Below are positions 1-32,329 of a stretch of 32,329 bases of DNA, piece after piece (within the stretch, counting starts at the first letter, position 1; every line of letters starts with the position of its first letter). Source of the DNA: Halorhabdus amylolytica (lineage in GTDB: Archaea; Halobacteriota; Halobacteria; Halobacteriales; Haloarculaceae); assembly GCF_004944975.1 (NCBI RefSeq), contig NZ_SPQG01000013.1, forward strand, positions 1-32,329, written 5' to 3'. The position numbers were made by a program, and so were the translations under genes. The notes under the pieces were generated by a model. That model was given only the letters and a program-made list of their open reading frames with translations, was not told the origin of the DNA and searched no databases.

Positions 1-398
1 CGCCTCGAATCGGAACGGCGACCGACAGGGAGCCGTGGAGAAAGGCGAGGCGGAGTGAACGGAGTGAACTCCGCCTCGAGGTGAGGCGGGGAACACAGTG
101 ACCCGCCGAACAGGGCGAGGTTGCGTAAGCGAGCGTACGAAGGTGTTCGAGAGAGTTTTTGCTCTCCTGCGATCCCCAAAATTTGCGGTTTCCGGATACA
201 TCAGGGCGTTCGTGTCGTCCGTAGAAAAGACACAATCTTTTACATGTATCAGAATCAATTCTGAATGTGCGATTGGAGTGATTCGATGGCAACAATTCCG
301 CGGACGATCCTGGCGAACAGACTATCGGGGAGGACAGATAGCGGTCGTGAGCGGTCAAACGGTTGCTGTCGAGTCAGCCAATCGTGACCGGATAATTC
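1..398. other. Gene-free left edge upstream of amylase
   Basis: I see no convincing gene in this stretch. The open frames that cross it have no family resemblance and run into the amylase gene in another frame. The first 110 bases are GC-rich and hold two tandem hairpins, listed separately. The part from about 180 onward is AT-richer. It contains a TATA-like CTTTTACAT around 236-245, which could be a promoter for the amylase with a leader of roughly 130 bases. That promoter is inferred from composition only. Confidence 0.5.
46..107. repeat. Two tandem hairpins with near-identical loops
   Basis: Hairpin 1 has an 11-bp perfect stem (46-56 paired with 68-78) and an 11-base loop, GAACGGAGTGA. 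Hairpin 2 has a 6-bp perfect stem (85-90 paired with 102-107) and an 11-base loop, GAACACAGTGA. The loops match at 9 of 11 positions while the stems differ, so base pairing is kept although the stem sequence changes. This looks like an extragenic palindromic (REP-like) element or a transcription end structure of a gene lying to the left. Confidence 0.55.
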
Positions 399-3300
399 AT
401 GAAACGAAGAGAGTATCTCACAGGACTTACAGGAATCAGCACACTCTCGGTTGCGGCCAGGCAGGCGAGTGGTCGTACGAAAGCCCGTCGACTATCGAGT
501 GCAACCGAGGACGATACCCACCACCCCGGCCCACCGCGGTTCGGACGCGTCGGTGTGACGTTCTACGATCGGTGGGACACCGACTTCGACGAGGATCACG
601 CTGGCGGGAAGGACCGTGACAACTTCGCGCCGCGGATCGTCGGCGACGCGGAACGGGATCCCGACAACTACAGTGTCGAGGATTTCTCCTGGTCGCTCGT
701 CGAGACACCCGAGGACAGCACGGCAGCCCTGGAATATCGTCCGGACGACGACGGCCGGCCACAGTACGACCCCGGACAGGACAACGTCGTCGAGTTCGCA
801 CCGGACGTCCCTGGAACGTACGTCCTCGAACTGGACGCCCCCGACGGCATCCACGAGCAACTGCTGTACATCTTCCCCGAACACGGTGATGCGGGCAGTC
901 CGCCTCGTATCTCCATCGACGGCCACTACGACAACGAAACCGACGAGTTCGTCCTCGAATCGAATCCCAGGCTGGCCCCCAAAAGCAAGATGGCCGAGAG
1001 TGACCTAATCGTCGAATGGCTCGCGGACGGCCGTGACGCCCTCTCGACGGGAGATATCGTCGTCGGCGACGGGATAGATTCCTGGACGGCCAGAATCCCC
1101 AAGAGCGCACTCGGCGGCGAGACCGGACGCGTTCATGCGGCGCCGTGGGACACGAACGCCCACGGCTACACCGACACCGTCACGCTCGATCCCGCCAACG
1201 AGGTCGTCGAATATCCCAATCGACCGCCGGAGTGGATCGAGAACGGGATCATCTACCAGATCTTCCCGCGGTCGTTCGGCGGACCCCCGGAAGAAAGCGA
1301 GTGGCCGCTCCAGAACTCCAACGCCAACTTCGCCACCTTCGAGGAGAAGCTCGACTATATCGAGGAGTTGAACGTCGACGTAATCTGGTTCTGTCCGACG
1401 GTTCCCTCCGAAAGTGCGAACTGGAAGCCACAGAACGCGGACGAGTGGGATGGCCCGGACAACCGCTTGAAGTACGTCGGTGGCGGCCCGCACGGGTACG
1501 ACGCCCTCTCGTACTTCCAGACGGCCGAAGACCTGACGTCGGAGTACTCCGTCGAGGACTACAAGGATGAACCCTGGCCGTGGGAAACGGGGTACGATCC
1601 GGATGACAACCTCCGCGAGGCGGCCCGCGAGAGCGCGATGGCGGAGTTCCAGAGTTTCATGGATGCTGCCCACGAGCGGGACATCCGAGTCTGTATCGAC
1701 TTCGTGATCAACCACGGCGGTCGCCACCATCCCCTCTTCCAGGACACGATCGCCGAAAAGACCGATTCGCGTCCGGAAGGATGGACTTACAGAGGGATCG
1801 AAAAGAACAACACGGACTCGAAGTACTTCGACTGGTTCACTCGCACGGAGAGTGCGATCAAGAACGAGGGCGAAGTCATCGATGCAGCCCCATCAACGAG
1901 TGGCTTCGCTGGCCTCCGCGTGATGCCCCAGTGGAACTACGGCAACGTCGCGCTGCGCGAGCACATCCTCGCGGCAGCGGAACACTGGGCGGAAATGGGG
2001 GTCGACGCGTTCCGCTGTGATATCGCCTATGGAGTCCCACACAGCTTCTGGAAAGAGGTGCGGGAACGCGTTCGGGACATCGACCCCGAGTTCATGCTGC
2101 TCGACGAAACCATCCCGAACGATCCGAACTTCGCCGAGAACGAGTTCGATCTGCACTTCGACTCGGCTGACTTCATGACGAGTGCCGGCTACGGGGTCGT
2201 CAACGGTGCCGACCCGATGGAGCTGTACAACGCCGTCCACAGGCGCAAAAACGAGGGATGGCCCGACCATGCGCTGATTCTCAACGCCACTGAGAATCAC
2301 GACGAGTACCGTCTACTCGACGAGGCACTCAGCGGCTCCCGTGAGGATCCGGCCAAGGCCCAGCGTGCGGTCTGGTCGGCCGGCGTCACGCTCACCGGCG
2401 TCCCCTTCATCTATTACGGCCAGGAGCGGCTCCTCAGCAAATACGGCGAAGAACGCTACGACTACGACGACTCCGGCGAGGATTACCGGACCGACGACGG
2501 TGACGTCGGCCCGGGCAATCCCGCCCGCGCGTTCATGAACTGGGAGACGAACGACGAGGTCGAAGACCACCTCCAGTTCTATCAGGACGTAACCCAATTC
2601 TACAAGGAGACGGAGATTCTGAAGCCGTCGGCCGGTCTCCGGAAGACCTGGTTCCGGTCCGACGACAGCGTGCTGGTGTTCGGCCGGTCGATGGAGACAG
2701 ACGACGGCCGGAAGAACGTGGTCGTCATGCACCACTTCGACCCCGGCACGGCACAGGTCGATCTATTACCGGGCACCGAAACGACGGACCTGTTCACCGG
2801 CGAGGACATCGGCGTCGACTCCGGGGGGCCGGCAGTCAGCGTCGCGTTCGATACGCTGGCAGTCGTCGAGACCGACACCCTGTTCAGCGTCGGCGAGCAG
2901 ATCGTCCAGATCGACGACCCAACGGGTGACGACAACGGACCTGGGAGCTACACGTATCCGACCGGCGACGCCTACACGGACGGTGTGTTCGACGTCTCGG
3001 AACTGACGGTCCACACGACCACCAACGCCGTGCAGTTCCGGGTCACACTCGACGGGAATCTGTCGAACCCCGACGGATACGACGGTGGTATCACCGCCCA
3101 GCACCTGCAGGTCTACATCCGTGATCCCAACGCCGACGCGGGTACGACCGATGGTCGAACCGGAACGAACGTCATCTTCGAGAAGCCCTACCAGTATCGC
3201 CTGATCGCCGACGGCGAGAACGGTGCTCGCGTCGAGGATCACGAAGGGAACGTCGTGGCCGAGGGGTCGATCACGACCAACAAAGTCACCGACGGGATCG

Positions 3301-4274
3301 TCGTCGAGATACCCACGTCGGTACTCAGCGCGGGGATCCGGTCGTACTGCGTGGCGCCGCTCATGCTCGGATACCATCCCGACGCAGACGGCGGCGTGAT
3401 GCCGGTCCAGGCCGAGGCAAGCTCGGACGCCTTCGGTGGGGCCGACCCGGCTGAGGAGGTACCCGCCGTCATCGACATGGTCACGCCGGAGCCGGTCGAT
3501 CAGGCGGACGTTCTCTCCTATTCCGAAGTGGAGACGCCGACGCTCCCCTACACGTCGCTAACGCCGGAGTTCGAACCACTCGGGTTAGCTGAGGATGCGG
3601 ACGGGGACGACCACGGTCCAGGGAACTACCAGCACCCGACTGCAGACAGCTACGATGACAACCCCTGGGACATCACGAGCGTCGAAATCGCCGAGAGCCG
3701 CTCGCGGGTCGAGTTCACGTACAACTTCGCGACCGAGGTACAGAACCCCTGGCGTCTCGACGGCGGCTTCTCACACCAGCACATGCAGGTGTACATCCGT
3801 GATCCGGATGCCGGTGTAGACGCTCCGACCGCGACAGTCGCCCGCAAGGGAATTAACGCCGAGTTCGTGGAGCCATATCACTACCGTATCGCAGTGCACG
3901 GACAGGGACTCAAGCAGGTCGAGAACGGTGCCGGCGATGTCGTCTCGACCGACGTGAACGTCGCCGTCGAGGGGACAGCTATCTCCTTTGACGTCCCGAT
4001 GGAGGCCATCGATGGGTCACCGGAGGGCAAGCAGATCGCGTCGCTGGTCACGTCATTCGACGGCTACGGGACGGGTGGCGTCCGAACCGACTACGCGGAG
4101 AAACCGGACAGCCACGTCATCGGCACCGACGGCCAACCGGTCGACAACGCACCGCACGTCCTGGACATGATCCCGCCCACAGGGACCGATCAGTCGGAGG
4201 CGCTCGCGTACTCGAAAGACGAGATGGCCGAGATCCCCCTCGCTGACTGGGGACGGTACAATCCGACCGGCTAG
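399..4274 (+). CDS. Tat-exported GH13 alpha-amylase family enzyme with two C-terminal glucodextranase-C-like modules
   Basis: Predicted extracellular glycoside hydrolase acting on starch-like alpha-glucans. The N-terminus (MKRREYLTGLTG) is a Tat-type signal without a lipobox cysteine, so a freely secreted enzyme is likely. Residues about 45-275 form beta-rich N-terminal domains. The GH13 barrel begins near residue 280 (ENGIIYQIFPRSF). All four GH13 motifs are visible: D434-N438-H439 (region I), R539 and nucleophile D541 (region II), acid/base E570 (region III) and H634-D635 (region IV), so activity is expected. After a short beta domain come two related modules, about 850-1060 and 1080-1285. 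Each contains GDDxGPGxYxxPT and HxQVYIRDP-type motifs typical of the glucodextranase C-terminal domain, possibly for cell-surface or glycan binding. At 1291 residues it is about twice the size of a simple amylase. The precise specificity (amylase, pullulanase or cyclodextrinase) cannot be told from sequence alone. Confidence 0.93.
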   Translation: MKRREYLTGLTGISTLSVAARQASGRTKARRLSSATEDDTHHPGPPRFGRVGVTFYDRWDTDFDEDHAGGKDRDNFAPRIVGDAERDPDNYSVEDFSWSLVETPEDSTAALEYRPDDDGRPQYDPGQDNVVEFAPDVPGTYVLELDAPDGIHEQLLYIFPEHGDAGSPPRISIDGHYDNETDEFVLESNPRLAPKSKMAESDLIVEWLADGRDALSTGDIVVGDGIDSWTARIPKSALGGETGRVHAAPWDTNAHGYTDTVTLDPANEVVEYPNRPPEWIENGIIYQIFPRSFGGPPEESEWPLQNSNANFATFEEKLDYIEELNVDVIWFCPTVPSESANWKPQNADEWDGPDNRLKYVGGGPHGYDALSYFQTAEDLTSEYSVEDYKDEPWPWETGYDPDDNLREAARESAMAEFQSFMDAAHERDIRVCIDFVINHGGRHHPLFQDTIAEKTDSRPEGWTYRGIEKNNTDSKYFDWFTRTESAIKNEGEVIDAAPSTSGFAGLRVMPQWNYGNVALREHILAAAEHWAEMGVDAFRCDIAYGVPHSFWKEVRERVRDIDPEFMLLDETIPNDPNFAENEFDLHFDSADFMTSAGYGVVNGADPMELYNAVHRRKNEGWPDHALILNATENHDEYRLLDEALSGSREDPAKAQRAVWSAGVTLTGVPFIYYGQERLLSKYGEERYDYDDSGEDYRTDDGDVGPGNPARAFMNWETNDEVEDHLQFYQDVTQFYKETEILKPSAGLRKTWFRSDDSVLVFGRSMETDDGRKNVVVMHHFDPGTAQVDLLPGTETTDLFTGEDIGVDSGGPAVSVAFDTLAVVETDTLFSVGEQIVQIDDPTGDDNGPGSYTYPTGDAYTDGVFDVSELTVHTTTNAVQFRVTLDGNLSNPDGYDGGITAQHLQVYIRDPNADAGTTDGRTGTNVIFEKPYQYRLIADGENGARVEDHEGNVVAEGSITTNKVTDGIVVEIPTSVLSAGIRSYCVAPLMLGYHPDADGGVMPVQAEASSDAFGGADPAEEVPAVIDMVTPEPVDQADVLSYSEVETPTLPYTSLTPEFEPLGLAEDADGDDHGPGNYQHPTADSYDDNPWDITSVEIAESRSRVEFTYNFATEVQNPWRLDGGFSHQHMQVYIRDPDAGVDAPTATVARKGINAEFVEPYHYRIAVHGQGLKQVENGAGDVVSTDVNVAVEGTAISFDVPMEAIDGSPEGKQIASLVTSFDGYGTGGVRTDYAEKPDSHVIGTDGQPVDNAPHVLDMIPPTGTDQSEALAYSKDEMAEIPLADWGRYNPTG

Positions 4275-4354
4275 ATCCGAACTGCAAGTATCCATCAACA
4301 ATTTATAACTTTCCAGTGACCCCGGACAAGTCGCTGGCTCGCCGGAATACCGGG

Positions 4355-4361
4355 TTTTACA
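4355..4361 (+). promoter_or_regulatory. TATA box of the small membrane protein gene
   Basis: TTTTACA lies about 26-32 bases before the ATG at 4387. This fits archaeal transcription starting at or very near the start codon (leaderless mRNA). Confidence 0.45.
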
Positions 4362-4386
4362 ATACAGGGCACTCGTTCACTCGCTC

Positions 4387-4602
4387 ATGACCGACGAGAA
4401 CCCCCTCCGTGATCGTCGCGTGCGTGGACTGATCGGCCTCTCGGGCGCCGTCGTCGTGGCGTTCGTCGCGATTTTCTTCCTCGAAGGAACGATCCGCTGG
4501 GTCGTCCTGGGCGTCGCACTGCTGGACGCGATCGTGACGCCGTACATCCTCGGTAAAGCCGTCGAAAACGCCGAGAACGAACCCGACGGGTTCTCGGCCT
4601 GA
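4387..4602 (+). CDS. Small two-helix membrane protein, unknown function
   Basis: 71 residues. After a charged N-terminus (MTDENPLRDRRVRG) there are two hydrophobic stretches, about residues 14-33 and 35-55. The second is followed by a polar, acidic tail. I do not recognise a named family, though short two-helix proteins of this layout are common in haloarchaea. It has its own TATA-like box close upstream and sits alone between the amylase and a convergent DUF302 gene. The start is the first ATG and gives a leaderless transcript. Confidence 0.7.
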   Translation: MTDENPLRDRRVRGLIGLSGAVVVAFVAIFFLEGTIRWVVLGVALLDAIVTPYILGKAVENAENEPDGFSA

Positions 4603-4648
4603 TCCATACGGGTCGGTCACAGACGGCGAGGGCCGACCGAGAGAAGCC

Positions 4649-5089
4649 CTACAGGTTCGAGTAGGCTTCCTCGACGTACTCGCCGGTGTCGGCGATGATC
4701 TCGGCCATGGTCTCGTCGTCGGGAGCCATCCCGACAAGCCGGGCGATCCGCATGATCGAGACGTGATAGACCTCCTGGCGGCCCGGTTCGACCTCGCGGA
4801 TCACGACGTTGCAGGGGAACAGCCCGCCGAGCCGGCCGTCAGTGGCGTCGAGCGCCCGGTCGGCGACGGCCGGGTTGCACGCCCCCAGGACGTAATAGGG
4901 GTCGCGGTCGGCGTCGATCTTCTCGTTGAGCAACTCCGACGGGGAGAACTCGGTCGCGATACCGAAACCGGCGTCGACGAACGTCTCGCGGACGTGTTCG
5001 ACAGCCGCCTCGTGATCCATGTCGAGGGTCGCGCGCTTTTCGCCGATGTCTTCGGCGTCGAGTTCGGTCGGATCGATCGGGAGCGTCAT
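4649..5089 (-). CDS. DUF302 family protein (first of two paralogues)
   Basis: 146 residues. The frame stays open upstream, but the ATG at 5089 (MTLPIDPTEL) is the best start because the translation before it is Arg-rich and unlike a haloarchaeal protein. The body matches the DUF302 fold: an amphipathic helix (DHEAAVEHVRETFVDAGFG), the signature YYVLGACNPAVADRAL near residues 66-80, and GGLFPCNVVIRE near 88-99. Cysteines C71 and C93 sit in the two signature motifs. The biochemical role of DUF302 is not established. A second DUF302 protein lies about 330 bases away on the opposite strand and keeps both cysteines. It could bind a small ligand or a metal, but that is inference. Confidence 0.85.
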   Translation of the reverse strand: MTLPIDPTELDAEDIGEKRATLDMDHEAAVEHVRETFVDAGFGIATEFSPSELLNEKIDADRDPYYVLGACNPAVADRALDATDGRLGGLFPCNVVIREVEPGRQEVYHVSIMRIARLVGMAPDDETMAEIIADTGEYVEEAYSNL

Positions 5090-5187
5090 GTGCTCAGCCA
5101 CGGGTGAGCGAGAGAAAAGAGTACGTGTAGCCGGGAGTGCTACCGGAACGACGAAAGACTGACGTGATCGCCGTCGGATCCGCACGT

Positions 5188-5328
5188 ATGGCGTTCGCCC
5201 TCGATCCCGCCCTCGCAGTCGACTCGGCGGTCGAACACTGGCCGATCGCGCTCGTGATCGTGGCGGCTCTCTGGGTCGCGCTCCGCGAACTCGGTCCCAT
5301 CCGCCGACTGCGCCGATTGCTGAGCTGA
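5188..5328 (+). CDS. Very small single-helix membrane protein
   Basis: 46 residues from the ATG at 5188 (MAFALDPALAVDS). It has one hydrophobic stretch (about residues 19-32, PIALVIVAALWVAL) and a basic C-terminal tail (RRLRRLL), which predicts one membrane helix with a cytoplasmic tail. It lies between two oppositely oriented DUF302 genes. No family is recognised. The size makes the call less certain than its neighbours, but the hydrophobic-then-basic pattern is typical of real haloarchaeal microproteins. Confidence 0.5.
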   Translation: MAFALDPALAVDSAVEHWPIALVIVAALWVALRELGPIRRLRRLLS

Positions 5329-5345
5329 CGGGCGACATGGTATTG

Positions 5346-5353
5346 TTCTATAA
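5346..5353 (+). promoter_or_regulatory. TATA-like box upstream of the second DUF302 gene
   Basis: CTATAAAC lies in an AT-rich patch, about 67 bases before the ATG at 5420. If used it would give a leader of about 40 bases. Confidence 0.35.
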
Positions 5354-5419
5354 ACCCAATAACGAGCAATAGTTGTGAGGGAACAAACTGTTACCCCGTC
5401 AGGAGCCCTTGATTTCACG

Positions 5420-5824
5420 ATGGCAACCTATACGAACCAATATCGAGTCGACGCGACGTTCGAGGAGACGATCGAGGCCGTGACCGACGCGCTGGCCGAG
5501 GAAGGGTTCGGCGTGCTTGCAGACATCGACATGCAGGCGGCGTTCGACGCGAAACTCGACGAGGAATTCGACCAGTATCGCATCCTGGGGGCGTGCAATC
5601 CGTCGCTCGCCTTCGACGCCCTGGACGTGGAGTACGAACTCGGCGCGCTGTTGCCCTGTAACGTGGTCGTCTACGAGGACGGCGACGGGACGGGCGTCAG
5701 CGTCGTCGATCCGGCGGAGATGTTGGCTCTCGCGGACAACGAGAACCTCGAACCGATCGTCGAGGAGGCCCGGGCTGGACTGACGGCCGCGATGGATGCG
5801 GTTCCGGGTGCGACGCCAGCTTAG
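5420..5824 (+). CDS. DUF302 family protein (second paralogue)
   Basis: 134 residues from the ATG at 5420 (MATYTNQYRVDATFEETIEAV). The DUF302 signatures are clear: EEGFGVLADIDMQAAFDAKL, then YRILGACNPSLAFDAL near residues 53-68, then GALLPCNVVVYED near 75-87. C59 and C80 correspond to C71 and C93 of the neighbouring paralogue. The two proteins have similar lengths and aligned motifs, which suggests an old local duplication. An upstream in-frame GTG at 5375 could extend the protein, but that extension is not family-like. Confidence 0.87.
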   Translation: MATYTNQYRVDATFEETIEAVTDALAEEGFGVLADIDMQAAFDAKLDEEFDQYRILGACNPSLAFDALDVEYELGALLPCNVVVYEDGDGTGVSVVDPAEMLALADNENLEPIVEEARAGLTAAMDAVPGATPA

Positions 5825-5874
5825 GGACAGTATCGTGTCGACGACCACACGTCACGTGTTCCGTAACTCCGTCG

Positions 5875-6546
5875 TCAGATCGGGAGTGGGAACAACGACA
5901 GCCAGTCCTGGACGGTACTCGGCGCGAGCAGTGGGTCGTGAAGGACGAGCCAGTCGAGCAACACCAGTCCGCAGCCGTGAGCGACGACGGACGGCAGGAT
6001 CGAACGGCTGTGGTAGTCAACGGCACCGAAGAGAACGTCAGTTGGCCCGGACAGGAACATCTCGATCGGCGGTTTGCCGACGTGATTGAACGCGTAGACG
6101 AGCGGGCTGACGAACACCGCTTTGACGCCGAGTTGCCGAACACCGACACAGAGCAGTCCGCGATAGTATGTCTCGTTTGCGAGTGCGACGAGGAACTGTT
6201 TGCCGGCGTGGGGGACGAAGACGGAAAGCTCGGCACTCGTCGAAAACATCGGATAGTACGCCCGGATCTGGGGCAAACACGAACCCACGAGATAGAACGG
6301 CAGGACGAACGCCGAAAGCAGGACCGTGTTGCGGATCGCCCGTCGGTCGACCCGCCAGCCCAGTCGACGCCCGTGAGCGAGGCCGAACGCGAGCGGGAGG
6401 ACGAGCAGGAACGTGACGTCCCGGATCACGCGACTGTCGACGGACCCGACAGATACCCGTCCCCACAGGACGACGGCGATCGTCCCGACGGCGGCGACGC
6501 GGACGAACCATCGCCGGTCGATCGAGCCTGTCCCCAGCGATACCAT
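5875..6546 (-). CDS. CPBP-type intramembrane protease-like protein with altered active-site motif
   Basis: 223 residues with several hydrophobic segments (about 16-28, 43-58, 73-90, 114-125, 142-155, 184-203). Late motifs resemble CPBP (CAAX protease/bacteriocin-processing, ABI) membrane proteins: NETYYRGLL at 124-132 in place of the usual EExxxR, FNHVGKP at 153-159, and SVVAHG near 186-191. In active members the first Glu of EExxxR is important for catalysis. Here that position is N124, while E125, R129, H155 and H190 remain. Activity may therefore be changed or lost. It lies 9 bases downstream of the DUF5789-like gene and is probably co-transcribed with it. Confidence 0.75.
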   Translation of the reverse strand: MVSLGTGSIDRRWFVRVAAVGTIAVVLWGRVSVGSVDSRVIRDVTFLLVLPLAFGLAHGRRLGWRVDRRAIRNTVLLSAFVLPFYLVGSCLPQIRAYYPMFSTSAELSVFVPHAGKQFLVALANETYYRGLLCVGVRQLGVKAVFVSPLVYAFNHVGKPPIEMFLSGPTDVLFGAVDYHSRSILPSVVAHGCGLVLLDWLVLHDPLLAPSTVQDWLSLFPLPI

Positions 6547-6555
6547 GGCCGACAG

Positions 6556-6843
6556 TCACTCGGTGGGGACCGGCCCGGACCCCACGACCGCCCGGACCGC
6601 CTCCTCGAAGGCCTGCCGGCGCTCGAAATACGTCTCCTCGACGGAATCGAGAACGTCGGAAAGCGGCGTCGGGCCGTCGGGCGTCCGAATCTCCGTATCG
6701 CCCTCGCGACGCCGGACAGTGCTCTTCTCGATGCCGTAGGTGAGTCGCGAAGACACCCGCGCCAGCGGGACACCCTCGACCGACTCCCGCTCACCAAGTT
6801 CGACCGCCGGTTCGTCCGCCTCGTCCGCGTCTTCGTCTGCCAT
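6556..6843 (-). CDS. DUF5789-like haloarchaeal protein
   Basis: 95 residues from the ATG at 6843 (MADEDADEADEPAVELGE). An alternative start further upstream would add a Ser/Asn/Arg-rich tail that looks non-coding. The protein has an acidic head, then VEGVPLARVSSRLTYGIEKS, then a central segment (REGDTEIRTPDGPTPLSDVL) and a C-terminal helix (EETYFERRQAFEEAVRAVVG). I associate this with the small haloarchaeal DUF5789 family from memory of its wording, so the family name is tentative. It is the first gene of a two-gene unit with the CPBP-like protein. Confidence 0.7.
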   Translation of the reverse strand: MADEDADEADEPAVELGERESVEGVPLARVSSRLTYGIEKSTVRRREGDTEIRTPDGPTPLSDVLDSVEETYFERRQAFEEAVRAVVGSGPVPTE

Positions 6844-6978
6844 GCCCGGCGTTTGACCGCCTCGGCGATTAGTGTTTTCGGACGCGGAGGCCAACCCACC
6901 GGAACCTGCTCGGATCCGACCGACTGCAAGACGACTGTCTGACGCACAGTTTTGTGTGTGCCCGCGTTAGCGCTCCGC

Positions 6979-7869
6979 ATGACCAGCCTGACAGACGTCT
7001 ATCGGCGCCGCGTGGGGGCCGTGGCGAGCCGACGGCGGGTGTTCGTTGGGGCGGCCCTGTTCGCGCTCGGTGCCGGCCTGACCGCGGCGGGGGTGGTCCT
7101 GGCGACGACCCACGTCGGCTCCAGGCTCGGCCTGGGGACCTACGGCGCCAGGGAGTGGGCGGGCGTCCTCGCAGGACTCGGCCTACCCGCGGTGTTCGTG
7201 GGGGTCTTCGCCGTCCTTCCGACCAGTCGGGTGACCCGAGCGGCCGCCGCCATCGGCGCCAGTCTGTGCGTTTTCGCTGTCGCCCTGTTCACGCACGCCT
7301 ATCCGACCCAGTGGCCCGGTGCGCCGGCCGCCGACCCGTTGGTCGCACTGCTGACGCTGGGTGCGTACTTCGCCGGCGCAGTCACGACCGGCTGGTGTCT
7401 GTTCGTCGCCGTCGCCACATTCAAAACCCGCAAGTCCCCCGGCGGGACCGCCGAGATGCGGATCACCGAAGAGGGACGGATCAAACTGGTCCGGGACGCC
7501 GGCGGCCTCGGCGGGACAGGCAGTTTCGGCGGCGTGGGCGGGGTCGGCCTGTTCGGAACCGATCCTGACGGCGAGGTCCCGACCCAGACGGGCAATACAG
7601 AGACGAACGGTGACGACTCCTCAACCACGCGGACGGTCAGCGACGGGGGTTCCGCGGCCGTCGACGCAGCCGATGACGGGGCTGAGGTCCTCGAAGCAGC
7701 TCGAAAACGGGCCACTCCGGACCGCTATTGCGGCAACTGCGAGCACTTCCATTACGTCCGCGTCGACGAGGACGCTATCGAACCCTACTGTGACTTTCAC
7801 GGACGATACATGGACGACATGGACGCCTGTTCGGACTGGTCGGCCACCGGCGACGATCGGACGCAGTGA
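6979..7869 (+). CDS. Multi-helix membrane protein with Cys-rich C-terminal tail
   Basis: 296 residues from the ATG at 6979 (MTSLTDVYRRRVGAV). Four hydrophobic segments fall at about 20-42, 60-78, 84-100 and 118-140. A Gly-rich linker (GGLGGTGSFGGVGGVG) and a low-complexity acidic stretch follow. The end holds a compact motif, YCGNCEHFHY followed by PYCDFHGRYMDDMDACSDW, with four Cys and several His that could bind zinc or iron. This layout matches a conserved haloarchaeal membrane family that I believe is catalogued as DUF7139. No function is known. It ends about 70 bases before the TFS gene on the same strand. Confidence 0.8.
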   Translation: MTSLTDVYRRRVGAVASRRRVFVGAALFALGAGLTAAGVVLATTHVGSRLGLGTYGAREWAGVLAGLGLPAVFVGVFAVLPTSRVTRAAAAIGASLCVFAVALFTHAYPTQWPGAPAADPLVALLTLGAYFAGAVTTGWCLFVAVATFKTRKSPGGTAEMRITEEGRIKLVRDAGGLGGTGSFGGVGGVGLFGTDPDGEVPTQTGNTETNGDDSSTTRTVSDGGSAAVDAADDGAEVLEAARKRATPDRYCGNCEHFHYVRVDEDAIEPYCDFHGRYMDDMDACSDWSATGDDRTQ

Positions 7870-7908
7870 ACCTGTTGCGCTCGCGCCCCCGATGGCCCAA
7901 ACCCGGGC

Positions 7909-7915
7909 GTTTAAG
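7909..7915 (+). promoter_or_regulatory. TATA box of the tfs gene
   Basis: GTTTAAG ends about 25 bases before the ATG at 7940. This gives tfs and the following gene their own leaderless promoter and supports 7940 as the start. Confidence 0.55.
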
Positions 7916-7939
7916 TTCACCCCTTGGCATACGCCCGAC

Positions 7940-8260
7940 ATGGAATTCTGTGACGAGTGCGGTTCGATGATGAAGACCGAGGGCGATCTGTGGGTCTGTG
8001 GGAGTTGCGGCGCCGAGAAACCACGTGAGGAGGCCACCGAAGGTGGGATGGTTACCACACAGGGTCAAGAAGAGGGTGAGATTGTCGACTTGAGCGAGAG
8101 CGAGGAGGACGCCCGCCCGACGACAGAAGCCCACTGTCCGGAGTGTGGCAACGACCGCGCGTTCTGGGAGATGAAGCAGATCCGCGCCGCCGACGAGTCC
8201 GAAACCCGCTTTTTCACCTGCACCGAGTGCGACCACAAGTGGCGCGAGGACGACCACTGA
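7940..8260 (+). CDS. tfs: Transcription factor S (TFS), RNA polymerase cleavage factor
   Basis: 106 residues, the normal TFS length. It helps stalled archaeal RNA polymerase by stimulating cleavage of the nascent RNA, in the manner of eukaryotic TFIIS and RPA12. The N-terminal zinc ribbon uses C4, C7, C20 and C23. The C-terminal zinc ribbon uses C66, C69, C94 and C97 (HCPECG and CTECDHKW). The acidic hairpin pair that reaches the polymerase active site is present (D85-E86 in RAADESETRFF), so cleavage stimulation is expected. A longer open frame runs upstream, but the zinc ribbon requires the ATG at 7940, and a TATA box supports it. The next gene begins 3 bases after its stop. Confidence 0.96.
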   Translation: MEFCDECGSMMKTEGDLWVCGSCGAEKPREEATEGGMVTTQGQEEGEIVDLSESEEDARPTTEAHCPECGNDRAFWEMKQIRAADESETRFFTCTECDHKWREDDH

Positions 8261-8263
8261 CCC

Positions 8264-8887
8264 GTGGCCGAGGACAGCGACGATAGCGACGAGCAGTACC
8301 CGGCAGTCCCCCGGGACGACCTGGCCGCGGGAGGCTGGACGTTGCGCGATCGGCGACAGGAGGTCCGCGCCGAGGTGGCCGGGTTCACCGTCCGCGCGTT
8401 CGAACGTCGCTACGAGGACGACGCCCTGCGGGCCGACATCCGGGAGGCCGGCGGGCCGGATCACCTCTGGCGACTCTTCTACGCGACACAACTCTCGTTC
8501 ACCCCGCCGTTGCCCCCTGTATTCGGACCCGCGATGGCACTCCCGAAAGTCCGGGCCGCCGCACGCGAGGAATTCGCCGAGCAGCTCCGAGAGGAGGGGC
8601 TCGTCGACGTCGAAGAAGGCGAGGACGAGCGCTTCGAAGTCGCCTCGGGAACCCGGGCGAAACTCACGCGCTACGACGCGGTGCTACCAGTAGAAACAGG
8701 TGGCGACGAACGTGAGGTTCCAATGGAGGGGTGGATTGCCAGCTGGCACGACGGGGCGATGTTGCTCGCCGGTGGCCTGTATCCGGCGGTGGGGCTGGCC
8801 GACATGCTGGACGTTCCGAATATCGTCTACGAACCGGACGCGAGTCGGGAGGAATTACGCTCGCTGATCCGGGGCGTCGAGTACTGA
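8264..8887 (+). CDS. Conserved-looking hypothetical protein co-transcribed with tfs
   Basis: 207 residues with a GTG start only 3 bases after the tfs stop, so almost certainly on the same mRNA. The protein is soluble and acidic with no signal peptide. A notable segment is LWRLFYATQLSFTPPLPPVFGPAMALPK (residues about 69-96, here quoted only as an aromatic and Pro-rich region beginning LWRLFYATQ). The C-terminal half contains EGWIASWHDGAMLLAGGLYP. I do not recognise the family. The tight coupling to tfs hints at a role linked to transcription or RNA, but nothing in the sequence shows it. Confidence 0.75.
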   Translation: MAEDSDDSDEQYPAVPRDDLAAGGWTLRDRRQEVRAEVAGFTVRAFERRYEDDALRADIREAGGPDHLWRLFYATQLSFTPPLPPVFGPAMALPKVRAAAREEFAEQLREEGLVDVEEGEDERFEVASGTRAKLTRYDAVLPVETGGDEREVPMEGWIASWHDGAMLLAGGLYPAVGLADMLDVPNIVYEPDASREELRSLIRGVEY

Positions 8888-8943
8888 GTGGAAGCCGTCC
8901 TGGATCGCCAGTACTAATAGTTCGTTTGTCAGTATCTGCCGGT

Positions 8944-9333
8944 ATGGGACTGTCAGTTCGGTCACCGAGCAGGCGCGGGATGATCTCCCTGTTCGAGATC
9001 ATCCTGTTGCTCTTCGGTGCCGTCTTTGGCTCGTTCGTGCTGGGTTTCGGTTCCTCCGGGAGCGACGCGACGGCACCACCGCAGGCGATGTTCGAATTCG
9101 AGAGCGACGGATCGGGAACAGTCACGATCACCCACACCGGCGGGGAGATGGTTCCCCGGTCGGAGATCGAAGTGAGAAGTCCGGGGACCGTCAGTGAGTG
9201 GCCGGGGGAGGGGATCACTGCTGGCGAGTCGATCACCGTCTCGAGGCTCGAGAGCGGCGACACGGTCCAGGTCCTCTGGGAGTCGCCGGCCAGTGGCGCG
9301 GAGGTAGTCCTCGCAACCTACGACGTGCCCTGA
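8944..9333 (+). CDS. Pilin-like membrane-anchored protein
   Basis: 129 residues. The N-terminus is short and basic (MGLSVRSPSRRGMISLFE), followed by a hydrophobic segment (IILLLFGAVFGSFVLGFG). This resembles the class III signal and hydrophobic helix of archaeal type IV pilins (the PF07790-like group), although the usual SPVIGVILM wording is lost. The exported part is a small beta domain (SGTVTITHTGGEMVPRSEIEV onward). That domain is similar to the C-terminus of the lipoprotein at 14865-16067. Its last 16 bases overlap the convergent folA gene. It could be a minor pilin or a surface protein; prepilin peptidase processing is uncertain. Confidence 0.7.
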   Translation: MGLSVRSPSRRGMISLFEIILLLFGAVFGSFVLGFGSSGSDATAPPQAMFEFESDGSGTVTITHTGGEMVPRSEIEVRSPGTVSEWPGEGITAGESITVSRLESGDTVQVLWESPASGAEVVLATYDVP

Positions 9334-9917
9334 TCCGCTCGGCCGGCTTCCGTCCGTTCGTAAGTCACGAACGCCAGTTCATCGATCTCCCGTCGATCGA
9401 TGACCGTCCAGACGTCCCGATTCCACTCGGGGAAACGCGTGTCACCCTCGGGCGTCTCCGGGACTTCGGTGATAATCATCCGGGCGGCCAGCGGGAGAAA
9501 CTGCTCGTAAACAGTCGCGCCGCCGGCAACGTAAGCCACGTCCGATCCCGTCTCGGCGGCGGCTTCGATCGCCCCTTCGACACCTCCGGCGACGACGACG
9601 CTCGTCTCACCCTCTCCTGCTCCGTCGTCCCCGCTCTCGGCCGGCATAAATCCAGACCGCGAGAGGACGACGTTCGTCCGCCCGGGCAGCGGCCCGTCCA
9701 GGCGCTCGGCGATGGACTCGTAGGTTCGCCGACCCATGATCACGGGGTGGCCCATCGTCGTCTCCTTGAAGTGGGCCAGATCCGCGGGATAGTACCACGG
9801 GATCTCGCCATCGCTGCCGATGACACCGTTCTCGGCGACGGCGGCCAGCAGGACGATCATCGGGCCATCGGGGTCGCGTGCCGCGTTATCCGCACTCCCG
9901 TGGTCCGCCATGGTCAC
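9318..9917 (-). CDS. folA: Dihydrofolate reductase
   Basis: Reduces dihydrofolate to tetrahydrofolate with NADPH, regenerating the cofactor that thymidylate synthase oxidises. It has 199 residues from a GTG at 9917 that overlaps the thyA stop by 4 bases. An ATG at 9911 would remove two residues. The DHFR core starts at residue 20 (MIVLLAAVAENGVIG). Catalytic acid D46 lies in WYYPADLAHFK, followed by MGRRTYESI and the NADPH-binding VAGGATVYEQFLP. The core is about 180 residues, as usual, plus an acidic insertion (GDDGAGEGE) and an N-terminal extension. The thyA-folA pairing is known from other haloarchaea. Confidence 0.96.
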   Translation of the reverse strand: MTMADHGSADNAARDPDGPMIVLLAAVAENGVIGSDGEIPWYYPADLAHFKETTMGHPVIMGRRTYESIAERLDGPLPGRTNVVLSRSGFMPAESGDDGAGEGETSVVVAGGVEGAIEAAAETGSDVAYVAGGATVYEQFLPLAARMIITEVPETPEGDTRFPEWNRDVWTVIDRREIDELAFVTYERTEAGRADQGTS

Positions 9918-10915
9918 TCAGCGACCGAAAAGTCCAGTCCGGACGCCGACTCGTAGTCCCGAAGCTGGATGTCCTCGAATTCGAGGTCATCGAGCGGTTT
10001 CTCGGCCACGTCGATCGTCGGCCGCTCGCGAGGCTCACGGGACAATTGTTCGAGCAGGTTGGGCACGTGATCGGCGTTCTGTGCGTCGGGCTCCGGTGGA
10101 GCCTCCGCTTCGATCCAGTCTTTGACGTCAGGATATTCGCTGCGATCCTCGACCGCCCGGACACGTTCGCGGAGTTCCCCACGGTTGTCGCGGTACCACT
10201 CGCCGCGCTCGCCCTCACCGCAGTAGACGTGGGCATCGACGACCGTGTGGGAGAACCGACCTACCTCCAAGCCTGTCCGGTCGGCAACGACGTGGGCCAG
10301 CAGCGAGTAGGCCGCGATGTTGAAGGGGATGCCCAGTGCCACGTCACCCGAACGCTGGGTGAGGTGGACATTCAGCTTCTCGCCCTGGACGTTGAACACG
10401 AAGGTGTAGTGACACGGCGGGAGCGTGCTTACGGCCGCGTTGGCGGGGTGCCAGGCGTTGACGACGAGTCGCCGAGACTGAGGGTTCTCCCGCAGTTGAT
10501 CCATGACGTACTGGATCTGGTCGAAGGTCCCCTCGTCGTTGACCCATCGGTGGTCAGCCTCGGGCCAGGACTCGCCGGGCAGGCGGTCGTCGTCCTCGGG
10601 GATAGGATAGCGTCGCCAGAACCGCCCGTAGGCGGTGTCGAGGTGCCCCTCCTCGTCGGCCCAGTCGTCCCAGATCCCCGTCTCTTCCCGAAGATTCCGG
10701 ATGTGTTCCTCGCCGGAGAGGTACCACAACACCTCGTGAATCATCGAGTTCCAGCGAAAGCCGTCCAGCTGCTTGGTCGTGAGCAGGGGATAGCCATCCT
10801 GTAAGTCGACCTCGTAATCGTAGCCGAAGGCCGCGAGCGTGTCGACGCCAGTCCGGTTGGGCTTGTACGTTCCCTCCGCGAGGACGTGTTCGACGAGATC
10901 GAGATACTGCTGCAT
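9914..10915 (-). CDS. thyA: Thymidylate synthase (ThyA type)
   Basis: Converts dUMP and methylene-tetrahydrofolate to dTMP and dihydrofolate. 333 residues from the ATG at 10915 (MQQYLDLVEHVL). A GTG at 10930 is open but leaves no room for the TATA box. Visible signatures are KPNRTGVDTLAAFG, the active-site cysteine C168 in STLPPCHYTFVF, phosphate-binding R148-R149 (QSRRLVVNAWHP), and the folate/dUMP region QRSGDVALGIPFNIAAYSLL. It is longer than the bacterial enzyme (about 264) because of an acidic insert around residues 101-130 and another near 230-285. folA follows with a 4-base overlap, so the partner enzymes are made from one transcript. Confidence 0.97.
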   Translation of the reverse strand: MQQYLDLVEHVLAEGTYKPNRTGVDTLAAFGYDYEVDLQDGYPLLTTKQLDGFRWNSMIHEVLWYLSGEEHIRNLREETGIWDDWADEEGHLDTAYGRFWRRYPIPEDDDRLPGESWPEADHRWVNDEGTFDQIQYVMDQLRENPQSRRLVVNAWHPANAAVSTLPPCHYTFVFNVQGEKLNVHLTQRSGDVALGIPFNIAAYSLLAHVVADRTGLEVGRFSHTVVDAHVYCGEGERGEWYRDNRGELRERVRAVEDRSEYPDVKDWIEAEAPPEPDAQNADHVPNLLEQLSREPRERPTIDVAEKPLDDLEFEDIQLRDYESASGLDFSVAE

Positions 10916-10940
10916 TTGAGGTATCCACACTCTCCGGGCG

Positions 10941-10948
10941 TTAAATCG
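10941..10948 (-). promoter_or_regulatory. TATA box of thyA-folA
   Basis: On the minus strand the sequence reads CGATTTAA, about 26-33 bases upstream of the ATG at 10915. This indicates that thyA-folA has its own leaderless promoter although the nac-trmI unit lies just upstream in the same direction. Confidence 0.55.
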
Positions 10949-10987
10949 TATCGAACCGGTCGTCGATGGTTCGACACGAGAGAATTT

Positions 10988-11719
10988 CTAGACCAACCGA
11001 GCGAACGTCAGATACCCGGTGTGACCCACGCCCGCAGTCGAGGGGCGCGACCCGCGGTCGTCGAAGTCCATCTCGCGCTGGATGGTCTCGAGGGTCTCGA
11101 TCTCCGAGAGCCCGACCTCGCGTGCCGTCTCGACAACTGCCTTCGAACTCTCGACGAACGGCGAGTAGACGGCGAGAAAACCGCCATCAGCGAGCAGATC
11201 GGGCGCGTGCTCGACCAGTGCGGCCGCGTCGGCGGTATCCAGCGTCAGCACGTCGAAGGGGTCCTCGTCACGGAGTTCCTCGGCGTGCTCGGTCGCGTCG
11301 CCGGTCCGGACGTCGACGGCCTCGGAGACACCCGCGAGCGCCATGTTCTCCCGGGCGACATCGGCGAAGTCGTCGTCCTGTTCGTAGGTCACGACCGACG
11401 CACCCATCCGCCCCACGTACGCGGCGAGGACACCCGTCCCCGTCCCCACGTCGAGGAGCCGATCGCCGTCGGCGACGCCGGTGTGGCCGACGATCAGGCC
11501 CACATCACGGGGCATCATCGGCGCGCCGGTGCGCTCGAAGTGCTCGAAGAGGTCCGGACCACGCAGCGCTCGCACCTCGAAGGCGGTGCCGAGATGGGTC
11601 TCCAGCGTGTCCCCCGGCTGGGCATCCTCGGGCACTTCCAGAACACCCAGATCGGTCTCCAGGGTTTCGCCGCGTTCGCGAAGGTACTCTCGGCCCTCCC
11701 CGACGAGCAGGACGCTCAC
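10988..11719 (-). CDS. trmI: tRNA (adenine-N1)-methyltransferase TrmI
   Basis: Methylates N1 of adenine in the T-loop of tRNAs (A57/A58) using S-adenosylmethionine. 243 residues with a GTG start that overlaps the nac stop by 4 bases. The N-terminal small beta domain (about 1-65) is followed by the SAM-binding Rossmann fold: [17 protein letters not shown] (motif I, near 87-103), [18 protein letters not shown], then [11 protein letters not shown]. The segment [19 protein letters not shown] matches the archaeal TrmI family (usually QxxxPKD). Length is normal for the family. Translational coupling to nac is implied by the GTGA overlap. Confidence 0.92.
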
Positions 11720-12114
11720 TCGAGGCTGGCGACCGCGGCGGCGAGGTCGCCGTCAGTCTCTTCGAGGGCTTGGCGGGCGGTCTCCTCGTCGACGCCCGCG
11801 CGCTGGGCGACGATGTCGACGTCCGCCTGTGGGATCTCCGCGTCCGCAGCACTCGACTCGGCGTCGCCCCCGGCGTCACTTTCACCGTCGCCGTCCCCAC
11901 CCCGCTCGCGGGTTGCAGGTTCGCCGACGATCTGGTAGGTCTGTTGCCCCTGAGCGTCCATGCGCTGGACCTCGGCGTCGTCGAAGACAAGTTCTTCCTC
12001 GGGGGTTTTGATGACGACCTCCTCGGCGTCGATGTCCTCTAGGTCGATCCCCATCTGTTCCATCATCTGCTTCATTTTCCGCGGATTGAGTCCGCCGCCG
12101 CCTCCTCCAAACAT
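11716..12114 (-). CDS. nac: Nascent polypeptide-associated complex protein (NAC alpha)
   Basis: Ribosome-associated chaperone that binds emerging polypeptides as a homodimer in archaea. 132 residues. The Gly-rich start ([22 protein letters not shown]) and the following NAC domain ([22 protein letters not shown], then QTYQIVGEP) are diagnostic. A long acidic linker with Gly, Asp, Ser and Ala (about 70-92) leads to a C-terminal UBA domain ([18 protein letters not shown] onward). trmI follows with a 4-base overlap. A TATA box and a group of 30-bp repeats lie immediately upstream of the start. Confidence 0.96.
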
Positions 12115-12134
12115 ATCCCTCCGTGGGCAACGCG

Positions 12135-12143
12135 CAATAAAAA
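12135..12143 (-). promoter_or_regulatory. TATA box of nac-trmI
   Basis: The minus strand reads CTTTTTATTG, about 21-30 bases upstream of the nac ATG at 12114. The nearest 30-bp repeat ends 1-2 bases from this box, where the TFB recognition element would sit. Confidence 0.55.
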
Positions 12144-12144
12144 G

Positions 12145-12234
12145 CCTGGCGACGTACTGACGACGGTTCGTCCGCCTGGCGACGTACTGACGATAGTTCG
12201 TCTGCCTGGCGACGTATCGACGACGGTTCGTCCG
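12145..12234. repeat. Three tandem 30-bp repeats upstream of nac
   Basis: Copies at 12145-12174, 12175-12204 and 12205-12234. The consensus begins CCTGGCGACGTACTGACGAC and continues GGTTCGTCCG. Copy 2 differs at 3 positions (A and T in the second half and T near the end), and copy 3 has TC in place of CT in the middle. A fourth, 27-base partial copy sits at 12272-12298. No coding function is likely, although the period of 30 keeps reading frames open and creates repetitive artificial proteins. Confidence 0.85.
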
Positions 12235-12271
12235 TCACATGGTCCTTGGTCGGCGAGGGTACGGCGAAGAA

Positions 12272-12298
12272 GGCGACGTATTGACGACGGTTCGTCCG
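12272..12298. repeat. Fourth, separated copy of the 30-bp repeat
   Basis: GGCGACGTATTGACGACGGT followed by TCGTCCG matches the tandem copies over 27 bases with one or two changes. Both this copy and tandem copy 3 are followed by TCAC, so the repeat unit there extends to at least 31 bases. It is 18 bases from the end of the PUA protein gene. Confidence 0.75.
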
Positions 12299-12315
12299 TC
12301 ACCTGCCCCTCGTGT

Positions 12316-12777
12316 CTACACTTTAGCCCCTTCACGGACCGCCACGGCCATCCCGGTTCCGAAATCCGCCATCGCGCTCGCCGGAAGTTCCGCTCGCCCG
12401 ACGCCAAGCAGCGTGTCGTCCTCACGGACAATCACCACCTCGTCGCCCTCGCGGATCGACGGATCGGCGTCGCGAACAAACTTCGCAAAGGCGTTGCGCC
12501 CGTCCCGGACGAACGGATCGCTCTCCTCGCCGACGACGACCCGATAACCCGGCGGCGACAGCGCGGCCTGAAGCCGCCGACCGCCGGCGAGTCCGAGCGT
12601 GAACCGGCCGTCCTGTCCGAACGTGACGATCCGTCCGTCGGGGCCGTGAACCTGTCGCGGACGACCTGACTTCGATCGTGTGATCGACAACTCTTCGGGG
12701 TCGGCGAACAACGCCGGACCGGCACCGGCGCCGAACTGGTAGGTCCCGATCCGTTCGAGGCGACGCCATTCGTCCAT
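12316..12777 (-). CDS. PUA-domain RNA-binding protein (arcTGT C-terminal-like)
   Basis: 153 residues from the ATG at 12777 (MDEWRRLERIGTYQFGAGAGPALF). The first half (YQFGAGAGPALF, RSKSGRPRQVHGPDGRIVTF, DGRFTLGLAGGRRL) resembles the C2 domain of archaeal tRNA-guanine transglycosylase (arcTGT). The second half is a PUA domain: YRVVVGEESDPFVRDGRNAF, then DPSIREGDEVVIV and LLGVGRAELPASAM. A stand-alone protein of this type is likely to bind structured RNA such as tRNA or rRNA. It lacks the catalytic barrel, so it is not itself a transglycosylase. It is upstream of nac on the same strand, separated by the repeat cluster. Confidence 0.85.
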   Translation of the reverse strand: MDEWRRLERIGTYQFGAGAGPALFADPEELSITRSKSGRPRQVHGPDGRIVTFGQDGRFTLGLAGGRRLQAALSPPGYRVVVGEESDPFVRDGRNAFAKFVRDADPSIREGDEVVIVREDDTLLGVGRAELPASAMADFGTGMAVAVREGAKV

Positions 12778-12913
12778 TGCTTCCCGTTTGCCGGCCGAGA
12801 GACATAACCGCTGGCATTCAGCGGGCGAAACCCGTCCGATCGAAGATGGCTGACGACGGCAATCGGGAGGGGGTACTGGGCGATTTATGGACGCGGCCGC
12901 AGTACGAGGAGGT

Positions 12914-13093
12914 ATGACAACGAATTCGACGAAACGACTCGCGGGGTTCGCGTTGCTGCTCGTTTCGAGCGTCATCATCCTCGCCGGGGGCGTCACGGAA
13001 GTCCTGCCGATCGTCGCCGGGAGCGTCGCCGCCCTCGGACTGGCCGCCGGCGCACTTCTCGTGGGCACGTCCGGCGAAGGCCGGCCGGTGTAG
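12914..13093 (+). CDS. Small two-helix membrane protein
   Basis: 59 residues from the ATG at 12914 (MTTNSTKRLAGFALLLVSSV). Two hydrophobic segments, about 8-24 and 27-50, are separated by a short turn (GGVTE). A GGAGG lies immediately before the ATG, but only one base separates them, which is too close for normal Shine-Dalgarno use. An in-frame ATG at 12887 would add nine residues. I do not recognise a function. It converges with the NYN gene, whose stop directly abuts its own. Confidence 0.65.
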   Translation: MTTNSTKRLAGFALLLVSSVIILAGGVTEVLPIVAGSVAALGLAAGALLVGTSGEGRPV

Positions 13094-13591
13094 TCACAAC
13101 AGGAACCGATCGGTGTCCTCGCTCAGATCGGTGAACGACTCGGCGCGGTCGATCAGTTCTTCCGAGGTGGATTCGCCGAACGCGTAGACCTCTACTTTGA
13201 CGCCCTCGTGTCTGACGTGTGAGACCAACCGGGAGAAGTCACCGTCGCCGGTACACAGCGCGATCGTGTCGACGTGGGGGGCCAGCGAGACGGCATCAAG
13301 GCTCATTCCGACGTCCCAGTCGGCTTTCTTCGACCCGTCGGCGAAGGTCTTGATGTCCTTCAGTTTCGTCTCGAAACCGATGTCGACCAGCGCCTCGAAG
13401 AACCGTTCCTCGTCGTCGGCGTCGGCCCGAATCACGTAGGCGATCGCCCGCGTCAGCTGCCGGTCGTCGACCGCGGCCGAGAGCAACGCCTCGTAATCGA
13501 TGTTGCGCTGATAGATGCTCTGGGCGGTGTGATAGAGGTTCTGGGAGTCGGCCAGCACTGCGATCCGCTGGCCCGGATGAACGTCCGTCAT
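13094..13591 (-). CDS. NYN-domain (LabA/DUF88-like) predicted RNase
   Basis: 165 residues from the ATG at 13591 (MTDVHPGQRIAVLADSQNLY). NYN domains are PIN-like metal-dependent nuclease folds that probably cleave RNA. The conserved acidic positions are visible: D15 and N18 in VLADSQNLY, D91 and D93 in KKADWDVGMSLD, and D116 and D118 in CTGDGDFSRLV. This intact set suggests an active fold. The C-terminus (GVKVEVYAFGESTSEELIDRAE) matches the LabA-type subgroup. The substrate is unknown. The longer open frame upstream is unlikely because it lacks family resemblance. Confidence 0.88.
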   Translation of the reverse strand: MTDVHPGQRIAVLADSQNLYHTAQSIYQRNIDYEALLSAAVDDRQLTRAIAYVIRADADDEERFFEALVDIGFETKLKDIKTFADGSKKADWDVGMSLDAVSLAPHVDTIALCTGDGDFSRLVSHVRHEGVKVEVYAFGESTSEELIDRAESFTDLSEDTDRFLL

Positions 13592-13694
13592 TTGCCGTGA
13601 GTCGGGCCGGCACGAGGAAAGCGTTTGTGGCTGGCCGAGAGACGCGACACCGTGCGTGTGATTCAGTGCCGTGGGCAACCGTTACATTGATAGG

Positions 13695-13703
13695 GATATA
13701 TAG
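13695..13703 (+). promoter_or_regulatory. TATA box of the DUF5786-like gene
   Basis: GATATATAG ends 22 bases before the ATG at 13726. It is one of the strongest TATA matches in the window and supports a leaderless or nearly leaderless mRNA. Confidence 0.6.
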
Positions 13704-13725
13704 TGAACATTGGGTGTGTTATACC

Positions 13726-13899
13726 ATGTCGATGGGCGCCTATGACGAAGCGGAGCACGAACGCCGTGAACGCAAGAACAGTTCGGTCGACGCGAGTTTC
13801 GACGACGACCGATCGACCTATCACGGCAGCGTCGATTTCGAAGGCGACGACTCCACCGAGGATCTGCTGGAGACATTCAAAGAGATCCAGTCCGATTGA
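13726..13899 (+). CDS. Small DUF5786-like haloarchaeal protein
   Basis: 57 residues (MSMGAYDEAEHERRERKNSSVD onward). It is highly charged and without hydrophobic segments, so soluble and perhaps partly disordered, with a C-terminal helix (STEDLLETFKEIQSD). The start with GAYDEAEHERRE and the YHGSVDFEGDDSTEDLL segment match a small conserved haloarchaeal family I know as DUF5786. A second ATG six bases downstream (13732) could also serve. The strong TATA box suggests robust expression. The function is unknown. Confidence 0.8.
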   Translation: MSMGAYDEAEHERRERKNSSVDASFDDDRSTYHGSVDFEGDDSTEDLLETFKEIQSD

Positions 13900-13951
13900 G
13901 CCACGGTGATTGTTCTGCCGGACGCCCATGCCCCGGTAGGTACACGGCCGA

Positions 13952-14827
13952 TCAGTCCCGGTGATCGGACCCGACCGACTCCCATCCCGGAGTCGGCGGT
14001 GCGCCGCGCTCCCCCTCTACGGACGTGGCAAGCGACGGGTCCGCCTCCCCGTTCCTTTCCAGGGACTCCCACTTCTCGATGGCCGCGCCGACCCACGATC
14101 CGGCGTCGAGTGCGCGTTCCAGCGTTCGCTCGTAATACTCGTCCGCGATCGCCACCGTTCCGGGACTGGCGGCCGCGGCGATAGCGACGAACTCCGCGCG
14201 GTCCTTGCGGGTTGATTCCCCTTCAGAAAGTCTCTCGACGGCGTCCGCGATCCGACCGGGATCAGGGTGGGCGAAAACAGCGGTCCCGAGGGCGCCCGGA
14301 TCGAACAGCGGTTCGGTGTCCGCAGGTGGGTCGTCGTCGAGTAACCGCCAGCCGCTGTATTCGCGCTCGACGCGCTCACATTCGGTTTCGACATCGAGTA
14401 GCAGATTCGTGCCCGGATACGTCCGACACGTCTCCGGATACAACTCGTCGTCGTGGATGCGACACTGCAGCGTGCTGGGATCGAGGAAGACACACGTGGA
14501 CAGCCAGGACGGTTCGTGGTCGAACGGAGCGACGGGCTTGGGAACCTTTCGGAGACCGACGCCGAAGGCCGGCCGCCCCGCGATCGACGCGAGGTCGATC
14601 CCGTCGACGGTGACGCCGTCGTCGCCTGCAGTCCACAGCCGCGGGACGAGGGCGTCGGCCAGGCCAGCCTCGACGAACGCCCGGACCTCGTCACGCCGGA
14701 GGAGAGCGAGGTTGTACGTGTCGTCAAGCGGTTCCCTGGGCCCCTGGCGTTCGTGATTCAACACCCCGTCGGCCAGCGGACGCCAGTCGAGACAACAGCC
14801 CGCACACCCCTCACAATTGACGTCCAT
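13952..14827 (-). CDS. YkgJ-type cysteine-cluster protein
   Basis: 291 residues from the ATG at 14827 (MDVNCEGCAGCCLDW). The N-terminal C5-x2-C8-x2-C11-C12 cluster together with C112, C122 and C134 (STCVFL, LQCRIHDD, PETCRTYPG) is the signature of the YkgJ family, thought to bind an iron or zinc ion or cluster. The C-terminal half (about 160-291) is acidic and helical, with EYYERTLERALD, and carries no known motif. The family's biochemical role is unsettled. It lies downstream of the lipoprotein gene on the same strand with a 37-base gap, so the two may be co-transcribed. Confidence 0.88.
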   Translation of the reverse strand: MDVNCEGCAGCCLDWRPLADGVLNHERQGPREPLDDTYNLALLRRDEVRAFVEAGLADALVPRLWTAGDDGVTVDGIDLASIAGRPAFGVGLRKVPKPVAPFDHEPSWLSTCVFLDPSTLQCRIHDDELYPETCRTYPGTNLLLDVETECERVEREYSGWRLLDDDPPADTEPLFDPGALGTAVFAHPDPGRIADAVERLSEGESTRKDRAEFVAIAAAASPGTVAIADEYYERTLERALDAGSWVGAAIEKWESLERNGEADPSLATSVEGERGAPPTPGWESVGSDHRD

Positions 14828-14864
14828 ACGTGTCGAACGGCCACACGGACCAAAAACGGTAGGG

Positions 14865-16067
14865 CTACGCCACCTCGAAGGTCCGGAGCGTCTCGACCTC
14901 GCCCCGACCGATCGGCCGGTAGCGTAACTCGATGGTCGCCCCGGGATAGATCCCGACGGTGATACTATCACCCGGTTCGACCGCCGTCGACAGCCCGGAC
15001 GGATCCTCTGCCCACCGGCCCGGCTCGTCCTGATCCACGTTCGGATCCGGACGGAACCCCTCGCCCTGGAGGAGGAGTCGACTCCGTGGGATCGCGTCCC
15101 CGGCGGCGTGGATGATCGTCGCAGTCCGTCGTTCGCTCCCGTAGGTGGCTTCGAACGTCGCGGTCGGCCGCGTTTCGGCTGCCTCCTCGATACTCTCGAT
15201 GGGGGTGAAGGTCTCGTCTGAGAGCGTCGGTACCGTTGCAGTCACGATCCCGACCCGCCCCCGGCGACCGACGTCGAGGTCCTCGAAGGCGGCCCACTCG
15301 TCCCCGTGAATCAGTTCCGCGATCGGGTCCGTCCGGACGGTCGCTCCCGCCGGGAAGACGAATGCGAAGGCGACCTTCGCCGCCCCCTCGTCGAACCGCC
15401 AGGTGGCGCCGATCGCCTCGACGCGCTCGATCGGGGGCACGTCGGCCCCTGTCCGGGCGACAACGACGTCGCCGCCGCCGAGTGCCTCCGTCAGGTCAGC
15501 GAACGTGGCGTCGGCCGCCGCGTATCGTTCCCGGTTGCCGTCCCGCGCGTCGACGACAGCCTCGACCACCCCGGCCGTCCCATCGCCGGCCCACGGCCCG
15601 AACACGATCGCCTCGTCCGAGACGGCGACGAGGGTCTCCCTGTCGGCGTACAGGGTATACGCTCCGTGGGAGCCGATCGAGCGGAAGTCAGCATCGTCGA
15701 ATCGGTCGGCGATCCGGTCGGGCCGGAACGAACCCTCGAAGACGACAGCAAAGTGACCGACCCAGGCAACCCCAGTGAGATCGTCGAAGGAAACCCCGAG
15801 CAGATCGAGTGCCCGTTCGATCGCCGCAGTGAAGTGCGTCTCGACCGGCCGAGACACCACGTCAGTCTCACGAAGGGACTGGGGATCGACCCACAGCAGG
15901 TTGAACCGCTCGACGGTCGCCAGTTCCGCAGGCGAAGGGATCCACGCCGCGTAGCCATCTCCCATAACTCCCGAGAGTCCCTCGTCGAGACAACCAGCGG
16001 TCAGCGTCGCCGTGCCAACGCCGGCGAGTCCGAGCCCGCGGAGTACCGTCCGGCGACGGTAGTCCAT
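14865..16067 (-). CDS. Tat-exported lipoprotein with pilin-like C-terminal domain
   Basis: 400 residues. The N-terminus has a twin-arginine motif (YRRRTVLRG), a hydrophobic core and a lipobox ending at C26 (TLTAGC), so it should be exported folded and lipid-anchored outside the cell. Residues about 30-300 form a repetitive beta/alpha domain without a motif I recognise (examples: FNLLWVDPQSL, GVAWVGHFAVVFEGSF, GSHGAYTLYADRETLVAVSDE). The last 100 residues (TATIIHAAGDAIPRSRLLLQ, then VEPGDSITVGIYPGATIELRY) resemble the beta domain of the pilin-like protein at 8944-9333. Substrate and role are unknown. Confidence 0.85.
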   Translation of the reverse strand: MDYRRRTVLRGLGLAGVGTATLTAGCLDEGLSGVMGDGYAAWIPSPAELATVERFNLLWVDPQSLRETDVVSRPVETHFTAAIERALDLLGVSFDDLTGVAWVGHFAVVFEGSFRPDRIADRFDDADFRSIGSHGAYTLYADRETLVAVSDEAIVFGPWAGDGTAGVVEAVVDARDGNRERYAAADATFADLTEALGGGDVVVARTGADVPPIERVEAIGATWRFDEGAAKVAFAFVFPAGATVRTDPIAELIHGDEWAAFEDLDVGRRGRVGIVTATVPTLSDETFTPIESIEEAAETRPTATFEATYGSERRTATIIHAAGDAIPRSRLLLQGEGFRPDPNVDQDEPGRWAEDPSGLSTAVEPGDSITVGIYPGATIELRYRPIGRGEVETLRTFEVA

Positions 16068-16235
16068 AGCCGTCGGGTCTCACTGGACGGAATTTAACGT
16101 TTTGGAAACGTCGGATCCGTTCCATCACCGCCTGTCGAGTCGGGCTGGGCGTCGCATGAGCTGAACCCCCGTCGGCCGGTCGAGACGATCCAGCCGATCG
16201 GTACGGTTAACTGCCGGCATCCGCTCTCCGCGAGC

Positions 16236-18008
16236 GTGGATCCTTCCCGCATCGAGTCGGCTTTCCCCGCGCCCTCCTACCGTGGTAATCAAGAGGACGC
16301 ACTCCGTCGGATTCGGGCGGCCTACGAAGCCGGCAACGACGTCGTACTCGTTCGCGCGCCGACAGGTAGCGGCAAATCCCTCCTCGCCCGGGCGATCGCC
16401 GGCTGTGCGCGCCAGGGGAGTCAGGCCAGCGCCACCGAGGCGATCGGGGCCTACTACACAACCCCCCAGGTCTCCCAGCTGGACGACGTTGCCGCCGACC
16501 CGCTTCTCGACGACCTCTCGATCATCCGCGGGAAATCGAACTACAAGTGCATCCTCTCCGGCGAGACCGATACGCCCGTCACGCAGGCCCCCTGCGCTCG
16601 CGAGCGGGAGTTCGACTGTCAGGTCAAACACCGCTGTCCGTACTTCTCGGATCGGTCGATCGCCGCCAACCAATCCATCGCCGCGATGACGCTCGCGTAC
16701 TTCATGCAGACGGCCGGCTCTGACGTCTTCGGCAAACGCGACGTGGTCGTGATCGACGAGGCCCACGGTCTGGGCGAGTGGGCCGAGATGTACGCCGCGA
16801 TCGAACTCGCCCCCGAGACTGTCCCGGTCTGGGACGAACGTTCCCCGCCCGAAATCGACAACCTGGATACCGCCGCCGAGTACGCCGCCGGACTGGCCCG
16901 AACCTGCGATCGTCGCCTGACTGACCTGCGATCGCAGGTGGAACTCGAACCTGAGGAGGCGGCCCAACGTGACCGCCTGGAAGAACTCCGCTCGGACCTG
17001 CAGTGGTTCCGTGAAGAATATCAGAACCCCGACAGCCCGACGACATGGGTCGTCGATCAACCCGATGGCGAGGGAACCCGGACCACGATCAAGCCGCTGA
17101 ATCCCGAGCGCTTCCTCGCTCACACCGTCTGGGATCGTGGGAACAAGTTCGCGCTCCTCTCGGCGACGATCCTCAACAAGGAGGCGTTCTGTGCGAACGC
17201 CGGCCTTGACCCCGATCGCGTCGCCCTGGTCGATCTCGATCACACCTTCCCCGTCGAGAACCGCCCGCTGTACGACGTGACGCAGGGAAAGATGACCTAC
17301 GAGGAGCGCGAGAAGACGATTCCGAAGATCGCCGAGACGCTCCTCGCCCTCATGGCACGCCACCCCGAGGAGAAGGGACTGGTGCACTGTCACTCCTACG
17401 CGATCGCCGAGGCCCTCGCCACGGAACTGGAGCAGTGGGGTGTCGGCGAGCGCGTCCGAACCCACGACCGCGAGGACCGCGATGGCCAACTGTCCGCCTG
17501 GAAGCGAAGCGACGATCCGACGGTCTTCCTCTCGGTGAAGATGGAGGAAGCCCTGGACCTCGAAGGTGACCTCTGTCGGTGGCAACTGCTCTGTAAGGCG
17601 CCGTATCCGAACACTCGGGACTCCCGCGTGGCTCGCCGGCTGGAAGACGGCGACTGGGCGTGGTACTACCGGAGCACCCTCCGGACGGTGATCCAGGCCT
17701 GTGGCCGGATCGTCCGCTCGCCCGACGATCACGGGGAGACCTACCTCGCGGACGCGAGCCTCCTCGATCTCTTCGAGCGCGCCCGAGTGGACATGCCCGC
17801 GTGGTTCGCCGATCAGGTCGACCGGATGGAGCGCCCTGACCTGCCGGATCCCGATCCCGGGGCGGCACTGGATGGACTGTCGGAGAACCGATCGCGTCGC
17901 AGTTCGGGGCGGTCCAATGGGGGACACTCTCGACGATCGAACGCACGTCGCTCCCGGCGATCACGGTCTGGCTCGAATCCCGTCGCAGATGTCTGGGACA
18001 CCGAGTGA
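16236..18008 (+). CDS. Fe-S DEAH-box helicase of the XPD/DinG family
   Basis: Predicted ATP-dependent 5'-3' superfamily 2 DNA helicase. 590 residues from a GTG start at 16236. Walker A is APTGSGKS (41-48). Four cysteines C105, C120, C128 and C134 are spaced as in the 4Fe-4S domain of XPD. The DEAH box is at 174-177 (VVVIDEAHGL). Helicase domain 2 contains LLSATI, GLVHCHSY and motif VI, QACGRIVRSPDD. The C-terminus is a Ser/Arg-rich basic tail (RRSSGRSNGGHSRRSNARRS) that may contact nucleic acid. Haloarchaea usually carry several XPD-like paralogues, so this need not be the nucleotide-excision-repair enzyme. The divergent lipoprotein gene starts 168 bases upstream. Confidence 0.92.
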   Translation: MDPSRIESAFPAPSYRGNQEDALRRIRAAYEAGNDVVLVRAPTGSGKSLLARAIAGCARQGSQASATEAIGAYYTTPQVSQLDDVAADPLLDDLSIIRGKSNYKCILSGETDTPVTQAPCAREREFDCQVKHRCPYFSDRSIAANQSIAAMTLAYFMQTAGSDVFGKRDVVVIDEAHGLGEWAEMYAAIELAPETVPVWDERSPPEIDNLDTAAEYAAGLARTCDRRLTDLRSQVELEPEEAAQRDRLEELRSDLQWFREEYQNPDSPTTWVVDQPDGEGTRTTIKPLNPERFLAHTVWDRGNKFALLSATILNKEAFCANAGLDPDRVALVDLDHTFPVENRPLYDVTQGKMTYEEREKTIPKIAETLLALMARHPEEKGLVHCHSYAIAEALATELEQWGVGERVRTHDREDRDGQLSAWKRSDDPTVFLSVKMEEALDLEGDLCRWQLLCKAPYPNTRDSRVARRLEDGDWAWYYRSTLRTVIQACGRIVRSPDDHGETYLADASLLDLFERARVDMPAWFADQVDRMERPDLPDPDPGAALDGLSENRSRRSSGRSNGGHSRRSNARRSRRSRSGSNPVADVWDTE

Positions 18009-18033
18009 GCGTCGTCGAACCCGTGACCACACC

Positions 18034-18041
18034 CTTTTTAT
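18034..18041 (+). promoter_or_regulatory. TATA box of the purine nucleoside phosphorylase gene
   Basis: CTTTTTAT lies 24-31 bases before the ATG at 18065, and a second AT-rich patch, GTATAAAAGG, follows. This supports 18065 as the start rather than the GTG at 18005. Confidence 0.55.
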
Positions 18042-18064
18042 GTAGAACCGGTATAAAAGGAAGT

Positions 18065-18892
18065 ATGACGGAACCGGTCGATTACCTCGAGGAACAGCTC
18101 CAGACGAAGGGTCTTTCGACTCCCGAGACCGCGATGGTGCTCGGCTCCGGGCTGGGTGGGATGACCGACGAGATGGAGATCGATCTGTCGGTCTCCTACG
18201 AAGACGTGCCAGGGCTTTCGGCCTCGACCGTCGAAGGCCACGCAGGCCGGTTCGTCCTCGGAACGGTCGGCGACGTGACGGTCTTGGGGATGGACGGCCG
18301 CGTCCACTACTACGAGAGCGGCGACATGGCACCGATCGTGGCCCCGATCCGGACGCTCGGCGAGCTCGGGTGTCAGCGGCTCCTCATCACGAACGCCGCC
18401 GGTGGCGTCAACGCCGACTTCGACCCCGGCGACGTGATGCTCATCGAAGATCACCTGAATATGATGGGGACCAATCCCCTCCTCGGCCGGGCGGGGCTGG
18501 GCGACGGGCCGATGTTCCCCGATATGACCAACGCCTACAGCCCGGACCTGCTCGCCGAGGCACGCGACCTGGCCGGCGATTCCGACCTCACCATCCACGA
18601 TGGCGGGGTCTACGCGGGCATGATGGGGCCGAGCTACGAGACACCCGCCGAGATCGAGATGCTCGATACCCTCGGTGCGGACGCCGTCGGGATGTCGACC
18701 GTCCCCGAGACAATCGTCGCTAACCAGCTAGGGATGGACGTCGTCGGGATGTCGACGATCACGAACTACGCCGCCGGCGTGGTCGGCGACCCGCTCTCCC
18801 ACGAGGAGGTCGTCGAAACGATCGAGACGATCGAGGACGACCTTCGGGCGTACGTTTCGACGCTGTTGCAGCGGTTCCCGGAGCTGGAGTGA
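18065..18892 (+). CDS. Purine nucleoside phosphorylase (trimeric PNP/MTAP family)
   Basis: Splits purine nucleosides with phosphate into base and ribose-1-phosphate for salvage. 275 residues. Motifs are GSGLGG (27-32), EGHAG (57-61), GRVHYYESGD (78-87), TNAAGGVN (109-116), GPSYETPAEIEML with E196, VGMSTVPE (208-215) and TNYAAG with N234. E196 and N234 correspond to the base-binding Glu and Asn of 6-oxopurine-specific PNP, whereas MTA phosphorylases have Asp at the latter position. I therefore favour inosine/guanosine phosphorylase over methylthioadenosine phosphorylase. The gene starts 57 bases after the helicase but has its own TATA box. Confidence 0.92.
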   Translation: MTEPVDYLEEQLQTKGLSTPETAMVLGSGLGGMTDEMEIDLSVSYEDVPGLSASTVEGHAGRFVLGTVGDVTVLGMDGRVHYYESGDMAPIVAPIRTLGELGCQRLLITNAAGGVNADFDPGDVMLIEDHLNMMGTNPLLGRAGLGDGPMFPDMTNAYSPDLLAEARDLAGDSDLTIHDGGVYAGMMGPSYETPAEIEMLDTLGADAVGMSTVPETIVANQLGMDVVGMSTITNYAAGVVGDPLSHEEVVETIETIEDDLRAYVSTLLQRFPELE

Positions 18893-18906
18893 GGGCCGGG
18901 GCATCG

Positions 18907-19590
18907 TCACCGCGCCGGATCGACCACGTTGACGCGTTCCATCCCTGCCCTGACGAGTTTCGCTTCCGCCTTCTGGAGGTGTTCGCTCGCGGTGTTGGGT
19001 GCACAGCCGAGTTCCACCGCGATCCGCTCGTGTGTCGCCTCCCGGGGCTGTTCGTAGTACCCGAGTTCCAGCGCGACCGCGGCTGCCTCCCGCTGGCGCT
19101 CGCTCAGCACGCTGGCGGGGTTCGTCAGCTCCGAGGGAAATTGCCCGATCTCGTCGATCCGGCAATCGACTTCCGGGGGAAGGGCTTCGAGGGCCTCTTG
19201 CAGTGCCGCCGAATCGCCGACGACGTGACAGTGCATCAGGCCATCGCGCCAGACGATCGGTCGGCGAACGATCAATTCGGCCCGCGCGATCGCCTCGGTG
19301 ACCTGTTCGATTACCGGCTCCAGTCGCTCGCGTAACGTCAAGAAGACGTACGAAATCTCCCCCTGTGTCTCGACGACCCGAAGTGAATCGACGCCGTCTG
19401 TGGCTCTGGCCCCCTCGACGAACGCCTCGGTGTCACTCTCGATCGCGTAAAGGAACGTCGCGACCTCGGGTGCCGCTCGACTCCAGTCTATCACGCGGGG
19501 CTCCTCGATGTCGGGTGACTCGATTATTCTGGCCACCAGTTCCGGCACGGACGTGACATCGAACTCCAGTGTGACACGCGTGTGTTTCAT
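18907..19590 (-). CDS. HTH-10 (Bat-type) transcriptional regulator
   Basis: 227 residues from the ATG at 19590 (MKHTRVTLEFDVTSVPELVA). The C-terminus carries the bacterio-opsin-activator helix-turn-helix: LSERQREAAAVALELGYYEQ followed by ATHERIAVELGCAPNTASEHL (about 167-210). The N-terminal two thirds are an alpha/beta sensor-like region as in other haloarchaeal HTH-10 proteins, with no PAS or GAF motif that I can name. Its target and signal are unknown. It converges with the phosphorylase gene (14-base gap), and a decayed exporter gene lies upstream on the other strand. Confidence 0.88.
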   Translation of the reverse strand: MKHTRVTLEFDVTSVPELVARIIESPDIEEPRVIDWSRAAPEVATFLYAIESDTEAFVEGARATDGVDSLRVVETQGEISYVFLTLRERLEPVIEQVTEAIARAELIVRRPIVWRDGLMHCHVVGDSAALQEALEALPPEVDCRIDEIGQFPSELTNPASVLSERQREAAAVALELGYYEQPREATHERIAVELGCAPNTASEHLQKAEAKLVRAGMERVNVVDPAR

Positions 19591-19762
19591 GACAAAGCGC
19601 GGATGCGAGCTGTTGTTAAATCCCCCGACTATACCCCGCAGAATCCACACCCAGCTCTGGAACCCTCCTCGACTCGATGTATCGGCAGTCACAGACACTC
19701 GTGGGGTATCGCCGAAACCGTTCGACCGCCCACCGTACCCGATCCGCGGGAGGTGAGCGAGC

Positions 19763-19935
19763 ATGGGGCTCCTACAACGGTTGGCCGACCTCGTCACCCG
19801 ACGGCGGTTCGTCATCACTGTGTGTCTCGTCGCTGCCCTGATCGTCGGTGCGGGGCCGGGGGGTCGAGGAGTCCAGCGGGACCTAGGCCTTCGAGACCGA
19901 CGCCGTCGCGCAAGCCGGCCGCCGAACCGGACGCT
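19763..19935 (+). pseudogene. Remnant of an RND/MMPL-type exporter N-terminus
   Basis: The ATG at 19763 begins MGLLQRLADLVTRRRFVITV and a hydrophobic helix, the typical start of haloarchaeal RND/MMPL exporters. At a G-run near 19855-19862 the frame breaks. The other frame then reads VEESSGT, a stop, and AFETDAVAQ, which fits the VEQSSxxDxFxTD segment that normally follows. The remaining ~700 or more residues are absent. I infer a frameshifted, truncated remnant. The family assignment rests on only about 40 residues. Confidence 0.45.
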
Positions 19936-19964
19936 CCGGGCGTGAATCGCCGGGTGGTCTTCGA

Positions 19965-20051
19965 TCAGAACAGGCTCGAAGCCGCGTAGGCGAACGACGA
20001 TCCGACCATCAGGACGACGAGGATGATAGCGAGGATCTGCTGTCGGTCCAT
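19965..20051 (-). CDS. Possible 28-residue membrane microprotein
   Basis: Reading on the minus strand from the ATG at 20051 gives MDRQQILAIILVVLMVGSSF followed by AYAASSLF and a stop. This is one continuous hydrophobic helix with a short polar head. It lies downstream of taw2 in the same direction, 77 bases after its stop, so it could be the last gene of the nmd3-taw2 unit. Short helices of this type recur in haloarchaea, but chance cannot be excluded at this length. Confidence 0.45.
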   Translation of the reverse strand: MDRQQILAIILVVLMVGSSFAYAASSLF

Positions 20052-20127
20052 ATCGGCGTTTGCGGGCCGGAACGAATAGGTGTTGCCCTCCGGACTCGTC
20101 GGCCCTTCCTAGGTCGTCGACAGCCGA

Positions 20128-21216
20128 TCAGTCGACACGTGCATCCACGACGGCGTGTTCGACGCCCTCGCTATAGGTCTTGACGCGGCGAGTCTCGAGC
20201 ACGTCGATCGACCGTCCGCGATCGGCAGCCGCCGCTTCGAGACGGTCGATCGGTCGCTCGAAGACCAGATCCGCCGGCGTCGCCTCGTGGAGATGAACGA
20301 TGCCCCCCTCTTCGAGCGCCTCCAGTGCGCTATCGAGGTACTCGTAAGCGTCGTAATAGCCCATGACGACGCGATCGGCACTGACACCCGCGACCACGTC
20401 TCGACAGTCGGCCCGGTAGGGCTGGACGCGATCTGTGACGTCGTTGAGCCGGGCGTTCTCCAGGAGGTACTGGAACGCCGTGGGATTGCGCTCGACTGCC
20501 GTCACGCTCGCACCGGCACGGGCCATCGGCAGCGTGAAATAGCCGATCCCGGCGAACATATCGAGGACGGCCTCGTCTTTCGCCACGACTTCACCCATCT
20601 TGGAACGCTCATCCTTGTTCCCGGGCGAGAACATGACTTCGGCGAGATCCAGCGCGTAGCGCGTCCCGTGCTCGGTGTGGATCGTTTCGGTGTCACCCTC
20701 GCCAGCGAGAACGGACACGTCTGGCTTGCGATGTTCACCGGCGATGCCGTGGCGCTGGAGAACGGTATCCGCCTCGCCGTGGAGGTCCAACAGCGCCTCG
20801 CCGACCTCCGAGGGACGCGGTGGGTCACCGATCTCGACGAGGACAACGCTCCCGATAACGGCCCACGAGGACGGTGCGCGATCGATCTCGTCGACACCCC
20901 AGCCGCGCTCGCGCAAGTGGTCGGCAAGTGTCCGCAGTCGGGGCTCGCCGACCTGCCGGACGACCTCGCGGAACTCGACCGTCTCGGGAACGGCCGTCAC
21001 AGGGATCGAGACGTACCCTTCGCCGTAGGACCGGACGCTCCGATCTGGATCGTAGACACCCGCGTCTTCCAGAGTATCGATGGCGCGCTGGGCCCGTGGT
21101 TTCTCGACCACGACGGCGAGATCCTCGTCACTCTCCGCGACAACCTCCTCGATCGCTTCGTCCGGTTCGATCGCGGTCCGATCCTCCTGGGCGGGGAGTC
21201 CATCGTCCTCACTCAT
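20128..21216 (-). CDS. taw2: tRNA wybutosine-pathway transferase Taw2 (Trm5/Tyw2 family)
   Basis: Probably transfers the aminocarboxypropyl group of SAM onto the wyosine base at position 37 of tRNA-Phe. 362 residues from the ATG at 21216; a GTG at 21222 adds two residues. The family segment RYALDLAEVMFSPGNKDERS precedes the SAM motif LDMFAGIGYFTLPMA (about 218-232). True Trm5 methyltransferases carry an NLP motif after the third strand. Here the corresponding segment is DRVVMGYYDAYEYLDSAL, then GGIVHLHE and TRRVKTYSEGVEHAVVDARV, which matches archaeal Taw2 (PH0793-like) as I remember it. The start overlaps the end of nmd3 by 8 bases. Confidence 0.85.
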   Translation of the reverse strand: MSEDDGLPAQEDRTAIEPDEAIEEVVAESDEDLAVVVEKPRAQRAIDTLEDAGVYDPDRSVRSYGEGYVSIPVTAVPETVEFREVVRQVGEPRLRTLADHLRERGWGVDEIDRAPSSWAVIGSVVLVEIGDPPRPSEVGEALLDLHGEADTVLQRHGIAGEHRKPDVSVLAGEGDTETIHTEHGTRYALDLAEVMFSPGNKDERSKMGEVVAKDEAVLDMFAGIGYFTLPMARAGASVTAVERNPTAFQYLLENARLNDVTDRVQPYRADCRDVVAGVSADRVVMGYYDAYEYLDSALEALEEGGIVHLHEATPADLVFERPIDRLEAAAADRGRSIDVLETRRVKTYSEGVEHAVVDARVD

Positions 21217-22342
21217 CGTCACCCTCGTCGCCCCCGCTGGGCAACACGTGCAGGCCAGCCCGCGATTTCAGTACCGGGACTGAATCGACGTCGGCGTCCA
21301 GATAGTTCGGCCGCGGGATCGACTTCGTCTCGTAGGTCTCGGGGTCGAGCACCTGGATAGCGTGCTCGTCCTCGATCGCCACGAGTGTCGTCTCGACGCC
21401 ATCCTCGCGGTCGCCCAGCCGTCTGGCGTCCGGTGCGTCACCGTCCTCGAAACTCGCCTCGTATGCCGCGCCGGTCGTCAGTCGCGTGCCCTTGAGATTT
21501 CCCTGCACGCTTCGGACCAGCACTGGTCCCTCGCCGTCATCGGGATCGATGACCTCTCCCGGGGAGAAGGGCGGCAAGCGGACCGCGTAGGTCACGCGAT
21601 AGACCTCCTCGCCGTCCTCGTCCTCGGTGATGAGTCGCTCGGAGTCCGAGAAGGAACCGCCGAACTCCGAAACCAGCCGCTGGGCGATCTTCTGACCGAT
21701 CTTCGTCGTCGAGACCTTGATATTCAGCCCGCCATCGACCGAACCGACATCTGTCACGAACGCTTCGCGGTCGCCCGTCGCCTCCATCTCGGCGACGATC
21801 TCGCGGGCGATCGCTTCGGCGCGTTCCTCCTCCTCGTCGGTGGGCATCCGATCGACCGCTCGAACCTGCACCACGCTGGCAAAGGAACCACCGGCGATCC
21901 GGCCACACCGCTGGCAGGTTTCCCTGGCGATCTTCACGGGGACGACGACTTCCTCGGTAACGGCCGTCTCACGGACGACACCTGTGAACGTCGCGTGCAT
22001 CCGGATCGTGTTCCGATCGACCTGTTCGGGCGCGACCTGCCAGGAGACGTCCGTGGCCTCGACGTGAACCCCCAGCGCCTCGCTGGTCACGTCGACGGCG
22101 ACGTCGGTGTAGTCTTCCGCGCCCACGTCGACCCAACGGTTGCCCCGGTGGACGGCACCACACTGCGAACAGACCCGCACCTCGATCCGATCGGGCGCAT
22201 CCACGAGATCGAACTCCTCGAAGTAACAGGCGTCACAGAGCACGCTGTCCGGATCACGAGCCTCCGGATGATCCGGGCGTTCCCCCGGATCGCTCTCGAT
22301 GGGATCGCCACAACGCGGACAGAACGCACCCGATCGCGTCAT
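21209..22342 (-). CDS. nmd3: NMD3 family ribosome-biogenesis protein
   Basis: Archaeal homologue of the eukaryotic 60S export adaptor NMD3. As archaea have no nucleus, a role in large-subunit maturation or surveillance is inferred. 377 residues. The N-terminal zinc-binding part contains the Cys pairs C8/C11, C36/C39, C58/C61 and C143/C146 (FCPRCGD, LCDACY, VCSQCGAVH, TCQRCGRIAGG). The central segment GLNIKVSTTKIGQKIAQRLV is a family hallmark. The C-terminal part has NLKGTRLTTG and YLDADVDSVPVLKSR. taw2 follows with overlapping frames, so the two are co-translated. The divergent dUTPase-like gene starts 130 bases upstream. Confidence 0.93.
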   Translation of the reverse strand: MTRSGAFCPRCGDPIESDPGERPDHPEARDPDSVLCDACYFEEFDLVDAPDRIEVRVCSQCGAVHRGNRWVDVGAEDYTDVAVDVTSEALGVHVEATDVSWQVAPEQVDRNTIRMHATFTGVVRETAVTEEVVVPVKIARETCQRCGRIAGGSFASVVQVRAVDRMPTDEEEERAEAIAREIVAEMEATGDREAFVTDVGSVDGGLNIKVSTTKIGQKIAQRLVSEFGGSFSDSERLITEDEDGEEVYRVTYAVRLPPFSPGEVIDPDDGEGPVLVRSVQGNLKGTRLTTGAAYEASFEDGDAPDARRLGDREDGVETTLVAIEDEHAIQVLDPETYETKSIPRPNYLDADVDSVPVLKSRAGLHVLPSGGDEGDDE

Positions 22343-22472
22343 TGGGTTCCTGTACGGGGCAAGTCTGTAAAAGCGGCGCGGGTTTCGACTGGGTCAGGTC
22401 CGTGACCGGCTCTCACTGGTTCCCGACGCCCAGGGAGCAATGATTTTGTCGTCGAGGCGTCTGTTCGGACAC

Positions 22473-22886
22473 ATGAGCGACCTGCTCGATTCGATCGAAG
22501 GGATCGTCCACGAACCGACGCAGGTGCGCGACGACGGGGGTGTCGACCTCACCGTGACGGAGATCTACACCATCCAAGCCCCGGGACGCGTCGATTTCGG
22601 CGGTGGCGAACTCGAACCGGCAGCGGGAGACCCCTATCCTCGCGTGTGGCGTAACGAAGACGATGACTACCAGTGGTGGCACCTCGAGCCGGGAACGTAC
22701 CTGATCGAGTACAACGAATCGCTATCGGGCCCGGCTCTGCTTCAACCGCGGACAGCGATCGTCGAACGTGGGGCGACCCATCCGACGCTCCGGGTCGCGG
22801 AACTGCCTCACGTATCCCTCACGGTCGGCGAGTCAGGGCTGCGCCTGAAGGAGAATGCACGCGTCTCGACGCTGTTTCCACGGTAG
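22473..22886 (+). CDS. dUTPase / dCTP-deaminase-like protein
   Basis: 137 residues from the ATG at 22473 (MSDLLDSIEGIVHEPTQVRD). The fold signatures of the trimeric dUTPase/dCTP deaminase superfamily are visible: GGVDLTVTEIYTI (22-34), LEPGTYLIEYNESLSGPALL, then PRTAIVERGATHPTLRVAEL. Members lower dUTP or make dUMP from dCTP, supplying thymidylate synthase and keeping uracil out of DNA. I cannot assign dUTPase rather than deaminase with certainty. The C-terminus is short and lacks a clear P-loop-like motif 5 of classical dUTPases. It fits functionally with thyA, folA and tmk in the window. Confidence 0.82.
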   Translation: MSDLLDSIEGIVHEPTQVRDDGGVDLTVTEIYTIQAPGRVDFGGGELEPAAGDPYPRVWRNEDDDYQWWHLEPGTYLIEYNESLSGPALLQPRTAIVERGATHPTLRVAELPHVSLTVGESGLRLKENARVSTLFPR

Positions 22887-22964
22887 AGAGACATCTCACT
22901 CCTCGACCACAGTAGGTAGTTAGGCGCGGTCGCAATGTGGTCGACCGACAGCCCCGTGGTTCGA

Positions 22965-24194
22965 CTACGTCAGCCGATCCATCGCGAACCGGGCGAGGAT
23001 CGGGAGGTCGCCGACGTGCAGTAGCTTCGCGATGGCCCGCCAGCTTCCCTTGTTCGCCCGAGCGAGCGTCTCGTCGTCGAGACTGTTCAGGTCGGCGAGC
23101 AGTCGATCGTATCGCCCGTTCGGAGCGAGATAGAGCATGTCGGTCATCCGCAGCCGCGAATCCATCCGCGGGGCGACCTCGCGGTGCCAGAGTTTCTCGT
23201 AGAATTCCATCGCCTCGGCGGAAGTATCGGGCTCGTCGGGCGTCAGCGACTGATCGGCCGTGACCGCAGCGGCACGACCGGATTTCATCCCGTTGTGGAC
23301 GCCCTCGCCCCAGAGCGGGTCGATCGACGGCACCGTGTCGCCGATCGCCATGAAGCTGTCTGTACTCATCCCACCCGGCGGCTGGATATGCGCCGAACCG
23401 CGATGTTGGCGACCCTCGATCTTCGTCGCGTTCTCGAAGCGTGGATCAGTGTCGATCCAGTGTTCGAGGTAGCCGTCGATGGTACGATCGGCCGTGGCGT
23501 AGCGCTGGTAGCTCCCGTTGTTGATGTAACAGAGGCCGACCTTCGCGGTGTCGCCGCCGGTGTGGAAGATCCAGGCGTATCCGCCAGGAGCGTACTCGTG
23601 GTCCAGCCGGAGCATCATGGCGTCGTGGAGATCGGCGTACCCCGAAGCATCGAGGTCGACGCCCTCCATCTCGAACTCGACGCCGATGGCGTGGCGGTCA
23701 CGTTTGAGATCCGAAATCCCCAATTCCGATGCTATCGGTGCAGCCGGACCTGTCGCATCGATTATGATATCGGCATACAGTTCCGTCGATCCGTTGTACC
23801 GGATACCGTCAACGTCTCCGCCATCCATGACCGGTCCCGAAACGCGTGCGTCGAAGCGGTACTCGGCACCCTGCTTCCGTCCGTCCTCGACCAGGAACTC
23901 CTTGAACGCGCCGAAGTCCAGGACGGCGCCGGTCTGTTCCTTGCGGAGGAACTCGTTCGGCGACTCGATGACGACGCTGTCGGTGAACTGCATCACCACG
24001 TCGTCCGGAATACCAAACGAGGACAGCATCGACGGAAAGGTCCCGCCGGTGGACTTGTTGCTCGCACGCGGGAACTCGGCTTCGGCTTCCGTCTCGAGGA
24101 CCACCACGTCGTAACCCCGCCGCGCGAGATCGCGGCCAGCCTGCGCGCCGGCAGGCCCGGCACCCGCGATCGCCACGTCGTAACGCTCGGTCAT
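22965..24194 (-). CDS. Geranylgeranyl-reductase-family FAD flavoprotein
   Basis: 409 residues from the ATG at 24194 (MTERYDVAIAGAGPAGAQAG). The N-terminal Rossmann motif GAGPAGAQAGRDLARRGYDVV binds FAD. KSTGGTFPSMLSSFG and the late FAD motif AIGDTVPSIDPLWGEGVHNG match the geranylgeranyl reductase family. Members reduce isoprenoid double bonds, for example in archaeal ether lipids or in menaquinone and carotenoid side chains. The exact substrate is not deducible. The C-terminal 100 residues are helical. A perfect 20-bp palindrome lies 42 bases upstream of the start, in the region shared with the divergent htpX. Confidence 0.88.
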   Translation of the reverse strand: MTERYDVAIAGAGPAGAQAGRDLARRGYDVVVLETEAEAEFPRASNKSTGGTFPSMLSSFGIPDDVVMQFTDSVVIESPNEFLRKEQTGAVLDFGAFKEFLVEDGRKQGAEYRFDARVSGPVMDGGDVDGIRYNGSTELYADIIIDATGPAAPIASELGISDLKRDRHAIGVEFEMEGVDLDASGYADLHDAMMLRLDHEYAPGGYAWIFHTGGDTAKVGLCYINNGSYQRYATADRTIDGYLEHWIDTDPRFENATKIEGRQHRGSAHIQPPGGMSTDSFMAIGDTVPSIDPLWGEGVHNGMKSGRAAAVTADQSLTPDEPDTSAEAMEFYEKLWHREVAPRMDSRLRMTDMLYLAPNGRYDRLLADLNSLDDETLARANKGSWRAIAKLLHVGDLPILARFAMDRLT

Positions 24195-24235
24195 ATACGT
24201 CAATCCGGCGTCGCCCTAAAGAGTGTTCTCACCTG

Positions 24236-24255
24236 GACCCCCAATATTGGGGGTC
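24236..24255. promoter_or_regulatory. Perfect 20-bp palindrome between reductase and htpX genes
   Basis: GACCCCCAATATTGGGGGTC is its own reverse complement without a single mismatch. It sits 42 bases upstream of the reductase ATG, just beyond a CTTTAG TATA-like box (24216-24221, minus strand), and 77 bases before the htpX ATG. That position fits an operator for a dimeric regulator acting on one or both genes. Confidence 0.6.
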
Positions 24256-24331
24256 AATCTGGTCTCTCGATCGACAGGACGTCGCGTTCGCCCGGAGAGA
24301 TTTTCTTCGCTGACACCCTACAGCCTCGCGT

Positions 24332-25210
24332 ATGCAGTGGCAACCGGACTGGGGCTTGCGCGGGCGAATGATCGTAACGATGTTCCTGCTGTTCGTCCTC
24401 TACATCGTCTTCGTCGGCATCCTCGCGAGCGCCGGGGTCGGTCTCGTGGGTATCGTCGTCGTGATGGGGCTGTTCTCGTTCGGCCAGTTGTTCTTCAGCG
24501 ACAAACTCGCCCTCCGAAGCATGGGCGCGAGGCGGGTCGACGAGAACGAGTATCCGGAACTCCATCGCAGCGTCTCGCGGCTGTCCCAGCAGGCTGACCT
24601 GCCGAAACCTGACGTCGCAGTCGCCGACTCGTCGGTCCCCAACGCCTTCGCGACTGGACGCTCGAAGAAGAACGCAACCGTCTGTGTGACGACGGGGATC
24701 ATGCAGACGCTCGATGAGGACGAACTGGAAGGCGTCCTCGCCCACGAACTGGCCCACATCAAGAACCGGGACGTCGTCGTGATGACGATCGCGTCGTTCC
24801 TCTCGACGATCGCGTTCATGATCGTCCGCTGGGGCTGGCTGTTCGCGGGCGGACGCAACCGCCGCGGCGGTGGGGGGATCGTCGTCGCCATCCTCGTCTC
24901 GCTGGTGGTCTGGATCGTCTCGTATATCCTGATCCGGGCACTCAGCCGCTACCGTGAGTACGCGGCCGATCGCGGCGGCGCGATCATTTCCGGCCAGCCC
25001 TCGGCGCTGGCCTCCGCGCTGGCGAAGATCGACAACCGGATGGACCGGATCCCACAGGAGGATCTGCGTAGCCAGTCGGAGATGAACGCCTTCTTCATCA
25101 TCCCTATTTCGAAGGGGATGATCGGCCAACTGTTCCGGACCCACCCCACGACGGAGAACCGTATCGAGCGACTACAGGAACTCGAGCGCGAGATGGAGAC
25201 GTCGTTTTGA
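24332..25210 (+). CDS. htpX: HtpX-like M48 membrane zinc metalloprotease (first copy)
   Basis: Membrane protease that degrades damaged membrane proteins. 292 residues. Hydrophobic helices lie at about 13-33, 36-52, 150-170 and 183-204. The zinc site is H138-E139-L-A-H142 with the third ligand E209 in SRYREYAADRG, and the catalytic Glu is intact. The C-terminal THPTTENRIERLQELE is typical of HtpX. The length matches E. coli HtpX (293). A second copy lies at 28008-28898. The promoter may be the GAGATTTTC patch about 30 bases upstream. It is followed by an AT-rich gap and the PH/YccF pair. Confidence 0.95.
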   Translation: MQWQPDWGLRGRMIVTMFLLFVLYIVFVGILASAGVGLVGIVVVMGLFSFGQLFFSDKLALRSMGARRVDENEYPELHRSVSRLSQQADLPKPDVAVADSSVPNAFATGRSKKNATVCVTTGIMQTLDEDELEGVLAHELAHIKNRDVVVMTIASFLSTIAFMIVRWGWLFAGGRNRRGGGGIVVAILVSLVVWIVSYILIRALSRYREYAADRGGAIISGQPSALASALAKIDNRMDRIPQEDLRSQSEMNAFFIIPISKGMIGQLFRTHPTTENRIERLQELEREMETSF

Positions 25211-25217
25211 CGGTTCA

Positions 25218-25349
25218 TCAAAGGGCCGTGTTTGGATTTCCGAGCACCATCGTCTTGTGCATCTCCGGAATCAGTGTTTTGGGTAGATGGGCTTCAATGT
25301 CATTGTTACTGCCGGCTGTAACAAACTGATACGGACAGTTGTCATTCTT
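25218..25349 (-). pseudogene. Possible remnant reading frame in the htpX-PH gap
   Basis: The minus strand is open for 43 codons and ends in two stops. It includes NCPYQFVTAGSNNDIEAHLP and later LIPEMHKTMVLGNPN, which reads like protein rather than random translation. There is no start codon and a stop lies immediately upstream, so it would be only the tail of a lost gene. It overlaps the left 17-nt direct repeat. I cannot name a family. Confidence 0.2.
25326..25342. repeat. Left copy of a 17-nt direct repeat
   Basis: CTGATACGGACAGTTGT. It matches 26291-26307 at 16 of 17 positions in the same orientation. The two copies enclose the PH-domain and YccF genes. Confidence 0.7.
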
Positions 25350-25413
25350 TTACACCGTGCCGTACCAGATAGTATCGCTTCTTTTATATTATTTTATTTC
25401 AAAATCCGCGGTG

Positions 25414-25896
25414 ATGTCTGTAGAGACAAATAGAACAACAGATGTCAAACATCATGCGCAGACAGACGGTGTAAAGCTGATGGAAGGGGAGTCCGTGCTT
25501 GAGAATAGACGACCGAGCTGGACGGTTTGGTGGAAACAAATTGCGCTCGCCGTCGTCGTATTTTTTGGCGGCCTCGTCGGCGAAGCCCCCTTGGCTGGTA
25601 TAGTCGGTACGGGACTCATCGCTGGGTACGTCGTCGTGTCACGGATGCAATCCCGATACATCGTGACGGACGAGCGTATCAAAGGAAAAATAGGTGTACT
25701 CTCGAAGACGGAAATGGAATATCGCATCGCGGATCTCCGGAGTATTGGGGCAACACAGTCGATCTTCGAGAGACTGGTCGGTCACGGCACGATCGAATTC
25801 CAGGCCGGTGCGAACAATAGACTTGTCTGGCACGGTGTTCCGGCGTATGAAGAAGTGAAGAACACAGTTCGTGAACAACAACGGGAGTACGAGTAA
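25414..25896 (+). CDS. PH-domain membrane protein (bPH2-like)
   Basis: 160 residues from the ATG at 25414 (MSVETNRTTDVKHHAQ). A polar head is followed by GESVLENRRPSWTVWWKQ, one or two hydrophobic segments (about 45-78), and the bacterial-type PH domain: SRYIVTDERIKGKIGVLSKT, then RIADLRSIGATQSIFERLVG, GTIEFQAGANN and a closing helix (YEEVKNTVREQQREY). Such proteins sit on the membrane and probably bind other proteins. Codon use is more AT-rich than the neighbours (many AAT, ACA, ATA), which suggests a different history. A TATATT patch lies about 25-30 bases upstream. yccF begins 2 bases after its stop. Confidence 0.85.
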   Translation: MSVETNRTTDVKHHAQTDGVKLMEGESVLENRRPSWTVWWKQIALAVVVFFGGLVGEAPLAGIVGTGLIAGYVVVSRMQSRYIVTDERIKGKIGVLSKTEMEYRIADLRSIGATQSIFERLVGHGTIEFQAGANNRLVWHGVPAYEEVKNTVREQQREYE

Positions 25897-25898
25897 CA

Positions 25899-26294
25899 AT
25901 GTCCGATAGTCCGTCGTTGATCGTTCGAGGTGTATGGTTTATGTTTGTCGGCTGGTGGCTGACTGGGATTGTCCTTGGAATGGCATGGCTGCTTAATCTG
26001 ACAGTCGTCGGTTTGCCTATCGGAATCAAGCTAATAAACAAGGCACCCTATACGCTGACATTGAAATCACTCGAGTCCGAAGAATCAGTCGAGACTGTAG
26101 AAATGGGCGGATCCAGTGGTGGCAGTTCGCCGGGTCTTCTCGTCCGGGGTGTGTACTTCGTTCTGATCGGCTGGTGGGCCAGCGGCCTCCTGACGTTGGC
26201 CGCCTACCTCATTAGCCTCACTGTCATTGGGCTACCGATCGGTGTGAAACTGTTTAATTACTTACCGTACGTCGTTTCGCTCAAGAAATACTGA
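25899..26294 (+). CDS. YccF-domain membrane protein
   Basis: 131 residues. There are two repeats of the YccF domain: residues about 8-50 (RGVWFMFVGWWLTG, then NLTVVGLPIGIKLINKAPY) and about 79-125 (RGVYFVLIGWWASG, then SLTVIGLPIGVKLFNYLPY). Each contributes two hydrophobic segments, so four membrane helices are likely. The linker is polar and Gly/Ser-rich. YccF-type proteins have no firmly established function. It is translated from the same mRNA as the PH-domain gene. The right copy of the 17-nt repeat overlaps its stop codon. Confidence 0.88.
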   Translation: MSDSPSLIVRGVWFMFVGWWLTGIVLGMAWLLNLTVVGLPIGIKLINKAPYTLTLKSLESEESVETVEMGGSSGGSSPGLLVRGVYFVLIGWWASGLLTLAAYLISLTVIGLPIGVKLFNYLPYVVSLKKY

Positions 26295-26307
26295 TACGGA
26301 CGGTTGT
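26291..26307. repeat. Right copy of the 17-nt direct repeat
   Basis: CTGATACGGACGGTTGT, one base different from the left copy at 25326-25342. It begins one base before the TGA stop of the YccF gene. Confidence 0.7.
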
Positions 26308-26317
26308 AACCATTTGA

Positions 26318-26803
26318 TTACTTTTCGACGAGTTCGTCAAGTAGCGTGTCGAGTTCGTAGGCCTCCAGGGCCCGCTGGCTGTCCTGCAGCGTTGAGATAA
26401 CGAACGTCGAGTTCGTCCGCTCGACCTCCTCTAAGGCTTCGAAGTCGCTGATGAGCCGTTCGACCATGTCTGCGTCCGTCAGGTGAGCGACCACGATAAA
26501 GTCAGTCTCACCCATCGTCAGGTAGACCTGCGTGACGCCCTCGATTGCGCGGAACTTCTCGGCGACGGCATCGTAAGTCCCGCTGTACGCCGCGAGCACC
26601 TCGACGATAACCGTTACTCCCAGCCCGAGCGCGTCCAGATCGATGTCGTTCAGGTCGTTCTCGATCACACCGTCTTCCCGGAGGTTACTGAGCCGGTAGT
26701 GGATCGTCGAGACGGGAATGTCCGTCTCTTCGTGAAGCCGCTCCGGACTGTCGGTCCCGAGATCAGCAATCGCTTTGAGGATCCGCACGTCGCGTTCGTC
26801 CAT
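26318..26803 (-). CDS. Lrp/AsnC family transcriptional regulator
   Basis: 161 residues from the ATG at 26803 (MDERDVRILKAIADLG). An upstream ATG at 26914 is open but would add a non-conserved 37-residue tail spanning the promoter. The N-terminal winged helix-turn-helix (about 1-50) reads DIPVSTIHYRLSNLREDGVI. The C-terminal half is the RAM/AsnC effector domain (VTQVYLTMGETDFIVVAHL). It is divergent from the EamA transporter gene. Lrp-type regulators often control a neighbouring transporter, and a symmetrical site lies between the two genes, so it probably regulates that gene and itself. Confidence 0.92.
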   Translation of the reverse strand: MDERDVRILKAIADLGTDSPERLHEETDIPVSTIHYRLSNLREDGVIENDLNDIDLDALGLGVTVIVEVLAAYSGTYDAVAEKFRAIEGVTQVYLTMGETDFIVVAHLTDADMVERLISDFEALEEVERTNSTFVISTLQDSQRALEAYELDTLLDELVEK

Positions 26804-26921
26804 GCCAGACACGGTCGGCGGTGATCGATAAGTATGCTCCGCTCCGCTAGACCGAAGCGCTGGAGTATCTCTCGAACAACGCCGAGTAATATAGGACTTT
26901 GTCCCATTATACAATCTATAC

Positions 26922-26936
26922 TTGAACCCAATTCAA
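26922..26936. promoter_or_regulatory. Inverted repeat, candidate Lrp-type operator
   Basis: TTGAA-CCCAA-TTCAA, with 5-bp perfect arms and a 5-base spacer. It lies between the divergent Lrp and EamA genes and ends 13 bases before the likely EamA TATA box. Size and symmetry fit archaeal Lrp-family sites; binding is inferred. Confidence 0.45.
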
Positions 26937-26949
26937 AGTAGCGTTAGTT

Positions 26950-26957
26950 TCTTATAC
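26950..26957 (+). promoter_or_regulatory. TATA box of the EamA transporter gene
   Basis: TTCTTATAC lies about 22-30 bases before the ATG at 26980, suggesting a leaderless transcript. Confidence 0.5.
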
Positions 26958-26979
26958 TTACCTACAGAACGCATAGATA

Positions 26980-27939
26980 ATGCGGTCGAGATCTCTCGTC
27001 CTCTCACTGCTGGTCGGCGTCCTCTGGGGGAGTTCGTTCCTCGCGATCGACGTGGGACTGTCGTATTTCCCGCCACTGTTGTTCGCTGGCCTGCGGTACG
27101 CATTGGTTGGCATCGTCGTGATCGGCTTCGCCCCGGCTCTCGTCCGCCGGTGGTATCCACGGTCGCTCGTCGACGCCGGCTGTGTCCTCGTCGCCGGTGT
27201 GTTCATGATCGCCGGTCATCACGCGTTCCTCTATCTGGGCATGGAACACGTCCCGAGCGCGGTCGCGGCTATCGTCGTCAGTCTCTCGCCGGCACTCACA
27301 GCCGTCTTCGCGAGCGCGTTGCTCCCGGATAGCGACCTCACCGCGCTGCAGGTCGCGGGACTGCTCGTCGGACTTGCCGGCGTCGTCATCATCTCGGATG
27401 TCGGCGTGAACACGGTCGCGAGCGCGAACCTGTTCGGGATCGGGCTCGTTGTGCTCGCCACGCTGAGTTTTGCGCTGGGATCCGTCGCGACCCGGCCGCT
27501 CCGAACGGATCTCTCGGCCGTCGCACTCCAGGGCTGGGCGATGCTCCTCGGATCCGGTCTACTCTGTCTGACCAGCTACGCGACCGGCGAGTCCGTCGGC
27601 GCGATCGTCTGGACGCCGCTGTCGATCGCCTCGCTCGCCTTCCTCGTCGTCGGCCCGGGGATCGTCGCCTTCTCGCTTTACTTCAGTCTCCTCGATCGGA
27701 TCGGCCCGACCGAGAGCAACCTGATCGTCTACCTCGAACCGGTCGTCGCGACGGGCCTGAGCTGGCTCGTACTCGGCGAGATAATCGACTCGACGACGAT
27801 GGTCGGCTTTCTCGCCATCTTCATCGGGTTCCTGCTGGTGAAACACCGGTCGCTGTTACCCTCCTGGCATCGGGTTCGCGATGGCCTCAAGCCGGCCCAG
27901 CCCGGGACAGGAGCGTCCTCGTTCGAGAAGTCGGATTGA
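26980..27939 (+). CDS. EamA-domain (DMT superfamily) membrane transporter
   Basis: 319 residues with about ten hydrophobic helices arranged as two EamA repeats, residues about 8-140 and 150-288. Typical wording includes GVLWGSSFLAIDVGLSYFPP and RYALVGIVV in repeat 1, and GPTESNLIVYLEPVVATGLS, then LVLGEIIDSTTMVGFLAIFI in repeat 2. Drug/metabolite exporters of this group often export amino acids or other metabolites, but the substrate cannot be read from sequence. The polar tail (about 295-319) is cytoplasmic. It is divergent from an Lrp regulator, which suggests an amino-acid-like substrate. The start is the first ATG after a good TATA box. Confidence 0.9.
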   Translation: MRSRSLVLSLLVGVLWGSSFLAIDVGLSYFPPLLFAGLRYALVGIVVIGFAPALVRRWYPRSLVDAGCVLVAGVFMIAGHHAFLYLGMEHVPSAVAAIVVSLSPALTAVFASALLPDSDLTALQVAGLLVGLAGVVIISDVGVNTVASANLFGIGLVVLATLSFALGSVATRPLRTDLSAVALQGWAMLLGSGLLCLTSYATGESVGAIVWTPLSIASLAFLVVGPGIVAFSLYFSLLDRIGPTESNLIVYLEPVVATGLSWLVLGEIIDSTTMVGFLAIFIGFLLVKHRSLLPSWHRVRDGLKPAQPGTGASSFEKSD

Positions 27940-27987
27940 ACTGACCTCTCCCATGCGCTAGCGAGGAAAGCACAGAGTTCTTGCTCG

Positions 27988-28005
27988 TGTCACCCCAACG
28001 TGACA
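27988..28005. promoter_or_regulatory. Inverted repeat abutting the second htpX start
   Basis: TGTCAC-CCCAAC-GTGACA, with 6-bp perfect arms and a 6-base spacer, ends two bases before the ATG at 28008. It could be an operator over the transcription start or a small leader hairpin. Confidence 0.35.
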
Positions 28006-28007
28006 TC

Positions 28008-28898
28008 ATGGAATGGAAAAGTGACCGCCGGCTTGCCCGTCGGATGGTCCTCGCGCTCGTCCTCTCGATTGGGGGCTACAGCGCGCTTTTTGGCCTGATT
28101 GTGCTGCTGTCGCCATGGAAAGTCGCCGTGGCCGTCTTCGCCGTCGTCGTGGTCGTTCTCGCAATCCTGGTCCGGGAAGCGGATCGACTGACGTACTACA
28201 TGACGAAAGCGGTCGCTATCGACCGCGAGGACTACCCTGCGTTGTTCGACACCGTCGACCGCCTGGCCCGACAGGCGGATATGCCGCGACCGCCGGTTGC
28301 CGTGATCCCCAGCGACGAGCCGAACGCCCTCTCGGCCGGGACGGGCGATCGGACAGTCGTCTGTGTCACGCTCGGACTCCTGAAGACGCTCGACGACGAC
28401 GAACTCGACGCGGTGCTGGCCCACGAGTTGGCCCACTGCAAGAATGGCGATTCGACGGTACTGACAGTGGCGGGCTTCCCGACGACGGTCGCGCTGCTCA
28501 CGCTGTCGGGCAGCCTCGAACGGATGAACGGGTTCGCGCTCTTTCTGGGGTATATCGGGCTCGTGATCGTCCTCGCGATCGTCTCGCTGGCGTTGCTGGT
28601 AGTGAGTCTCCCCGGAACGCTGGTACTGGCGCGCTACCGGGAGTATGCGGCCGATCGTGGAGCAGTCGCAATCACGGGCAAACCCGTCGCGCTCGCGGAG
28701 GCGCTGGCGACCCTGCACGGTCGTGACCGGCGGCCCGAGAGCGATCTCCGGTCGATCGCGGGCCTGAACGCCTTCTGTATCGTGCCGAGCGGGACCGGGT
28801 TGTTGACGCTTCCCTGGACGCATCCACCCGTCGCGAAGCGGATCAAGCGGCTGCGAAAGGTACAGGAAACGTTCGAAGCGGGATCGAAGCGGGATTGA
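28008..28898 (+). CDS. htpX: HtpX-like M48 membrane zinc metalloprotease (second copy)
   Basis: 296 residues from the ATG at 28008 (MEWKSDRRLARRMVLAL). Hydrophobic helices are at about 14-34, 38-55, 150-168 and 178-200. The zinc motif is H139-E140-L-A-H143 (VLAHELAHCKN), with the later ligand in LARYREYAADRGA. The C-terminus THPPVAKRIKRLRKVQ matches the family. It is clearly paralogous to the protein at 24332-25210 (shared LDxDELxxVLAHELAH and YREYAADRG), but the membrane helices differ. pspAB follows after 47 bases in the same direction, an arrangement I know from other haloarchaea, so this copy is the likely envelope-stress protease. Confidence 0.94.
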   Translation: MEWKSDRRLARRMVLALVLSIGGYSALFGLIVLLSPWKVAVAVFAVVVVVLAILVREADRLTYYMTKAVAIDREDYPALFDTVDRLARQADMPRPPVAVIPSDEPNALSAGTGDRTVVCVTLGLLKTLDDDELDAVLAHELAHCKNGDSTVLTVAGFPTTVALLTLSGSLERMNGFALFLGYIGLVIVLAIVSLALLVVSLPGTLVLARYREYAADRGAVAITGKPVALAEALATLHGRDRRPESDLRSIAGLNAFCIVPSGTGLLTLPWTHPPVAKRIKRLRKVQETFEAGSKRD

Positions 28899-28945
28899 AT
28901 GTGCGATCCCGCGACGCCTAAGTACGTACCGTGGAAACGAATCCT

Positions 28946-29578
28946 ATGGGACTGCTCGACGGCATCAGGTCTGTCCTGGGGCTGAAAGCCGAGGCCGACG
29001 CGACCCGCGATGCCGATCCCGAGGACCTCTTCGGAATGAGCACCGCCTACGTGACGATGGAGGCCGACCTGGGCTACGAGCCGGCGGGCGAAGCGGCGCT
29101 GTGTTTTTCGGATGTCGACAGCACGGACTTCCAGGACGCCATCGAAGAAGTCAGGCAGATTCTGGCCGCCGGCGAGGTCGAGACGGGCACGGCCGCGGAA
29201 TTCGTCGAAGACGCCCACGGCTACACCTGGGTCGTCCTCGAAGACGACGACGTCGAGGATCTGATCACGAGCGTCCACTTCGCGGCTGACACGCTCGTCG
29301 AAAACGGCTACGGCTCGCGACTGCTCGCGGCCGTCTTCGCCTTTAGCAATCCCGACAACGCGACCGGCTGGGACGAAAGCGATCGCTACGTCTACTGGGT
29401 CTACTCCTTTCGCCGCGGGGCGTACTACCCCTTCGCACCGGAACCCGGCGAACACGAGCGCGACGCTACCGCGGAGTTCAAACTCCAGAGCGTGCTGGAC
29501 GGCGAACTCGACCTCGAAGACGACGAGGCCTACTGGTATCCCCTCTGGCCCGAGGACGAGGGCCATCCCTGGGAGTGA
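28946..29578 (+). CDS. pspAB: PspA-associated protein PspAB
   Basis: 210 residues from the ATG at 28946 (MGLLDGIRSVLGLKAEADAT). A GTG at 28931 would add five residues (METNP). The sequence is strongly family-like: DADPEDLFGMSTAYVTMEAD, then CFSDVDSTDFQDAIEEV, DLITSVHFAADTLVENGYGS, YWVYSFRRGAYYPFAPEPGE and a closing YWYPLWPEDEGHPWE. The protein is soluble and acidic without a signal. PspAB is named for its genomic link with PspA, which protects the cytoplasmic membrane; its biochemistry is unknown. It directly follows the HtpX gene, supporting a joint membrane-stress role. No pspA gene is seen in this window. Confidence 0.88.
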   Translation: MGLLDGIRSVLGLKAEADATRDADPEDLFGMSTAYVTMEADLGYEPAGEAALCFSDVDSTDFQDAIEEVRQILAAGEVETGTAAEFVEDAHGYTWVVLEDDDVEDLITSVHFAADTLVENGYGSRLLAAVFAFSNPDNATGWDESDRYVYWVYSFRRGAYYPFAPEPGEHERDATAEFKLQSVLDGELDLEDDEAYWYPLWPEDEGHPWE

Positions 29579-29596
29579 AAGATAACTCCCACCGCG

Positions 29597-30196
29597 TTAC
29601 TGTTCGGCGAGCGCTCCCCGAACCGCATCGAGAACGTCCTCCCGGACGTCGTCCGGCGAACGCATCGCGTCGATCCGAACGAACCGCTCCGGTTCCGCGT
29701 CGAGCAGTCGCTCGTAGTGCTCCCGGACGGCGCGCAACTGCTCGACGCGCTCGAACTTGTTGGTGACGCCGCTCCGCTCGGCCCCGGTCTCGGGATCGAC
29801 GTCGAGGTAGATCGTCGCGTCCGGCGGGCGCGTCCAGGGCTGGTGAATCTCCTGAACGAATGCCAGCGGATCGTCCAGGCGGTCGGCAAGCGTCGCGCCC
29901 TGGTAGGCGTACCGCGAGTCAGAGTAGCGGTCGGAGATGACGACTTCGTCACGTTCGAGGGCGGGCCGAACGGTGTTCGCCAGGTGGGCGGCGTGGTCGG
30001 CCGTATAGAGGAACAACTCCGCCAGCGAGTCGGCGTCGTCGTCACCGATTGAGCGCTGGACGGCCTCGCCGTACCAGGATTCGGTCGGCTCCCGGGTGAA
30101 CGTAAACTCGGCGTCGAACTCCGCCGACCGCTCCTGGAGGAACTCTCTGGCGGAGGTCTTCCCGCTCCCGTCGATCCCCTCGAGCGTGATGAGCAT
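29597..30196 (-). CDS. tmk: Thymidylate kinase
   Basis: Phosphorylates dTMP to dTDP with ATP, the step after thymidylate synthase. 199 residues from the ATG at 30196 ([20 protein letters not shown]). The P-loop GIDGSGKT is at 7-14. The DR(Y) motif is [20 protein letters not shown], and the lid region is [26 protein letters not shown] follows the first strand as expected. Length is normal (about 200). The open frame continues upstream of 30196, but the P-loop position fixes this start. It converges with pspAB (18-base gap). Confidence 0.94.
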
Positions 30197-30589
30197 ACCG
30201 GCCGCACGCGGCGGAGGAACGTAAACACGACGGAGCGGACGGAACATAGTCGAACTTGCAAACGTTGCTCGATCGTCCAGGTTGCCCCGTCGTTCGCTTG
30301 TCTGTTCGGAACGTGACGACTTCGCCCGTTTCGAGAAGTTGCCGGCGAGCTGTTTCATCTGCAAATATTATCGGGCCGACCGTACTCCGGGCCGTTCCTT
30401 CACTCATGATTTGTGTGTTCGTGTGTATCTATATATCGAATTCTAGAAGGTGCTACGTACCTCACCAGTCTGTCAGAGAGGCCTGATCAGGAACGGAAGC
30501 CCCGGTATTTAGCACGTCTTCCCCTTGAAATCGAATGATACTACTTATGATAGAGGCTCTACGCTCGTGATTCGTGTCGACGATGGCAT
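30197..30589. other. Gene-poor stretch upstream of tmk
   Basis: The stretch lies between tmk and the decayed alcohol dehydrogenase. It holds the truncated minus-strand reading frame at 30278-30407, an AT-rich TATA-type patch (CTATATATCG, about 30427-30437) and a short palindrome CCTGATCAGG at 30482-30491. Other open frames here are Arg/Ser-rich and look non-coding. Confidence 0.5.
30278..30407 (-). pseudogene. Truncated N-terminus of a small haloarchaeal protein
   Basis: From the ATG at 30407 the frame reads [20 protein letters not shown] and continues with [20 protein letters not shown]. This is well-formed haloarchaeal protein and recalls a small soluble family I have seen beginning with an EVVTFRT-type motif. 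After about residue 43 the translation becomes Ser/Arg/Cys-rich and overlaps tmk in another frame. A TATATAG box lies about 20-28 bases upstream of the ATG. I infer a real gene whose 3' part was deleted; a genuine short protein is possible. Confidence 0.4.
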
Positions 30590-30599
30590 AGATCAACAC

Positions 30600-30913
30600 G
30601 CGGTTTGACACACGAGGTGTGGAGTCCTTTGGACAGAATTCACACTGGCCACAGCTTGTTCCGAACGGGGCGAACACCCGGTCACCCGGCTGGACGTGCC
30701 GGACCGCCGCCCCGACTTCCTCGACGATGCCCATGGGTTCGTGGCCGATGGGCGTTCCTTCGTCGTATTCGTCTGCGCCCCGGTACGGCCGCAGATCCGA
30801 ACCGCAAATCGATGGGTAATACGGACGATCGCGTCAGTTGGTTCCTTGATCTCCGGGCCGGCCCTCTCTTCGATCCGGATATCGCCAGGGCCGTGATACG
30901 TTGCTGCCTTCAT
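30600..30913 (-). pseudogene. Frameshifted, truncated zinc-dependent alcohol dehydrogenase
   Basis: From the ATG at 30913 the first frame gives MKAATYHGPGDIRIEERAGP and then EPTDAIVRITHR, the normal start of a medium-chain zinc dehydrogenase. Near 30806-30812 the frame shifts. The next frame reads ICGSDLRPYRGADEYDEG, then GHEPMGIVEEVGAAVR, QPGDRVFAPFGTSCGQCEFC, so the catalytic-zinc Cys and the GHE motif are recognisable. A second shift near 30621-30632 is needed to read KGLHTSCV. Homology then ends after about 110 of the usual 350 residues; the NAD-binding domain is missing. The gene is therefore inactive. Confidence 0.8.
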
Positions 30914-31020
30914 CGTTTGAATGCAGTCTCATCTCGGTGGCTAGAGCGCATAGGTTCGATCCTATGAAAAACGTCCATTGATATACTGATGGTCGGGCGC
31001 TCGGCCCGGCGGATCGCTGG

Positions 31021-31695
31021 CTACTGCGCGAGGGTCTCCAGACGGGGAGAGGGACCGAGTGTTGCAGAGATGAGTTGGCTCTCGGCCCGGTTGAGAAGGT
31101 CCGACATCGAGGGCTGGGAGATATCCAGTTCGTTTGCGAGCTCTTTAGCGGTCGTTTGGCGTGGCTGTTCGTAATAGCCACGGGACAACGCGAGTGACAG
31201 CGCCTCGTACTGTCGTTCCGTCAATCCATACGGTACCGATTCCTCGGACATCGAGGGGTTCTGCGTGATCGAGAGGAGCTCGACTGAGATGTCGTGCTCC
31301 TCACAGCTAGTCTGGAACGTCTTGAACGCGGGATAGTCTTTGAAGACTTTCTGCTCGTACCACCCCGCTGGAGTAATGCGTATCGCGTCGACGAGCCCCG
31401 CATCTGGCGTGGCTTCGAACGCGTTCGCGACTGACTCTCCCAGGACGACAGCCAGTTTGTAGACCTCTTTCCCCCTTGCGGCCCCGATATCGGTCACTTC
31501 GATTATTTCATCGAGACCCAGGAACCGCTCCTCGGAGAGGGATTCAGTGGCGTCGATCTCGACAACGAACCGTTGGACGCCCTGTTCCAGTCCGAGCACG
31601 TGTGGGCACTGTACCTCGTCGATCTGTGGCAGTTCGGCGACGTCGACGAGCGGTAGCAACGGTGAACGGAGATGGATTTCGGCAGTAATTGTCAT
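31021..31695 (-). CDS. HTH-10 (Bat-type) transcriptional regulator
   Basis: 224 residues from the ATG at 31695 (MTITAEIHLRSPLLPLVDVA). The C-terminal HTH-10 domain reads LTERQYEALSLALSRGYYEQ, then TTAKELANELDISQPSMSDLL (about 160-208). The N-terminal part is the alpha/beta region of DmsR-like haloarchaeal regulators, with no named sensor domain. It shares the YYEQPR signature with the regulator at 18907-19590 but is otherwise different. It lies upstream of, and in the same direction as, the decayed alcohol dehydrogenase, and may once have controlled it. The gene itself looks intact. Confidence 0.86.
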   Translation of the reverse strand: MTITAEIHLRSPLLPLVDVAELPQIDEVQCPHVLGLEQGVQRFVVEIDATESLSEERFLGLDEIIEVTDIGAARGKEVYKLAVVLGESVANAFEATPDAGLVDAIRITPAGWYEQKVFKDYPAFKTFQTSCEEHDISVELLSITQNPSMSEESVPYGLTERQYEALSLALSRGYYEQPRQTTAKELANELDISQPSMSDLLNRAESQLISATLGPSPRLETLAQ

Positions 31696-32139
31696 TGTTG
31701 AGTATTACCTGTTGGCAGCGTTTCTCTGCGAGACTTGGATTCTAACCATCTTTTCAGTTACGCTATTATAAAAGGATTAGTTGTATCTATTGGAGAGGGT
31801 TGTGGCTGGATCCGTTCACCCGGACAGACCAGATCTCGTCGGAACCGTCATCCGGCAAAGCTTGTCTTCGTTCGGTATCTGGTTCAGCCCCTTGCGAAGA
31901 ACGGGAGCATATGCAGTGAGAAAAGTAAATCTCATCCTCCCGAACGCAGGGGAGTTGAGACTACAGTGGGTTTTGCGGGGCTGTGATGCGTAGTTTCAGC
32001 TGAATCGACGAGCGGAACCTGCTTCAGATCCCTCTCCAAACCGAGATTCTTGTTGAACTGGAAACTAATTCGGAGCATTCCCGAGACATCGGATAGTGTC
32101 GCCACTCGGACGCCTCGCTAACCCAGACTGAGAGCCTCT
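31696..32139. other. Gene-poor stretch between regulator and transposase
   Basis: I see no convincing gene. The short open frames here are unlike haloarchaeal proteins, being neither acidic nor motif-bearing. It contains the upstream region of the HTH-10 regulator (AT-rich patch CTATTATAAAAGGA near 31763-31776). Its right part presumably contains the 3' end of the insertion sequence whose transposase stops at 32140, but I could not identify a terminal inverted repeat because the other end is outside the window. Confidence 0.4.
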
Positions 32140-32329
32140 CTACCCAATTCCGGTTTCCTTCTTCAGCAGCGTCAGCGTATTATCGGCTGTCACGATCGGC
32201 GAGTGCTCGTACTCCCCGGTCAATTCAACCTGGACGAGCAGATCGACTGCCCGCCAAATTGAGTACAGCAGACACGCGAACGCGAAGTAGAAGAACCTGA
32301 GCCCGAAATCTTTCGAGGTCGTCGCAGCC
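32140..32329 (-). mobile_element. 3' end of an insertion-sequence transposase gene (partial)
   Basis: Only the C-terminal 62 residues are inside the window, running off the right edge. The minus strand reads AATTSKDFGLRFFYFAFACL, then LYSIWRAVDLLVQVELTGEY, and ends LTLLKKETGIG. A hydrophobic LRFFYFAFACLLYSIW-type helix just before the end, preceded by a Ser/Thr-Lys-aromatic segment, is characteristic of the C-terminus of haloarchaeal DDE transposases. The exact IS family cannot be decided from this piece. Whether the element is complete is unknown. Confidence 0.65.

Follow-up and report, generated by a model that had tools for sequence, protein, structure and literature searches.

The cluster of 30-bp repeats that Halorhabdus amylolytica carries between its PUA-domain gene and its nac-trmI operon is probably an ordinary, species-specific minisatellite, which most likely arose by near-neutral duplication. 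The window, that is the whole 32,329-nt stretch of DNA that was analysed, is part of contig 5 of a 3.46 Mb genome available as a 26-contig draft, and the array, the nac promoter and the three neighbouring genes are on its minus strand. The neighbouring genes named in the preliminary description were recovered by domain search. The nac gene (11716..12114) encodes a nascent polypeptide-associated complex protein with NAC (PF01849) and UBA domains and overlaps by 4 nt with a trmI-like tRNA methyltransferase gene (GCD14; 10988..11719). Upstream of and co-oriented with nac is a gene for a protein with TGT_C2 and PUA domains (12316..12777), which was also supported by a frame check and which precedes nac in all seven Halorhabdus genomes; in the locus comparison no gene start was found for one of 30 loci (L035). 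The 201-nt spacer between the PUA gene and nac (12115-12315) contains the array.

Three head-to-tail copies of a 30-bp unit and a fourth, detached copy had been proposed, and this arrangement was confirmed. TRF places 3.0 copies of a 30-bp unit at 12144-12234, with 86% matches and a score of 147, and no other tandem array in the window is as strong. A repeat search of the window gives copy starts at 12148, 12178, 12208 and 12272 (spacings of 30, 30 and 64), and a 27-base consensus searched with at most 3 mismatches has four matches in the window, all of them array copies, compared with a mean of 0.00 and a largest count of 0 in 100 window shuffles. When the unit was searched for elsewhere in the genome, as had been suggested, matches were again obtained at the four array places only. 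Copy 1 (12144..12173), identified by TRF, the repeat search and congener comparison, is proximal to the promoter. Based on TRF and the consensus search, copy 2 (12174..12203) is the most diverged, with 3 mismatches in 27, and copy 3 (12204..12234) has 1 mismatch in 27. Copy 3 is followed by an outer flank (12235..12247), a 24-nt filler (12248..12271) and copy 4 (12272..12298; repeat and consensus searches), which is without the AGGC end. Head-to-tail copies of a unit of approximately 10-100 bp, as found here, are characteristic of a minisatellite; a CRISPR array is ruled out by the contiguity of copies 1-3, between which there are no unique spacers of uniform length.

In the orientation of nac, the 3' end of every tandem unit is ACGTCGCCAGGC. 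The unit is made up of 18 bp of non-conserved DNA and the 12 bp that immediately precede the TATA box, and its end, ACGTCGCC(AGGC), corresponds to the upstream half of the nac core promoter. In copy 1, these last 12 bp are located at 12144-12155, and the AGGC abuts TTTTTATT directly, in line with the earlier proposal that the last tandem copy ends where the TFB recognition element is expected. In leaderless genes the TATA box is usually located about 22-30 nt before the start, and a TTWT motif at this distance is found at the last copy only. The nac TATA box TTTTTATT (12136..12143) precedes the nac ATG by 22-29 nt and lies directly between the array and nac; its assignment is based on the sequence, on a TTTTnAT that is kept in 7/7 Halorhabdus genomes and on motifs given in a published study (PMC4983044). 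According to that study, haloarchaeal promoters have a TTWT TATA motif and a CGAAA BRE, and transcripts are mostly leaderless; by these motifs, nac transcription would start at or next to the ATG, and the transcript would be leaderless or nearly so. The last copy thus resembles a haloarchaeal core promoter in ending at the TATA box at a distance that fits a leaderless gene, but differs from it in that the published BRE motif CGAAA is absent there, the sequence being GCCAGGC in 7/7 Halorhabdus genomes, and in that a TATA box is missing from the extra copies. As no TATA box is found in the sequence behind copies 2-4, these copies, which carry only DNA from upstream of the TATA box, should not be promoters alone. 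By eye, the bases preceding the TATA box of nac are alike across haloarchaeal genera and differ from the published CGAAA BRE, examples being TCGCCACGCTTTT in Halobellus, GTCGCTACGCTTTT in Haloarcula, GTCGCCAGGCTTTT in Halorhabdus and TCGTCAGTCTTTT in others (L037-L116); this comparison omits 6 of 80 loci without a motif-found nac start (L078, L092, L095, L099, L106 and L107).

The comparison with relatives places the origin of the array in one species. Among 146 family genomes, the 27-base unit pattern is present in its own genome and in none of the 145 others, and the unit is absent from 6/6 Halorhabdus congeners. Absence of the repeat from all relatives, combined with no effect on nac transcription, had been named in the preliminary description as an outcome that would refute a functional role, and the comparative part of this outcome is observed. 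Only the 12 bp adjoining the TATA box are a conserved portion of the unit, and the 18-bp distal part is not conserved in the congeners. The final 63 nt before the nac ATG align without gaps in the seven Halorhabdus genomes and include 16 consecutive invariant columns, ACGTCGCCAGGCTTTT; the promoter box together with TTTT is invariant in 7/7 genomes, and each of the six congeners has a single copy of the box at the orthologous site. When collapsed to one copy, the H. amylolytica spacer is 77 nt long, compared with 63, 63, 66, 71, 74 and 78 nt in the congeners, and the collapsed spacer aligns better than 500/500 shuffles against each of the six. The excess of 124 nt equals 30+30+64. The single box copy in the congeners, the length of the collapsed spacer and this arithmetic together argue for a species-specific local duplication. 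Of the two interpretations initially considered for the copies, the minisatellite is supported, since the array is restricted to one species, is local and belongs to a class that is common in the genome, and the binding sites are unsupported, the unit being absent from the relatives searched and from other promoters.

We propose that the ancestor had a spacer of approximately 63-78 nt between PUA and nac with one core promoter, the arrangement that the six congeners still have. In the H. amylolytica lineage, two tandem duplications probably followed of a 30-bp stretch whose edge coincides exactly with the TATA box, and a further duplication of 64 nt, with 24 nt of filler, probably produced the detached copy 4; replication slippage or short-homology repair are the presumed routes. 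Copies 3 and 4 have much of about 13 nt of outer flank in common in the 64-nt register (12235-12247 and 12299-12311), and these partly common flanks appear to be the trace of the 64-nt duplication. The original box and TATA box are intact beside nac and most likely still its sole driver, and the net effect would be a PUA-nac spacer lengthened by 124 nt of probably near-neutral DNA. It had also been noted that the sequence between the repeats has lost similarity, as if the array were decaying or expanding. A decayed repeat was not borne out, as the 37 nt that separate copies 4 and 3 resemble neither a decayed unit (p = 0.33) nor a decayed duplicate of the promoter-to-ATG segment (p = 0.67) beyond chance, and their alignment to the congeners is not above shuffles (p 0.26-0.96). 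For the 24 nt at 12248-12271, no second match with at most 3 mismatches was found in the seven Halorhabdus genomes.

Three observations count against this minisatellite reading or against its complete neutrality. The unit edge falls exactly at the TATA box, so that conserved promoter sequence has been duplicated. Five of the 27 columns vary among the copies, so the array is not of very recent origin and has been retained. Finally, TACGTCGCC is invariant across all four copies, which is a weak point against complete neutrality, since the chance that five variable columns all miss these 9 of 27 positions is approximately 0.1 (computed by hand).

It is possible, although we consider it rather doubtful, that the array is one outcome of an increased rate at which short tandem duplications arise between genes in the lineage, which would be compatible with a minisatellite. 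The nac array is one of a class of short intergenic arrays in this genome. Arrays with a TRF score of at least 60, a period of at least 12 and less than 60% overlap with crudely called genes were counted in the window and 14 + 15 further stretches of H. amylolytica and in 300 kb from each of five congeners (G001 was left out). This gave 15 non-coding arrays for H. amylolytica (612 kb, of which 78.8 kb are non-coding) versus 8 for the congeners (1.5 Mb, of which 180.4 kb are non-coding), an excess per non-coding base with a binomial p of 0.0006, which has to be read knowing that the non-coding cut-off was loosened mid-count from <50% to <60% (the first own sample rising from 5 to 6), that the own stretches were contiguous or contig ends and not random, that the own genome is a draft and that some arrays may be coding or tRNA-related. 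A count of 14 versus 8, the same numbers as without the window array, gives p = 0.0013, and for arrays with at least 85% matches the numbers are 10 versus 7 (p = 0.014). Among the congeners, however, the counts vary (G004 0, G005 1, G006 3, G003 4, G002 0), so that G003 alone has 4 arrays in 300 kb. The units of the own-genome arrays look mutually unrelated, and several of these arrays are located just upstream of genes or directly behind stop codons. In the stretches L133-L146 and L177-L191, the units are mostly 20-37 bp, examples being L180:8418-8523, L185:11414-11475, L188:19303-19348, L135:4777-4833 and L144:12198-12246. In addition, on contig 1 of H. amylolytica, L182:219-480 contains diverged 115-bp repeats with tRNA-like fragments beside an apparent tRNA gene (by eye), and in congener G006, L203:11927-13417 contains a 297-bp unit in five copies with 98% matches, which is outside called genes and perhaps part of a long repetitive protein.

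Arrays with a TRF score of at least 80 within 300 nt upstream of nac were found in 6 rows from 5 genomes among 110 nac-upstream stretches, in which some genomes are represented twice (L006, the own locus; L034, which equals L066; L048; L075; and L106). The units in the five genomes are unrelated, and an array upstream of nac as a common feature was rejected. The arrays of the four other haloarchaea are short and may be coding or non-coding.

A further reading, which we regard as unlikely, is that the extra copies are additional activator or repressor sites built on the ACGTCGCCAGGC box, whose expansion would tune nac-trmI expression. As in regulator-site arrays (operators or upstream activating sequences), the copies are placed beside the BRE; the box itself lies at a BRE or upstream-activator position and is invariant in 7/7 species, and three of the six places in the genome that match it exactly fall in the array. 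However, arrays of this kind would be expected to be conserved, to recur at other promoters and to have a known regulator, none of which applies to the nac array. More than one copy of the unit occurs in no congener, only the core-promoter part of the unit is conserved in the Halorhabdus genomes, and a genome search places the unit at no other promoter. The preliminary description had proposed binding sites for a regulator, and the absence of the repeat from relatives and from other promoters of its own genome leaves this proposal unsupported; a regulator array was therefore rejected as the main reading, although a regulator dedicated to nac would be compatible with a unit found only at nac. 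The dyad GACGA-N4-TCGTC, with arms of 5 bp, is present in each copy and its arms do not vary, but it is missing from the congeners and, as roughly estimated by hand, no more than chance would give in GC-rich DNA, and it was rejected as an operator.

The box was also searched for in the seven Halorhabdus genomes. With TTTTNAT it has exactly one perfect match per genome, always at nac. For ACGTCGCCAGGCTTTTNAT, each genome gives a single exact match, located at nac; with 3 mismatches this pattern has 9 matches in the seven genomes, versus 11 for a reversed-pattern control. As this is no more than the control, there is no visible regulon. Two congener stretches provided orthologs, from either or both, for 17 window genes. 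For the eight genes with all three sequences, the longest invariant upstream runs were 20, 20, 17, 16 (nac), 11, 9, 8 and 5, where both runs of 20 come from a single pair of divergent genes and some upstream regions are coding. Since runs of 17-20 bases occur upstream of other genes in the region, the run of 16 at nac is unexceptional and ordinary for a core promoter. Unexceptional conservation together with the lack of a visible regulon means that the conserved box is best read as core promoter, that is as TATA box and TFB-contact side. A combined reading, in which a nac-dedicated factor, or TFB, would bind the pre-TATA element and the fourfold copies would act as a copy-number rheostat of the nac operon in a lineage with a raised duplication rate, seems to us very improbable.

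It is also very improbable that the array acts at the RNA level, with repeated hairpins in PUA read-through transcripts ending or stabilizing the upstream message: the PUA gene and nac are co-oriented and each copy could form a 5-bp hairpin, but the spacer RNA (z = -1.37) and single copies (z = -0.75 to 0.61) do not fold clearly better than shuffles, Rfam returns no family at gathering score, the hairpins of copies 2-4 have no following U-tract and the congeners have no array, and with neither folding nor Rfam giving support an RNA element was rejected.

The nac array, interpreted as a minisatellite, resembles prokaryotic minisatellites, intergenic VNTRs and short tandem duplications, for which a survey of Archaea and Bacteria is available (PMC6749651), in its few head-to-tail copies of a unit in the 20-100 bp range and its patchy distribution between related species; it is unlike them in that it abuts a TATA box and its unit carries part of a core promoter. 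The survey, which includes 142 archaeal genomes, describes satellites in Archaea as known but sparse, and the short-repeat satellites of Halobacteria as apparently mostly parts of genes. Among the indel classes listed when Haloquadratum walsbyi strains were compared are changes in the number of short tandem repeat copies (PMC3119063). The array was not found among the matches listed for Halorhabdus tandem repeats and haloarchaeal NAC promoters, which is no proof of its absence from the literature.

As found, the array matters little. Its value is that of an example, a traceable duplication of the upstream edge of an archaeal promoter that left the core promoter undisturbed. If it were true that the extra copies alter nac expression, they would represent a natural rheostat beside an archaeal core promoter. 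The more general lead is that one Halorhabdus genome may be unusually rich in short intergenic duplications.

Follow-up and report, generated by a model that had tools for sequence, protein, structure and literature searches.

In the analyzed window, a stretch of 32,329 nucleotides of Halorhabdus amylolytica DNA (contig NZ_SPQG01000013.1, positions 1 to 32,329), two membrane protein genes lie on the plus strand between htpX and lrp: a PH-domain (bPH_2) gene at 25414..25896 (Pfam PF03703, E 9.6e-9) and a YccF-like gene with two YccF repeats at 25899..26294 (Pfam PF03733, E 1.1e-9). The start of the PH gene is most likely the ATG at 25414, as its homologues support. As a preliminary description of this DNA had supposed, the two genes are richer in A/T-ending codons than their neighbours, with GC3 values of 0.56 (PH) and 0.61 (YccF) versus 0.86 for htpX, 0.78 for lrp, 0.83 for EamA and about 0.75–0.85 for most other genes of the window. 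Downstream of EamA, at 28005-28898, is another M48 (HtpX-like) protease gene, which shares about 41% identity with the first.

The 17-mer CTGATACGGAC[A/G]GTTGT occurs on the same strand at 25326-25342 and 26291-26307, and the two copies differ solely at the A/G position. No third match was found in the window even with three mismatches allowed, and none of 100 shuffles of the window (mean, 0.19 matches) reached two, which places the pair far beyond chance. Coordinates, strand and shuffles thus agree with the earlier report of a 17-mer repeated in the same orientation around the AT-richer gene pair. Its statement that the copies lie just before and exactly at the end of the two-gene unit was right as to position and can be made more exact: the TGA of the right copy (26292-26294) is the YccF stop codon itself, and the ATG of the PH gene lies about 70 bp past the left copy.

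An htpX orthologue was present in most of the seven genomes of the genus. In two of these, G002 and G003, the end of htpX is followed by the end of lrp within about 40–45 bases, and neither the gene pair nor the 17-mer is present (the G002 alignment covers htpX over its last 37 codons alone). The closest relative, G001, contains a different stretch of approximately 2.1 kb with an lrp-like remnant, which marks the htpX–lrp interval as an insertion hotspot, and G004, G005 and G006 have other sequence after htpX. The G001 stretch is located at 2851-4975 of locus L112 (G001:C1:1896000-1906000), and the fragment it contains resembles the lrp end. Because the interval is empty in two congeners and differently filled in a third, and htpX is followed by other sequence in three more, it is, as judged by alignment, a variable one, and the gene pair of the window is an insertion into it, as the preliminary description had proposed. 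Alignment with the empty sites and with G001 placed the inserted stretch at 25217..26317, with approximate breakpoints. The window diverges from its relatives a few bases past the htpX stop codon. This point lies some 110 bp upstream of the left 17-mer, so the insert is not delimited by the repeats. On the minus strand, 25221-25325 holds a protein-like open stretch of 35 codons (FVTAGSNNDIEAHLPKTLIPEMHKTMVLGNPNTAL); no relative of such a relict gene was found in any fetched locus.

A profile search revealed close PH homologues in only 5 of 142 genomes of the family (E <= 7e-83; the next match, at 3e-31, lies beyond a sharp gap), and all five are located directly upstream of a YccF homologue. 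YccF homologues alone were far commoner (68 of 146). The neighbours of the pair differ among genomes and the loci are unrelated; in G005, for example, it is accompanied by ilvD and a MATE transporter gene, and is still more AT-rich (GC3, 0.41/0.47). This narrow occurrence at unrelated loci, together with the AT-richness shared by G005, indicates that the pair was probably acquired horizontally. None of the four other pairs, including that of G005, has flanking direct repeats, and no donor carrying the whole block was found. Both proteins resemble the bPH_2 and YccF membrane protein families in domain matches above the Pfam cut-offs, and differ in forming a fixed two-gene unit confined to five genomes of the family. 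The PH protein also has a match in phrog_3707, a viral "membrane-flanked domain" family; PADLOC returned no defence-gene match, and any role in the cell envelope is conjecture. The membrane-stress partnership that the preliminary description thought possible would, as a link to htpX, be hypothetical, and the other pairs occupy unrelated loci. The pair itself represents an ordinary accessory acquisition.

Each 17-mer of the window consists of C, TGA and the terminal inverted repeat of a short element (family 1), of which only the left end is present and the right half is missing. The genome of the window contains at least a dozen elements of the form TGA-TACGGACTGCTGTAA ... TTACAGCAGTCCGTA-TGA, 86-87 bp long and almost fully palindromic, and complete copies with complementary arms, of 84-87 or about 114 bp, occur in this genome and in relatives. 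Nearly all copies read had a matching right arm within 84-115 bp, and the left and right arm variants mostly agreed; the two window copies are the exceptions, being truncated and without a matching right arm. The right copy, which retains a few further element bases (26291..26314, plus strand), is broken off just before the lrp stop and matches a complete G005 element at 90% over 29 nt. The two 17-mers are best explained as decayed left ends of palindromic, MITE-like family-1 elements.

Genome comparison revealed that the exact 17-mer is the same element end in another arm variant, with 32 copies in G065, 26 in G066, 6 in G068 and 4 in G005, whereas the reversed 17-mer used as a control gave none. 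Its distribution across the class is sparse (8 of 391 genomes), and its only exact copies in the genome of the window are the two described here. In that genome the GTTGT-type arm is exclusive to the htpX–lrp site, so the window copies probably share their history with the inserted block and not with the resident elements. The alternative raised in the preliminary description, a dispersed intergenic repeat of haloarchaea, was borne out, since the motif forms the arm of MITE-like palindromic elements, and a single genome can contain as many as 32 exact copies of the 17-mer. The same description had named hundreds of copies unrelated to gene cassettes as evidence against a cassette, and the outcome goes largely that way, with about 75 exact copies in the family, those read being almost all single complete elements. 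Diverged relatives of the element were located on plasmids of Haloarcula, Halomicrobium, Natrinema, Halococcus and others, and no Rfam match was obtained in the window. Five nearly identical 114-bp family-1 elements in G005 (L090, G005:C2), whose interior is not palindromic, unlike that of the 86-bp form, suggest recent mobility. A search of viral sequences yielded 31 contigs with matches to the arms; a partner arm was absent from every one of them, all were unrelated, and they were regarded as chance matches.

TGA was present on both sides of the element in 54 of 60 distinct copies. In G005, a long gene has an element exactly at its stop codon (...GACGAC TGA-element-TGA), and the same gene in five congeners ends in GACGACTGA or GACGATTGA, with one TGA and no element; by this direct comparison with empty sites, TGA is the duplicated or target triplet. 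The same TGA rule was seen in a second family (TGATACTGCCGGCTGTAA...TTACAGCCGGCAGTATGA, 84 bp; family 2). Its left arm and the start of its interior are located at 25303..25328 on the plus strand of the window (consensus TGATACTGCCGGCTGTAACAAACTGA), matching at 20 of 21 positions the sequence GATACTGCCGGCTGTAACAAA, which is dispersed in 39 copies in G007, 22 in G096 and 11 in G005. This family-2 element is broken off where family 1 inserted: the left window copy (25326..25342, plus strand) is nested in an internal TGA, its family-1 end beginning exactly at the CTGA inside the family-2 element. G041 (L119) shows this nesting too, there with a complete family-1 element flanked by TGA on either side. 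Elsewhere in the genome of the window, two family-1-type ends stand back to back within 90 bp (L008, about 1412 and 1501), another sign of elements inserting beside one another.

Simple gene calls around 52 copies sorted them into 28 whose start coincides with the stop of a predicted gene, 21 in intergenic sequence and 3 inside a call. After orthologous duplicates were removed, 25 of the 43 copies outside coding sequence were on a stop TGA and 18 were intergenic, compared with 54 stop and 848 intergenic among 902 background TGAs (Fisher p 5e-18; p 5e-12 versus a CTGA-only background). Independent support came from the PLSDB annotation, in which a CDS ends on the flanking triplet of the element in 6 of 10 plasmid copies, including those at the M48 protease gene of Haloarcula hispanica pHH400 and tpiA of Natrinema thermotolerans. 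As a caveat, the intact TGCTG-type copies in the genome of the window are mostly located away from stop codons. Such placement could also arise if elements were kept at gene ends by selection for an RNA hairpin acting in 3' end formation or mRNA stability, without any insertion preference. The position directly after coding sequence fits this explanation, as do the strong hairpins predicted by folding (z -11 and -10), although folding does not distinguish a function in RNA from terminal repeats that a transposase requires. However, the exact TGA register with TGA on both sides points to a target rule, as do copies in the internal TGA of another element and copies away from genes; we consider selection for a hairpin unlikely as the sole cause, while selection and insertion preference are inseparable in the stop-codon placement itself.

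The elements were compared with small mobile repeats of Haloquadratum walsbyi, SMR-A and SMR-B, which are described without target duplication and of which SMR-A targets PATE/IS605 palindromes (PMC3119063). They share with these a haloarchaeal host, a size of about 80-110 bp and conspicuous terminal inverted repeats, as well as the absence of coding capacity and a frequent location in other mobile elements (PMC3119063), but differ in duplicating TGA and favouring stop codons, a distinction drawn from the SMR descriptions. As in MITEs (PMC10969869), they are short, non-coding and multicopy, lack a transposase gene, carry terminal inverted repeats and are dispersed among genomes with an apparent short target duplication, namely the paired TGAs and the single TGA of the five congeners versus two in G005. 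They differ from MITEs in their nearly fixed lengths, in the almost complete palindromes of the 84-87 bp forms and in their placement on stop codons, which the MITE review nowhere mentions (PMC10969869). No parent transposon with these ends, as a long-spaced pair of the same arms, was found in the genus or in four plasmids, nor was an autonomous transposase with these arms. The elements work like MITEs and resemble the Haloquadratum repeats in size and nesting. IS1031-like insertion sequences of the IS5 family generate a 3-bp target duplication at TNA. The 3-bp TNA-type target is the likeness to the present elements; no transposase of this sort was linked to their ends, and the resemblance is a lead only.

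The direct orientation of the two 17-mers might instead reflect a mobile cassette or circle carrying PH and YccF that integrated by a single crossover at the 17-bp arm of an element already present between htpX and lrp. Such an event would account for both copies keeping the same left 17 bp and for the GTTGT variant occurring at just these two places in the genome. We regard it as rather improbable, because the empty sites of G002 and G003, where the preliminary description had suggested looking for one copy of the repeat, hold none, the unit lacks an integrase, the homologous pairs of four other genomes are not flanked by direct repeats, and the insert begins well to the left of the left repeat. 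Of the features of site-specific recombination cassettes (a core copy at the empty site, a recombinase and recurring repeats), none was found here. That the 17-mers arose as a target-site duplication when the PH/YccF pair inserted, as also put forward earlier from near-identical repeats flanking the unit in the same orientation, is highly improbable, since the motif is the end of a dispersed element, is absent from the empty sites, and has inserted sequence on its left side as well. A recombination scar, which the preliminary description had named beside it, is conceivable.

We therefore favor, as quite probable, an acquired gene pair in a variable htpX–lrp site, with 17-mers that are decayed left ends of TGA-inserting palindromic elements whose right halves were lost. 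The element structure, TGA flanks, stop-codon enrichment, orthologous empty stop codon, nesting and insertion relative to congeners demonstrated above would fit together as follows. The PH/YccF block would have arrived in the htpX–lrp intergenic site by horizontal transfer, possibly with GTTGT-type arms from a relative like G005, whose elements have that arm type. Elements would have inserted independently at TGAs within or beside the arrived block, at the YccF stop codon on the right and at the TGA inside the family-2 element on the left, with a transposase presumably acting in trans to duplicate the 3-bp TGA; deletion may later have removed the right half of each element. The direct orientation of the copies would then follow from the TGA rule and not from integration of a cassette, and that of the right copy is expected, because a stop-codon copy always has its TGA on the coding strand. 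Truncation of both window copies is an unexplained coincidence in this history and counts against it. No strain with the pair and complete elements at htpX–lrp, or with the elements and no pair, was found, so the order of events given here is conjectural.

In the open-access literature, the scope of our search, we found no description of a stop-codon preference and nothing relevant on the motif itself. Element arms of this kind can be mistaken for cassette boundaries, as they were in the preliminary description, and the part worth following is the targeting of stop codons. We put at about even the chance that haloarchaea hold families of palindromic mobile elements that target the TGA stop codon, where the 3-bp duplication restores the stop, so that the gene tolerates the insertion and gains a hairpin 3' end. 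If this is true, the use of the stop codon as a landing site that is remade by duplication would constitute a safe-harbour strategy in gene-dense genomes, and many haloarchaeal genes would have their 3' untranslated regions altered by it.
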